DNA from: a virus
IMG/VR virus record: IMGVR_UViG_3300027712_000053
Location: 1-46,230 of that record
Length of the DNA: 46,230 nt
Reading direction: 5' to 3' (one strand)
Shown here: piece by piece, positions 1 through 46,230 of the stretch
Numbering within the stretch: position 1 is the first letter of the stretch
Layout: each line of letters opens with the position of its first letter
The notes under the pieces: generated by a model
Databases searched by the model: none
What the model was told of the DNA's origin: nothing
Seen by the model: the letters and a program-made list of their open reading frames with translations, nothing else
Position numbers and translations under genes: made by a program

Positions 1-196
1 TATCAACGTCTGTCGGCGGCGTCACGTCGGGGATAAGCTTTTCGACTTGGTCAGCGAGTGCGGGCACAGCTTTCTTGAGTTCTTGCTCAACAGATGCCAC
101 GGCCCACGAAAGAAACCATCGCCCTACGATGCGAAGCGTCGGGGAAAGAACGAGAGCAACGGCTACGCCGACCATCGCAAGCTGCACGAACGTCAT
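1..196 (-). CDS. Small membrane protein, truncated by the window edge
   Basis: The frame starts at an ATG at 196 that overlaps the stop of the preceding gene (ATGA) and stays open to position 1, giving 65 visible residues. The N-terminus MTFVQLAMVGVAVALV is hydrophobic and should span the membrane. It is followed by a helical charged part (SVEQELKKAVPALADQVEK) and a Pro/Asp-rich tail that looks close to a natural C-terminus. The family is not recognised. The size and the position next to other one-helix proteins at the right edge suggest a holin or spanin-like accessory, but this is only an inference. If the window is circular the frame would run 29 codons into the right end before a stop. 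Confidence 0.6.
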   Translation of the reverse strand, partial: MTFVQLAMVGVAVALVLSPTLRIVGRWFLSWAVASVEQELKKAVPALADQVEKLIPDVTPPTDVD

Positions 197-465
197 TGGA
201 TTGCCTCTACCTTGTGAAGTGCCCAGCGGATCAGTTGCTCGCCTTGCGGCGTGCGGAACAGTTCTGTGATGAGTCGCACAGCTTCGTCGTCGAGCCTCGT
301 CTGACTCTTGCTCGCCATCCATTCAACCGCGTCGGCCAGCAGCATTGCCCGCTTGTACGGGTCGCTCTCGGCGAGTGCCTGCCTGCCGAGCGTGACGAGC
401 GGCCAATACTCCTGCACCAGCCGAACTTGGTCAATGATGCTGGCCTGTGCTTCCTGCATCCTCAC
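193..465 (-). CDS. Hypothetical helical protein (90 aa)
   Basis: A 90-residue, largely alpha-helical, charged protein without Cys clusters or membrane segments. It contains a run of short amphipathic helices (QASIIDQVRLVQEYW, RLDDEAVRLITELF). The longest start is a GTG at 465. An ATG two codons later at 459 is an equal candidate and neither has a strong ribosome-binding site. Its stop overlaps the start of the next membrane protein, so the two are probably translated together. No function is recognised. Confidence 0.6.
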   Translation of the reverse strand: MRMQEAQASIIDQVRLVQEYWPLVTLGRQALAESDPYKRAMLLADAVEWMASKSQTRLDDEAVRLITELFRTPQGEQLIRWALHKVEAIQ

Positions 466-495
466 AGCGTAGGCAGGCTGGCGGCGTTCCGTCGC

Positions 496-711
496 TCAGT
501 CGTCGTCGCCTAGCGTGGCATCACTGGCACACTGGTAGAGCAACTGGTACACGTCTTTGGCCACGGATCGAGGCACAATCGGCTGCGATCCCCTTGAGAG
601 GCCAAACTTGTCCTCTTCCAGCAGCGTGCCGTTTGAGTCAACCAGAGTCAGCATGACTTCGCGTTCGTCCACTGAGACGATGACTCGCACATGCGTGTTT
701 TTGGTTGCCAT
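496..711 (-). CDS. Hypothetical acidic protein (71 aa)
   Basis: A 71-residue beta-rich protein (VRVIVSVDEREVMLTLVD) with an acidic tail ending GDDD. It starts with ATG at 711, 9 nt after the stop of the HTH gene upstream, with a GGAT stretch as a weak ribosome-binding site. The family is not recognised. It belongs to the distal end of the leftward early operon. Confidence 0.6.
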   Translation of the reverse strand: MATKNTHVRVIVSVDEREVMLTLVDSNGTLLEEDKFGLSRGSQPIVPRSVAKDVYQLLYQCASDATLGDDD

Positions 712-720
712 GAATCGATC

Positions 721-1065
721 CTACAGCCACTCGCTGATTGCATCGTCAACGTCACCAAGTCGCACGACTGGGAATTCATACGGGGGCGGTGTTTTTGTCA
801 CGCGCCGCTTTTCTCGCACTTCTGTCGTCCACGTTTTTCGCACAGCAGCTGCACGCTCTGCTATCTCCGCTGGCGTCGGGTCGCGGTATACCTCGCCCGG
901 CTTGGCTCGACTCTGCGGTGTGCGTGCTGCGAGGCCGAGTCGTGCACGTACGCGGTTAAGAGAGTCCGTGGCGATGCCCAACTCGGCAGAAATGCGAGCA
1001 ACGGAGATGCCTGCTAGCCACATAGTGCGGAAGCGGGCTTCGTCAACTTGGATTCGCCGGGCCAA
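721..1065 (-). CDS. HTH DNA-binding protein, paralogue of the 2426-2740 gene
   Basis: A 114-residue protein with an N-terminal helix-turn-helix (about residues 10-45, with ISVARISAELGIATDSLNRV as the bihelix). A central motif RDPTPAEIAERAAAVR follows, then a basic C-terminus. The start is a TTG at 1065 that keeps the first helix intact and overlaps the end of rusA by 23 nt. An internal ATG at 1023 is the alternative. The same order (HTH, then DPTPxEIxxRAA) occurs in the gene at 2426-2740, so the two look like paralogues in one operon. The role is probably transcriptional control or a small DNA-binding accessory; no target is visible. Confidence 0.7.
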   Translation of the reverse strand: MARRIQVDEARFRTMWLAGISVARISAELGIATDSLNRVRARLGLAARTPQSRAKPGEVYRDPTPAEIAERAAAVRKTWTTEVREKRRVTKTPPPYEFPVVRLGDVDDAISEWL

Positions 1066-1462
1066 TTGTGATCACAGTTCCACCCCTTTCGGCATATCGC
1101 TTTTCAGCCGTCAAGCTCGCCACCTGGCGATCATCATGCCATGCAACGCAAGTCAAAGAGTCCAGTACACCCTTCGCCAAGTTGTCGACGTCCTCGCGCG
1201 GCAGCATCGGAGCAGTCTTTTTGATTCCGCTCTTCGTCTTGTGTGATGGTGGACGTGCAAAGAAGAACGTCGCCACGACACGAACCGCCTCGTCGGTCAC
1301 TGCCGCACCTTCAACCTTTGCCGCAGCCGCCACCGCAGCACGGTAGGCGTGAATCGGATGCCGAGCAGGCACGTAAGCTCTAGCGAAGCCACCGCGAGAC
1401 GACACTCGCGGACGTGGCTGTGGCACTGGTTGCCCTGGCACAGTGAACGTGATCGGCTTCAT
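1043..1462 (-). CDS. rusA: RusA-family Holliday junction resolvase
   Basis: RusA-type endonucleases cut Holliday junctions formed during phage recombination and replication. The protein is 139 residues, a normal length for the family. It shows the N-terminal VPGQPVPQPRPRV signature and the catalytic block DVDNLAKGVLDSLTCVAW followed by HDDRQV, with the acidic metal ligands of the family. It lies in the same operon as a Sak4-like annealing ATPase and an SSB-like protein, which fits a phage recombination set. The start is the ATG at 1462. Confidence 0.92.
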   Translation of the reverse strand: MKPITFTVPGQPVPQPRPRVSSRGGFARAYVPARHPIHAYRAAVAAAAKVEGAAVTDEAVRVVATFFFARPPSHKTKSGIKKTAPMLPREDVDNLAKGVLDSLTCVAWHDDRQVASLTAEKRYAERGGTVITIGPANPS

Positions 1463-1483
1463 GCACCGAGCATCGCAGAGGCG

Positions 1484-1693
1484 TCAAGCAAACCGGCTGG
1501 CGCAATGCACGATCTCAAGATGCCGCATGACCTGACGCATGCGCTGGCCGTCCCACATCTCGTCCAAGGCGTACGCATGAATCACAGCGCCGCTTGCGAG
1601 GTAGTAAACGGCGACAGCCCGCTGGACGGGGCGTAGGGCTCCGTCCAGCGGACCGCCGAAAAACTCGACTGTGATCCATTCGTCGTTTTGCAT
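1484..1693 (-). CDS. Hypothetical protein with GGPLDG motif (69 aa)
   Basis: A 69-residue protein with the N-terminal pattern VEFFGGPLDGA followed by a beta-strand pair (AVAVYYLASGAVIHAYAL). Small phage proteins with a GGPxDG turn and a later Tyr-rich strand are common and of unknown function. The start ATG follows the upstream stop as TGACAATG, so it is probably translated by re-initiation. Confidence 0.65.
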   Translation of the reverse strand: MQNDEWITVEFFGGPLDGALRPVQRAVAVYYLASGAVIHAYALDEMWDGQRMRQVMRHLEIVHCASRFA

Positions 1694-1695
1694 TG

Positions 1696-2010
1696 TCAGT
1701 CCGCGTAGCGAATTACGGCAAACCAGACTCGCTTGAGCGGGCAGAACGCCACGCCCTTTTCAGCGATGCGGTATCGCCCAAAAAAACAGCAATTTCGCAG
1801 GGCAGCGTCAGGGCCAGCAGACGACATACCGATACCCTCTCGCCGCCCGCCAGCGCGACCACAGTGCCGCAGGATGCCCGTGCGGGCCATATGATCGGCG
1901 TCCTGCTGAGCCGAGGTGATGTTCACGGTGTTGGCATGGATGACGTAGCCGTCAGCCTGGGCCGTGGCACCACCGCAGCAGATCGCAAGAGTCAGAAAGA
2001 AACTTCGCAT
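1696..2010 (-). CDS. Secreted CAP-like small protein
   Basis: A 104-residue protein with a clear signal peptide (MRSFFLTLAICCGGATAQA, cut before DGYV). The mature part keeps the pattern AQQDADHMARTG, HCG, GIGMSS, LRNCCFFG and a C-terminal VWFAVIRYAD. This resembles short CAP/SCP-like extracytoplasmic proteins that I associate with planctomycetes, so it is probably exported. The catalytic meaning is unknown. The ribosome-binding site AAAGGAAT lies upstream of the ATG at 2010. A cargo role at the host envelope is an inference. Confidence 0.65.
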   Translation of the reverse strand: MRSFFLTLAICCGGATAQADGYVIHANTVNITSAQQDADHMARTGILRHCGRAGGRREGIGMSSAGPDAALRNCCFFGRYRIAEKGVAFCPLKRVWFAVIRYAD

Positions 2011-2020
2011 AGGATTCCTT

Positions 2021-2422
2021 TCACAATGGAACTTCGATCCAATCGTTGCCGTCCGTCCGCCGGAACAGCTTCACTTCCTTGAACCCTAGCGAGCGAGTCA
2101 AGCCAACACAGTCGGGCGAGAACACGGCGACGGGTTGACGTATGTCAAGGTGCCCCGCGGCGATGAGGCCCGTCGCTGCGAAGCGTTGCAAGCCTCGGCG
2201 GCGGTGCTTCGCGTCGGTGAATCCTTCCAGCGTCTGCATGTCTCGCCAGACGTGTGAGCAGGCCCACGCCACGGGATGTAGGCTGCAAACAACAGCCACA
2301 AGAGTGTCAGTGCCGTCCGTGAACTCTTTTTGCATCTCTGAGCCGGGACGGCAAAGGCTCGCGCAGGTGAAGCGAACTTGCGGCACAAAGTCATGCACGC
2401 GAGATACTTGACATTGAATCAT
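2021..2422 (-). CDS. GNAT-like acetyltransferase (tentative)
   Basis: A 133-residue protein whose second half looks like the acetyl-CoA binding core of GNAT enzymes. GFTDAKHRRRGLQRFAATG resembles motif A (R/QxxGxG/A plus helix), followed by a strand and a C-terminal GLTRSLGFKEVKLF like motif B. Phages encode small GNAT proteins close to their DNA-metabolism genes, but the substrate cannot be named. The ATG at 2422 sits in the repeated junction GTGACGCATG. The alternative is an unrelated hypothetical protein. Confidence 0.5.
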   Translation of the reverse strand: MIQCQVSRVHDFVPQVRFTCASLCRPGSEMQKEFTDGTDTLVAVVCSLHPVAWACSHVWRDMQTLEGFTDAKHRRRGLQRFAATGLIAAGHLDIRQPVAVFSPDCVGLTRSLGFKEVKLFRRTDGNDWIEVPL

Positions 2423-2425
2423 GCG

Positions 2426-2740
2426 TCACCCAGCTGCGTAGAAACGGCGACCATCCCACGAGTACCGAGCCACGCTGACTCGCTCCCCCTTTGGCTCAGG
2501 CTGCACTCGACGTGCTCGGCACTCAGCGGCACGCTGGACTATTTCCTCTGGCGTCGGATCGTCGTCAAAGATTTCCCGATTTGGCTTTTGACGATGTGGC
2601 AACTTATGCCGCACTTTCAGTCTGGCGACAAACGACTGCGAGCAGCCGAGGGCGGCGGCGATCTCTTGGTAAGAGTCGCCGCGCGCCCACAGCCGGTGCA
2701 ATGTCAACGCACAGTATTCAACCTCACGTCCGCTTGGCAT
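2426..2740 (-). CDS. HTH DNA-binding protein, paralogue of the 721-1065 gene
   Basis: A 104-residue protein with an N-terminal helix-turn-helix (SYQEIAAALGCSQSFVARLK), the DDPTPEEIVQRAAECRARR motif shared with the gene at 721-1065, and an aromatic C-terminus. I chose the ATG at 2740 because it overlaps the stop of the clamp gene as TGATG and removes a 16-residue non-homologous extension. Translational coupling to the clamp is likely. The role is probably regulatory or an accessory in replication. Confidence 0.7.
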   Translation of the reverse strand: MPSGREVEYCALTLHRLWARGDSYQEIAAALGCSQSFVARLKVRHKLPHRQKPNREIFDDDPTPEEIVQRAAECRARRVQPEPKGERVSVARYSWDGRRFYAAG

Positions 2741-3861
2741 CAGCCGTCCACCGCCAGTGGCATGATCACGCCCGTGTTGTCGCCGCATCGGAGTATCACG
2801 GCAGACTGTGCGTCAACGGCTTCGACCTCGACCTCTGGCTCTGCCTCGCTGTCGATGCCGCCAAGCCACTGCTGAACGAACAACGGGTCAAGCTTTACCG
2901 TCGCCTTGTCCCCGGCTTCGACAACATCGCAGGTGACGCTCGACTCGCCCTTCTCGGCGCTCTGCCCGTGCAGCCAGATACCGCCGTCAGAGAACACGAA
3001 CTGCACGCCCTTGCTCTCCTCGCTGGTCACGATGGCTGCGGCCCGCGTAGCTGCGAGCAGATCCGCACGGCTGACCGTCGTGGCCTTGGCGTCACGATCC
3101 GGCAGCGTGTCGCGCCACCGAGGGTAGCGACCGTCGAGTAGGCGAGCCGTGACGGTAGCGTTGCCAATTGTGGCGACGATTTCGTTCTTGGTTGCCTCAA
3201 GCTGCACGCTCGCATCACCGCACCCAGCTGCGAGCCGCGAGATGATTGCCATTGCACGAGCCGGGACGAGCGTCTGCGAGTCGTCCACCGCAAGGTCGTG
3301 CTCGCAGTTCACGCACGAGAGCCTTCGGCCGTCCGTGGCAACAAACGTGACAACCTCGCCTTTCACTTCCACCAGCACCGCACCGAGAGCGTAGCGGCTC
3401 GACTCGTCATCCACGGCGAATACCACACCTTTGACGGCACGGCAGAACTGATCAACCGGCAACCGTGTGACAGGCTGCGCACCGTCAACGGTCCACGCCG
3501 GATACTCGCCAGCGTCCTCGGTCGGCAGCGTCCACTCGCCTCTGCCAGCCTTAATGACGCAGCACGACTCGTCAGGCGTGATCGTGATCTCGTCGCCAGT
3601 GAAACTGCCGAGGATGGCGGAAAGCCTGTCCTTCGGCAGCAGGAAATTGATGCCGGGATCAACTTCCAACGTGACGTCAATACGCACGTCGCCGTCACTC
3701 CCAGACAGAACCCCTCCCGACAGGAGCACGCTCTGGTAGATGGGCCGTGGCGACCTTGTCGGAACCGCCTGGCCTACTGCTGCGAGCGCCGCCTTGAGTT
3801 CCGGTGCTGACAGGCTGATGCCACCAGCCTTCGTCTTTCGTCGTTCCTTCGTTGCTGTCAT
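2740..3861 (-). CDS. dnaN: DNA polymerase III beta sliding clamp
   Basis: A 373-residue protein, close to the roughly 366 residues of bacterial clamps. Clamp features include LSAPELKAALAAVGQAVP at the start, FLLPKDRLSAILGSF, FVATDGRRLSCV in the middle domain, LLDGRYPRWRDTLP, and a C-terminal GVIMPLAV corresponding to the conserved xMPM end that follows the peptide-binding groove. I chose the ATG at 3861 because GAAAGGA precedes it; an in-frame upstream extension is not clamp-like. No polymerase gene is visible, so the clamp probably tethers the host replicase or phage repair enzymes to phage DNA. Confidence 0.93.
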   Translation of the reverse strand: MTATKERRKTKAGGISLSAPELKAALAAVGQAVPTRSPRPIYQSVLLSGGVLSGSDGDVRIDVTLEVDPGINFLLPKDRLSAILGSFTGDEITITPDESCCVIKAGRGEWTLPTEDAGEYPAWTVDGAQPVTRLPVDQFCRAVKGVVFAVDDESSRYALGAVLVEVKGEVVTFVATDGRRLSCVNCEHDLAVDDSQTLVPARAMAIISRLAAGCGDASVQLEATKNEIVATIGNATVTARLLDGRYPRWRDTLPDRDAKATTVSRADLLAATRAAAIVTSEESKGVQFVFSDGGIWLHGQSAEKGESSVTCDVVEAGDKATVKLDPLFVQQWLGGIDSEAEPEVEVEAVDAQSAVILRCGDNTGVIMPLAVDG

Positions 3862-3967
3862 CCTTTGATTCCTTTCGTAGAGAACTTCCAACCAACACGC
3901 CGAGGGAAAACATGCCCGCAGCGATGATTTGTCCAACAGCCAACATGGCGAGGTTTTCGGTGGTCAT
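3695..3967 (-). CDS. Small membrane protein overlapping the clamp start
   Basis: The frame begins at an ATG (3967) that overlaps the upstream stop as ATGA. It encodes a one-helix membrane anchor (NLAMLAVGQIIAAGMFSLGV, then LVGSSLRKES), then a charged tail. The last 55 or so codons lie inside the clamp gene in another frame, so either the tail is an unusual overlap or the protein is effectively a short membrane peptide. The first 35 codons occupy an otherwise empty stretch with good coupling, which supports expression. Function unknown. Confidence 0.45.
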   Translation of the reverse strand: MTTENLAMLAVGQIIAAGMFSLGVLVGSSLRKESKDDSNEGTTKDEGWWHQPVSTGTQGGARSSRPGGSDKVATAHLPERAPVGRGSVWE

Positions 3968-4158
3968 AGCCCCACACCCGCCCTTTCAATCACCTGCGCA
4001 AGCCTGACGTTGCGGTCAAGCGAGTCCGCCAGCGTCTCCGCTGCCGTCTCAAGCAGAATCCGGTCGTCGTCGTTGACTTCGTCGTCCCATGCTCGTTGCA
4101 TCAGCGCCGCCACGACGTCGCGGGGCGAACCACTGAAAACCCATCCTTCGTCGCTCAT
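3964..4158 (-). CDS. Hypothetical acidic protein (64 aa)
   Basis: A 64-residue acidic helical protein with SPRDVVAALMQRAWDDEVND and LETAAETLADSLDRN. No family is recognised. It starts at the ATG at 4158 inside the motif GTGACGCATG and overlaps the stop of the LexA-like gene by 4 nt. Its stop overlaps the next start. It may be a small anti-restriction or regulatory protein, but nothing in the sequence shows this. Confidence 0.6.
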   Translation of the reverse strand: MSDEGWVFSGSPRDVVAALMQRAWDDEVNDDDRILLETAAETLADSLDRNVRLAQVIERAGVGL

Positions 4159-4397
4159 GCGTCACCGCCGATCACGCGCAGCGTCCGCGAGCAGCCGTCC
4201 TGCCACGTCACCCATCCATGCTTACGCATGGGCCGCAGATGGCACATGACCGAATTAGGCGATGCCCAGCCGTAGGCGTGCTGGATCTCTCGAACGGTCG
4301 GACTGTACCCGTGCGTGTCAATAAACCCAGCGATCCACGTCCGCATGTCGTCCTTGCGTGGCGTCAATGGCTGGCGGTCTGCTGCCGATGCTTCCAT
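4155..4397 (-). CDS. LexA-type winged-helix DNA-binding protein
   Basis: An 80-residue protein matching only the N-terminal DNA-binding domain of LexA: LTPRKDDMRTWIAGFIDTHG, YSPTVREIQHAYGWASPNSV and a wing HGWVTWQDGCSRTLRV. The autoproteolytic peptidase domain is absent, so it should not be cleaved in an SOS response. I chose the ATG at 4397 because AAGGAAGGGAG lies at the right distance. Its gene follows directly on the iteron-containing replication gene, so it may regulate the early operon or bind near the origin. Confidence 0.75.
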   Translation of the reverse strand: MEASAADRQPLTPRKDDMRTWIAGFIDTHGYSPTVREIQHAYGWASPNSVMCHLRPMRKHGWVTWQDGCSRTLRVIGGDA

Positions 4398-4401
4398 GCG
4401 T

Positions 4402-4956
4402 CTACTCCCTTCCTTGAGCCCGTTCGGCAGGTTTCCTACCTGCCGAATCGGGCGGTGTGTCTTCATTGAATTCCCCATTGGTAAATTGGTTACCAATGGG
4501 AATTACTTGTAAGGGGCCACGTAGCGTGTGCGCGCCGTTCACGCCTTGTGTACGCGCTGTCCACGCCTCGTGTGCGCTCTGTACACGCCTCGTGTACGGG
4601 GCGCTCACGCTACGTGTACAGGGTGTACACGCTACGTGTGCGCCCCCATCGGTGGGGATCGCAAGCTCGTACACAGACCTAGCACCGCCAGTCGCCTTGT
4701 CAGCAAGCATCAAAACAGATGCGTCAAGCAACTGGTGAATGCCCCGATGTACAGACGTCGGGCGGACCCCAAGAAACTTGGCGGCACCCCTGACGCTCAT
4801 CCGTAGCGTGCACTTCTCGTAATCTGCGAAATGGAGTGCGTAGCACAGCATTAGACGCCCCTCGCTTCCGAGTTCGGCCATACGCCCGCTTTCCAGAATC
4901 CCCCTGTGGCGACGCCGTAGCTCGCCCCTAGCGTTCTTTGATTTGTCATCTGCCAT
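4402..4956 (-). CDS. Replication initiator-like winged-helix protein containing the iterons
   Basis: A 184-residue protein. Residues 15-110 form a helical winged-helix region (GRLMLCYALHFADYEK, SVRGAAKFLGVRPTSVHRGI, HQLLDASVLML). The C-terminal third is encoded by five 22-bp DNA repeats and is low in structure (Ala/Cys/Thr/Arg-rich). The arrangement recalls phage replication proteins such as lambda O, which bind iterons inside their own gene. The ATG at 4956 has an upstream GGAG and overlaps the end of the primase-helicase gene. The initiator role is an inference from position, winged helix and iterons. Confidence 0.65.
   Translation of the reverse strand: MADDKSKNARGELRRRHRGILESGRMAELGSEGRLMLCYALHFADYEKCTLRMSVRGAAKFLGVRPTSVHRGIHQLLDASVLMLADKATGGARSVYELAIPTDGGAHVACTPCTRSVSAPYTRRVQSAHEAWTARTQGVNGAHTLRGPLQVIPIGNQFTNGEFNEDTPPDSAGRKPAERAQGRE
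4423..4447. repeat. Perfect 10-bp inverted repeat (hairpin or operator)
   Basis: TTCGGCAGGT at 4423-4432 pairs with ACCTGCCGAA at 4438-4447 across a 5-nt loop. It lies in the last codons of the replication gene, just upstream of the LexA-like start. There is no T-run, so a protein-binding site or an mRNA hairpin is more likely than a terminator. Confidence 0.7.
4474..4500. repeat. AT-rich inverted repeat beside the iterons
   Basis: CCCATTGGTAA at 4474-4484 is the reverse complement of TTACCAATGGG at 4490-4500. The site lies 23 bp from the first iteron in the most AT-rich stretch of this GC-rich gene. It could be a DNA-unwinding element or an operator of the adjacent origin. Confidence 0.65.
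4523..4642. repeat. Five tandem 22-bp iterons plus a half copy (candidate replication origin)
   Basis: Units at 4523-4544, 4545-4566, 4567-4588, 4589-4610 and 4611-4632, then a half copy at 4633-4642. The consensus is close to CTCGTGTACG, then four to six variable bases, then a TGTNCACGC end, so each unit is itself weakly palindromic (CGTGTAC...GTACACG). The period of 22 is two helical turns and is not a multiple of three, although the repeats lie inside a coding gene. Selection must therefore act on DNA, as expected for initiator-binding iterons. I infer a phage origin. Confidence 0.8.
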
Positions 4957-6769
4957 CCTTGGGGCTCCAGGCGGCAAAGTCGGCGATCTCGCCAACGGAT
5001 GTGTCCTCAAACGTCTGGTACTTGCCGTGGAACCACAGCTCCACGTCGCGACGCTCTCCCTGCCGCAGCTTTTTGCAGTGCCACAAGACCTTGATTTCCC
5101 CGTCTGCACCCACTTCCTCGGTCCTCTGGCCAAAAAGGAAATTGTCCACGTCAAAGTCGATCTGGTTTGACCCCTTCCCGATGTTGCCGATCTCGGTGTT
5201 GTGATCGACACCCTTGGCGACGTTGGTCACAAGCAGCGTGGCGACATTCATCGTGCTGGTGATTTCGCGCAGCTTCAGCAGGCATTCGTTGATTTCCCCC
5301 GTCTTGTCCGTGAAAGCCCGAGAACTACGGACAAGCTGGAGGTAGTCCACAACCAGCAACTTGACCCCATCCTTGGCGACTGCTTTCTCTATCCGGTCGA
5401 TGATCAGCGGCGGCTCAATCAGTTTCAGCCGATCACCAACGGCAGAGGCCAAGGCGGAAGCGTATTTGCGCGAATCGCCTTCCTTTCTGATGACTTCCTG
5501 AAGCGTCAAACCGGCTGAGTGCCCGCCCCAGTGAGTCACGGCCCGAGCAGCCAGGGCGGCGCGTGTCATCTCGCCCAAGCACCAAGCCGCGTTCATGGCC
5601 TGGTCGTTCGACAAGCAGGCAATCGCCAACTGGAGTGCCAAGGCAGACTTGCCGACGCCGGGTGCAGCTGCGACAGCAGTCATCTGCCCGAGTGGCAGAC
5701 CACCGTCGAACAGCCTGTCGAGCGATGGGATGCCGGTCGGAATCGCTGGCGTCTCCTCCTGCCGAATCCAATCGTCAATGGCATCAATGAGGGTGGGTGA
5801 TGGTCGGTCATCAACGGCGACGATCGGGGCGCTCAGGGACGAAATGCGACCAAGCCGTACGCATGCCTCACGCCTCAGTTGCGTTGACGGCATTCCGCTG
5901 TCGGAAACAGCCATGTAGACAAGCGTTCCGACTCCACTCCGAGAGTCAAACCTTGACCACCTGTCGAGGCACTCCTCACGGCTGAAGTCGTGCCACTGGG
6001 AAGACCACGTAATCCAGTCATCACGCAGAGACTCTGACGTCCCTTTGCATGCGTACCCAACAGCACGCCAATCGTCTCCGATGCTGGCCCTGTTTCTTCC
6101 GATGCTTTCTAGGCACACGCGAGCAAGCTCAATATCAAGCTCAACATCAGTCTCAAATGACTTTTCGCTGTGTAGCGTCGGTTCCTGCTTGGGAAAATAC
6201 TGCCGTTCGAGCCATTCCATCGGAAGCGATATGTCAATTACATCGCCTTCGCATATCGGATTGCCTGTGAACGTGAACCATCTGTTTTCGCTGTACCGTT
6301 CAACGGCACCGATTCCGCCTGGGAGTTCAATCCGAGTGCGACCGGCAATGCGGGGTGATCTTCCGATAAAGTGCAGGCCCATGCCGGATGGCGTGAGCTC
6401 GCAGAAGGCACCACAAAAGACGTTGCAAACGTCCTTTGCCCACGGCTTAATCCACTGCTGTTCGTCATAGCAGTTGTCGAGGTCAACGCCGACGATGTCG
6501 TCCTCATCGCTGAAAACAAATCCGACGCCGAGGCCGCCACGGTCGTTGGCTTCGCGCATTACGGCATCAAACGACCTCCATGCAGAGGGATCGTTGTAGT
6601 TCGTGCCGTACTCACCACCAGCGCTGATAGGCACCTTGCGTGGTTTCTTGCCGTCGCCGTAGTCCATGTAGTCCCAGCAGATCCACCGAGGGATGTCGCG
6701 CAGTGACTGAGGAATTGCGCTCGGCGAAATAGGCGGCTCGGCTGTCCGCATTCTTTTTGAAGATGTCAT
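4946..6769 (-). CDS. Prim-pol/DnaB-type primase-helicase fusion
   Basis: A 607-residue replication enzyme. Residues 20-190 carry archaeo-eukaryotic primase motifs: DIVGVDLDNC (metal-binding DxD, about 93-100), TPSGMGLHFIG (126-136) and ENRWFTFTG (161-169). Residues 210-300 resemble the PriCT linker. The C-terminal half is a RecA-fold helicase of the DnaB type, with Walker A AAAPGVGKS (367-375), Walker B KLLVVDYLQLV (470-480) and a later TNVAKG sensor. It should unwind the fork and make primers. I chose the ATG at 6769, which has an AGGAA upstream and an ATGA overlap with the previous gene. Confidence 0.88.
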   Translation of the reverse strand: MTSSKRMRTAEPPISPSAIPQSLRDIPRWICWDYMDYGDGKKPRKVPISAGGEYGTNYNDPSAWRSFDAVMREANDRGGLGVGFVFSDEDDIVGVDLDNCYDEQQWIKPWAKDVCNVFCGAFCELTPSGMGLHFIGRSPRIAGRTRIELPGGIGAVERYSENRWFTFTGNPICEGDVIDISLPMEWLERQYFPKQEPTLHSEKSFETDVELDIELARVCLESIGRNRASIGDDWRAVGYACKGTSESLRDDWITWSSQWHDFSREECLDRWSRFDSRSGVGTLVYMAVSDSGMPSTQLRREACVRLGRISSLSAPIVAVDDRPSPTLIDAIDDWIRQEETPAIPTGIPSLDRLFDGGLPLGQMTAVAAAPGVGKSALALQLAIACLSNDQAMNAAWCLGEMTRAALAARAVTHWGGHSAGLTLQEVIRKEGDSRKYASALASAVGDRLKLIEPPLIIDRIEKAVAKDGVKLLVVDYLQLVRSSRAFTDKTGEINECLLKLREITSTMNVATLLVTNVAKGVDHNTEIGNIGKGSNQIDFDVDNFLFGQRTEEVGADGEIKVLWHCKKLRQGERRDVELWFHGKYQTFEDTSVGEIADFAAWSPKDGR

Positions 6770-7470
6770 CCGGCATTCCTTTTCTTTGTCGCTCGCTCTT
6801 GCGCGTGGTGCTCGATGTGCCACCGTTGAGAGACAACCACAAGCGTGGCGTGCCTCTTGTGAAACTCCCGCCACGACTCACGCAGCGGGCCAGGGGCAAG
6901 CGTGTAGCCACCGCCATCAAACAGATCCATCAGCGGTAACTGCTCTGGCGTCGCGCCAATCTGACGGAGCCAGAGTTCCGCAATTTCTGAAAATGGCATG
7001 CCGTCGTGATGAACAACGGCATCGGAGCCAACGGCATCGCAGCCTGCGATATAAGCCTCTTGCATCTGCTGCCTGACGGCTTCTCGCATGGCGTTAATCG
7101 CGACGCCTCGCGATGCTGGCCTGCCTCCGCAGATCTTGCTCCAGCCGATCATGTCCCTAGAGCCGTTTCCGTACTGGAAAACTACGTGACGCCCGACCTG
7201 TCCATCGCGCGTAGATCGCAAGACGTTCCGAACGTAGGTGGTGGCAGGAATCCTTGAGCTATCGCGCAGACGAACGAGCTCGACGAAAAAGGCAGCGTCA
7301 TCGGCTGACATCTCTAACTCTTCTGCACAGCCTTCAAAAAGGTATTTGTCGATGATCTCTCGACACTTAATGCGAAGCGATGTCGCGTTGGCGAAATACT
7401 CTCCAAGGATGTCGCACGCATATTCAGTTGTCTTTGCCACTGGCATTCCTTTGCCTGTTGTTGCCGCCAT
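6766..7470 (-). CDS. DCL/DUF3223-like protein (tentative)
   Basis: A 234-residue protein. Its first half (YFANATSLRIKCREIIDKYL, then DAAFFVELVRLRD, then VFQYGNGSRDMIGWSKIC) follows the general pattern of DUF3223 (DCL-like) proteins, which occur in phages and plastids. The second half (MPFSEIAELWLRQIGATPEQ, and a DGGGYTLAP block) is not recognised. I chose the ATG at 7470, two bases after the stop of the upstream gene; an ATG at 7446 is possible. Its position directly before the primase-helicase suggests a role in replication or nucleic-acid binding. Confidence 0.5.
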   Translation of the reverse strand: MAATTGKGMPVAKTTEYACDILGEYFANATSLRIKCREIIDKYLFEGCAEELEMSADDAAFFVELVRLRDSSRIPATTYVRNVLRSTRDGQVGRHVVFQYGNGSRDMIGWSKICGGRPASRGVAINAMREAVRQQMQEAYIAGCDAVGSDAVVHHDGMPFSEIAELWLRQIGATPEQLPLMDLFDGGGYTLAPGPLRESWREFHKRHATLVVVSQRWHIEHHAQERATKKRNAG

Positions 7471-7472
7471 GC

Positions 7473-7790
7473 CTATCGAGCCGTCACCATCCACTCACGC
7501 TCGCCGCGCCCGCTTGCGCTGCTTACAACTCGACCCGTCTGCGCAATCCGCCCGTCACGCTCCAGCTTGGCAAGCCGCTTGCCGACTTGGTGCGGAAGCA
7601 GGCCGCACAGATTGGCGATGCCGCTGGACCCGCGAGGGCCATCTAGCAACGCGGCGATGATCTGCCTCTCATGACGTTCAGCGAGGCATCCTGCCTGTGC
7701 GGCTGCGGCTTTGCTCGTCGCTGGATCGGTGCGTCGAAACAGCGGCAGCGACTCTTCGAGCGGCGGCGTGATGTAGTGAGGGCGGGTCAT
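7473..7790 (-). CDS. Winged-helix DNA-binding protein (DPATSKAAA type)
   Basis: A 105-residue protein that begins with a short leader (PLEESLPLFRRTDPATSKAA) common in phage winged-helix proteins. A winged helix follows: ERHERQIIAALLDGPRGSSG, IANLCGLLPHQVGKRLAKLE and RDGRIAQTGRVV. It probably controls transcription or assists replication. I chose the ATG at 7790, which follows CTGGAG and overlaps the stop of the small HTH gene. Confidence 0.75.
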   Translation of the reverse strand: MTRPHYITPPLEESLPLFRRTDPATSKAAAAQAGCLAERHERQIIAALLDGPRGSSGIANLCGLLPHQVGKRLAKLERDGRIAQTGRVVSSASGRGEREWMVTAR

Positions 7791-7936
7791 TTGCGTTGCT
7801 CCAGATAGATGCCTCGTGCGATGCACGACACAACCGACTTGGACACTGCAAGCCTCTGGACAATTACGCTCTGCTTCACGCCCTGGTCGAGCAGCTGCTT
7901 GACGCGATCGACTGGTACTGGCGGTCGTCCTGGCAC
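7787..7936 (-). CDS. Small HTH protein (49 aa)
   Basis: A GTG at 7936, preceded by GAGGTGA, opens a 49-residue frame ending in a TGA that overlaps the next ATG (ATGA). The product, beginning PGRPPVPVDRVKQLLDQG and continuing KQSVIVQRLAVSKSVVSCI, is a classic helix-turn-helix similar to the DNA-binding tail of resolvases. It fills what would otherwise be an unexplained 150-bp gap in a tightly packed operon. Confidence 0.7.
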   Translation of the reverse strand: MPGRPPVPVDRVKQLLDQGVKQSVIVQRLAVSKSVVSCIARGIYLEQRK

Positions 7937-7939
7937 AGT

Positions 7940-8344
7940 TCACCTCATTCCTGCGGCTTCGCTGAACACAATTCCGCTCAACGCCTGCGAGAGCGTTCCA
8001 AAAATCGCAGTAGTGTGGACACGCAGCCACGGGCTGATTGACTCAGCGTTGCTGAACGCCACGACGTCCTTGCCGATGCTGTTGGCATAGAACACCTCCA
8101 TCGCGGTGCCCCAGCTGGGCTCGTTGGCGTTGACGAGCACTAGGTCGCATTCGTCGATGGAGTCCTTGTCCAAGGCGACGATCTCTTCGGCAGCGCCGTC
8201 TTCAACGCCGCGATAGTCGTGCCGCATTGGGTCAACGCACTCGATGTCGTGGACGCCAAGAATGCCAGCGGCTTCGCTTCGCCAAGCCTTGCACTCAATG
8301 TCGAGGCGACCGTGTATCGGTCCTGCTAGGTAAATCTTCACCAC
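7940..8344 (-). CDS. Nucleoside 2-deoxyribosyltransferase-like enzyme
   Basis: A 134-residue protein with the family features: KIYLAGPI at the N-terminus, DKDSIDECDLVLVN, the active-site segment EPSWGTAMEVFYA with its conserved Glu, and GKDVVAF followed by SPWLRVH. Such enzymes transfer deoxyribose between bases or hydrolyse nucleotides, and phages use them to alter nucleotide pools. The exact substrate is unknown. The start is one of two tandem GTG codons (8344 chosen) after GGAGGTGA. Confidence 0.82.
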   Translation of the reverse strand: MVKIYLAGPIHGRLDIECKAWRSEAAGILGVHDIECVDPMRHDYRGVEDGAAEEIVALDKDSIDECDLVLVNANEPSWGTAMEVFYANSIGKDVVAFSNAESISPWLRVHTTAIFGTLSQALSGIVFSEAAGMR

Positions 8345-8423
8345 TCACCTCCGTGTGTATTGGCCCCGTCTCGTGGGGCATCCGGCTGCGTTACCTGTTG
8401 GAGTCAAGCCGCAGCTGCGGCAG

Positions 8424-8507
8424 TTACTCGCCACCCATCCGCTGGGCGACCAACGCTGCTCCGATGCAAGCAGCTACGGCAATGGCGTGCCGGTCGCAGT
8501 CAGTCAC
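8424..8507 (-). CDS. Very small MTDxDR-type protein (27 aa)
   Basis: A GTG at 8507, preceded by GGAAG, overlaps the stop of the upstream gene and gives 27 residues: MTDCDRHAIAVAACIGAA and a short end. The beginning resembles the MTDRDTFAAAALSG opening of the gene at 14563 and of other small phage proteins, which suggests a shortened member. The call rests on that resemblance and on the coupling only. Nothing is seen between 8345 and 8423. Confidence 0.35.
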   Translation of the reverse strand: MTDCDRHAIAVAACIGAALVAQRMGGE

Positions 8508-8748
8508 TCGCTTCCGGTGGTGGAGTCGGGTCAAACGGCCTCTCTCGTGGCGCATGCTCAACAGGCCCACGCAGTTGCTCGTACAGCGTCTGCCAGCGGC
8601 GAGACTCTCGGACAAGATCCTGCTCGTTCCGCTCAAAGCCGCGCACAAAATCAGCCATTCTTGGTCTCCCAAGTCGCTCTAGCTCATGCACAACTGTGTC
8701 TAGCCCAATGCACGCCGGTTCTGGATCAGGCTGGTATCTACGCCTCAT
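8500..8748 (-). CDS. Hypothetical protein (82 aa)
   Basis: An 82-residue helical basic protein (TVVHELERLGRPRMADFVRG, ESRRWQTLYEQLRG) with a Pro-rich C-terminus. No family is recognised. Its ATG at 8748 overlaps the upstream stop (ATGA) in the sequence GGTGACGGCATG, a near copy of the repeated junction motif. Confidence 0.6.
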   Translation of the reverse strand: MRRRYQPDPEPACIGLDTVVHELERLGRPRMADFVRGFERNEQDLVRESRRWQTLYEQLRGPVEHAPRERPFDPTPPPEASD

Positions 8749-9020
8749 GCCGTCACCGGATCTTTCGTCGCCGCCTCTGCTCGCAGCCTGTCGGCCTGGG
8801 CGAGTAGCCGATGGCCGAGAGCCTCAATCCTCTGCGCCGCCTCAAGCACGGCGTCGCTGTGCTCGGCGTGCCAGCCCTTGGCAGGAACGAGCACGCCACC
8901 GGAGAGCTTTACCATCGGGTTGCCGCCAACCGTCTGCGGTTCGCCGTGTTGGACGAAGTAGCCGATGCCGTGCTGGCCAAGGGTGTGGTCGCTCACGCTC
9001 GCCTTGTAGAGGTTCGTCAT
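8745..9020 (-). CDS. Hypothetical protein (91 aa)
   Basis: A 91-residue protein with an N-terminal beta-rich part (LGQHGIGYFVQHGEPQTVGG, MVKLSGGVLVPAKGW) and a C-terminal helix (DAVLEAAQRIEALGHRLLAQ). The ATG at 9020 has an excellent GGAGGTG and overlaps the stop of the SSB-like gene, so a role close to recombination is possible. No domain is recognised. Confidence 0.6.
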   Translation of the reverse strand: MTNLYKASVSDHTLGQHGIGYFVQHGEPQTVGGNPMVKLSGGVLVPAKGWHAEHSDAVLEAAQRIEALGHRLLAQADRLRAEAATKDPVTA

Positions 9021-9553
9021 GCAGCACCTCCAATCGCAGCGACGAACGCCGCCATCAGCCAAGCGAACGGGATGTCGTCCGAGCCCGCCGCCTCTTTAAA
9101 CGCTGCGTGAGCCTTCTGCGGCAACGTCTGGCGCTTCGCAGGTGCAACCGAAGCCGGTGCTGCTGTCGCTGGCACGTACCGCTTCACGACAGCCGACACC
9201 TTGCCAGCCTTCGACGTGTAGTGGCTGACTTCGACCGTGACGGTCTTGTCGGCCAGATCATCAGGCGAGAGCGACAGCTTGCCGCCGACCGGCACGATAC
9301 CGACAGCCTCGGCCAGCTGCTTCGCCCTCCACGCGAGGTGCTTCGGGATGTCGTCGAACACGAACTTGTAGGTGCCGGTTGAGAGCCGCAGCTTGATGCA
9401 CAGCCCGTCAGGGTTGGCGTCAGACCGCTTGTACTCGTTTGGCCCCTCTTCGACGTTCACGATCGACATCGTGTGGATGCCAACCGGAACAATCTCGCGC
9501 TCCTGCATCGTTTGGGTTGCCGTGGGCAAATCGTCGTCAAGCATGAAATCCAT
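9017..9553 (-). CDS. DUF669-like single-strand DNA-binding protein
   Basis: A 178-residue protein. Residues 15-115 follow the pattern of phage DUF669/SSB-like proteins: EIVPVGIHTMSIVNVEE, then a hydrophilic loop, then LCIKLRLSTGTYKFVFDDIP, a helix, and a DLADKTVTVEVSHY strand pair typical of an OB fold. The C-terminus is Pro/Ala-rich and ends in a hydrophobic segment. It lies directly downstream of the Sak4-like ATPase; such pairs act in single-strand annealing. The ATG at 9553 follows AAAGGA. Confidence 0.7.
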   Translation of the reverse strand: MDFMLDDDLPTATQTMQEREIVPVGIHTMSIVNVEEGPNEYKRSDANPDGLCIKLRLSTGTYKFVFDDIPKHLAWRAKQLAEAVGIVPVGGKLSLSPDDLADKTVTVEVSHYTSKAGKVSAVVKRYVPATAAPASVAPAKRQTLPQKAHAAFKEAAGSDDIPFAWLMAAFVAAIGGAA

Positions 9554-9572
9554 GAGAATCCATTCCTTTCTG

Positions 9573-10463
9573 TCAGGCCGTAGCCGTGTTGTGGTTCAGT
9601 TCCATCCTCTTGTCGGCGATAGCCGACATAAGCCCCATCGTCGTCTCGTGCGAGATCCGCCCCTCGGTCAACCGCTGGGCGATCCTGCTGTTCAATCTGT
9701 CGAGCGTGTCAACGCTGGTGGCGTCGCTGATCGCCTTCTTCGCACCGTCGATCACCGCCTGGTCCTCGACGGCCTTGCCGCCTGAGAGCCATTCAGCAAT
9801 CCGCTTTCCTGTGTCCACCGTGATGGGCTTGGGATCACCGGCAAAGAGTCCTGTGCGGTCCTTGCTGACCGTCGCGTAGTGCCCGTCGTGGATGAGGTCG
9901 AGCACGCTGGTGAACTCAAACTCAAGCCCGTCGCGGGCTTCAAGCTTCATCCCCAACTTGGCGACCTTCTTCTTGCCGTGGTCGTCCACTTGGGCAGTCT
10001 CGGTCTTGCTGCGTCCCGAGCAGATGATGTGGGCCGACGACCGCAGCAGCTTGTCCACGAACGCCCGCCAGCGCGGCGTGATGACCGAGAACGCCGACCA
10101 CGTATTGCCGCGAAACTGAGCCTTGGCGACGTCCTCAAGCAGTTCCAGGCATCCGCCAGAGCCGCTCCAACAGTGCGTCACGCTGTCCACGATGATGACT
10201 TCGTAGCCAGCCTCTTCGGCTGCGGTGATGGCTTCGATGTACCGCTCTGGAGAGAACGGCGGTCGAAGGTCAATCACGTCGAATTCGTGCAGCTGGTCGT
10301 ACAGATCGCTGCTGCCTTCCTCCGTGTCGATCACCACCGTCTTGCCGCCAAGTCCCTTGGCGATTTGCAGAGCGCCCCAAGTCTTTCCAGATCCGCTCGG
10401 GCCTGTGAGAAGCAGCCGCAGCTTGGTTGCCGACCGCTTCGCCTTTCTGATTGCTACTGACAT
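9573..10463 (-). CDS. Sak4-like RecA-fold ATPase
   Basis: A 296-residue P-loop ATPase: LRLLLTGPSGSGKTWGALQI contains Walker A, KTVVIDTEEGS a RecA-fold strand, and YEVIIVDSVTHCW Walker B. A later AHIICSGRSKTET completes an AAA_24/Sak4 core. Sak4 proteins promote single-strand annealing in phage recombination, usually with a phage SSB, which is the next gene. The C-terminal 80 residues are helical. I chose the ATG at 10463 because GAAAGGA precedes it; the upstream in-frame extension covers a hairpin region. Confidence 0.82.
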   Translation of the reverse strand: MSVAIRKAKRSATKLRLLLTGPSGSGKTWGALQIAKGLGGKTVVIDTEEGSSDLYDQLHEFDVIDLRPPFSPERYIEAITAAEEAGYEVIIVDSVTHCWSGSGGCLELLEDVAKAQFRGNTWSAFSVITPRWRAFVDKLLRSSAHIICSGRSKTETAQVDDHGKKKVAKLGMKLEARDGLEFEFTSVLDLIHDGHYATVSKDRTGLFAGDPKPITVDTGKRIAEWLSGGKAVEDQAVIDGAKKAISDATSVDTLDRLNSRIAQRLTEGRISHETTMGLMSAIADKRMELNHNTATA

Positions 10464-10494
10464 TTCCGTGTCCTTTCGTGTCTGTTCGTCCGTA

Positions 10495-10524
10495 AAAAGC
10501 CGCTTTCGCATCCTGCTAGGCGGC
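10495..10524 (-). terminator. Possible intrinsic terminator or attenuator
   Basis: On the minus strand GCCGC and GCGGC enclose a 16-nt loop and are followed by TTTTT. A second hairpin, CCCGGT-GGA-ACCGGG, lies just upstream at about 10544-10558. The pair occupies the 110-bp gap between the 89-residue gene and the Sak4-like gene, so it could attenuate the operon. The stem is short and this is a weak call. Confidence 0.35.
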
Positions 10525-10573
10525 ACTGTTCCCGTCCTTGGCGTTCCCGGTTCCACCGGGCTCCTGTGTGCGT

Positions 10574-10843
10574 TCAGAGCGGCAGCACGTTGCCAACCGG
10601 CCACGGTCGCGGGTCAACCTCAACGATGTCCGCTGCCGTCTCCACCAGCAGGACGTTGAGGTTCTCATTGACGTCAACGATTCGCCCGTCGTCGTAGCTC
10701 GACGGTCCCCAGCCCTTGAGCCGAAACGTGATGTGGTCGCCGATGGCGTGACCGTCAAGGCAGCGGCGGGGGCTGATCGTGTGCTCGGGCATCGCTGCTA
10801 CAGCGGCGAGGTACTCGGCGTGGTGGGCGTCATTCGTGATCAT
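10574..10843 (-). CDS. Hypothetical protein (89 aa)
   Basis: An 89-residue protein with an N-terminal helix (AHHAEYLAAVAAMPEHTI) and a beta-rich body (IGDHITFRLKGWGPSSYDDG, RIVDVNENLNVLLVET) that could be an SH3-like or OB-like fold. I chose the ATG at 10843 because AAGGAG lies 9 nt upstream; the ATG at 10852 touches that site. It is the first gene after the promoter at 10872-10899 and leads into the recombination genes. Confidence 0.6.
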   Translation of the reverse strand: MITNDAHHAEYLAAVAAMPEHTISPRRCLDGHAIGDHITFRLKGWGPSSYDDGRIVDVNENLNVLLVETAADIVEVDPRPWPVGNVLPL

Positions 10844-10871
10844 GTGGGTCATCTCCTTGGTTAGTGGGCGC

Positions 10872-10899
10872 AGTGTACAAAAGGCCAGTTGTGAGTCAA
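10872..10899 (-). promoter_or_regulatory. Sigma70-type promoter for the recombination/replication operon
   Basis: On the minus strand TTGACT (10894-10899) is separated by 16 bp from TACACT (10872-10877). The start would lie 20 nt or so before AAGGAG and the 89-residue gene. The -35 matches five of six consensus bases and the -10 four of six. Confidence 0.5.
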
Positions 10900-10970
10900 C
10901 GATTCGGAAGTGCTGGAAAACAAGCTGTGGAGCGGTTTGTTGTTGTTGGGTTTCCGTATAGTGTGTGCGT

Positions 10971-11016
10971 TAGCTTCGGCGTTAGATGTGCGGCAAGGTA
11001 GCGACGGCGTTAGAAG
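10971..11016. promoter_or_regulatory. Two operator-like repeats
   Basis: TAGCTTCGGCGTTAGA at 10971-10986 is identical to the sequence in the promoter spacer at 12290-12305. TAGCGACGGCGTTAGAAG at 10999-11016 differs from that spacer copy at two positions. The two copies are 28 bp apart in the same orientation, upstream of the promoter at 10872. They look like operators for an early regulator encoded by this phage. Confidence 0.6.
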
Positions 11017-11162
11017 TCGTCAGCGAGAAACCTAGCGAGCGTGGAAACAATCAGATCGATGCCGTGAGCAACCGCTTGGGCGATGTCGGAGTCGGTGCCG
11101 AGCTCCTGGCCGAAGCGGACCAGCACGAGCGATTGAATCAATGAGTTGATGCGGCGTTTCAT
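11010..11162 (-). CDS. Hypothetical small protein (50 aa)
   Basis: An ATG at 11162, preceded by AAGGG seven bases upstream, opens a 50-residue frame: MKRRINSLIQSLVLVRFGQE, then LGTDSDIAQAVAHGIDLIVS, ending LARFLADDF. It is helical with a hydrophobic C-terminal half. The stop lies inside an operator-like repeat. No function is recognised; the good ribosome site and protein-like composition support it. Confidence 0.55.
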   Translation of the reverse strand: MKRRINSLIQSLVLVRFGQELGTDSDIAQAVAHGIDLIVSTLARFLADDF

Positions 11163-11197
11163 CGCGTGGCCCTTTTTGGCCGAGAGAATCCTGTCGA

Positions 11198-11722
11198 TCA
11201 GTAAGTGAGGCCGAGATCATCGAGCGTCAGCATGGCAGGGCCGCACTGCTGCGGGCTGACAAGCCATGAGTACGGACGACCTGACGGATGCACAGACGGC
11301 GGAAGCACAGACTGAGCTGCTCTTCCGCCGAGGCGGATCTCCACGCCGCCTTTAGTCTTCGTGAATGCCTTGGCTGGCAACTCGCCAGCAAGCCTAAACA
11401 GATGATGCTGGCCCCTCTGGCTTGTCCACATCGGCGTCTCAAGTTCGTGCAGCGGCGTGCCGTCTGCCGTGGTCATCGCCATAAACGATTCCCACGCATC
11501 GTGGTCGTCGTACTCAATGTCAATGAGGTTGCCGTGCCCGAGGCAGATGCCGATGTTTCCGCACGCCAGCCAACGCTGGATCGTCGCCTCGTCGTTAGTC
11601 GCAAGGCCAGGCCATCCCATTCCAGCCGGCCGCTTCTCGCCGCGAACCACGGGAACTAGTTTCGCGCCGTACTCGAGTAGGGCGGCAAGGTCAGAGTCGA
11701 TGAGTGTTGCAGTTGCGGTCAT
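11198..11722 (-). CDS. Stand-alone prim-pol (AEP) domain protein
   Basis: A 174-residue protein corresponding to a bifunctional primase/polymerase N-terminal domain. GAKLVPVVRGEKRPAGMGWP is the typical opening, GNLIDIEYDDHD the acidic metal-binding motif, SQRGQHHLFR the SxH-like motif and VLPPSVHPSGRPYSW the third motif. There is no helicase part. A second AEP domain is fused to the helicase at 4946-6769, so this one may be a separate primase or a regulatory copy. The ATG at 11722 has no good Shine-Dalgarno and lies after an intergenic hairpin. Confidence 0.8.
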   Translation of the reverse strand: MTATATLIDSDLAALLEYGAKLVPVVRGEKRPAGMGWPGLATNDEATIQRWLACGNIGICLGHGNLIDIEYDDHDAWESFMAMTTADGTPLHELETPMWTSQRGQHHLFRLAGELPAKAFTKTKGGVEIRLGGRAAQSVLPPSVHPSGRPYSWLVSPQQCGPAMLTLDDLGLTY

Positions 11723-11750
11723 GTGTTTGGGTTTTAGTTGTGGTCGTGTT

Positions 11751-11776
11751 GCCCGCTGGCCCAATTGCCAGCGGGC
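11751..11776. repeat. Intergenic hairpin, copy 1
   Basis: GCCCGCTGGC and GCCAGCGGGC form a perfect 10-bp stem around CCAATT, between the 62-residue gene and the prim-pol gene. On the minus strand it is followed by CGACCACAA, as is the related hairpin at 12007-12032. It lacks a T-run, so processing or attenuation is more likely than termination. Confidence 0.7.
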
Positions 11777-11788
11777 GTGGTCGATTGG

Positions 11789-11977
11789 TCAGCTGCGGCT
11801 GTTGATGTTTTTTCCGACCGCGTTGAGCACGTACCAATCGCAGTCTCCGTAGTTTTCCTCGGCGTACTCGTTGGCAGCAGCGTTGTTGGCTGCGTGGAAC
11901 GTCTCGACCACGTCCCATTCACCGGATTCCATCGTGAACGCTATGCGGTACTCAGGCTGCTCTGTGTATGCGGACAT
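11789..11977 (-). CDS. Hypothetical small protein (62 aa)
   Basis: A 62-residue acidic protein (EYRIAFTMESGEWDVVETFH, NAAANEYAEENYGDCDWYVL). The alternating strands and helix suggest a small alpha/beta fold, but no family is recognised. It has a good AGGAG ribosome site upstream of the ATG at 11977 and is flanked on both sides by the paired hairpins. Confidence 0.65.
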   Translation of the reverse strand: MSAYTEQPEYRIAFTMESGEWDVVETFHAANNAAANEYAEENYGDCDWYVLNAVGKNINSRS

Positions 11978-12006
11978 TTGTTGTCTCCTAGTCTTGTGGT
12001 CGCGGT

Positions 12007-12032
12007 GCCCGGCGGCGAAGTTGCCGCCGGGC
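12007..12032. repeat. Intergenic hairpin, copy 2
   Basis: GCCCGGCGGC and GCCGCCGGGC form a perfect 10-bp stem around GAAGTT. On the minus strand CGACCACAA follows, as in copy 1 at 11751-11776. It lies between the 64- and 62-residue genes. Confidence 0.7.
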
Positions 12033-12040
12033 GAAGAATG

Positions 12041-12235
12041 TCATATCTCGCCTCGGCTGAGCTTGCCAGCCATTTCGCAGCGGAGGCTGGCGGCTTCAGC
12101 AGCCTTGTGCGTCGCGTACCCCATCCGGTTGTTGGCCGGAAGGTTGAAGCCAGGGCGGCCCATCGAGATGTAGTAGCGGGCCTGCTCGCCAACCTTGATT
12201 TCCACCACTCGGTCGTTGCTGATCAGAGCGTTCAT
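12041..12235 (-). CDS. Hypothetical small protein (64 aa), first gene of the leftward operon
   Basis: A 64-residue basic protein (RVVEIKVGEQARYYISMGRP, MGYATHKAAEAASLRCEMAG). It has GGAGACG upstream of the ATG at 12235 and is the first gene after the strong promoter at 12286-12313. In temperate phages the first leftward genes are often host-takeover or antirepressor proteins, but nothing here shows the function. Confidence 0.65.
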   Translation of the reverse strand: MNALISNDRVVEIKVGEQARYYISMGRPGFNLPANNRMGYATHKAAEAASLRCEMAGKLSRGEI

Positions 12236-12285
12236 CGTTTCGTCTCCGGTTCGTGGCTGCGAGTCTCATTCGCTCGCATGGGTGT

Positions 12286-12313
12286 ATTCTAGCTTCGGCG
12301 TTAGAAGTGTCAA
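12286..12313 (-). promoter_or_regulatory. Strong early promoter with an operator in its spacer
   Basis: On the minus strand TTGACA (12308-12313), a 16-bp spacer and TAGAAT (12286-12291) form a near-consensus sigma70 promoter. The spacer contains the repeat TAGCTTCGGCGTTAGA (plus-strand reading, 12290-12305), also found at 10971 and, with changes, at 10999. A repressor bound there would block polymerase directly. Confidence 0.75.
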
Positions 12314-12319
12314 CAGGTT

Positions 12320-12361
12320 AGAAAAAAGATTTTTTCTGGTGCGTTTTAGGCCGGAAAACGC
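12320..12361 (-). terminator. Terminator of the regulator gene
   Basis: Right after the stop at 12362 the minus strand forms a GCGTTTT/AAAACGC stem (12341-12347 with 12355-12361). A second AT hairpin follows (12320-12327 with 12330-12337) that supplies a TTTTTT run. It separates the regulator transcript from the promoter at 12286-12313. Confidence 0.55.
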
Positions 12362-12607
12362 CTAGTTCGCCTTGAATCCGCCCTTTGGGCGTCCGGTCTT
12401 GCCGGTCTTAGGCCGGTCGGCGGCGACCCGCTTGACCTCGGCCTCGTCAAAAACGAGGGCGGTTGGAGCGGCCCAGTAGCGTGTCAGCCCGCCCTTTTTG
12501 GCTCCGAGCAGGCCCAGCTGGCGAACCCTTCCCATCGAGACGCCGAGAATCTTGGCGGCGTCTGCCGTGCTGATGAGCGTCTTTCCGGTGGGTAATGCCA
12601 TGACCAT
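12362..12607 (-). CDS. MerR/excisionase-type HTH regulator
   Basis: A basic protein of 81 residues. Residues 10-45 form an HTH_17/MerR-like domain (LISTADAAKILGVSMGRVRQ), then a strand turn and a Lys/Gly-rich tail (DRPKTGKTGRPKGGFKAN). It is divergent from the integrase, the usual position of Xis or of a lysogeny regulator. The start is ATG 12607; ATG 12601 is also in frame. There is no Shine-Dalgarno, and the predicted transcription start falls on the A of ATG 12607, so a leaderless mRNA is likely. It is the best candidate to bind the repeated operator sequence. Confidence 0.7.
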   Translation of the reverse strand: MVMALPTGKTLISTADAAKILGVSMGRVRQLGLLGAKKGGLTRYWAAPTALVFDEAEVKRVAADRPKTGKTGRPKGGFKAN

Positions 12608-12613
12608 GCCCAG

Positions 12614-12641
12614 ATATTAACGCCAAAAGCAGAACTGTCAA
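12614..12641 (-). promoter_or_regulatory. Promoter of the HTH regulator, probably leaderless
   Basis: On the minus strand TTGACA (12636-12641), a 16-bp spacer and TAATAT (12614-12619) are followed after 6 nt by the ATG at 12607. The spacer holds GCTTTTGGCGTTA, a partial copy of the operator-like sequence. The layout recalls a repressor promoter that makes a leaderless message. Confidence 0.6.
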
Positions 12642-12791
12642 TTTGACGCTCAAAAACCGCCCATTTTGACTCCGACACCGTCACGGCTCTACCTTAGGTA
12701 CTGTACAGAACCCAAGTGGAGGATAGGCCGCATGGGTTGTGTACATTGGTATACTAGCAAGCACTAACCCCAAACGGCTGGAGAAAGCACG

Positions 12792-13718
12792 ATGGCAAGG
12801 ATACTACGAGACGTCTACGAGAACGAGTACGCAATACTCAGAGCCCACAATGAGTCATGCAGGCGGCAGTACCGCCTGACGTTTGCCCGCTGGGCCGACA
12901 CGCTCGGCACAGAGCCGACACTGGAGCATCTCGACCCACTGGTGGTGCAGACCTACATCGCCAAGCGGCGTGCCAGTTGGTCAGCCGCCACCGCGAAAAA
13001 AGACCGAAACCAGATCTCTGCCCTGTGGACGTACTGCGCAAAACGCCGCTACGTCGACCAGTTTCCGACGCTCGCACAGATACGAGCACCAGGACGCATA
13101 CCGCGAGGCTACACGGTCGATGAGGTGTCTGCCCTGCTGCGGCAGGCTTTGCAGCCTCGGCCCCGTATAAAGCCCACGCCGGTGCCTCCCAACCAGTTCT
13201 TCCCGACGCTTGTCCGGTCGTGTTGGGAGACTGCCGAGCGCATCGGTTCACACCTAGCCCTGCGCTGGCAAGACGTTGACACCACCCAGCGGTTCGTCAT
13301 CTTCCCGGCTGAAGGGCGAAAGGGAGCCACCCGCGACATCCTGCGAGCCATCAGCGAGGATCAGTGCAAATGGCTGGAGAAGTTCCGGCGTGGGCCTGAC
13401 GACCTCGTCTGGCCTTGGACGGCAGACAAGACGACGCTCTGGCATCACTACGGCATCCTGTGCAAGCGGGCAGGCGTGACAAATAGGGGCTTCCACGGCC
13501 TGCGTAAGTCAGCCGCCAGCTACATGGCTCTTGCAGGCGGCGACGCTGCGGCAACGCAGCTGCTTGATCACAGCAGCGGTGCCATCACAAAAAACCACTA
13601 CATTGACGTCACCATTGCCAAGCCTAAGCACACGGCGATAGACCTTCTGCCGCCGCTCGACCTAAAGGACATGACCGACAGAGACCAACAGAAGCCGCCG
13701 GAAAATCCAGCGGCGTGA
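12792..13718 (+). CDS. int: Tyrosine-type phage integrase
   Basis: A 308-residue site-specific recombinase. Residues 10-95 form a SAM-like arm/core-binding domain (YRLTFARWADTLG, TYCAKRRYVDQFP). The catalytic domain has Arg150 (ETAERIGSHLALRWQDVD), Lys177 (GRKGATRD), His235 and Arg238 (FHGLRKSAA), His260 (LLDHSSG) and the nucleophile Tyr270 (KNHYID), so it looks intact. It should integrate and excise the genome. The start at 12792 follows a GGAGAAA site. The gene is divergent from the HTH regulator and is followed by a long palindrome. Confidence 0.92.
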   Translation: MARILRDVYENEYAILRAHNESCRRQYRLTFARWADTLGTEPTLEHLDPLVVQTYIAKRRASWSAATAKKDRNQISALWTYCAKRRYVDQFPTLAQIRAPGRIPRGYTVDEVSALLRQALQPRPRIKPTPVPPNQFFPTLVRSCWETAERIGSHLALRWQDVDTTQRFVIFPAEGRKGATRDILRAISEDQCKWLEKFRRGPDDLVWPWTADKTTLWHHYGILCKRAGVTNRGFHGLRKSAASYMALAGGDAAATQLLDHSSGAITKNHYIDVTIAKPKHTAIDLLPPLDLKDMTDRDQQKPPENPAA

Positions 13719-13740
13719 CGCCTTGACCAGTTCTGTCAAC

Positions 13741-13797
13741 GGGTACGGCATTTCCGGTAGATTGCTCCGCACGCAATAATCGCGGAATGCCGTACCC
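13741..13797. repeat. Long palindrome after the integrase (possible attP or terminator)
   Basis: GGGTACGGCATT-TCCG at 13741-13756 pairs with CGGAATGCCGTACCC at 13783-13797, a 15-bp stem with one extra T. The internal loop contains a second small inverted repeat, ATTGC...GCAAT. It lies 23 bp after the integrase stop and before the plus-strand accessory genes. It could be a recombination site, a terminator or both. There is no T-run directly after it. Confidence 0.6.
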
Positions 13798-13813
13798 AGC
13801 TAGGAGACACGCG

Positions 13814-14131
13814 ATGAATAACGGAGAGAGGACAGGCGACGTCTGTTTGACGTGCCGATTTTTTAACGATCACGAATCCAAGTGCCAGCGATTCCCGCCG
13901 CAAGTACGTGTTGAAAGCATTGACGAAGATGGAGATCCTTGCGTCTTTTGGGAACAGCCCACAATTGACATTGAGTGGTCAACCACATGCGGAGAGTGGC
14001 AGGCAGACACGGCAGACGAAACGTGGTTTCAAAGAACTTTGCGAGTCGGCAAGCGGATCAACGAATGGAAGGCAGACGGCAAACTAGAAGATACCGAGGT
14101 TTCGTCACACTTGACGCCCACGCCACACTGA
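13814..14131 (+). CDS. Four-cysteine phage protein (CLTCRFF...C...CGEW)
   Basis: A 105-residue protein with a metal-site pattern: GDVCLTCRFFNDHESKCQRF, a beta strand, and a later STTCGEWQAD. Small phage and bacterial proteins with CxxC, C and CGEW occur widely; some are rubredoxin- or HiPIP-like, but the metal is not known here. The ATG at 13814 follows TAGGAGA. It is the first gene of the rightward accessory operon. Confidence 0.65.
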   Translation: MNNGERTGDVCLTCRFFNDHESKCQRFPPQVRVESIDEDGDPCVFWEQPTIDIEWSTTCGEWQADTADETWFQRTLRVGKRINEWKADGKLEDTEVSSHLTPTPH

Positions 14132-14202
14132 ACAACGTCGCCCGGCGGGCAGGTTTGCCGTAAGTCCCGCCGAGTGGCGTTCCATATTCTGGAATCTGGA
14201 AA

Positions 14203-14415
14203 ATGCCTCACGTCATCCTTCGCTACCGCTTGCCCGACGAGCAATCCGACTTCGACGCCGCGATGCAGGGCCGTGACGCCAAGATCGTCATCTGGGAGGT
14301 CGACCAATACTGCCGCGGGCTAGTGAAGCATGGCACGATCAGCGACGAGACGGCGAAGCACCTAGATCGCATTCGCGAGATGCTCAGGGAGAGGCCGGAG
14401 TTGCTTAATGACTGA
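14203..14415 (+). CDS. Hypothetical phage protein (70 aa)
   Basis: A 70-residue protein: HVILRYRLPDEQSDFDAAMQ, then KIVIWEVDQYCRGLVKHGTI, and a basic C-terminal helix. The strand-helix-strand start and the WExDxxxR helix occur in small phage proteins of unknown function. GGAAA precedes the ATG at 14203. The 70 bp before it hold nothing I recognise. Confidence 0.65.
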   Translation: MPHVILRYRLPDEQSDFDAAMQGRDAKIVIWEVDQYCRGLVKHGTISDETAKHLDRIREMLRERPELLND

Positions 14416-14429
14416 GCAAGAGGTGAGCG

Positions 14430-14570
14430 ATGCGGTGGTATGAGATTCTGGCGTTGTCACTTATCTTCACGGCTGCCATCGCCGCGCATGTTTTTGTGCG
14501 GAGCGGAGTCCTGCCGTGCAATCACCGCTGCCACATCTGCGGCAAGCCGCTGGAGGCAAAGCATGACTGA
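14430..14570 (+). CDS. Small membrane protein with a CxxC knuckle (46 aa)
   Basis: An ATG at 14430 after GAGGTGA opens a 46-residue frame: an N-terminal membrane helix (YEILALSLIFTAAIAAHVFV) and a C-terminal Cys knuckle (CNHRCHICGKPLEAK). Its stop overlaps the next gene start. The product would be anchored with the zinc-binding end on one side of the membrane. Function unknown. Confidence 0.6.
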   Translation: MRWYEILALSLIFTAAIAAHVFVRSGVLPCNHRCHICGKPLEAKHD

Positions 14571-15114
14571 CCGCGACACGTTCGCCGCAGCGGCTCTGTC
14601 AGGCATCCTGACCAAGGACGACGCAGCCCAGCTTGAGAAGATGGCATCTTGGTGGCCTGAGTGGGCTTGCAGTGCCGCATACCGATGGGCCGACGCCATG
14701 CTCCGCGAGCGATCCCGAGCGGGAACAACGAGCCAATCGCATGAGGAAAGCGACGAAAAACGCATGAACACTAATACGAACCGGGACACTACACCCAGCG
14801 AGGGTAGTGTGCAGGGAGAGTTTACGGACACCGTATTCAAAACTTTGGTGGAGCGTATTTCGCTGACGCAATCGCTGCTTGACGAAAACGAGCGACTCCG
14901 CAGAGCCATACGACTACTCGCAGACCAAGACGCCACGCTCTCGGTGCAGGGCGGCAACGTGACGGTGACGCTAGACGCCACGCTCACAGACGCGGAGCGG
15001 GAGGCGATTGAGATTGCTGCGGCAGAACTTGACGACGAATACTACGGCACGAACTGCAAGAAAGAACTTGCCGCCGCCGCCACGCTCCGCTCGCTGCTGG
15101 AGCGGCTGAAATGA
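14563..15114 (+). CDS. MTDRDTF-type phage protein (183 aa)
   Basis: A 183-residue protein. The first 50 residues (MTDRDTFAAAALSGILTKDD, then WACSAAYRWADAMLRER) match a small phage family that usually ends there. A middle part with a coiled coil follows (LTQSLLDENERLRRAIRLLA), then a C-terminal block LTDAEREAIEIAAAELDD...ATLRSLLERLK that recurs in the gene at 15206. It therefore looks like a fusion of two small families. Function unknown. Confidence 0.65.
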   Translation: MTDRDTFAAAALSGILTKDDAAQLEKMASWWPEWACSAAYRWADAMLRERSRAGTTSQSHEESDEKRMNTNTNRDTTPSEGSVQGEFTDTVFKTLVERISLTQSLLDENERLRRAIRLLADQDATLSVQGGNVTVTLDATLTDAEREAIEIAAAELDDEYYGTNCKKELAAAATLRSLLERLK

Positions 15115-15209
15115 ATCGTGGCGTGTGCCATAGATGTGCGGGCCGATGGACTCGGTGCTGGTGGTGCCAAGTCGCCACGCTCCGCTCGCTGCTGGAGCGA
15201 CTGAAATGA
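15078..15209 (+). repeat. 37-bp direct repeat covering two gene ends
   Basis: The segment 15078-15114 recurs at 15173-15209 with one base change (GCGGCTGAAA versus GCGACTGAAA). Both copies encode the same C-terminal ATLRSLLERLK and stop. The distance between copies is 95 bp. The middle piece forms the mini-gene 15111-15209. Confidence 0.85.
15111..15209 (+). CDS. Mini-gene with paired Cys and a duplicated end (32 aa)
   Basis: An ATG at 15111 overlaps the upstream stop (ATGA) and opens a 32-residue frame: a new Cys-rich start, CHRCAGRWTRCWWC, joined to the duplicated tail ATLRSLLERLK. Its own stop overlaps the next start (ATGA). The CxxC pairs could bind zinc, or the frame may be a by-product of the 37-bp duplication. 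Confidence 0.4.
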   Translation: MNRGVCHRCAGRWTRCWWCQVATLRSLLERLK

Positions 15210-15421
15210 CGATGCACTTGTTCCCAAAAGCAATTAGCGAGCCGCCGCCCGCACCGCCCGCACCACCCGCAGCTATTCACCTCACCGACGAGGAGCGAGA
15301 GGCGATTGAGTGGGCTATCGTGTCCCTAGACCTATACGCAGATGAAATGGCATTGAGCGTGAAAGAAGTTGTGGAGCGGCAGGCCACCCTCCGCAATCTG
15401 CTTGCTCGACTGCACACGTAA
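15206..15421 (+). CDS. Hypothetical protein with LTDEEREAIE domain (71 aa)
   Basis: A 71-residue protein: a Pro/Ala-rich linker (SEPPPAPPAPPAAIH) and a helical domain LTDEEREAIEWAIVSLDLYA...VVERQATLRNLLARL. That domain is the C-terminal domain of the 14563 gene in a second copy. ATG 15206 overlaps the mini-gene stop. Function unknown; it is probably a self-associating helix. Confidence 0.6.
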   Translation: MTMHLFPKAISEPPPAPPAPPAAIHLTDEEREAIEWAIVSLDLYADEMALSVKEVVERQATLRNLLARLHT

Positions 15422-15673
15422 TCTCTCATTCCGTCACGTTGTGCGCAGCGACACGTCCCCCAGACGTATCCCAAAAGCGACTAAAAAGCGACGTTTGCCG
15501 ATATGTCCCGCTCGGGATACCGCACGGGAAAATAGCACAGGAATAGGCGGAAGTGTCCCGCTCGGGAAAATCACTCGTCAAAGCGTGAATCCTTGCCAGA
15601 GGACGCCACCGTCTAGCAATCCGCCGGCCCCCTCCGTAGAGTGGCTGACAACCCCTTTCCTAGGAGACGTCAA
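15422..15673 (+). other. Intergenic region with a repeated palindrome
   Basis: No convincing gene is seen in these 252 bp. TGTCCCGCTCGGGA occurs at 15504-15517 and again exactly 50 bp later at 15554-15567. Each contains the inverted pair TCCCG/CGGGA. The spacing near five helical turns suggests a double protein-binding site. The segment ends with TAGGAGA for the next gene. Confidence 0.5.
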
Positions 15674-16015
15674 ATGAAATCTACTTTGTTGCGGCTGGCG
15701 AAACTGATCGGTGCCGGTATCGCCCTGGTGGCAGGAGTCGGATTCATCTTGCAGATCGTTGACCCCGAGGGCGTGAAGCGGCGTCGCGAGGAATCACGCA
15801 ACGAGCAGCAATCCCAACCAGCCAGCGACCCGACGTTTGAGCATGGCTTTGTTGTCGGCCATGAGATGGCGAGGAAGGGTGCCATTAAGCCAACCTCGGC
15901 AGAGCTGGATGCACTCGCTCGCAAGTCTGCGAACCTGCTCGGCGTTGAAGGCGGCGCAGGATTCAAGCGAGTCTGGTGCGACGCATTCTGGATGGGCTGG
16001 AAAAAAGCCGACTAG
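15674..16015 (+). CDS. Membrane-anchored hypothetical protein (113 aa)
   Basis: A 113-residue protein: residues 5-28 are a membrane anchor (LAKLIGAGIALVAGVGFILQ), then a charged linker and a helical soluble domain (FEHGFVVGHEMARKGAIKPT, FKRVWCDAFWMGWKKAD). The GFxxGxxxA and FxxGW patterns suggest a small alpha-helical fold outside the membrane. ATG 15674 follows TAGGAGA. Function unknown. The next 57 bp separate it from the convergent minus-strand genes. Confidence 0.65.
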   Translation: MKSTLLRLAKLIGAGIALVAGVGFILQIVDPEGVKRRREESRNEQQSQPASDPTFEHGFVVGHEMARKGAIKPTSAELDALARKSANLLGVEGGAGFKRVWCDAFWMGWKKAD

Positions 16016-16072
16016 GCACACAGCGGGCGACAAGGGTGAAAGGTGGAAAGCCCCTTGCCGCCGCGCCGTGGC

Positions 16073-16270
16073 CTAGTCGTGCGGCTGCTGCCAGTACGGC
16101 CCGACACGCTCCGCGTTGCGTGCCAGTTCAGCCAAGAGTCGTTGTCGCTCTCGTAGCAGTCGGATCACGTCCGCCGCGAGCGTGCCGCTGGTGCCGGTGT
16201 ACGCCCCACTGAAACGCCGTGCCCGGTGTTCCATCTGTGCGAGGTCATCGTCGGTGAGCGGCTGCGTCAC
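16073..16270 (-). CDS. Hypothetical phage protein (65 aa)
   Basis: A 65-residue helical protein: LTDDDLAQMEHRARRFSGAY, TLAADVIRLLRERQRLLAEL. Phages often carry short proteins with a DDLxxxxxRA start and a DVxxLLxE coiled helix; the function is unknown. Its start overlaps the DUF1599-like stop. Confidence 0.65.
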   Translation of the reverse strand: MTQPLTDDDLAQMEHRARRFSGAYTGTSGTLAADVIRLLRERQRLLAELARNAERVGPYWQQPHD

Positions 16271-16785
16271 TTGCCTTGATCCTCGCGGTACAAGACGAGC
16301 GTCAACAGCGAGTACGAGGCGAGGTCGAGCAACGTGTCCTCGACTCCTTCAAAGTGCAGTTTGCCTGTGGCGTTGAACGTCTTGAGCCTCGTCACCTTGT
16401 CGGACAGCCGCACCATCGCGGCCTTAAACGCCGGAATGCCGACAAACGTCGCGCCGTTGCGGATGTTGGCAAGCGGATCGGTACCGCTCGGGCACCCGTA
16501 GTCGCTGCTCTTACTCAGGTGCAACTCACGGAGCGTGTCGAGCAGGTCGAGATATTTCTGCGACGTTGGGTGAACACCCGCATGCAGCAGAGAGTCGCCC
16601 GCCAGTCGCAGCACGTCGTCCTCATCGTCGTCGTCGCTTTCGTCTGGCTGCGGAAAGGGCATGTCTGCGGGGAGGTCAATTGCTCTCGGCTGGCACTTGC
16701 CGCCGTCGCAGCATCCGCCAGCCAGCCGTGTTTCAACGGCGTGCCGCAGTTCAGAGTTTGCAAGCAGCATTTGGTCAAGGCTCAT
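16267..16785 (-). CDS. DUF1599-like (nucleotide-modification-associated) protein
   Basis: A 172-residue protein. The first 60 residues contain a Cys-rich segment (GGCCDGGKCQPR) and an acidic run. Residues 80-172 match the DUF1599/Nmad1 pattern: SSDYGCPSGTDPLANIRNGA, GIPAFKAAMVRLSDKVTRLK and GVEDTLLDLASYSLLTLVLY. Such proteins are found in phages with nucleotide-pool or base-modification genes. The start at 16785 has AAAGGG upstream. Confidence 0.65.
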   Translation of the reverse strand: MSLDQMLLANSELRHAVETRLAGGCCDGGKCQPRAIDLPADMPFPQPDESDDDDEDDVLRLAGDSLLHAGVHPTSQKYLDLLDTLRELHLSKSSDYGCPSGTDPLANIRNGATFVGIPAFKAAMVRLSDKVTRLKTFNATGKLHFEGVEDTLLDLASYSLLTLVLYREDQGK

Positions 16786-17858
16786 TTGGTTCCCTTTCTT
16801 AGGTCGCGGTCGCAGAACAATGGATATGCCCGCGTCACTTCTCGCCTGCCATGATCAACGATCGCCATTCCTTGGCATGGCCGCTCCGGTGATGCGACTC
16901 TTTCAGCGTACGGCGAGTGTCCAATCACCGAGCCGTTTGCCACGTACCGCGCACCGCGCAGCCAGCCGAACGAGTGGTAGTGACCAAATATGGTCAGGTC
17001 CGCTCTGCGGCCTGCGTCCCACCTGGCGATTGCCTTGCTGGCTGGCAGAGCCAGACCGTAGACGCCGCCAGCAAATCGAATTGAGTGACCGTGGCAGTGG
17101 CGAACCAGAAAACCATCTAGGTCAACGTAGCCAAGATGCCCCTCGGAGATCCTCCACGACACATTCTTTTTCTTCTCCTCGCGTGCGAGCGTGAAGTACA
17201 TCATCTGCTCCCACGAGTGATCAAGCTCCGTGGCGATGCGGTTCTTCTCTGTGCTTCTCCCGTGGTTGCCAGCGTTTGTGCAGACGATGACAGACTCTGC
17301 GCTATCAGACACCGCGTCGATGAGAGACCGTAGCCTCTCAGCAATCCACCTCGTGGCATTCATGGGCGACAGCTGGGCTACCTCCATGCAGTCAGGATGG
17401 ATGTGCCCAGTAATGAAATCGCCTCCGAGCCAAACAAGCACGCGGCGAATGTTCGCCTGGTTCCGCTCGTGCTCTAGGCAGGCAAGAAACCGCTCCTGCA
17501 ATTCGTTCATCCGAAGCTGACATACGTCGAGCGAGTAGTCGTTTTCTCCATTGACAGTCTCAGGCAGGATGCGCTCTTCGCAGTGGACATCCGACAGCAT
17601 CAGCACAGCAGTGGCGTCGTGCTTCTTTGCTGCCTTGGCAGACTTGGCCAAAGGCTTGGCAACAGGCTTGATGCCAGACAGGCTTGTCAGGGCGTCATTA
17701 CGCTCCCGCTCCCGGTCAATCTGAGCAAGTGCCGCCTTGTACCGATTTCGATACGTCGCCAGCTCCGACCGCAGTCGGGCGAGCTCAGCGTCGGCGGCCA
17801 GCTGCTGCGAGTGACTCACGTCTTCAGCGATCTCGTCCCTCAAGCGTCGCTGAGCCAT
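16782..17858 (-). CDS. Calcineurin-like metallophosphoesterase
   Basis: A 358-residue protein: an N-terminal coiled coil (residues 10-55, ADAELARLRSELATYRNRYK), then a metallophosphoesterase core. The metal motifs are complete: LMLSDVHCEE (DxH), VWLGGDFITG (GDxxxG), TNAGNHGR (GNH), VRHCHGHS and IFGHYHSFG. It should cleave phosphate esters, possibly DNA or nucleotide ends, but the substrate is unknown. It overlaps both neighbours, so it is in an operon with the DUF1599-like gene. Confidence 0.82.
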   Translation of the reverse strand: MAQRRLRDEIAEDVSHSQQLAADAELARLRSELATYRNRYKAALAQIDRERERNDALTSLSGIKPVAKPLAKSAKAAKKHDATAVLMLSDVHCEERILPETVNGENDYSLDVCQLRMNELQERFLACLEHERNQANIRRVLVWLGGDFITGHIHPDCMEVAQLSPMNATRWIAERLRSLIDAVSDSAESVIVCTNAGNHGRSTEKNRIATELDHSWEQMMYFTLAREEKKKNVSWRISEGHLGYVDLDGFLVRHCHGHSIRFAGGVYGLALPASKAIARWDAGRRADLTIFGHYHSFGWLRGARYVANGSVIGHSPYAERVASPERPCQGMAIVDHGRREVTRAYPLFCDRDLRKGTK

Positions 17859-18097
17859 GCGATCACCCCCTGTTCGCCAACGTCGGAGATACCACGCGCA
17901 CGCAACCGGGCAGACAGATCCCTTGCCAGCGTTTTCTTCCGTTTGCCGAGTTCACCGGCACGCCAAGCTGCCTTGATGGCAGCGAGTTCCGCCTGGTGCT
18001 CTGGTGCCACACGCTCGTACCACCTGGCCTGTCCGTGGCGAACTGCCGCCATCGCATCACGGACGTCGTCAAGCAGGCTGGGTTTCGCTTTTGCCAT
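17840..18097 (-). CDS. Hypothetical basic protein (85 aa)
   Basis: An 85-residue basic helical protein: SLLDDVRDAMAAVRHGQARW, YERVAPEHQAELAAIKAAWR, LARDLSARLRARGISDVGEQ. The last helix resembles a DNA-binding element that reads a site by copies. It overlaps the start of the metallophosphoesterase by 19 nt. The ATG at 18097 follows GGAGG. The function is not recognised. Confidence 0.65.
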   Translation of the reverse strand: MAKAKPSLLDDVRDAMAAVRHGQARWYERVAPEHQAELAAIKAAWRAGELGKRKKTLARDLSARLRARGISDVGEQGVIAWLSDA

Positions 18098-18111
18098 TTC
18101 GCCTCCATGCG

Positions 18112-18384
18112 TTAGTCGGCCCGTCGATACCCTAGCAGCCAGAGCAAGCGGCGCAAGTCTCTCGCGCCGTCTGTGACGCTTTCCTCGGACAGATCTGGAT
18201 AGAGGCAGTGCAACGCTTCGTGCAGGTCCACTTCCATGCGGCGTTGCGGCGGCAGCTTATCGTGAATCAGCACCGTGTCTTTGCTGTCGTGCTGCCAGCC
18301 GTCAGCGGTGCCACGCAGCCGCGTGTAGCACCAGGTCCACATACGACCGGCCAACTTCACGCGGTGAGTCCTTGACGGTGCCAT
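18112..18384 (-). CDS. HExxH zinc-protease-fold protein
   Basis: A 90-residue protein with KDTVLIHDKLPPQRRMEVDL followed by HEALHCLYPDLSEESV. This gives an HExxH zinc motif and a downstream acidic helix, as in short minigluzincin-like or ImmA/IrrE-like domains. It could be a small phage protease or a non-catalytic relative. Phage copies often act on repressors; the target is unknown. Confidence 0.6.
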   Translation of the reverse strand: MAPSRTHRVKLAGRMWTWCYTRLRGTADGWQHDSKDTVLIHDKLPPQRRMEVDLHEALHCLYPDLSEESVTDGARDLRRLLWLLGYRRAD

Positions 18385-18405
18385 GCGTGCAGTGTCGCAG
18401 CAGCG

Positions 18406-18702
18406 TCAAGCCTCCACCCACGTCCCCGTCGCCTCGTCCAACACAAAGCTTTCGCCGGGGCATGGCGGAATGAACCCGTCAATGTCCTCGCGGTAGAGCA
18501 TCCCGATGCCTGCGTAGTTCAGCCTATACCCCGGCGACCCATCAGGCCGCTTGCCGCCTAGCGTGTGGTACGAGGTCCGCAGGCAGCGTTGACCCCGAAC
18601 CTCTGCGTAATGGGCCTCCCAATCGACCCCCTCGTTCTCGTCGCGCCCGACGATCACCTCGGTGACGATGTTTTGATTGTCAATGAAAGCGTAGTGTGCC
18701 AC
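18406..18702 (-). CDS. Conserved phage structural-type protein (MAHYAFIDNQN)
   Basis: A 98-residue protein: MAHYAFIDNQNIVTEVIVG, QRCLRTSYHTLGG, YAGIGMLYREDIDGFIPPC and a C-terminal SFVLDEATGTWV. This pattern is a widespread small protein of marine and freshwater phages, usually near tail genes, that is probably virion-associated. It is the last gene of the tail block here. Confidence 0.7.
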   Translation of the reverse strand: MAHYAFIDNQNIVTEVIVGRDENEGVDWEAHYAEVRGQRCLRTSYHTLGGKRPDGSPGYRLNYAGIGMLYREDIDGFIPPCPGESFVLDEATGTWVEA

Positions 18703-18703
18703 G

Positions 18704-19606
18704 TTAGCTCCAGAATACTGTGCCGGTGCCTGCCGTGATGGTCAGCACTGTGTCAGTGCCGACTGTAGTGCGAGTAGCAGTGAGGCCCGATGAGAGAATG
18801 GCGACTGCCTGCGATGCGTTCCAACGGAGGATGACCACGCCACTGCCTCCTGCCCCGCCCGCGCTCACAGCAGAACCATTACACGCTCCGCCACCTCCGC
18901 CTCCGCCGAGATTCTGGGAACCAGCGGACCCGGCTGAAGCGACGGCAGAAGAGCCGTTTCCTCCACCTGTCGCGCCTCCGGCTCCGGCCGTGGAGGTTCC
19001 AACGTATGCGCCGCCGCCACCACCGCCGCCATAAAACACAGTCGTTCCAGTGATCGCAGATGCTCTTCCAGCCCCGCCGCTGCCTGCGACTCCTGAAGTT
19101 GCATCTCCACCAACAGCACCAGCCCCGCCGCCACCGCCGTTTGCGGTTGCGGAAGCAATCGATGCGCCGCCAGCGTATCCCTGCGAAGGGACAATCGATA
19201 TCGCGCCGCCTGTGTAAATTTGACCAGCACCTGTCGCACCGGAAAATCCAAGATAACTTCCGGCTACCATCGCTTGTCCGCCCCCAACAGCTACCAAAGT
19301 ACCAAACTGAGTCGAATTTCCAACTGCGGCGTATGCCGGATATCCATTGGAATTGTTTACGCCTCCAGCCCCGATTGACACCGTAAAGCTAGCCTGAAGC
19401 ATTACGCCTAACTGAGTGTTTTCAAGAACGCCACCACCGCCGCCGCCACCGGCTGGTCTGACAGGGTTGGCGGTGCAGCTACCACCACCGCCGCCCAATA
19501 GCAATGCCCATATAGATAGCATTTTGCGAGAGCTAGCCACGCCAGCAAACGGCCCCTGCACGGGGGTCACTATCTGCCCGCCTAGTCCGTAAATGCCGGG
19601 ATTCAC
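18704..19606 (-). CDS. Glycine-rich tail fibre/adhesin
   Basis: A 300-residue protein. Residues 25-230 are a Gly-rich region with blocks such as LLGGGGGSC, AGGGGGGGV and YGGGGGGGAYVG, which form a polyglycine-type fold in receptor-binding tips. The end is beta-rich (TVGTDTVLTITAGTG). It should sit at the distal tail and contact the host surface. I chose the GTG at 19606, which overlaps the upstream stop (GTGA) with CGGAG ahead of it. Confidence 0.7.
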   Translation of the reverse strand: MNPGIYGLGGQIVTPVQGPFAGVASSRKMLSIWALLLGGGGGSCTANPVRPAGGGGGGGVLENTQLGVMLQASFTVSIGAGGVNNSNGYPAYAAVGNSTQFGTLVAVGGGQAMVAGSYLGFSGATGAGQIYTGGAISIVPSQGYAGGASIASATANGGGGGAGAVGGDATSGVAGSGGAGRASAITGTTVFYGGGGGGGAYVGTSTAGAGGATGGGNGSSAVASAGSAGSQNLGGGGGGGACNGSAVSAGGAGGSGVVILRWNASQAVAILSSGLTATRTTVGTDTVLTITAGTGTVFWS

Positions 19607-19986
19607 AGATCGGCTCCGAACGCGGTGACGTGAGTGGTCTGCGCGATGCTCGTCGTCACGCGGATCGACCACGACGCGGACGGCAGTATCAGATTGTTGT
19701 AAGTTGTGCTGACGCGATTCTGCGCCACCGTGCTAGAGCCGGTCGCAGCACTAACAACAACTTCGTCATACAGCCAGTAGGTTGAGCCGTCGTACAGAAA
19801 AATACGGACGACAGCCGCCGCAGATGTGGCTGCGCTTTTCACAACCAGTTCCGCGATGCGAGTGCCAGTGCTGGCTCCAGTAATCAGCGTGCCTACGTTG
19901 GTTGGCGACGTGTAGCTAGAGTCAGCCGTGGCGACGGAGACGGCACCGATGCGAGGCGTGACGGCGAATGCTGGTGATGTTGCCAT
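19603..19986 (-). CDS. Beta-rich tail structural protein (127 aa)
   Basis: A 127-residue protein: AVTPRIGAVSVATADSSYTS, VGTLITGASTGTRIAELVV, AVVRIFLYDGSTYWLYDEVV. The ladder of short strands and the genomic place suggest a baseplate or fibre-associated beta sandwich. It starts at ATG 19986, coupled to the upstream stop (TAATG). No named family is recognised. Confidence 0.6.
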   Translation of the reverse strand: MATSPAFAVTPRIGAVSVATADSSYTSPTNVGTLITGASTGTRIAELVVKSAATSAAAVVRIFLYDGSTYWLYDEVVVSAATGSSTVAQNRVSTTYNNLILPSASWSIRVTTSIAQTTHVTAFGADL

Positions 19987-20336
19987 TATCGGAAGTTGCT
20001 CCACATATAGAGGTTGCCAGCGGCTGTAAGTCCATCGGGAATCGTGGCGGCAGTCGCAACCGACCCCACCTCAACGTAAACAGTCGACTCCCAGCGATAG
20101 AGCTTGGATGTGTCCGACGCCAGATAGAGCCCGCTCGACCCCGTCGCCGGGAAGCTTGCCGTCGTGGCGTAGCTGAAAAGGGGCGAGCCTGTCGGCAGTG
20201 CCGTCACTGCCCCCGTCGCGGCGGCGCGGTAATAGATGATTCCGTCGCTCTCGTTGATCCCGATGACCCCAGACGCGAGCGAGGACGGCTTGTTGCCAGC
20301 CGTTGTCGAGCGCAATAGTTGAATCGTGTTCGCCAT
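19986..20336 (-). CDS. Tail-fibre module protein (LYxxSDTxKLYRW)
   Basis: A 116-residue protein with an N-terminal fibre-repeat opening (MANTIQLLRSTTAGNKPSSL, VIGINESDGIIYYR) and a C-terminal module (GLYLASDTSKLYRWESTVYV). The same module appears in the fibres at 24018 and 25188, so the genes share exchangeable parts. It is coupled to the previous gene by TGATG. Confidence 0.65.
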   Translation of the reverse strand: MANTIQLLRSTTAGNKPSSLASGVIGINESDGIIYYRAAATGAVTALPTGSPLFSYATTASFPATGSSGLYLASDTSKLYRWESTVYVEVGSVATAATIPDGLTAAGNLYMWSNFR

Positions 20337-21292
20337 CAGAATGCGCCACAATCCAGCGTGCTATTCGGATCAAGGTAATCAGTTCCCGCCACCGCCGCAG
20401 ACACGCTTCCAGCACCGGCACCCTTGAGCAAACCCGTCGCCGTGATCTGCGACTGCACCGCGGGACTACTGCCAGCCGTCACGCGGCCATATGTGTCAAC
20501 CGTCACGCTGGTGTATGTGCCAGCGGTGGCAACGCCAGAGGTGAGCCCAATCGTGTTGCCTGTCTTGGTCAGCGTCGCGTCAACGGAGAGCGATCCTCCG
20601 CCGCTAAACTGAGCGAATGCCAGCGAGGTAGTGCCGATGGTTGTCGGTGCGTTCGTTGAAAGAACCCACCCAGTGTCCGCGTTGGTCGTGCCTTCCTCGA
20701 CGAACGCGAACATACCAGCGTTAATCTCGGCGTCAGTGTCCGCATCGGTCGCTCGCGTCCACGATCCGGCCGCAACGACATAGATGCCGTTCTGCGAGCC
20801 GCTGGTCTGAGCCTTCACCAAAACCCGGTCGCCAGCGATCACGGCCACGCCGTCGATCGTCTGCGTTCCCGAGAGCGTGATGTTCGCAGTGGTCGCCGCT
20901 CGAACTGACTGCTTCACGTCCAGGCCGCTGCGTAGCGAGTCGGCGTATGACTTCGTGACGGCGTCTGAATCAGCCGTTGGCGTGCCGAGGTTCGTGATCT
21001 TCTGCGAGTTCATTGAAACGCTGGCCGTCGGCACAGCGAACTGATCCAGACGATATCCAAGCACGGTAGACGAGGTTACGAAGTTCTGAGACGTGACATA
21101 GGTCTTGCTAGCCCAGTCGGTGCCGCCGATCGACGCGATGGTGGTCGCGCTGCCGCCGGACCCGCCAGTGCCGAAGCCCGCGTAGATCACGCCATCTGCT
21201 TCATTCAGCGCAAGTTCCGCCTGCTGGAGGCTGCTTGGTGCGCCCGCGGCACCGTTAGCGTTGCGTCTCTTTATTCGGATCACGTTGCTCAT
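20336..21292 (-). CDS. Tail fibre protein
   Basis: A 318-residue protein: an opening like its neighbours (RIKRRNANGAAGAPSSLQQA, ELALNEADGVIYAGFG), then a helical/strand segment NSQKITNLGTPTADSDAVTK, then a domain typical of long fibres (DRVLVKAQTSGSQNGIYVVA). Repeated Thr/Gly-rich strands close it. Proteins like this form trimeric fibres that carry host-binding tips. Confidence 0.75.
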   Translation of the reverse strand: MSNVIRIKRRNANGAAGAPSSLQQAELALNEADGVIYAGFGTGGSGGSATTIASIGGTDWASKTYVTSQNFVTSSTVLGYRLDQFAVPTASVSMNSQKITNLGTPTADSDAVTKSYADSLRSGLDVKQSVRAATTANITLSGTQTIDGVAVIAGDRVLVKAQTSGSQNGIYVVAAGSWTRATDADTDAEINAGMFAFVEEGTTNADTGWVLSTNAPTTIGTTSLAFAQFSGGGSLSVDATLTKTGNTIGLTSGVATAGTYTSVTVDTYGRVTAGSSPAVQSQITATGLLKGAGAGSVSAAVAGTDYLDPNSTLDCGAF

Positions 21293-21310
21293 TGCGAGTC
21301 CCTCCTCGGA

Positions 21311-21586
21311 CTAAAAATTTCCACCGTCAGTGACTTGTGTTTCGTTCACGTTCGTCCACTTGTTCGCGTTGTATCGCAGCAAATCGCCGTTCTGTGCCGA
21401 CACGATCTGCACATTGCTTAGTTGCTCAAGCGTCCCTCCATCGGTTCCCGCTGGCCCCTGCGGCCCGATGCCGCCGCCCGCGTTGGCGGTCACCACAGAC
21501 GAGCCGACGCTCGCGGAGATGATGCCCGAGGCGTTGACGCTCGCCGTGATCGGCTGCGAGTTGACGGTCGCCGTGATCTGTGTCAT
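21311..21586 (-). CDS. Short collagen-like tail protein (91 aa)
   Basis: A 91-residue protein of beta repeats (ITATVNSQPITASVNASGII) joined by a short collagen-like segment (GGGIGPQGPAGTDGG) to a polar tail. Such links trimerise fibre parts. ATG 21586 follows GGAGGTG and overlaps the upstream stop. Confidence 0.65.
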   Translation of the reverse strand: MTQITATVNSQPITASVNASGIISASVGSSVVTANAGGGIGPQGPAGTDGGTLEQLSNVQIVSAQNGDLLRYNANKWTNVNETQVTDGGNF

Positions 21587-21909
21587 GCGTACACCTCCAC
21601 AGTGCCGCTCAAGGCCGTTCGCTGGATGCTGCCGGGAGCCACCCAATCAAGCTGCCATCCGTATGTGCCAGCCGGGAGAGCGGCGGTCTGCGTGTCTGTG
21701 AGAGCGATCTGCACCTGACCGGCCGAGGCGTCGGTGATCGAGGTCGTGAATGGTATCACTGTAGTACCAGTGACGAGGCTCGTGATGCTCGCCGTGGCCG
21801 TGTACCCGACGAGTGTTGTGCCGTCGAAGTCGATGAGCGTGGCAAAGTCGTTGGATCGCCTGAACGACAAATTCATTGTGCCGGGTAGCTGGCTGTATGT
21901 GCTGCTCAT
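21583..21909 (-). CDS. Baseplate-upper-protein-like (paralogue of 27837-28199)
   Basis: A 108-residue beta-rich protein: SQLPGTMNLSFRRSNDFATL, DASAGQVQIALTDTQTAAL, PAGTYGWQLDW. The gene at 27837 has the same plan (QLPGTL, DATTGKVLFG, LGSYRWFVRW). The pattern resembles BppU-type N-terminal domains that dock fibres to a baseplate. Two copies may dock two fibre sets. Confidence 0.65.
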   Translation of the reverse strand: MSSTYSQLPGTMNLSFRRSNDFATLIDFDGTTLVGYTATASITSLVTGTTVIPFTTSITDASAGQVQIALTDTQTAALPAGTYGWQLDWVAPGSIQRTALSGTVEVYA

Positions 21910-22076
21910 CGCGCTGGCTCCTCCTGAAGTGCCTCAATCTCGCGCCGCCGCTCAAACACCGCCGTAGCCACAGGCTGCACCGCTCGCAGCACGCGAGGCA
22001 GGAGAGCAGTCCATCGCCAGATCACGAACCCCGTGACTGCCGAGGTCATCAGGATTTCAAGCAAGAGCGACTTCAC
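21906..22076 (-). CDS. Small membrane protein (56 aa)
   Basis: A GTG at 22076 after a GGAGGTGG site gives 56 residues: a membrane helix (ILMTSAVTGFVIWRWTALL) and a basic-acidic tail (VFERRREIEALQEEPAR). Both ends overlap neighbours by 4 nt. It resembles small holin or spanin-like proteins in size, and is next to a second one-helix protein. The lysis role is an inference. Confidence 0.55.
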   Translation of the reverse strand: MKSLLLEILMTSAVTGFVIWRWTALLPRVLRAVQPVATAVFERRREIEALQEEPAR

Positions 22077-22231
22077 CTCGCCACCTCCTCGACGACCATA
22101 GCGATCTCAGCCGCCAGACTCGCCGCCTGGTCGCTCGCCGCCCAACGCGCGAGCCGCGTGAGCAGGAACGGCCCCACCAACGCGAGTGCCGCGTAGAGTA
22201 AGGCGACGGTGATGGTCTCGTGGTCGGTCAC
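22073..22231 (-). CDS. Small membrane protein (52 aa)
   Basis: A GTG at 22231 overlaps the sulfotransferase-like stop. It gives 52 residues with a membrane helix (VALLYAALALVGPFLLTRLA) and a helical amphipathic tail (DQAASLAAEIAMVVEEVAR). The adjacent small membrane gene and the long neighbours suggest a two-gene holin-like unit within the fibre block, which is an inference. Confidence 0.55.
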   Translation of the reverse strand: MTDHETITVALLYAALALVGPFLLTRLARWAASDQAASLAAEIAMVVEEVAR

Positions 22232-22746
22232 TGGAGCGACTCCCATAAGGCGATGTCTGCCGCGTAGATTTCACGCACACGGGCCTCCTGCTCTGGCGTC
22301 AGCACAGGCTTGGCTTCATCGGCTTCTTCGTTCAGTTGCGGCACCGGCGTTTCTAATCCAAGCCATTCGGCGCAGGTATCAAGCTGGTCGGGAAACCGGA
22401 AGTGCCTTACGCCGGGGGTCATTAACCCCATGGATTCTAAAGACCAAAAATGCCCGTCACGGAGGGTAAGCTCAAGTCCCTCTTCAACGCTCACGCCCTG
22501 CCGCGCGCAGCTTGAGCGGAATCGCTCAACAGGGTCGCGCACCATGCAGCACAGACCATCTGGAACCTCATCATTCAACAGGGCATCGCGCGTCGGCGAA
22601 ACAGAAATCGGATGCCACCTTACTGCGTCGGCGGGTCTTTGTCGCAACGATTCCGGCAACGACTGCCAGCAGATAGAGTAGCTGCCGCTGCGAGAAACAA
22701 CGGCGAATCTGCGTCCATTGGGAACTGTGATTTTTGCGCCTTGCAT
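22228..22746 (-). CDS. Sulfotransferase-like enzyme
   Basis: A 172-residue protein with a PAPS-dependent sulfotransferase pattern: AVVSRSGSYSICWQSL as the 5'-phosphosulfate loop (RSGSxS), CCMVRDPVERFRSSCARQ as the 3'-phosphate site (RDPxxRFxS), and a C-terminal KPVLTPEQEARVREIYAADI typical of Sulfotransfer_2-like proteins. It would transfer sulfate from PAPS to a sugar or surface glycan. It is short for the family, so substrate domains may be reduced. It lies between fibre and membrane genes. A virion-decorating or host-envelope role is an inference. Confidence 0.7.
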   Translation of the reverse strand: MQGAKITVPNGRRFAVVSRSGSYSICWQSLPESLRQRPADAVRWHPISVSPTRDALLNDEVPDGLCCMVRDPVERFRSSCARQGVSVEEGLELTLRDGHFWSLESMGLMTPGVRHFRFPDQLDTCAEWLGLETPVPQLNEEADEAKPVLTPEQEARVREIYAADIALWESLQ

Positions 22747-22754
22747 GCTATGCC

Positions 22755-23642
22755 CTAGCTGACGAGTGTGACTGTGACTACCTTGGCAGCAGATGCAAGC
22801 ATATCGACGCGATTTTTATTGGCGGCGAATGGCACCTGCAACGAAGTGTTTGTAAGCCCGGTTTTTGACCAATAACCAAATTTGTCGTCATAAGACCAAG
22901 TGGGGTAGAGCGTACTGTTGCTTGCTGCGTAGGAGCGAAGCTCAACCGTCAAGCCCGATGGAATGTCAAACTGCAATGTGGTTGCCGTGGAACTGGGCGA
23001 CCAATAGATATTATTAGTGCCACGGAAATACGCAACGGAAGTGCCTAAGCCTCTGCCCAGTTCAGCGCCGGAGTTGCTTACTCGGACGAATGTTTTTCCG
23101 ACGGCATTGGCGTTTGATATCAGTCCGAAATTTGCTGTAGTTGTAATGGCACCTCCTGAGCCAAGAAAATCCCAAGCAAATTTGTAATCTCCAGCGGGCA
23201 GCAGAAAACGCGAAGGGCTAGGGTACGCGGTGTTGGCGTAACCTAACTGTGGAGTGTTCGTACTCCATCCGAGCGGAATGAAATAATTTGCTCCATCTTG
23301 CAACCAACCGCCGGGATTCGTGCCACTAATAAGACTGCATCCGGTGTACGCATATGTGTTGGCAAATCGAACGTCATCAACTGTCAAAACTGCATCTCCG
23401 GTGGTTGTGAAATTGACATACGGACTGCCAGAATCACCCGAAGCGAAGCTAAAATTCAGCGCAAGAGCATTTGTGCCAGACCCGGTGACTACATTCCTAA
23501 TGCCGCTTGTGGATACGTTTGTAAATATGGGGCCAGCGGGGACTACGGGCCACACCTGTGTAGTGCATAAATAAATCTTGGACACGCTCGCGGAGCCGAG
23601 CTTGTAAGTCGATGGTGTTGCTGTGCCGAGCCTGATAGCCAC
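22755..23642 (-). CDS. Tail fibre/receptor-binding protein (295 aa)
   Basis: A 295-residue protein that begins with a phage motif (IRLGTATPSTYKLGSASVSK, IYLCTTQVWP) and continues as a large beta-rich domain (YVNFTTTGDAVLTVDDVRFA, LPAGDYKFAWDFLGSG). It fits a fibre or tip protein; no named domain is recognised. It lies directly upstream of the sulfotransferase in the operon. Confidence 0.6.
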   Translation of the reverse strand: MAIRLGTATPSTYKLGSASVSKIYLCTTQVWPVVPAGPIFTNVSTSGIRNVVTGSGTNALALNFSFASGDSGSPYVNFTTTGDAVLTVDDVRFANTYAYTGCSLISGTNPGGWLQDGANYFIPLGWSTNTPQLGYANTAYPSPSRFLLPAGDYKFAWDFLGSGGAITTTANFGLISNANAVGKTFVRVSNSGAELGRGLGTSVAYFRGTNNIYWSPSSTATTLQFDIPSGLTVELRSYAASNSTLYPTWSYDDKFGYWSKTGLTNTSLQVPFAANKNRVDMLASAAKVVTVTLVS

Positions 23643-23645
23643 GAA

Positions 23646-24008
23646 TTACCCGCTGATGATGTAGAGGGTGGTGGCGCTCTTGCTGCCGATCGCGTCATAC
23701 GATGACTGCGTCAGCGATACGATGTTAGTGATCGCGGTTGCGCCCGTGATGCCGGTCGTCGTCGACGGCACGACGCCAGACACGTCGGCAGATGTCAGCG
23801 TCACCGTGCCGGTGCGACCGGCCACGCTACTGACAACGCCAGACACGTCGGCGGCAGTGAGCGTTATCGTCCCTGTGCGGCCCGCCACGCTGGATACTAT
23901 CGCCGTTGAGGCGACTAGCTCCCACGCATAACCGGTCCAGGTGTACGTTCTGCCGTTTTGCTGCGACTGCTGGCCCGTACTGGGCGAGCCGGGGAAACTT
24001 AGTGCCAT
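23646..24008 (-). CDS. Tail fibre protein with VAGRTGTxTLT repeats
   Basis: A 120-residue protein. SSVAGRTGTITLTAADVSGV occurs twice in succession (second copy VAGRTGTVTLTSADVSGVV), and the C-terminus SYDAIGSKSATTLYIISG is typical of short fibre-end modules. The first part (YTWTGYAWELVAS) is a tail-associated opening. It probably builds a fibre shaft with the next genes. Confidence 0.7.
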   Translation of the reverse strand: MALSFPGSPSTGQQSQQNGRTYTWTGYAWELVASTAIVSSVAGRTGTITLTAADVSGVVSSVAGRTGTVTLTSADVSGVVPSTTTGITGATAITNIVSLTQSSYDAIGSKSATTLYIISG

Positions 24009-24017
24009 CAGCGCTCC

Positions 24018-25178
24018 TTAGATGTTTGAGTCGAACACCACCGGCAGCGTCTGCGGTGCCGTGTAGGTTCCAATTGCAGCGGTGGCGACTGGAGGCGTGA
24101 ACGCACGCGCCACGCCTTTTGTGATTCGCAGGTCGTCGAGCCGCCCGTTCAACTGAAAAAAATACGGCGAGGCGTTTAGCCTGCCGACCCATACGTCTGC
24201 ACCAGACGAATCCATGTTGTCGCTACACGTCGCAGTAGACCCAGCCTGCACTCCGTCGACAAAAGCCCGAATGCTTGAGCCGGAACGGGTGACGGCGACG
24301 TGATGCCATTGGTTAATAGCAAACGTGCCAGTCCAGTTGAGGTCAGTAGTTCCCGTGTAGAGATTAATGGTGGTGTAACTGGTTGACGTGCCGTTGATGC
24401 GCAGCCCCCAACCGCCAGAGCCTCCCGACGCTGGATAAGTCGCCATAATGCACGCGCCATAGGCTCCCTCGAACGACGACGGCGCGGCGTTAAAATACAC
24501 CCACGTCTCCATCGTAAAATCACCCGGCAGCGAAGATGCAGTGCCGATCGCCGCCCGTAGATAGCTCGACGACCCGCTGAATGAAAGCGAGTTGCTGCCA
24601 AACTTCGCCGTGCCGTTCGCCGCCGCTCCGTAGTTTGTGACCGTGCGGCCATAGCTTGAACTGTCCGTCAGGTTCCCGTCGCCCTTGAGCAACAAAACAG
24701 TCGAGTCCCAGTATTGGTCGCCAGTCGCGGGGATCGTCACGGTCGCCGAGAGCGAGCCGCTTCCGCCACCACCAGACGTGCCCACTTCAACGTAAACGCC
24801 GCTCGCGTCGTAAAAGTAGATTCGGCTGCTATCAGTCGCGTGGTACAAGGTTCCTGCACTACCCGTCGCCGGGAAACCCGCCGCCGTTGTCGCCTCGACG
24901 ATGTTTGCGGAGCCGCCAGAGCCGCCGCCAGTAGCGGCAAGCACGCCATTCGTGATCGTTAGGCCAGAGCCAACCTTGATGCCACCGAGGACGTTGCTGC
25001 TTGCGGTCGGCAACGTAGAAGAGCCGCCCAGCGCGATTGATGTGAGCCCGCCGTCGTCTGCCTTGACATACAAAATTTTATCAGCCCAGTTGATCGCGCA
25101 CTCATGCGAACCAAGTTCTGCTAATGTCGGCACGACTCCTGGTAAGTAACTTCGCTTTGGTTGTACGTTATTTGCCAT
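24018..25178 (-). CDS. Tail fibre with LamG/concanavalin-type lectin domain
   Basis: A 386-residue protein. Residues 10-60 are the fibre opening (ELGSHECAINWADKILYVKA), then a module (GTLYHATDSSRIYFYDASGV) shared with other fibres here. Residues 155-370 are a LamG-type jelly roll (DFTMETWVYFNAAPSSFEG, WHHVAVTRSGSSIRAFVDGV, DVWVGRLNASPYFFQLNGRL). Such domains bind sugars, so it is a candidate receptor-binding protein. The start is in the repeated GTGACGCATG junction. Confidence 0.8.
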   Translation of the reverse strand: MANNVQPKRSYLPGVVPTLAELGSHECAINWADKILYVKADDGGLTSIALGGSSTLPTASSNVLGGIKVGSGLTITNGVLAATGGGSGGSANIVEATTAAGFPATGSAGTLYHATDSSRIYFYDASGVYVEVGTSGGGGSGSLSATVTIPATGDQYWDSTVLLLKGDGNLTDSSSYGRTVTNYGAAANGTAKFGSNSLSFSGSSSYLRAAIGTASSLPGDFTMETWVYFNAAPSSFEGAYGACIMATYPASGGSGGWGLRINGTSTSYTTINLYTGTTDLNWTGTFAINQWHHVAVTRSGSSIRAFVDGVQAGSTATCSDNMDSSGADVWVGRLNASPYFFQLNGRLDDLRITKGVARAFTPPVATAAIGTYTAPQTLPVVFDSNI

Positions 25179-25187
25179 GCGTCACCA

Positions 25188-27833
25188 TTACTGCACCGTG
25201 AGTGTTACGGGCCTGCTTGTTACGCTCGCAGCACCGGCCGCAGACACGACGACGCGGAAGCGGTCGCCGTTGTCAGACGCTTTAGTTAACCCAGAAAGAG
25301 AAAGAGTCTGGGAAGATGCGCCTGAAATGTTCGCAAACAGAGACGGAACTCCGACTTCAATGATCAAAGAATTGGCGGAACTGTTTGAGCTTTCCACCGC
25401 GACGAACTTGCCCGCACTGCCGTAAGTAACGCTTTCGGCGGTGACGCCGCTGGGCATTGATACTAACGACCAGTTTATCCCATCTGTGCTAACGGCTGAC
25501 GAATATCCGGTGGACGCAACTACCACAAAATAACCGTTCCCGTAGGCAATGTCTGACCATTGTTCAAAGCCGTAACTGGAGACGGGCATTTGGCGTGCTG
25601 TCCAATGAACGCCATCAGTGCTTGTGGCTGCGGCTCTAGGGAGACCCTCATTGCCAGCCACCGGACTGTTTGATACAGCCACAAACAGTCCGTTTCCATA
25701 TGCAACCCCTGACCAGAACGCGGCTTGCGGCATTTCCGTGGAAGTCCAGTCGATGCCGTTTGTGCTTACGGCTGCGTATGCGCCACTTCCTCGCACAGCC
25801 ACAAACACACCCGCCCCATATGTCACGCTACTGTAGCTGTTGCCGAGCGTGCCAACAGTCCAGTCGATGCCGTTCGTGCTTGTAGCCACGTTGTTGTCGG
25901 TTGCGGTAAAACCTACAGCCACAAACTTGCCGCCACCGTATGTGATGCTTCTAGCGCCGAGGTTCGGCATCGTCCGCTGAGTCCAGTTGACTCCGTCTGT
26001 GCTTGTGGCGGCTGTCGTGGAGTCTGTCACGGCAACAAATATGCCGCCTCCATACGCAACGTCTCTCCAAGTCCCGTTCCCGCGACTCGGTAGATTACTC
26101 TGTGTCCAGTTGAGTCCGTCAGTGCTGACGGCTGAAATACTGGTGGAGTAGGTGATAGCTACAAATGTTCCGCCACCATAAGTCACACTCGTCCAATGAT
26201 CGTTTGACGGCATTAGGCCATCAGAAACCACGATGCTGTTCGCATCGCTTTTTTGCCATTGATAAATCGGTGTTCCGCTGGGCTCCACAATTGCAGTTGC
26301 CGTGAACGAAACTGCTCCACTGCTAGCCGTCTTATCAATTGGTGCCGTAGTGATCGTGATCGATTTCGTATAACCGCTGACGCCGTAATACCACCCGCCG
26401 TCAACAACGTCATTCGCGCCGATCCCTGTCGAGGCAATCGTGATTGTCTGACCCGAGGCCGTGATGGCGATGTTCGTCCCGGCTGCAAGTTTCACGCCGC
26501 CGTAAAGATCGTTCACCGACGTGACGTAGTTGCCCGATGCTTGCTTGCCGTTGAGGGCTGTCTGTAGGCCAGAGATGTCCGAGGTCGAAAGGCTGATCGC
26601 ACCCGTGCGACCTACTACGCTGACGACCGGCCCGTATTTCGCTGCCTCGGCTGCAAAGTCAGAGATGGTCGACGCCGTCTGAGTGCCGGTGTGGTTGGAC
26701 CGCTGAGTGGCATCGACGTTCGTCACATTTGACAGCCCCACGTCGCTCTTTGTCAGCACGACCGCCCCCGTCCTCGACTGTACCGACTGCACGGGTGCAG
26801 CCGCCGAGGCACGAGCGTTGGTGTAGTAAAGGTTCGTGCTGCCTTCGGTGACGGAATCCGTCGAGCCTGGAGACGGCGAAATCTCAATGTATGCCGAACC
26901 GCTCCAGCGATAGATTTTGCCCGTGTCGCGGGCAACGAAAATCTTCCCGACCTCGCCTGGGGACGCGAATGCCGCGAGATTCGCGTATTCGATGACATCG
27001 TCGACGAACGACGGGAGGTTGGCTGACGGAACTTGGTTGTTTACGAGCGGTGCGTAGTTGCCTGCCGCCTGCTTGCCGTCCAGCGCAGCCTGTAGCCCAG
27101 TAACGTCGCTGACGGCGTGCGTGTGGGCCGATGGCGCAAACGTGCTGGGCACGTTGGTCAGGTTCGCGTAGCTGATGACCGGCGTGGCGTGAACGTGGTC
27201 GCTACGGCTGGCCGACGTGCTTGTGCCAGCCGAGGCCGTTCCGAGAGCGGATGGCGTTGCGTTGGACAGCGAGACGGTGGAGCCGCCGCCAGAACCGGAA
27301 GCACCGTCAGCACCGCGAGGAATCCCAAACGCCAGCAAGACGTTCGCGCCGCCGTTGCTGGGTGTAGCTGTGACGACAGCAGCACTGCCAGCCGCAAGCG
27401 TGGTGGCCGTCACGGCGATCGCAGGCGTCGTGCCGTTTGTGCCAGCAGCACCGGCAGGAATGCCAAACGCCAGAGACAGATTTCCGCCGCTCGCCGTTCC
27501 GGTTACCGTTGCGCTGCTGCCTGCCGTAAGCGTCGTGGTCTTTCCAACGGTTACGCTAGTTGCTGGGCCAGCCGGAATCCCGATGTCGAGCTTGGCCGCG
27601 TAGGCCGTGCCCTGGTCATTCTTGACGTATGCCGCAGAACCCGCTGTCAGCGTCGTCACGCTGTTGATTTCCAGCGTGCCCGAAACGATCGTGGGCGTGC
27701 TTGGAGCAACGGTGCCAACCTGCACATTGACCGAGCCGCCGTTGAGGATTTGAACGGACTGCGACGACGCTCCGTTCACCGTTACGGAATCCGGTGCGAG
27801 CGACGTGACCGTAACTGTTATTGGCTCGCTCAT
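25188..27833 (-). CDS. Large fibre with a seven-blade propeller inserted in an Ig-like domain
   Basis: An 881-residue fibre. Residues 1-180 contain three GIPAG/GIPRG-ended shaft repeats and collagen-like steps. Residues 200-480 have fibre modules (GLQAALDGKQAAGNYA, IFVARDTGKIYRWSGSAYIE, VVGRTGAISLSTSDI). From about 545 to 825 there are six copies of WxxVxYGxGxFVAVxxST...STDGxNWT and a seventh weaker one, a likely beta-propeller. The propeller splits an Ig-like fold: the first strands (SFTATAIVEPSGTPIYQWQK, about 509-528) and the last (ISGASSQTLSLSGLTKASDN, from about 836) lie on its two sides. It should bind surface polymers. Confidence 0.8.
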   Translation of the reverse strand: MSEPITVTVTSLAPDSVTVNGASSQSVQILNGGSVNVQVGTVAPSTPTIVSGTLEINSVTTLTAGSAAYVKNDQGTAYAAKLDIGIPAGPATSVTVGKTTTLTAGSSATVTGTASGGNLSLAFGIPAGAAGTNGTTPAIAVTATTLAAGSAAVVTATPSNGGANVLLAFGIPRGADGASGSGGGSTVSLSNATPSALGTASAGTSTSASRSDHVHATPVISYANLTNVPSTFAPSAHTHAVSDVTGLQAALDGKQAAGNYAPLVNNQVPSANLPSFVDDVIEYANLAAFASPGEVGKIFVARDTGKIYRWSGSAYIEISPSPGSTDSVTEGSTNLYYTNARASAAAPVQSVQSRTGAVVLTKSDVGLSNVTNVDATQRSNHTGTQTASTISDFAAEAAKYGPVVSVVGRTGAISLSTSDISGLQTALNGKQASGNYVTSVNDLYGGVKLAAGTNIAITASGQTITIASTGIGANDVVDGGWYYGVSGYTKSITITTAPIDKTASSGAVSFTATAIVEPSGTPIYQWQKSDANSIVVSDGLMPSNDHWTSVTYGGGTFVAITYSTSISAVSTDGLNWTQSNLPSRGNGTWRDVAYGGGIFVAVTDSTTAATSTDGVNWTQRTMPNLGARSITYGGGKFVAVGFTATDNNVATSTNGIDWTVGTLGNSYSSVTYGAGVFVAVRGSGAYAAVSTNGIDWTSTEMPQAAFWSGVAYGNGLFVAVSNSPVAGNEGLPRAAATSTDGVHWTARQMPVSSYGFEQWSDIAYGNGYFVVVASTGYSSAVSTDGINWSLVSMPSGVTAESVTYGSAGKFVAVESSNSSANSLIIEVGVPSLFANISGASSQTLSLSGLTKASDNGDRFRVVVSAAGAASVTSRPVTLTVQ

Positions 27834-27836
27834 GCG

Positions 27837-28199
27837 TCACGGATTGGAGACTTGGAAAACCCCACTGACAACGGTGCGAGTCACGCCACCAACTACCCAC
27901 CGAACGAACCATCTGTATGAGCCGAGCGGCGAAAGCATGGCCGTTTGCGCCTCAGAGCAGCCAAACAGCACCTTGCCAGTGGTGGCATCAGCAATGGTCA
28001 GAGAGGGAGTAAAAACCGTTGCGCCAGCTTGCGGCACGGCTTCGCCGCCGGAAGTCGGAACCGTCTGCGAATAAACGTATACCGCACTGGTTATGGTGTA
28101 GCCGGTGATATTGCGAGCGAAGTCGAGAGCCAGAGGCACCTCGTCTCCTACTGTGCAATACACGTCCAGCGTGCCGGGGAGTTGCTCGAAAATAGCCAT
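27837..28199 (-). CDS. Baseplate-upper-protein-like (paralogue of 21583-21909)
   Basis: A 120-residue beta-rich protein: EQLPGTLDVYCTVGDEVPLA, SLTIADATTGKVLFGCSEAQ, SPLGSYRWFVRWV. It shares the layout of 21583-21909 and should dock the large fibre that follows it. Its stop, TGA, is followed by CGC and the start of the large fibre gene. Confidence 0.65.
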   Translation of the reverse strand: MAIFEQLPGTLDVYCTVGDEVPLALDFARNITGYTITSAVYVYSQTVPTSGGEAVPQAGATVFTPSLTIADATTGKVLFGCSEAQTAMLSPLGSYRWFVRWVVGGVTRTVVSGVFQVSNP

Positions 28200-28223
28200 A
28201 TCGTGAGCATAGAAACGGTGGGA

Positions 28224-28601
28224 CTAACCGTCGCTCTTTCGTGCATTGGCGATCGCCCGCCGCACCAGCAACCTGCCAGCCACGTCGAGGAACGGCAGGC
28301 CGCGAGCAGCGGCCTGCTCGCGGAGCCAGCCGACGATCGTGTCTAGGTTGGACTCGCACCACTCGACCCCCTGACGGTCCATCTCGGCAGCATGAGCGTT
28401 GCAGGCACAGTCAGGCGTGGCGGTGATGCCGACGCGGGCAAGGAGTTTCTTTAGCTCAGTGCCGGGGCCGTTGGTGGGTGGAGCCTCAGTAATTTTCGCA
28501 GCCGGGGCCGGGCACGCCCTGGCAGATCCGCAGAAGAAGTCATCGACTCCGCAGGCCGTGCAGCGTTTGGTGACGGGGTCGCATTGACAGAGAGCATTCA
28601 T
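28224..28601 (-). CDS. Cys-rich phage protein (125 aa)
   Basis: A 125-residue protein: a Cys-rich start (LCQCDPVTKRCTACGVDDFF, CGSARACPAP), then a helical domain (ELKKLLARVGITATPDCACN, MDRQGVEWCESNLDTIVGWL, GRLLVRRAIANARKSDG). I associate this second part with prophages of planctomycetes. It probably binds metal and is tail-associated. It is coupled to the gene before it by ATGA. Confidence 0.65.
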   Translation of the reverse strand: MNALCQCDPVTKRCTACGVDDFFCGSARACPAPAAKITEAPPTNGPGTELKKLLARVGITATPDCACNAHAAEMDRQGVEWCESNLDTIVGWLREQAAARGLPFLDVAGRLLVRRAIANARKSDG

Positions 28602-29728
28602 GCTTGCAGCCCTGCAATTGATCCATTGACCACTGCAAACGTCGCCGTGTCGTTTGGAACTCCGTTTGGGCTTGCCGTAAAGCTTCCGGCAATATCAGAG
28701 AAACAAGTTCCAGACTTTTGAACGCCAGTGGATGTAATCGGAAGTTGACTTCCGAGAATGTAGAAGCCGCTCGTCCTCCAATCTGAATACGAAGAGAACT
28801 CAGATAAGTCGCCAATCTCAACACGCACCCCAAACTGTGCTGATGTTGTTGAAGGAAAAGTTGGGTAGTCAATGAGAACGTAGCCAGTTGCACCACCGTT
28901 CCCAAGCGGAAGGCGTGCTGATCCTGTTCCGTAAGTCCAGCCAGGACAATTAGAACGTGAAGGAGTAGAGATCGCAGACAAAGTTATGCTGCACGAAAAC
29001 GACTTGTCTCTGTATTCTCTTCCGCTTTCTTGAAACCCACCCGGGACAGCAACGTACTTTGGACGAAACATCTGATAGGTGCCAGACAAAGTTACATTGA
29101 TGAATCGTGGGTATGCAGCCGCGCCATCTCCGCAGAAGCACCAGCACTGTGCGCATCCGCTTCCCTGCTTCGGCGTTCCATCCGCGTTGCAGCATCCACA
29201 CGGATTCGTCGCGCACGTCGTTCCCACACCCTTGAACGTCTGCCCCGTTCCTTGGCATTCGCACGCTGGCTTGACCGTGCACGTCGTGCCTTCGCAGCAC
29301 GCGCCTTGCAGGTTAGGAGAAAAACAAACATTCACGTCGTAGTTTGCGAGCCAGCCAAAATTGTCGATAGCTGCAATCTCAAACGACTGCTCGTTGAGGC
29401 AAAGGCTCGCGCTAACTGCACCGCTTTGACGACACTGCGAAAGGCTAACGGACTTCCCGTTCACGGCGAGGTCGTCGTCCGCGTAGCCGGTTATCGTCAC
29501 ACTGGCTGGCAACGAGATACTATCCGGCACTGACACAGTTTGTGCGCCAAACATTGCGTCGTCTTTGTAGCAGGGGGCGAGCGGACGAAAGCCGCCAAAC
29601 TGTCCCCAATCGACGGAAAACGTATATTGCTTGCACACCGGAGTGCTAGGATCTACGCAGCACCCGCAGTTCTCTGCGAGCTTGCCCGCCTTCAAGATGA
29701 CCGCGCCGTTCTTGGTTGCTAGCGTCAT
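28598..29728 (-). CDS. Cys-rich tail protein (376 aa)
   Basis: A 376-residue beta-rich protein with a Cys-rich middle block (GACCEGTTCTVKPACECQG, CATNPCGCCNADGTPKQGSG, CAQCWCFCGDG) that resembles disulfide-stabilised repeats of planctomycete surface proteins. The flanks look like fibre or baseplate domains. Because disulfides form outside the cytoplasm, it is likely part of the finished virion. Specific function not recognised. Confidence 0.65.
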   Translation of the reverse strand: MTLATKNGAVILKAGKLAENCGCCVDPSTPVCKQYTFSVDWGQFGGFRPLAPCYKDDAMFGAQTVSVPDSISLPASVTITGYADDDLAVNGKSVSLSQCRQSGAVSASLCLNEQSFEIAAIDNFGWLANYDVNVCFSPNLQGACCEGTTCTVKPACECQGTGQTFKGVGTTCATNPCGCCNADGTPKQGSGCAQCWCFCGDGAAAYPRFINVTLSGTYQMFRPKYVAVPGGFQESGREYRDKSFSCSITLSAISTPSRSNCPGWTYGTGSARLPLGNGGATGYVLIDYPTFPSTTSAQFGVRVEIGDLSEFSSYSDWRTSGFYILGSQLPITSTGVQKSGTCFSDIAGSFTASPNGVPNDTATFAVVNGSIAGLQA

Positions 29729-30360
29729 TAGGTGCAGGCCGTGGTGTCAATCCACTTGAGAGAGCCAGATGCGGTGCCAAGAACTTGCGTCTTCCCGCTG
29801 CTGTAGCCGTCGAGTTGCAGTAGATCAAACGACACAAGCACCCACTCAGACCCAACGCGAGCAATGATGCAATCGTGAGATCCGCTACCGCTGACAGACG
29901 TTAGGTAGTTTTTCGCTGAATAGGTAACGCCAGCAGCCGTGGCATCAGATACTGTGGCAGTAGAATCCTTGCCCCACGCTCCTGTAAAAGTTCCACGTTT
30001 TACGCTGCTCCCAGCACCACCAACGAGGTAGAACGTGGCGTTAGCGCGGGCAAGTAGCACCCATTCATCCGACGCCACATCGTCGTGCTTGTTCCATGCC
30101 GTGACCGTGTTGCCGGTCGACGCTGATTCGCTGCCGGGGTCGCCAACGTAGATAGTCAGCGTCTGGCTGCTTCCCTTTGCCCACGCCTCAGTGGTTTTAC
30201 TCAGGTAGTGCGACGATGCGTAAGCACTACCGCTGCCGCGAATGCCGACCTGCTTTCTATCGCCGCTTTGCACGGTGCGGACAGTGTCGGCAATAGCCTT
30301 GGCGGCGTCATGCGTGAACGTGACGCCCTTTGATTTGTTGGCTTTGTCGCGGGATGCCAT
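29728..30360 (-). CDS. Tail-associated protein with internal repeat (210 aa)
   Basis: A 210-residue protein of beta repeats: TVTAWNKHDDVASDEWVLLA, RANATFYLVGGAGSSVKRG, and a second strand set ending GSEWVLVSFDLLQLDGYS. EWVLxxxxxxxFYL-like units recur, so it may be an internally duplicated beta sandwich. It starts at 30360 in the GTGACGCATG junction. Likely baseplate; not recognised. Confidence 0.6.
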   Translation of the reverse strand: MASRDKANKSKGVTFTHDAAKAIADTVRTVQSGDRKQVGIRGSGSAYASSHYLSKTTEAWAKGSSQTLTIYVGDPGSESASTGNTVTAWNKHDDVASDEWVLLARANATFYLVGGAGSSVKRGTFTGAWGKDSTATVSDATAAGVTYSAKNYLTSVSGSGSHDCIIARVGSEWVLVSFDLLQLDGYSSGKTQVLGTASGSLKWIDTTACT

Positions 30361-30363
30361 GCG

Positions 30364-31218
30364 TCACGACGGGAGTTGTGTGAAGACGCCAGAGTACGAC
30401 GCCTCGCGGTACACCTTGAACGTCAGCATGTCTGGCGGCTGGCCTGCGGTCTTGGCAACGCCGTTGCTCAACGCGACAGGTTCGCTGACGGGCTCTTTCA
30501 GCTTGTCGAGAATCTTCTGCCGACTGCCACTCTTGAGTTCGTTGTAGCCAACGTCCCACAGCTTCAACGCCCAGCCCTCGGCTCGGTAGGCCAACTCAAC
30601 GGAGACTTGCCAGTACGGCACTTCAGAATTGTTGACCTGCTCTACGTCACGCTGTCCGCTAATGCTCTGACACTTGAGCGTGCCTGGAGGAAAGCCGCTC
30701 CACGAGTCGCTGTTGACTGCGTTGATGTACGACATTGCCAGCGAGTATGGGAATGATTGCCGATTGCCAGTGATGGTAATACGCCACTCCGCACACTCTC
30801 GCTCGGCTCCTTCCAGCGGGTCGCCAGCAGTGTTGACAATTAACTTAGGCGAGCCAAACCCTTCGTTGTAATGAACAACAGCAGGAGCCGTTGTCGTGCC
30901 TCCGCTAAATGAAAACTTATCAGCGCGGTCCCACGGCATCGAAGCCCGGTCTTCCGGCTTGATGAGGTCGTAGGTGAACTCAATTTTGTAGTGCAACGGG
31001 TCGCCGTCGTTCTGGCACGACATATCAGTGACGTACACCGCAGGGAACTCAGGGTGCGGGTCGAGCCAAGACACGCCGATGCTATTGTTGATTTCCGAGA
31101 CCGGCGTCGTGGGGTCGTCGACGGTGGCGATGAACGTCCGCTTGCACTTGACGTTCTCTGCGAACCTCTGCGTGGCACCACGCCCGTCGATCACCTCGCG
31201 CCATGCGATGACACTCAT
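30364..31218 (-). CDS. Tail protein after the tape measure (distal tail or hub candidate)
   Basis: A 284-residue protein directly downstream of the tape measure, where distal-tail and hub proteins are encoded in siphoviruses. It has a beta-rich first half (IGVSWLDPHPEFPAVYVTD, YKIEFTYDLIKPEDRASMPW) and a mixed second half (PPGTLKCQSISGQRDVEQVN, YWQVSVELAYRAEGWALKL). No named family is recognised, so the role comes from the position. Confidence 0.6.
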   Translation of the reverse strand: MSVIAWREVIDGRGATQRFAENVKCKRTFIATVDDPTTPVSEINNSIGVSWLDPHPEFPAVYVTDMSCQNDGDPLHYKIEFTYDLIKPEDRASMPWDRADKFSFSGGTTTAPAVVHYNEGFGSPKLIVNTAGDPLEGAERECAEWRITITGNRQSFPYSLAMSYINAVNSDSWSGFPPGTLKCQSISGQRDVEQVNNSEVPYWQVSVELAYRAEGWALKLWDVGYNELKSGSRQKILDKLKEPVSEPVALSNGVAKTAGQPPDMLTFKVYREASYSGVFTQLPS

Positions 31219-33938
31219 ATATTCACAACCTCCGCGTCGGCGAGATCGTCAGCCACCTTCGCGAGCAATCGCGTTTGCTTTTCCATTTCCTTGAGTTGCT
31301 TCTTGGTCGGGTCGTCCTGGCCTCGCAGCAGGCGGAAGAACGTGCTGGCACCCTCGCTGGAGTTGACCTCGGCAGCACCCACCGCACGGCGGTCTGGCCC
31401 AGCGTTGCGTTCTTGCTTGTCCTTCGCGTCCGCAACAGAGTCTTCAAGCTCTTGACGGATGTTGCCCATCCGCTCACGGAACTGAGTTGGATCAATGATG
31501 CCAGCGTCGAGTGCGTCTCGCAGTTTTTCTTGAGCCTCGCGGAACTTGTCCGAGGCGTCTTGCGATGTCTTGCCGGGAAGGTTTTCCGCAGCCTTCTCTC
31601 GCACCCTTGCCTTCGCTTTGTCTTTCTCGTCGTCGGTAAGCGTCTGGTTCTTGTCAATGGCTGCGAGTTCTTCGTTGACTTTGTCTATCTCGCTCTTGAG
31701 CGAGTCGCGTATCTTTTCGGCAAACTTCTGATCCTCGCCCAGCCGCTTGAGTTCGTCGTTCATCGCATCGACGGCTTCGCCCATCCGCGCCTTTGCATCC
31801 TCTGGCGAGATCAATCCGGCCTGCATATCCTTCTTGATCTGCTCGGCGGCTGACGCAAACTGGGCGCGGATTGGGTCAGCAGCGGCACCAAGCGAGGCAC
31901 CAGCCGAAGTAGATTTCTGAAGCTCCTTCGTGATTTCCTCGGCCGCACGGTTGCGGTCCTCGATGGACTTCAACTGCGAGTCAAACGCTGACTTGGCCTG
32001 CTTTGCAGCGTCTCCAAAAGAAGTCTCGTTAAGAATGCCGTCTTGCAACTGCGACTCCAGGCGGCGCAGTTCTTGCTGGTACTTCACCGCAGCATCAAAA
32101 CCAGCCTGCCCAAACTCCGATGCTTTGTCGATAGACGAGGACAAGGCAGACTTTTGTGAGCGAATAGCGTCCGTAATGCTTTTCTGTGCCTGCTCCTCCT
32201 CTCTGGCAGCTTCTTTCATTGCCTCGGCGGCGGCTGCTGCTTTTTCTGCTGAGTCTCCAGCGGGGCTGACTTGCTTGGCGTTTCCAGCGTTGCCCCCTTG
32301 AGACGAGGCAAACGCCTTGCCGATCACAGGGATCTGTGCCAACAAGTTTTGCAGTTGCGTGAGTTGCGACTGAAACGCAGCAATCTTGCCGCCGATATAG
32401 TCAAAAGCCGCCCCTACGGCAGAGCGGATTAGGTCGGCAAGGTTGTTAAGGCCGACAATAAACGGAGACAACGCCAGATTTAGAAGGATGCCCCCAAAAC
32501 GCAAGACGGCCCCGCTGGCAGACAGAAACGTTCCAGCGAGTTGCAACACTCCTTGCGCCACTGCGCCGAACAGAGTTCCAATTGGTCGCAGCACCGAGGC
32601 GATAGGGTCTATGATTGCGTTGATTCCTGAAACAAAATCAGCGAAGCCAGCTGTAAGCGACGCCACCCCGTCGCTGATACCGGCGAACGCCCCAGTGAAT
32701 GCACCGGCAATCGATGCCCCGGTCGCAGCCACAGCAGCCTTGAGGTCTGATGAGGACTTGGCGGCACGCTCGTTTGCAAACGCAAGATCGTCAAATGACT
32801 TGGCATCCAGAGACGACAAAGCCAGCCCGAGCTTTGCGACTTCGTCTCTTGTTCTGCCAGCGTCGAGAGCCTTTTGGATTTGCAAATCTTGGAACGTCGT
32901 CCCAAGCTGCGCAGCCTCAGCGTTCAACGCGGCAACGCTCGTCGCCATTTCGTTTGCAGAGTCACGCGATGAAAAGAACGCTTTCCCTGTCAGGTACACA
33001 GCAGCCGCAAGCTGCCCAAAACCGGGGACGGAAAACGCCGCCAGCCTCGCCAGCACGCCGCCGAGTGCCGTCCCCCCGGCAGACAGCACGCCGAACCCAG
33101 CCGCCTGCGTAGCTGCCGAGACGCCTAGCCTCGTCAAAACAGCAGTAAATGCGGTAGTGATCCCAAAAGTGGCGTTTAGCTGTGTGGCATACGCGGCAAT
33201 CCCCGCCGTCGAGATTCCAGCCGCTCCAGTGGCTTTGAACAACGCCATCGCCACGCTTGCCTTGGTGGCAACGTCTGCAACGCCGCTCACATCAACGCCA
33301 AACGCCGAGAACGAAGCCTCGGCCACTTTGATTACGGCAATCGTGCGAGACAGCCCCAACGCAATACGAAGCAGCCCGTCTGGTGCACTCAAAGAAGTGG
33401 TTGCGGCCTTGTAGAGCTTCCACGCACCAACAACGCCTGCTATCTGTTCACCAAGGCGAACGACAGAGTAGCCAGCACTTGCAACGGAGTCCACCGATGA
33501 GGCGACGTTGCGAAAGGATTCTGCGATCCTGTCAACAGCCGAGGATGCCGATGATGAGACTTCCTCAATCTGCCTTGCGGACGTGGTTACTCCCGTCGCA
33601 GACTTCGTTACCGCGTCCATCTGAGCCTGCGCCTTTGCGACGGCTCGCGTGTAGACTTCCTGCGTGAGCAGCCCACGGCTCAAGTAGGTGTTTAGCTTGG
33701 CAACCGTGTCTGCGTACGCTTCGGCTGGCGTGCGCACGTCTCTGGCAATCTTTGCAGCCTCTCTCATTGCTGCCGCGCCGGATGCAACCGCCTGACTATT
33801 TCGCTGCTGCGCCACTGACGACTGCATAACTGAATCACGCATCGCGCCCATCGCCTCAACGCTTTCGTTGACGGCAGAACGGATGCCTGCGGCAGACGCC
33901 GTAAACGATACTCGCACGTTTCCGATCGCGTCTGCCAT
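31215..33938 (-). CDS. Tail tape measure protein
   Basis: A 907-residue protein, the longest in the window. The N-terminal 130 residues are helical (EAMGAMRDSVMQSSVAQQRN), the middle has several hydrophobic helices (VVGAWKLYKAATTSL, GISTAGIAAYATQL, LAAFSVPGFGQLAAAVYLTG), and the C-terminal third is a long charged coiled coil (SLKSEIDKVNEELAAIDKNQ). This is the usual composition of a tape measure, which sets tail length and crosses the host membrane. It directly follows the tail chaperones. A typical rule of 1.5 Å per residue would give a tail of about 136 nm. Confidence 0.9.
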   Translation of the reverse strand: MADAIGNVRVSFTASAAGIRSAVNESVEAMGAMRDSVMQSSVAQQRNSQAVASGAAAMREAAKIARDVRTPAEAYADTVAKLNTYLSRGLLTQEVYTRAVAKAQAQMDAVTKSATGVTTSARQIEEVSSSASSAVDRIAESFRNVASSVDSVASAGYSVVRLGEQIAGVVGAWKLYKAATTSLSAPDGLLRIALGLSRTIAVIKVAEASFSAFGVDVSGVADVATKASVAMALFKATGAAGISTAGIAAYATQLNATFGITTAFTAVLTRLGVSAATQAAGFGVLSAGGTALGGVLARLAAFSVPGFGQLAAAVYLTGKAFFSSRDSANEMATSVAALNAEAAQLGTTFQDLQIQKALDAGRTRDEVAKLGLALSSLDAKSFDDLAFANERAAKSSSDLKAAVAATGASIAGAFTGAFAGISDGVASLTAGFADFVSGINAIIDPIASVLRPIGTLFGAVAQGVLQLAGTFLSASGAVLRFGGILLNLALSPFIVGLNNLADLIRSAVGAAFDYIGGKIAAFQSQLTQLQNLLAQIPVIGKAFASSQGGNAGNAKQVSPAGDSAEKAAAAAEAMKEAAREEEQAQKSITDAIRSQKSALSSSIDKASEFGQAGFDAAVKYQQELRRLESQLQDGILNETSFGDAAKQAKSAFDSQLKSIEDRNRAAEEITKELQKSTSAGASLGAAADPIRAQFASAAEQIKKDMQAGLISPEDAKARMGEAVDAMNDELKRLGEDQKFAEKIRDSLKSEIDKVNEELAAIDKNQTLTDDEKDKAKARVREKAAENLPGKTSQDASDKFREAQEKLRDALDAGIIDPTQFRERMGNIRQELEDSVADAKDKQERNAGPDRRAVGAAEVNSSEGASTFFRLLRGQDDPTKKQLKEMEKQTRLLAKVADDLADAEVVNI

Positions 33939-33940
33939 TG

Positions 33941-34608
33941 TCACCCGTCCTTGGGCTGGAACAATCCGCCGAGTTTTTCAAGCTCGCGCTTGATTTGGTC
34001 GTCTGTCATCGGCCTGTCGTAATACACCGGCAAAAAAGTGCGTTCGTCAAGGTCTTTGGCACCGGCACTCCACGCAATCGTCGTCGCAATCCTTGCCGCC
34101 TGCATCCACTCCATGCCCCACGGCTCGTGGATGTAGTACGCCGCCCAATCCACAAGCTCCTGGCTGTCAACCGTCGCCAGCAGTTCCTTCACTGACCGAC
34201 CCATTGCAAGAGCCAGGCGGTGATAGAACTTTTTTGAGAGCATGCCCTCTCGCGGAGGGCGGTCTAGTTTTTTGCTGCTTCCTCCACCGAGTCCTTCTGG
34301 AAGCCGTTCAACTTCATGCACTCTTGAAACAACCGATCCAGCACAAGCGCGTTCTTCTCTCCGAGGGCGGCAAGGTCTTCGTTGCTGAACAGCGTCTCGC
34401 CCTTGTCATCACACAGGCACCGACGCAAGAGCTTGACCTTGTACTGCGGAAGCAGCTTCTCTTCGGTGCTAGTCCACTCGCGCTCAAACGACTCCCGCTC
34501 CGTACCGCTCATTACGCGGACGTACACGCTACCGCCCCATTCGGGCACGTTGGTTTCGATGGAGGCCCGGTCGTCGGCGTTGAGAATCTGTTCTTTGGTC
34601 AGCAGCAT
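33941..34608 (-). CDS. Tail assembly chaperone, frameshift fusion (gpGT-like)
   Basis: By a -1 shift at 34267-34273 the chaperone frame joins the 33941 frame, giving 222 residues. The first 114 come from gpG, then LDRPPREGMLSKKFYHRLAL and a helical C-terminal domain (VKELLATVDSQELVDWAAYY, WMQAARIATTIAWSAGAKDL). In many siphoviruses the long product bridges the tape measure and tail-tube subunits and is made at a low, fixed ratio. An internal ATG (34243) could also start the second part alone. Confidence 0.8.
34244..34273 (-). promoter_or_regulatory. -1 ribosomal frameshift signal: slippery A AAA AAC plus hairpin
   Basis: The mRNA has A AAA AAC (34267-34273), with AAA and AAC in the zero frame and the stop TAG directly after. 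Six nucleotides later a perfect 6-bp stem begins (GCCCTC-CGCGA-GAGGGC, 34244-34260). The -1 frame is open into the second chaperone part. This is the standard pattern of tail-chaperone frameshifting. Confidence 0.88.
34264..34608 (-). CDS. Tail assembly chaperone, short product (gpG-like)
   Basis: A 114-residue protein of the typical phage chaperone form: MLLTKEQILNADDRASIETN, VPEWGGSVYVRVMSGTERES, then a Cys-containing turn RRCLCDDKGETLFSNEDLAA and LGEKNALVLDRLFQECMKLN. It coats the tape measure during tail assembly and is absent from mature virions. The ATG at 34608 follows AAAGGAG. The gene sits just before the tape measure. Confidence 0.85.
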   Translation of the reverse strand: MLLTKEQILNADDRASIETNVPEWGGSVYVRVMSGTERESFEREWTSTEEKLLPQYKVKLLRRCLCDDKGETLFSNEDLAALGEKNALVLDRLFQECMKLNGFQKDSVEEAAKN

Positions 34609-34624
34609 GAAATGCTCCTTTGGT

Positions 34625-34993
34625 TTATTGATAACTACGCTTGAACGAGTAGCTCACTCTAAGCACGTCGCCAACTTTTGCCGTCAGCTTGATGTTCTCA
34701 AGGTAAGCAGTGCCAAACGTGAACGACCAGCCTGTGCCGATGACAGACAACCTGCCTTTTGTCCCCACAGTCGCAAGGTTGAACGAGCCAGCGATAGCTT
34801 CTAGCTCAACCGTCTGGTCGCACGTTGTCTTCTCGTAGATGGAAAGGTACTGCCCTGTGTCCTGAGTGACGTTTGGCGACAACGCGCGAATCTCTTTCGC
34901 AGCGGTCGAAAACGATCCGTTAACGCCAACAATTTTGCCAAGCGTAACGCCAGCGAACGATACGGACGTTCCCTGCGACGACGTGACAGACAT
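34625..34993 (-). CDS. Tail-tube-like protein, copy 3
   Basis: A 122-residue beta-rich protein: SVTSSQGTSVSFAGVTLGKI, EIRALSPNVTQDTGQYLSIY, and a C-terminal KVGDVLRVSYSFKRS. It shares the SSQGT start and the VG(D/E)(V/I)xxxSxxFK end with the two genes upstream, so the three are tandem paralogues. Tail-tube proteins have this kind of Ig-like/beta-sandwich fold. Which copy forms the tube is unclear. Confidence 0.75.
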   Translation of the reverse strand: MSVTSSQGTSVSFAGVTLGKIVGVNGSFSTAAKEIRALSPNVTQDTGQYLSIYEKTTCDQTVELEAIAGSFNLATVGTKGRLSVIGTGWSFTFGTAYLENIKLTAKVGDVLRVSYSFKRSYQ

Positions 34994-35005
34994 CAGCAGC
35001 CCCTA

Positions 35006-35374
35006 TCAGTCAGGGGTTCCGCCGAGCTTGAAAGTCATGGACAACTTCACGACTTCACCCACGGCGTACTTTACGCTAGACGCAGTGCACACGGCAGTGC
35101 CGGAAAGCGTGCCGACTGACGTACTGAGTGAGCCTGACGCACCGATCTGCGGGTATGACTCGGCAGTCGAGTAAAGAGCCTCAACCTTGACCTCATCGCC
35201 GTCAAGCAGCTGGGCAGGCTCGTAGGATCGCGGGTCACCGTCAGCGAGCGTCAGGTCGCTGGTGTCGATCGTTCCAGCGGCGCGGCTCACGTCGATGGCA
35301 GTGATATGCCCGATAGAGCCGCCGAACGACAGCGTTGAACCCTGACTGGACGTGATCGTTGGAGTGGTTGGCAT
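35006..35374 (-). CDS. Tail-tube-like protein, copy 2
   Basis: A 122-residue paralogue: TITSSQGSTLSFGGSIGHIT, TSDLTLADGDPRSYEPAQLL and YAVGEVVKLSMTFKLGG. It lies between the other two copies with 12-13 bp spacers. The Cys pair seen in copy 1 (ICTQA) is replaced by a single Cys in VCTASSVKY. Same suggestions as for copy 1: alternate tail tube or decorating subunits. Confidence 0.75.
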   Translation of the reverse strand: MPTTPTITSSQGSTLSFGGSIGHITAIDVSRAAGTIDTSDLTLADGDPRSYEPAQLLDGDEVKVEALYSTAESYPQIGASGSLSTSVGTLSGTAVCTASSVKYAVGEVVKLSMTFKLGGTPD

Positions 35375-35386
35375 TTGATGTACCTA

Positions 35387-35767
35387 TCAAGACTTGGAGA
35401 GCTTAAATGACGCAGAGCCTTTGACGATTTCCCCGACAGCCGCCTTGAGGCTCGCTTGCGTGCAGATAGCCTTCGTGCAGTCACTTGCTTTCGTAGACCC
35501 AAAGTTTCCGGTCAGCACAAACGCGGCCTTGGTGCCAACAGCCGGAAGCGAGTTGCCGATGAAATCAATTTTCACTTCCGGTGAATCCGACAACGGAGAC
35601 TTGCGAAAGATTCGGGAGGTTCCTTGGGCGGTGCCAAGGTGCGACACGTCGGCCTGAGCAGCAGTCGCCGACACTTCAAGCGAAGTAATCTTGTACGACG
35701 CACCGTTGAAAGTGAAGTTTCCAGTGCCTTGCGAGGAAGCAACTGTGCTGGTTGGATCGGTTGGCAT
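35387..35767 (-). CDS. Tail-tube-like protein, copy 1
   Basis: A 126-residue paralogue: TVASSQGTGNFTFNGASYKI, VSHLGTAQGTSRIFRKSPLS and AAVGEIVKGSASFKLSKS. It follows the tail-completion gene, the usual place for the major tail protein. Three copies at this locus are unusual; the tail could be a hetero-polymer or the copies could form tube and terminator. Confidence 0.75.
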   Translation of the reverse strand: MPTDPTSTVASSQGTGNFTFNGASYKITSLEVSATAAQADVSHLGTAQGTSRIFRKSPLSDSPEVKIDFIGNSLPAVGTKAAFVLTGNFGSTKASDCTKAICTQASLKAAVGEIVKGSASFKLSKS

Positions 35768-35775
35768 CCCTGCTC

Positions 35776-36225
35776 CTAGAACGTCGAGGTGACTCGGATC
35801 TCGTACTGCTGGCCGACCGAATAAATCGGCATGGCCTTGCCGTCCACCGGCACCACAATGTCGTCCTGCTCTGTTCTCAGCAGGCTACTTAGTACGTTAC
35901 TGCCCCAGATTGCTTCCGTCGCTCCGTGTAGAACGCTGGTGACGGTGTTTGCCGCCTCGCGGACAGCGGCATAGCTTTCTGCGTATGAGTCCACCTGGAT
36001 CGTGTACGCAACCGCCTCCTCCTCTGGGCCTACCGCAAGCGACCTACTGTCACGGTTGGCAGACAGCCGCCGGAACACGGCAAATGTCAGCACGCCTCCA
36101 TTGTCGGCCTTGGTCGCCCCCTGCGGCGCAATGATCGGGTAGACGCGGAAGTCGAACAGGCTAGCCGTGCGAGGGTCGCTGGTCAGCTTCCAATGCACCC
36201 ACTTCTCAGGAACGTCTTGTTGCAT
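35776..36225 (-). CDS. Tail completion protein (DUF3168-like)
   Basis: A 149-residue protein: FRVYPIIAPQGATKADNGG, LTFAVFRRLSANRDSRSLAV, AVAYTIQVDSYAESYAAVRE and VTSVLHGATEAIWG follow the DUF3168/gp17 pattern of tail-to-head completion proteins. It lies between the HK97 gp10-like gene and the tail-tube genes, the expected position. It should cap the tail at the head-proximal end. Confidence 0.8.
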   Translation of the reverse strand: MQQDVPEKWVHWKLTSDPRTASLFDFRVYPIIAPQGATKADNGGVLTFAVFRRLSANRDSRSLAVGPEEEAVAYTIQVDSYAESYAAVREAANTVTSVLHGATEAIWGSNVLSSLLRTEQDDIVVPVDGKAMPIYSVGQQYEIRVTSTF

Positions 36226-36803
36226 CAGATACCCCCTTCGGCTTGCGCCTTTTCAAGACCAGCGGCCATCTCGCGGGCGATGATGTCGCGGGCTTGGCTG
36301 CTTGTCGCAGAGTAGGCGTTTCCCAGTGGATGAAGCGATCTCGCTCCTCGCACGCGGCGAGCGACCATCGGCCACGACTTGTCGCCCTTCCACCCAGCTG
36401 GCCGCCAATCGCGAATCCCGAACGAGGACAAAAACGGCCCGTGTGTTGGAACTCGATCCGCAGTTCCAAACTCCACAAAATGCGAGTGGTAACCCTTATT
36501 GTCGGCGGTGTTTTTGGATACCGCTCGCTTGTAGCCAACGACGCCGAAAGCGACCATTGACCCACGGTAGTAGCGAACGGCACTGCCGACAGACGCCTTG
36601 AGGTTGCCAGTTGGGCCGAGCGGCGTGTTGGCAAGCAATGCCGCCTCGACGGGGGCAAGTCCAGCCTTAATCGCATCTCGGAGGTAGCCACCAGAGATGG
36701 CCTCTGGAAGTGATTGCAACTTCGCAACCACATTGTCAGCACCCTCCATCCGAATGGAGTTTGACTTGGTTCCGTCAAAGCCGCCGACGGCTCGTCTCGC
36801 CAT
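36225..36803 (-). CDS. HK97 gp10-like head-tail protein
   Basis: A 192-residue protein: MEGADNVVAKLQSLPEAISG, AALLANTPLGPTGNLKASVG, HSHFVEFGTADRVPTHGPFL and a helical C-terminus. The pattern (leading helix, P-x-G-x-L-x-x-S, FVEFGT) is that of HK97 gp10-type tail-completion proteins. ATG 36803 overlaps the upstream stop (TAATG). It probably joins the head-closure ring to the tail. Confidence 0.8.
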   Translation of the reverse strand: MARRAVGGFDGTKSNSIRMEGADNVVAKLQSLPEAISGGYLRDAIKAGLAPVEAALLANTPLGPTGNLKASVGSAVRYYRGSMVAFGVVGYKRAVSKNTADNKGYHSHFVEFGTADRVPTHGPFLSSFGIRDWRPAGWKGDKSWPMVARRVRGARSLHPLGNAYSATSSQARDIIAREMAAGLEKAQAEGGI

Positions 36804-37141
36804 TAGTCCACCTGCTCCGCACAAAGCACCTCTTGCTCTTCAAAGCGGTCGCCTCGAAGCAAGATGCTTTGAATATTGAGGATTCCGCCCTGCCATCGCA
36901 GACGATGCTTAGTCGTCAGGTCTTTTTGAGTTCGCAGTCGCACCTTGTAGCTAATGCTCGTCTGCGTGCGATCACTTTGAACTGCCTCACGAGCGGTGAT
37001 TGCCATGACGCCAGCCCATACAGTCCGCACGGCAATCCACTGGTCGGATGTCTGCACGCTCTCGCCGTAGGCATTGAGCGACTGCTCGCTCAGCTTTTCG
37101 ATGGTTACGCGGCGGCGCAGCGTCCCGGCGTTGAGTGCCAC
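36803..37141 (-). CDS. Head-tail adaptor/head closure protein
   Basis: A 112-residue protein: ALNAGTLRRRVTIEKLSEQS, QWIAVRTVWAGVMAITAREA and SISYKVRLRTQKDLTTKHRL. This is the head-tail joining (H_T_join, SPP1 gp16-like) pattern that seals the portal. It is in the expected order between the connector and the gp10-like gene. Confidence 0.82.
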   Translation of the reverse strand: MALNAGTLRRRVTIEKLSEQSLNAYGESVQTSDQWIAVRTVWAGVMAITAREAVQSDRTQTSISYKVRLRTQKDLTTKHRLRWQGGILNIQSILLRGDRFEEQEVLCAEQVD

Positions 37142-37539
37142 TAGTTCCCCAGTGCGATGATCTTGTACGGAGTTCCGGCAGTGCCGGTGATCGTGACGGC
37201 TGCGGCTGTCCAGCCGGTCGCGTCGTTTGTGGCCAGGACGATTTGCCCTCGCGGCACAGTGCCAACCACAGGGGCACCGGCAACAGTCACGTCAGCGGTC
37301 GATCCCGATGTCGAAAGGTTCTCGACGTACCAGAGTTTCACCCGGCTCAACGAAGATGCCACCGGCAGCGTCGTCGCCGTTGCCCCTACGGTGCCGGTCA
37401 CGGCGTAGACCACACTGACCGCGCCGCTTGTCAAGTACCGCTCAAACGACGCTGGGTACGTCTGGCAGCTTGGAAACACCCCGTCGTCCCGCACCTGAGC
37501 CGTTAGTGCAACAGATACGCGGGCATTTGCGTTAGGCAT
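37141..37539 (-). CDS. Structural protein of the connector region (132 aa)
   Basis: A 132-residue beta-rich protein: NARVSVALTAQVRDDGVFPS, VKLWYVENLSTSGSTADVTV, RGQIVLATNDATGWTAAAV. It overlaps the connector gene by 8 nt and has GGGGGAG ahead of ATG 37539. The Ser/Thr/Val-rich composition suggests a virion decoration or Ig-like protein. No family is recognised. Confidence 0.6.
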   Translation of the reverse strand: MPNANARVSVALTAQVRDDGVFPSCQTYPASFERYLTSGAVSVVYAVTGTVGATATTLPVASSLSRVKLWYVENLSTSGSTADVTVAGAPVVGTVPRGQIVLATNDATGWTAAAVTITGTAGTPYKIIALGN

Positions 37540-38215
37540 AGCTCCCCCAAGAGAACATTGAGAGAAGTTCATCCACGCCAAAAGGAACCGACGCTGCGCT
37601 GCCGTTCATGCTCACGGCCTCTCGCTGACCGTACCAGTGAGCCGCTAGCATGAGGATGGCGTGCCTAATGGGTTTGGGCACCGATCGCCCCGAATCGCCG
37701 TATCCGGCCCACCAGCGAATCGTGACGGCTGCTCTGATCGGCCCAGTCACTGGCCAGTAGCCGTTTACGTTAGGCGTCAGCACTGCGGGCACGCTGGCTC
37801 GCTGGGCAAGGAACGTGCCGGGCTGACTTGTGATGACCGGCACGGCCTCGGTGACGGCAAGCTCTTGCAGCGTCACGTCGAGGTAGTTCACCTCAATCGA
37901 CTGCCGTCCTGCCGTAGGCGAGAACGGCGGCATTGGCAGCGGTAGCTCGATGCCGACAGGAAACGTGTCCAGCTTCATTTCCAGCCGCGTGTCTACGAAA
38001 CACCGCTCGATGCGTGTCTCGCAATACTGCCTCGCCGCCATGATGAGGCCGAGCAGATAATCGTCCTCGTCCTCAGTCTCGACGCGCACGTGTGCCTTGA
38101 GTTCCGCGAGCGAAACAGGCTCAACGATGGGCTGGACGATCCGTTGCAGCGAGCGATACCGCCGTCCAGTTTCGCCAAGATAGTAGTTGGTGAAGACTAG
38201 GTTGTTGTATTGCAT
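37532..38215 (-). CDS. Head-tail connector (HK97 gp6-like)
   Basis: A 227-residue protein of the gp6/gp15 family: PVSLAELKAHVRVETEDEDD, YLLGLIMAARQYCETRIERC, and a C-terminal PKPIRHAILMLAAHWYGQRE. Typical gp6 proteins are about 100-200 residues, and this one has a beta insert between helices (residues 75-180). It should form the ring beneath the portal. Confidence 0.82.
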   Translation of the reverse strand: MQYNNLVFTNYYLGETGRRYRSLQRIVQPIVEPVSLAELKAHVRVETEDEDDYLLGLIMAARQYCETRIERCFVDTRLEMKLDTFPVGIELPLPMPPFSPTAGRQSIEVNYLDVTLQELAVTEAVPVITSQPGTFLAQRASVPAVLTPNVNGYWPVTGPIRAAVTIRWWAGYGDSGRSVPKPIRHAILMLAAHWYGQREAVSMNGSAASVPFGVDELLSMFSWGSYA

Positions 38216-38218
38216 GAA

Positions 38219-38830
38219 CTAGCCCCATCTCGGTGACATTCGCCCGTACCAGTTCACGCCAGCCGGGCCGAGGTGAATCACAGAGAACGGCAGCACGACG
38301 GGCTGCGGAAACAAAGCCTTGAACTCCATGTCACAAGCCGATGCATCCAGAGACCACTCGGCGTACAGCGGGTTGCCAGAACCGTGCGGGTTGTACAGTT
38401 GAAAATACCCCAGCCCCACCGTGCTGTCGCTCGTCCACTGCTTGCTTTCTAAGTCTTGTTGCGTCTGTGCCGTGTGCCGAACGCACGTGTAAAGTGCCGT
38501 TGCGTCACGCAAATGAAAGTTGCAGGCGTACCGCTGAGACGGGTCAATGAGCGTGTCGGCGTCAATCAGCAGCAGCCAGTCATCCGCTCCATTATCCGCC
38601 GCCTCTTGGCCGAGCCGTACCAACGCCGACTTGTTGAACAACGCCCCGCGGTCCCTCACGGCTGCACTTACGATTGCATCCGCACCGCACTCAGCCGCTA
38701 GCGATATAGCTTCGTCGCCTGGGGCAGTGACGACAATTACTCGATCTGCGAACTCACATAATGACGGTAGGGTATGCCGTTGAAGATCGGCATACCCTAC
38801 CGAAGTTGTCACAGCAGTGATGCGAGGCAT
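38219..38830 (-). CDS. Glycosyltransferase-like enzyme inside the capsid module
   Basis: A 203-residue protein with a GT-A type nucleotide-sugar fold: RVIVVTAPGDEAISLAAECG, FNKSALVRLGQEAADN, and DDWLLLIDADTLI with the DxD motif in DAD. A late HLGPAGVNW is consistent with acceptor-side elements. It would transfer a sugar, perhaps to capsid or host surface. Its ATG overlaps the stop of the major capsid gene (TGATG), so it is translated with the capsid. It is a foreign type of gene for this position in HK97-like phages. Confidence 0.72.
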   Translation of the reverse strand: MPRITAVTTSVGYADLQRHTLPSLCEFADRVIVVTAPGDEAISLAAECGADAIVSAAVRDRGALFNKSALVRLGQEAADNGADDWLLLIDADTLIDPSQRYACNFHLRDATALYTCVRHTAQTQQDLESKQWTSDSTVGLGYFQLYNPHGSGNPLYAEWSLDASACDMEFKALFPQPVVLPFSVIHLGPAGVNWYGRMSPRWG

Positions 38831-40314
38831 CAGGCAGCCTTGGTTTGCATCGCCACGATCGCACCGACCTCGGAGGTCGAGCCAGTGCCGTGGACGGCGA
38901 TGTCAAACCGATTCACGGCGACCATGAGGGTCTGGTCGAGCTCGGCGTACCGCTCGGTGCTGGTGCGAATCGTCATGGCCTTGCGGTCGCCGTAGATGGC
39001 ACCGAGTTCAAGGTCACCGAACAGCACCTTCACCTTGCTGTTGTCGGTGCCAAGCGTCGAGTCAAGCACGTTGACCAGCACAACCGGATAGCCCATGAAA
39101 CGCAGGCCGAGTGCGTTCTGCACGTCGTTCTGGCTGTTGCCGCCCGCAAGGCCGGTGCCGCTGCCGCTGGTGAGAGCGAGCCGCTGCATCGACGCCGCGA
39201 AACCGGCGGGCGAGATGAACCACTTGGCATTCGCACGGGCGTAGAGCGGGAGAGCCGCCATCGCGGTCGTGAAGTCCGTGATGGAGAGCGTCTCGAAACT
39301 CGTCGCAGCGGCACTCTGGTACATGCCCTTGAGAGCCGTGCCGCCGTTGCCGGTCGAGACGTTACCCGCGTTGTCGTACTTCGTGGACAACGCCTTGACC
39401 ACGCCCGTGATTCCGCCGTAGGTCGCGGTGCCGTCACCGAGGAACCCAGCAAGGTCGGTGGTTTGCGCGAACGCCCGGCCGATTTCGGTCACGATGTACG
39501 ACGACAGGTCGATGATCGAGTCGGCCAAGATTTCGTTGCTGAGCCGATTCGACACGGCGAGCTTCTTGGCGACGAGGTTGACACGCGACCACGATGCGTT
39601 GGAATCGCTGATCGTATTATTTTCCGAAACCCAGTAGCCGGTCAGCCCGCCCGAACGCTTCGGAATCGAAAGCGTCTCGGCGGTCATGGTCACGCTGCGG
39701 ACGTTTGGCACAAACTGGCCGAACTGGTTGACCAGCACGATGACCTCGTCCAGCACAGGAGCCGGAAGCAGATTGCCGCCGAGCGTGTCGGTGGTGTAGC
39801 CCTGCGCCCGGTACTCGGGAGCGTTGTCGCTGATCCACCGCTTGGCCTCGGTATCACCGAACGCGGAGCGGAAGAACTGACCAGCCTTGTAGGCCCGCTC
39901 GCCAACGTCGGCACCGGGGCGGAAGCCACGAACATGCGAGACACGCGGGACAGCGAAGTTGGGCATGGACTTTTCCTCGGTGATGGTGGCCGCGTCAGCC
40001 TTGACGACGACCGGGGCAGGGGCGGGAGCGGCACGGTTCAAAACCGCACGCAGTTCGAGTTCCTTGGCAGCGATCTTGCGGAGCCGCTCGATCTGGCTCT
40101 TGAGACCCTCGGCTCGCTTGAGCAGCTCTTCCTGCTTGGCAGTCCGCTCGGCCGATGCGACTTCCGTCTCGGTCTCGACGGACTCGGCTTCGCCTTCGTC
40201 GCCCAGAACGCCCATCTCAGCCAGCACGCTGGCGAGGGTGTCGAGCAGCATCTTGACCTGCTTGCCGTCAGCGACGACATCGGCGGCGGGATCGACGGGC
40301 ATTGGGTCGGCCAT
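38830..40314 (-). CDS. HK97-fold major capsid protein with N-terminal delta (scaffold) domain
   Basis: A 494-residue protein. Residues 20-115 form a charged coiled coil (LDTLASVLAEMGVLGDEGEA, LKRAEGLKSQIERLRKIAAK) that acts as a built-in scaffold and is removed by the protease. The mature region has the HK97 pattern (YTTDTLGGNLLPAPVLDEVI, GLTGYWVSENNTISDSN, KLAVSNRLSNEILADSIIDL, ALSTKYDNAGNVSTG, LGLRFMGYPVVLVNVLDSTL). ATG 40314 has GGAGG upstream; the upstream in-frame extension is not needed. Confidence 0.92.
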   Translation of the reverse strand: MADPMPVDPAADVVADGKQVKMLLDTLASVLAEMGVLGDEGEAESVETETEVASAERTAKQEELLKRAEGLKSQIERLRKIAAKELELRAVLNRAAPAPAPVVVKADAATITEEKSMPNFAVPRVSHVRGFRPGADVGERAYKAGQFFRSAFGDTEAKRWISDNAPEYRAQGYTTDTLGGNLLPAPVLDEVIVLVNQFGQFVPNVRSVTMTAETLSIPKRSGGLTGYWVSENNTISDSNASWSRVNLVAKKLAVSNRLSNEILADSIIDLSSYIVTEIGRAFAQTTDLAGFLGDGTATYGGITGVVKALSTKYDNAGNVSTGNGGTALKGMYQSAAATSFETLSITDFTTAMAALPLYARANAKWFISPAGFAASMQRLALTSGSGTGLAGGNSQNDVQNALGLRFMGYPVVLVNVLDSTLGTDNSKVKVLFGDLELGAIYGDRKAMTIRTSTERYAELDQTLMVAVNRFDIAVHGTGSTSEVGAIVAMQTKAA

Positions 40315-40406
40315 GAGAAGAAACCTCCAAGTGATTCGTGCAAAGGCAACAACGCCTCTGCCATCGAACGTAGGAGGAAACGTCAAACCCGTCGCTGCAA
40401 TGCGTT

Positions 40407-40583
40407 CTATGTAGAACGCTTGCGGATGTCGGCGGCTCTCACGATGCAGCGGCATCGCACGCCGCACAGCTTGCACTCAAGGTAGCGAAGCTGAAATTCG
40501 CCGCGAGGCTTGCTGGTGATCGTCCTCATGCGACCCTCGCCGCACTCGCATGTATCGCCGGATCGCTTTTTAGCGTGCAGCAT
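40407..40583 (-). CDS. Small zinc-ribbon protein between protease and capsid (58 aa)
   Basis: A 58-residue basic protein with two Cys pairs: CECG after a short start, then LECKLCGVRCRC. This resembles small phage zinc-ribbon (Com-like) proteins that bind nucleic acid. ATG 40583 lies in the end of the protease gene and AAGG precedes it. The 90 bp between its stop and the capsid start hold the capsid ribosome site. Confidence 0.6.
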   Translation of the reverse strand: MLHAKKRSGDTCECGEGRMRTITSKPRGEFQLRYLECKLCGVRCRCIVRAADIRKRST

Positions 40584-41274
40584 TAGCCTTGAGCCACTCC
40601 GTGAGGTCAGCGCGTCTAGCCTTGATCTCAGCCACCCGTTGCAGCAGCTTCTCGCTGGCCTCGGCTCGCTGCTTGGCTTGCCCCGACTGCATATCAAACG
40701 ACCGCCTTGCTACGGTCAGGCCGCCATCGCCATACGCAGGGTACGTCACGGGACCAACGTCAAACAGTTCTCCCACACGAGTGATCGTGCGGATATGCCG
40801 CCCGTTCTCGTCAACGCTCCACTGCTCACCATCTCGGGCGATCGTGAACGCGAACGAACTTCCACGCACGATCCCGCCTTCGACCAGCGCGAGCAAATCC
40901 TGCCCGTAGGTCGTGGCTGGCACCGGGAACTCATATCGCAGGCCGATGTCGTCAACGCTTAGCTTGAGCGTGTCTGGATAGCGAGCCAACGGCATATTGC
41001 TGTCGTGGTTGAACAACGCCCGCGTCATCAGCGGGTTTTTGCGGCCGCGCCGCTCGGAGACGACGGCGAACGCACCTGGGTCGATTCGCTCGGTGAACTC
41101 ACCAACCGCACCGTCCAGCGAATCGACGCCAAAGCGAGCAGCGTAGCCAACGATGTAGGCGGTCTTCTCATCGCTGCCCTCGAATGCGGCGCGCCGCTCA
41201 ACACGAAGAAGCGGCATCTCCAAGCCTTCCTGCTCGACGGCCACGAACCGTCTCTCAATGTTGCTATTCTCCAT
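40570..41274 (-). CDS. Prohead protease (HK97 type)
   Basis: A 234-residue protease: VAVEQEGLEMPLLRVERRAA, YIVGYAARFGVDSLDG, FTERIDPGAFAVV, then the catalytic His in ALFNHDSNMPLAR and the catalytic Ser in RGSSFAFTI, and a charged C-terminal tail. It cleaves the capsid scaffold during maturation. I chose ATG 41274 because ACAGGAG lies upstream. The frame is open further upstream into a segment that belongs to the gene at 41345 (see findings). Confidence 0.88.
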   Translation of the reverse strand: MENSNIERRFVAVEQEGLEMPLLRVERRAAFEGSDEKTAYIVGYAARFGVDSLDGAVGEFTERIDPGAFAVVSERRGRKNPLMTRALFNHDSNMPLARYPDTLKLSVDDIGLRYEFPVPATTYGQDLLALVEGGIVRGSSFAFTIARDGEQWSVDENGRHIRTITRVGELFDVGPVTYPAYGDGGLTVARRSFDMQSGQAKQRAEASEKLLQRVAEIKARRADLTEWLKANAAR

Positions 41275-41344
41275 CGCTGCACTCCTGTCCGTGTCGGCTG
41301 CGTCCATTTGTCTGACTAGTTTTGAACTCCACGACTTCCCGGCG

Positions 41345-41575
41345 TCACCGCCCCACAACGCCCATCCCCTTCTTGTCCACCTCGTGCCGAGCAAAGTAGC
41401 TCGCCATCCGCCTCGCTGTATCTGCGCTGATAGTCTTGCCATTCGACAAATCGCGAGCGCGAGCCACGCCGACTGCTGTGCCGCCACGATTGAACTTCTT
41501 TCGCCACTCCAAGCCCTTCTTAGCTTCGGATCTCACGCCATCCGGCGGCGTGAAGTCAATCTCGTCATACGGCAT
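41345..41575 (-). CDS. Phage protein RMASYFARHEVDKKG (76 aa), probably frameshifted
   Basis: A 76-residue protein: FTPPDGVRSEAKKGLEWRKK, GGTAVGVARARDLSNGKTIS and RRMASYFARHEVDKKG. It is common in phages next to portal and protease genes. In relatives I know, this is followed by a WALWGGDxG block. Here that block (WALWGGDAGKSWSSKLVRQM) lies in another frame just downstream, so a one-base shift at a GGGG run (41366-41369) seems to have cut the reading. Function unknown. Confidence 0.6.
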   Translation of the reverse strand: MPYDEIDFTPPDGVRSEAKKGLEWRKKFNRGGTAVGVARARDLSNGKTISADTARRMASYFARHEVDKKGMGVVGR

Positions 41576-43031
41576 TTACAACAGGCTCCGGTTGAGCGTT
41601 CAAGTTCACTCCGCTGACGATGCCAACTACTTGGTCGTGCGTTAGCTGCGGGAAAGCTGCCTCGACGACGGCGACGGCACCGTCTTTAGTGAGCAGTCCT
41701 GTCGGAATGTTTGCGAGCACTTGCAGGAGCGACTGAACTTGCGAGCCGTTCAGCTGCGATTCAACAGCCTGCGTGGCCTCGCTCATTGGTGCAGTCTCGC
41801 CACCAGCGGGCGACGGAGTCAGCGACTCCTGCGCCATTTTCTCGACCGTCGTCATGTTCAGCGGGAAGTAGTGCACGTCACCGCCGTCGATGGGATTGAG
41901 GTTCTCCATCGCACGCACTTCGTTGATCGAAAAGATTCCGCGATCCAGCCCCGACGAGTAGTACGCCGACCTGGCGGCAGCATCGCCACGCAGCAAGTGC
42001 GACGTATCGAACGCCGCAAAGTAGCCAACCGGCTGCGCGATCAAATCGCGGGCGATTGCTTTTTCAAACCGTCGCAGCCAAGGGAGAATCGAGTATTGCA
42101 GGAAATCAATGCTCTGCTGCTCGATGTTGCTGTAGGTCGCTCGCGTCAGGTCTTGAATCATGTGCGGCGGAACGCGGTAAAGCCTGCATATCTCTTCGGT
42201 CTGAAAACGGCGAGCCTCCAGAAACTGACTATCCGTATTGGTTGAGCCAAGCTCGTGAGCCTTCAGCCCGCCGGTCAGCACAGCGGTCTTACTCGACTTG
42301 TCTGGCCCGCGATGAAGACGCTCCCAATTCTCTCGTAGCCGCTCCGCAGCCTCGGGAGCCATGTTGCCCTCGGTCTCAAGCACAACGCCTGGGCGCGCGC
42401 CGTTGCCGAAGTACCTCGCACCGTGCAGTTCGCAGGCACGAGCCAGCCCGATTGCCTCCTTGCCCAGGTCAATCGGGATACTGGGGTTGATACCGTCCGA
42501 TGAAAACCACGTCACGCGGAAAATCTGATCCTGCGAGTAGATCGTCTTTTGTCCGGTCGGCTCGGTGTATGTGAATCGTAGCCGACCGTTTTCGATCCGC
42601 TCGGCCTTCATCCTGCTCGGGTGCAGCGGAATCAACTCAGACACCGCACCAGCTGGGCCGGGAACAATCTCTGAGTAGCATGCACCCCACAGGCACAAAT
42701 GAATCATCGACGTCTCAAGCCACTCAAACGAAGTCTGCCACGAGTTTGGCTCAACGCTGAGAAGGTGATCCAGCCAGCCAGGGCATCGCACGCGGCTACC
42801 GTCTGGAAGCCGTTCGTAGAGGTGAAGCGGCAGGCTGGCGACCGTCTCTGAGAGCACGCGAACGCAGGCCAGCACGACCGTCGAGGTCTGCAAGGCGTTG
42901 TCGCTGGTGACTCTGACACCAGCGGAAGCGCCGCGTGAAAATCCGTAGTCGTCGTCGAGCAGCGAGCCGAAGAACCGCCGCTCGGGCGTGATGTCGTAGA
43001 TGCCGGACTTGATTTCGGATTCAAGGCTCAT
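41565..43031 (-). CDS. Portal protein (HK97 family)
   Basis: A 488-residue portal: STVVLACVRVLSETVASLPL, HLLSVEPNSWQTSFEWLETS, RFTYTEPTGQKTIYSQDQIF, RFQTEEICRLYRVPPHMIQ and a Gln-rich C-terminus. HK97-type portals are about 400-450 residues, and the last 60 residues here are an extension with a helix. It forms the dodecameric ring at the packaging vertex. ATG 43031 overlaps the TerL stop (ATGA). Confidence 0.9.
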   Translation of the reverse strand: MSLESEIKSGIYDITPERRFFGSLLDDDYGFSRGASAGVRVTSDNALQTSTVVLACVRVLSETVASLPLHLYERLPDGSRVRCPGWLDHLLSVEPNSWQTSFEWLETSMIHLCLWGACYSEIVPGPAGAVSELIPLHPSRMKAERIENGRLRFTYTEPTGQKTIYSQDQIFRVTWFSSDGINPSIPIDLGKEAIGLARACELHGARYFGNGARPGVVLETEGNMAPEAAERLRENWERLHRGPDKSSKTAVLTGGLKAHELGSTNTDSQFLEARRFQTEEICRLYRVPPHMIQDLTRATYSNIEQQSIDFLQYSILPWLRRFEKAIARDLIAQPVGYFAAFDTSHLLRGDAAARSAYYSSGLDRGIFSINEVRAMENLNPIDGGDVHYFPLNMTTVEKMAQESLTPSPAGGETAPMSEATQAVESQLNGSQVQSLLQVLANIPTGLLTKDGAVAVVEAAFPQLTHDQVVGIVSGVNLNAQPEPVVNAV

Positions 43032-44674
43032 AGGAGAATGATCTGCGGTTCTGGTGCTGGCGGTTTCTGTTCTTCACCGATCCAAGCACCGATCGCCATG
43101 ACCAGTGCGATGATGCCGTCCACTCGCTCGCCACTGTTTTGCTTCGGCTTGAGCGGTCGTATTAATCCCTCTGCGTTCTGCCTCACTGCGACGTTGTTGC
43201 TTTGCCAATCCAGCACCGGCGACTGATGACGAATCTTGCCGTTTGCCAGCATCGACTCTAGCTGACGACCCGGAGCGTTCATTCCGGCGAACCCCTGCGG
43301 GTATCGCTTGACCGGGATGCCCAAGCCGTCGAGTTGATTGCTCAAGTGCGTTGCGTTGTACGGGTCAACCGCCACCATCCGCACTTGATACTTCTGGCAG
43401 AACTCCTCCACGTCACGCTTAATGAAGTCGTAGTCGGTCACGTTGCCAGGCGTGGCGACAATATGACCCTCACGGACAAATTGTGAATAGGCAAAGCGAT
43501 CTCGTCGCTCACGATCCTCCATCATGTCGGCCGGTATGTAGAACTTTGCCAGCACGTCAACGCCGCCATCAGCGACTGGAAACACAGCAACCATCGCAGA
43601 CGTATCTTGCGACCACGCCAAGTCGAGGCCCACCCAGCACGGCTTGCCGTCAAGCGGCTCGGTCGGTGGCAGCGAGCAGGCAGACCACAACTCTGGCTTG
43701 AGCCAGCGGGTGTCCTGTTGCGTCCAGACATTGAGACGGTATCGCAAAAATGCGTTCAGCTTGCTGGTTGAGTTTGCCGCCTCTTTTGCTTCTGCGGCAA
43801 AGTCATCCTCGTTGATCGTGATTCCGAACGAAGGGTTTGCTTTCTTCCAAGTCTGTGGCGACTTCCAATCGTCCGCCAACGTCGCACAGCGTATGTAAGA
43901 AAAAAACGTCGGATCAACTGTCCAATCTGCGGCAACACGCTCGGCGTATTGCCTTTGCTCGTAGCAGATGGAGTTTCGGTCGTAGCCAGCCGTCGTGATT
44001 GAGCACAGCAATGGCTGGTCTCTTGCGGCACCGCCATACCGCAAAGCGTCAAACAGACGCCGATCCCTCTGAGCGTGCAACTCGTCAAATAGCAGCCCGT
44101 GGATATTCAAGCCCTCCGCGCGAAACCCATCGGCGGATAGCACGCGGTAAACACTCGCGGTGGACAAATACGTGATCGTCTTCCGCGACTCAATCACCTC
44201 AAGTCGCTTCGCCAAGTGCGGACTCTGTCGCACGCACTCAGCAGCCTCTCGGTAGCAGATAGACGCCTGAGCACGGTCGGCAGCGCACGAATAAACCTCG
44301 CTTCCACGCTCGCCGTCTGCCACCAGGAGATACAACCCGATTCCAGACAGCAGTGTAGATTTGCCGTGATGTCTTGGCCCTCGCAGCTACCACGCTGCGA
44401 GGGCCAAGACACCGTTTTTTTTGGGCACCTCGATGTACGCCAGGCGATACCGTCGCAGGTCGTCCTTGACTCGAAGCCACCCAAACAACTCCTCGACAAT
44501 ATCCACCTTCTGCCACTCAAGGAGCTTAAACGGCTGGCCCGCCCACTTGCCCTTGCTGTGATGCAAGAACGTCTCAAAGAACCGCACGGGCCTCGCCGCC
44601 GCCTCTTTGTCGAAGTAGTAGTCAAGCCCCTGGGCGACTGCGTCCGCTTTTGACAAACGCTTCAAACGGGTCAT
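43028..44674 (-). CDS. terL: Terminase large subunit, interrupted at Walker A by a 48-bp hairpin
   Basis: The packaging ATPase-nuclease. Two same-frame segments match one protein: 44387-44674 (95 residues, ending in front of the P-loop) and 43028-44335 (435 residues). After exact removal of 48 nt the reading is IEVPKKNGKSTLLSGIGLY, a normal Walker A (KKNGKST), giving 532 residues. Walker B is GLLFDELHAQ; the nuclease acidic residues are VGLDLAWSQD, MVAVDPYNAT and ERVDGIIA. As read normally the chain stops at a TAG inside the insert, and the second segment lacks a Walker A. The gene overlaps TerS by 53 nt and the portal by 4 nt. It is either a broken gene or one read through by a special mechanism. 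Confidence 0.85.
44366..44413 (-). other. 48-bp insert with an 18-bp perfect hairpin and amber codon in terL
   Basis: On the minus strand the insert starts at a GGT (Gly) codon directly after AAC and ends before a GGC (Gly) codon. It contains TGTCTTGGCCCTCGCAGC, a 6-nt loop GTGGTA and the exact reverse complement of the arm. Its length is a multiple of three, and TAG stands in the ninth of 16 codons, at the top of the stem. ACGG occurs at both borders. Removing it gives a normal P-loop. Confidence 0.85.
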
Positions 44675-45116
44675 CTTCTGCCTTTTGTGACAGCTTGACT
44701 TGGGAACGGCTTGACGGCGTCAAGCCAAACTGTGTCTCAATTCGCAGCATATCTCTTGCAGCCGCGAACATCTGCGTTGAGTATGGCGAGACTTGCAAGT
44801 ACGGAGTTCCGTTCTGCGTTGTCATCTGCATGACGTCGCCGTGCTCGTCGACCAGCCGCTTGTTTCGCACGAAGGTTTCGTAGAGCACGCAGTACCGCAT
44901 CCACGCGCCGCGATCCGCGCGAGTCCACACGCCCATATCTCGAAGAACCGGAACGGTTTCGGTCCATTTCGCCAGAGCGTCGCCTGAGAGAATCGGATCT
45001 GGCTCGCCGTCATCGCCAGGCGGTTGCGGCTCGTTCTTGTTCAGGGGCCGACAGCCGGGATTGCCGCGCAGAACCTTAAGTTTTGTTGGCTGGGGAGCGC
45101 GTCCGCGTTTGCCCAT
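44622..45116 (-). CDS. terS: Terminase small subunit (P27 family)
   Basis: A 164-residue protein: KRGRAPQPTKLKVLRGNPGC, LNKNEPQPP and ALAKWTETVPVLRDMGVWTR, then a helical RYCVLYETFVRNKRLVDEHG and GLTPSSRSQVKL. This is the P27-type DNA-recognition subunit. It finds the packaging site, probably in the preceding gap. ATG 45116 follows GGCGAGGG. The last 53 nt overlap terL. Confidence 0.88.
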   Translation of the reverse strand: MGKRGRAPQPTKLKVLRGNPGCRPLNKNEPQPPGDDGEPDPILSGDALAKWTETVPVLRDMGVWTRADRGAWMRYCVLYETFVRNKRLVDEHGDVMQMTTQNGTPYLQVSPYSTQMFAAARDMLRIETQFGLTPSSRSQVKLSQKAEDDPFEAFVKSGRSRPGA

Positions 45117-45245
45117 TTAAAAAACCCTCGCCTTCACCCCTCGGGGGTCAAAAAAACGCAGGCACGCTCGCTGTGGGTAAGCTAGGGGTTTATGTTCGCG
45201 GGTCGGTCATGATTTTGACCCCCCCCTCCCCACAGGGAGTGTTCG
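45117..45245. other. Intergenic packaging-site candidate (cos-like)
   Basis: No gene is seen in these 129 bp. GGGGGTCAAAA (45142-45152) and TTTTGACCCCC (45212-45222) are perfect 11-bp inverted repeats 60 bp apart, next to a G-rich strand (minus GTGGGGAGGGGGGGGTC). The place between HNH and TerS is where many HK97-like phages have cos. A weak hairpin (CCCCTCGGGG) lies near the TerS start. Confidence 0.45.
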
Positions 45246-45578
45246 TCAACGTCTGCTCCTCGTCTCGGCCTCTGTCTTGCGTCCGTGACACGCCACGCAC
45301 AAGCATTGCCCACCTGTCAAGTCGTAGCGAGAACGCCCGTCCTCGCAGTGGTCAGTGCCCACGACAACCGGGCTAATGTGGTCAGCGTGTGCTTCACGCT
45401 TGCTGCCGCAGACCCTCCCGCACGCTCTACATTGCCACGCATCGCGGTTCAACACCGCGACCCGCCACGCCTTGTGCTTCGCATCGCAGTAGCCTCGCTC
45501 CGCTGCTGACGGGCGTCGGTCAATCCGCTTCGCTCGCGGACGACGTTGCACCGTGAACATCGGCACCTTGTTGGGCAT
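45246..45578 (-). CDS. HNH endonuclease
   Basis: A 110-residue HNH nuclease: CRACGRVCGS and the HNH core HADHISPVVVG, with a closing GGQCLCVACHGRKTEAE that supplies the second zinc pair and the last H. HNH nucleases next to TerS/TerL are needed for packaging-end cleavage in cos phages. Its position at the front of the packaging genes fits. Confidence 0.9.
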   Translation of the reverse strand: MPNKVPMFTVQRRPRAKRIDRRPSAAERGYCDAKHKAWRVAVLNRDAWQCRACGRVCGSKREAHADHISPVVVGTDHCEDGRSRYDLTGGQCLCVACHGRKTEAETRSRR

Positions 45579-45892
45579 CAGTTCTGCGTGCCTGATTGCG
45601 GGATACGCGACACCGCGTGCTGTATGTCTCGCTGTCCGGTTGCCAGCTCCTGCAGCGTGTCGGCTTGCTTGTCTTGCGTCTTGCCAATCTCCTTGAGCGT
45701 CTCTTGCGTGGCGTCGAGAAACTTTGTGTGCGACTGCACCACTGGCTGCAGCACCGTTGTGTGCAACGCAATACCAGCGTCACGAACCATCCACAGCACG
45801 GCAGCGAGGATGAGACACGGCACGCCAAAACGGTCGGCAATGCCTAAGAAAAACTCGTACGTTCCAGCCGCTGGCTTTGATTCGTCTGTCAT
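45578..45892 (-). CDS. One-helix membrane protein with coiled coil (104 aa)
   Basis: A 104-residue protein: residues 17-40 form a membrane helix (ADRFGVPCLILAAVLWMV), then a long coiled coil (VVQSHTKFLDATQETLKEIG, QDKQADTLQELATGQRDI). I chose ATG 45892, which overlaps the upstream stop (TGATG). The arrangement resembles phage holin-like or hemolysin-XhlA-like proteins. The function is inferred only. Confidence 0.6.
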   Translation of the reverse strand: MTDESKPAAGTYEFFLGIADRFGVPCLILAAVLWMVRDAGIALHTTVLQPVVQSHTKFLDATQETLKEIGKTQDKQADTLQELATGQRDIQHAVSRIPQSGTQN

Positions 45893-46230
45893 CATTTCCA
45901 TCCGTATTCGCGGCGAATGTCGTCCATCGAAAAATGCTTCTTGAGCCACTGGTCAATCAGGTATTCCACGATCGCCTTGATCGCCCATGCCAGAACGATC
46001 GACAGAAACACCGCTCCGTATGTGCCGTGCGTCGGAGGAGCGTCCTTCCGGTACTTGGCTTCAACGCGAGCAGCGAGCGTCCGCTTCTGCTGCCTCTCAT
46101 ACGCCGAGCCGGGCACCGCGCCGACGAGCTCGCGGTCTGGGAAGTTAGCAAGCGTCATCATCACAAGCTGGGCGCAACGCTGCTTGCCAAGTATCGCACG
46201 TCGCATGAGCGACGGACGCATCGCACCCCA
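45892..46230 (-). CDS. Membrane-anchored protein, 5' end at the window edge
   Basis: From ATG 46221 it is 109 residues: a basic N-terminus (RPSLMRRAILGKQRCAQLVM), a charged middle, and a C-terminal membrane helix (YGAVFLSIVLAWAIKAIVEY, then LIDQWLKKHF). The frame is open to 46230, so the true start could be further out. Its ending couples to the coiled-coil membrane gene. Small proteins with this C-terminal anchor are common near phage packaging genes. Function unknown. Confidence 0.55.
   Translation of the reverse strand, partial: WGAMRPSLMRRAILGKQRCAQLVMMTLANFPDRELVGAVPGSAYERQQKRTLAARVEAKYRKDAPPTHGTYGAVFLSIVLAWAIKAIVEYLIDQWLKKHFSMDDIRREYGWK

Follow-up and report, generated by a model that had tools for sequence, protein, structure and literature searches.

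Why does a phage carry a predicted glycosyltransferase gene between the genes for its major capsid protein and its head–tail connector? The question is raised by a 46,230-bp IMG/VR virus record (hereafter the window, by which we mean the whole stretch of DNA analysed). Its minus strand encodes a standard HK97-type head module in the order small terminase, large terminase, portal, S78 protease, major capsid protein (MCP), glycosyltransferase (GT) open reading frame (ORF) and gp6-like connector; a small ORF, a head completion gene, an HK97-gp10-like gene and the tail genes follow. A preliminary description of the window had read the ORF as a GT-A-like enzyme with a DAD motif and had proposed that, together with a sulfotransferase, it forms a virion glycosylation system placed in the structural operon.

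The GT gene (38219–38830, minus strand) runs from an ATG start to a TAG stop and encodes 203 residues. It lies inside the virion-structure operon as described, between the MCP gene (38830–40314, minus strand; PF05065 Phage_capsid, E=1.3e-37) and the connector gene (37532–38215, minus strand; PF05135 Phage_connect_1, E=2.9e-11), whose ATG is 3 nt past the GT stop. The description also had the ORF starting on the capsid stop codon, and it does: the MCP stop and the GT start overlap by one base in the sequence TGATG (38832–38828). The open frame of the MCP gene reaches a GTG at 40476, but the start is most likely the ATG at 40314 because relatives align from MADxxP. This junction suggests that the GT gene is placed for translational coupling to MCP, with coupling as its probable mechanism of expression.

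A predicted GT-A glycosyltransferase

The AlphaFold model of GT, built from an alignment of its family, is of high confidence (pLDDT 93.6, pTM 0.91) and presents the entire 203 residues as one globular GT-A domain. Its best match in the PDB is K4CP (2z87; Z 17.3, 2.7 Å over 184 residues), with 6p61 (Z 17.3), WrtF, GalNAc-T2 and TarS also among the matches; GT-A enzymes make up nearly all of the best 50.

The active-site motifs are in place as well. In a 30-sequence alignment whose members are 23–41% identical to the window protein, 13 residues are invariant (N66, D90, D92, R118, G141, D167, F170, H186, G188, N193, W194, G196 and R197), and GT keeps every one of them. D90 and D92 belong to the DAD motif (residues 90–92; 38555–38563, minus strand), and the last six belong to a C-terminal family signature, HLGPAGVNWYGR (residues 186–197; 38240–38275, minus strand), in which H186 is a candidate metal or substrate ligand. 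The reading as a GT-A-like enzyme with DAD is thus borne out by the model, the fold matches and the two invariant aspartates; loss of the DxD motif, named in the preliminary description as counting against it, is not seen across the alignment. Taken together, the predicted fold and the conserved motifs give good support to GT being a soluble GT-A glycosyltransferase whose active-site signature is intact, and the protein is predicted to transfer sugar.

The same conservation bears on whether the GT-A domain might be catalytically dead and serve instead as a capsid-assembly or decoration protein. Such a role would suit the tight capsid linkage, and the equivalent slot in relatives also holds small phrog_5707-type ORFs. 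However, DxD, FNK, R118, D167, H186 and NWxGR have all been kept at 23–41% overall identity, as expected of a working enzyme, and we regard a dead enzyme as highly improbable.

Sequence databases barely recognise the protein. GT scores 17.1 bits (E=0.0057) against PF13641, below the Pfam cut-off of 27, so that it does not reach membership of the curated Pfam glycosyltransferase family 2. Pfam scans of 30 family members gave weak matches in single members (best PF13704, E=3.9e-5), PHROG and NCBIfam scans of GT gave none, a PDB sequence search returned no meaningful relative, and tblastn against 50,697 phage and 72,556 plasmid records found nothing at E≤1. GT2-type enzymes (PF13641/PF13704/PF00535; K4CP, the WrtF fucosyltransferase, GalNAc-T2) share the fold (Z 16–17) and the DxD motif with GT, yet GT is only 10–16% identical to them and has its own C-terminal signature, HLGPxxxNWxGR.

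The enzyme family and its gene neighbours

That signature was the lead to further members: a DNA pattern for it found 59 stretches in IMG/VR. The matches held up in tblastn searches, in which more than 40 loci other than that of the window virus reach E≤1e-6. With homologues that share the conserved motifs at E values down to 7e-28, the ORF is evidently more than a chance reading frame. The family motifs (FNK, DxD, R118, GYFQL, D167 and HLGPxxxNWxGR) are all present in the window protein. By contrast with these viral loci, about 85k bacterial and archaeal genomes gave 16 matches to the signature, of which one (L168) is a clear homologue, and the family looks virus-enriched and mostly viral. 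A profile scan with a subset of the family alignment found only already-known loci; the match of the family profile to the window GT is not independent, because the window GT is one of its seeds. Pfam, PHROGs and NCBIfam barely recognise the family as a whole.

The company kept by these homologues is informative. In the loci examined their neighbours are other glycosyltransferases, methyltransferases (including TylF/Methyltransf_24) and radical-SAM genes, and the family therefore looks like a glycan-modification family found in glycan cassettes. The window GT shares its enzyme family with such phage cassettes (for example L113, L140 and L141), but there the gene has these neighbours and no HK97-type MCP next to it, whereas in the window it stands alone, adjoining the capsid gene. 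Only one of 34 family-bearing records has a Pfam HK97 capsid match, with the capsid and GT genes about 15 kb apart, although this test may miss other capsid types and many of the records are fragments. Linkage to the capsid gene thus does not look like a property of the family, whose members lie elsewhere in other phages; adjacency was seen only in the window virus.

A gene absent from close relatives

Nor is the linkage conserved among the closest relatives of the window virus, the comparison by which the preliminary description had proposed to judge it. All seven close relatives (L003–L008 and L011; MCP 82–94% and connector 90–95% identical) lack the GT gene and have an MCP–connector gap of about 108–115 nt. 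G004 (49.7 kb) and G006 (19 kb; portal 95% identical) are two GT-less relatives whose head and early tail operons match that of the window gene for gene, with GT the sole difference. We considered whether the gene had moved elsewhere and rejected this, as neither G004 nor the other GT-less records searched have a match anywhere. Foreign base composition as a sign of transfer also found no support, the GC (58.2%) and GC3 (64.7%) of the GT gene being within the range of its neighbours.

What the close relatives have in place of the gene is a short spacer with a stable stem, GCGGGGAGGTAGG/CCTACCTCCCCGC, followed by TTTCTTT, the hairpin lying about 52–54 nt past the MCP stop. It is conserved in all seven and is terminator-like. 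The absence of GT from these relatives, with the terminator-like spacer there instead, points by parsimony to a gain on the window virus's branch through a recent, isolated single-gene insertion. Judging from the sequences, the acquisition is likely to have cost the phage a post-capsid terminator or attenuator. At a similar place, four other records (L072, L080, L082 and L085) carry an unrelated hairpin, GCGGGCCGC...GCGGCCCGC, followed by a T-rich run. Terminating transcription behind the capsid gene may be a control that many of these phages share, and the GT-bearing and GT-less viruses whose portals are 95% identical offer a natural comparison.

An isolated single-gene insertion into an otherwise syntenic operon is also what an accessory cargo gene (a moron) would leave behind. 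GT could then alter a host surface glycan, for receptor masking or superinfection exclusion, and use the capsid operon only for its expression; the integrase in this phage and the glycan-modification cassettes that harbour GT homologues fit with that. However, GT is modelled as one globular domain with no membrane anchor and has no flippase partner, unlike GtrB-type enzymes. Nor does it match Gtr-type serotype conversion, where a small operon pairs a GtrA flippase with membrane-anchored GtrB: the neighbours of GT are MCP and the connector. Moreover, GT adjoins a late gene, which would put its expression at assembly and not in the lysogen, and in wider relatives the slot beside the capsid gene belongs to another GT-A-like family (see below). 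We consider the cargo explanation unlikely, if still worth bearing in mind.

A hairpin inside the gene

The GT gene contains a hairpin of its own. Codons 10–22 (38765–38802, minus strand) form a perfect 15-bp stem with an 8-nt loop, about 30 nt past the MCP stop; the folding z-score is −4.1 and a T run is absent. None of 200,000 synonymous recodings of the hairpin residues forms all 15 pairs, and the best stem in 3,000 recodings of the whole gene has 13. The hairpin is far beyond what chance synonymous codon choice produces. It may have taken over the role of the lost spacer hairpin, protecting the capsid message or causing pausing there; alternatively, it may have arisen by palindrome-correcting mutation. 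We rejected a mobile insert as its origin, since the encoded residues align to the family without a gap and no further copy was found in IMG/VR.

A second predicted glycosyltransferase family in the same slot

Wider relatives, collected by their portals (about 50% identity), often have an MCP–connector interval of about 1.0–1.5 kb. It encodes a different protein, which we call A3: 244 residues with an invariant DxD (D73, D75) and HFG and GHGE motifs, near phrog_1574 (function not catalogued) and exemplified by L037:13212–13943. The AlphaFold model of A3 is of medium confidence (pLDDT 71.6), its core being higher, and matches LH3 (Z 14.2), STIV A197 (13.3), mimivirus R699 (12.8) and COLGALT1 (11.9). 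These matches suggest a GT-A-like fold and a predicted glycosyltransferase. Sequence homology between A3 and the window GT was considered and rejected (hhalign probability 2.9%). What the two have in common, within the limits of the A3 model, is the GT-A-like fold, the DxD motif and the slot between MCP and connector.

The linkage of A3 to this slot is perfect in the sample. A scan of IMG/VR with the A3 protein itself as query, rather than head genes, gave at least 589 matches; in the best 80 of these, MCP lies directly upstream at 58 of 58 testable loci and the connector directly downstream at 69 of 69, a regularity that partly reflects common descent because the loci come from related phages. 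Often one small ORF separates A3 from MCP. Such ORFs after MCP in wider relatives (L037:12710–13135, L022:6396–6836 and L012:1502–1957) encode phrog_5707 proteins of 142–152 residues, which could be decoration proteins.

With a different GT-A-like family in the identical slot, capsid-linked predicted glycosyltransferases are a recurrent arrangement in this phage group, and chance placement of the window GT becomes less likely. A broader proposition can be built on this. The post-capsid interval would be a dedicated glycosyltransferase slot in a large uncultured HK97-type group (possibly Planctomycetota phages), one that would have taken in unrelated GT-A enzymes on two or more occasions; glycosylated capsids would be widespread there, the enzyme being expressed in step with the capsid protein, and the window virus would have given up a terminator in exchange for an enzyme gene. 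We offer this tentatively, as falling somewhat short of an even chance.

The virion as predicted acceptor

What, then, would the window enzyme glycosylate? It is the position of the gene that suggests a virion protein. We propose that stop–start translational coupling yields a soluble cytoplasmic GT-A enzyme late in infection, along with the capsid protein; that it would transfer sugar from a nucleotide-sugar donor, through its DxD metal site, onto the phage's own virion, with MCP as the likeliest acceptor; and that its gene is a recent gain of this virus's branch, standing where all seven close relatives have the short spacer and its terminator-like hairpin. As a whole we give this explanation an even chance. 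Its core, that GT is placed with the capsid gene for the glycosylation of some virion protein, is at least that probable and perhaps somewhat better, and MCP in particular as the target is less probable than the core.

One feature of MCP itself is suggestive. The loop STKYDNAGNVSTGNGG (39340–39387, minus strand; residues 364–379 in the 548-residue numbering) is longer and richer in N, S, T and G than in the GT-less close relatives compared, and when more MCPs are aligned none of the others is similarly rich in N/S/T/G at that site. This loop is a speculative candidate for the acceptor site; as one case it is only suggestive. GT might act instead on another virion protein, such as the connector, the tail tube or the fibres: its gene lies upstream of the connector and tail genes, and mycobacteriophage enzymes are described as acting on capsid and tail tube (PMC12619734, PMC12363180 and PMC11600133). 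Against this, the GT start codon is on the stop of MCP, and the connector showed no acceptor-specific feature and is 90–95% identical to that of GT-less relatives. We judge such a target improbable.

The preferred reading, glycosylation of the virion by a phage enzyme, has precedents. The reports of phage virion glycosylation that we found have mycobacteriophages as their subject—Che8, Corndog and Myrna (PMC12363180, PMC12619734 and PMC11600133, all citing Freeman et al. 2023). PMC12363180, citing Freeman et al. 2023, describes Che8 gp110 and Corndog gp38 as indispensable if the capsid is to be glycosylated; PMC11600133, which draws on the same study, says that cluster O enzymes act on both the capsid and the tail tube. 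The Corndogvirus Krili has its cassette (gp33–35) in the head operon, with an O-methyltransferase and three glycosyltransferases between portal and protease. The proposed function is therefore of a known kind, although the enzyme family and the arrangement differ. Phage-encoded glycosyltransferases are common to the window and to Che8 gp108–110, Corndog gp38 and the Krili cassette, and Corndogvirus, like the window virus, has them inside the head operon, whereas those of Che8 are elsewhere. However, the window GT is a single gene without methyltransferase partners and sits after MCP, while the Krili cassette precedes the protease; moreover, the window phage is uncultured and, unlike these three, not a known actinobacteriophage. 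By profile comparison GT shows no homology to either Che8 gp110 (hhalign probability 0.3%, E 0.24) or gp109 (2.4%).

A quite different acceptor would be the phage's DNA, with the sugar added to a hypermodified base. Phage glycosyltransferases can act on DNA (PMC12619734), and the window has a sub-threshold match to DUF1599 (nucleotide modification associated domain 1) at 16267–16785 on the minus strand (E=0.013). However, that ORF is also present, 88% conserved, in the GT-less G004, none of the ORFs scanned gave an above-threshold match to a base-modification gene, and GT is located in the late head operon rather than the replication region. The DNA glucosyltransferases of T4 are GT-B enzymes with base-modification genes alongside, and the window GT, a predicted GT-A enzyme, matches neither feature; this comparison bears on the T4 type and not on other classes of DNA glycosyltransferase. 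DNA as the acceptor is very unlikely.

A sulfotransferase had been named as the partner of GT. The ORF probably meant (22228–22746, minus strand; 172 residues) is in the tail-fibre region, about 15.5 kb from GT. It looks sulfotransferase-like by eye, its RDPVERFRSS resembling a 3'-phosphate-binding motif; Pfam, PHROG and NCBIfam scans gave no match, and it was not found in 16 records searched, in a search run without a positive control. At that distance, with no family match and no counterpart found in relatives, its place in one glycosylation unit with GT is unsupported. What survives of the proposed virion glycosylation system is a predicted glycosyltransferase with intact motifs and a slot that recurs for such enzymes (58/58 and 69/69); a conserved linkage and the sulfotransferase partner find no support.

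Overall, the predicted fold, the intact motifs, the glycan cassettes that house its homologues, the TGATG junction, the A3 slot, the mycobacteriophage precedent and the MCP loop argue for glycosylation of the virion. Against it stand the unconserved position of GT, a family that elsewhere is not beside an HK97 MCP and the lack of homology to Che8 gp110; furthermore, accessory genes could simply be tolerated where GT has landed, beside MCP. Between them, the window GT and A3 bring two more predicted glycosyltransferase families to light, both without a catalogued function. If both act on the capsid, sugar-coated capsids would be common among environmental phages and the MCP–connector slot would predict which phages have them.

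Host and other features of the window

The host may plausibly be a member of Planctomycetota. Genomes from the phylum to which a Planctomycetota MAG belongs include portals at 34–39% identity with connectors nearby, and 31 of 294 have some portal match; the signal is weaker in the phylum of a Verrucomicrobiales MAG, where 3 of 241 genomes have one (best 29%). Neither the GT nor the A3 family was found in 12 portal-bearing genome stretches from the former phylum.

Elsewhere in the window, nested inverted repeats of CACGCCTCGTG/CACGCTACGTG-like units occupy 4562–4646. The large terminase gene contains a 48-nt in-frame insert (44363–44413, minus strand) that splits Walker A: EVPKKNG|VLALAAW*LRGPRHHG|KSTLL. 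The insert forms a perfect 18-bp hairpin (arms 44370–44387 and 44394–44411), has an in-frame TAG (44389–44387) and is flanked by the Gly codons GGT and GGC. Relatives that lack it read PKKNGKST (L005) or AKKSGKST (L004 and L007), and the same insert was found only in L009/L176. The terminase may be inactivated, or an internal start may be used. Alternatively, skipping from GGT to GGC would restore Walker A exactly, which resembles the translational bypassing of T4 gene 60, where a 50-nt gap with Gly take-off and landing codons and a stop codon is passed over (PMC11194080).
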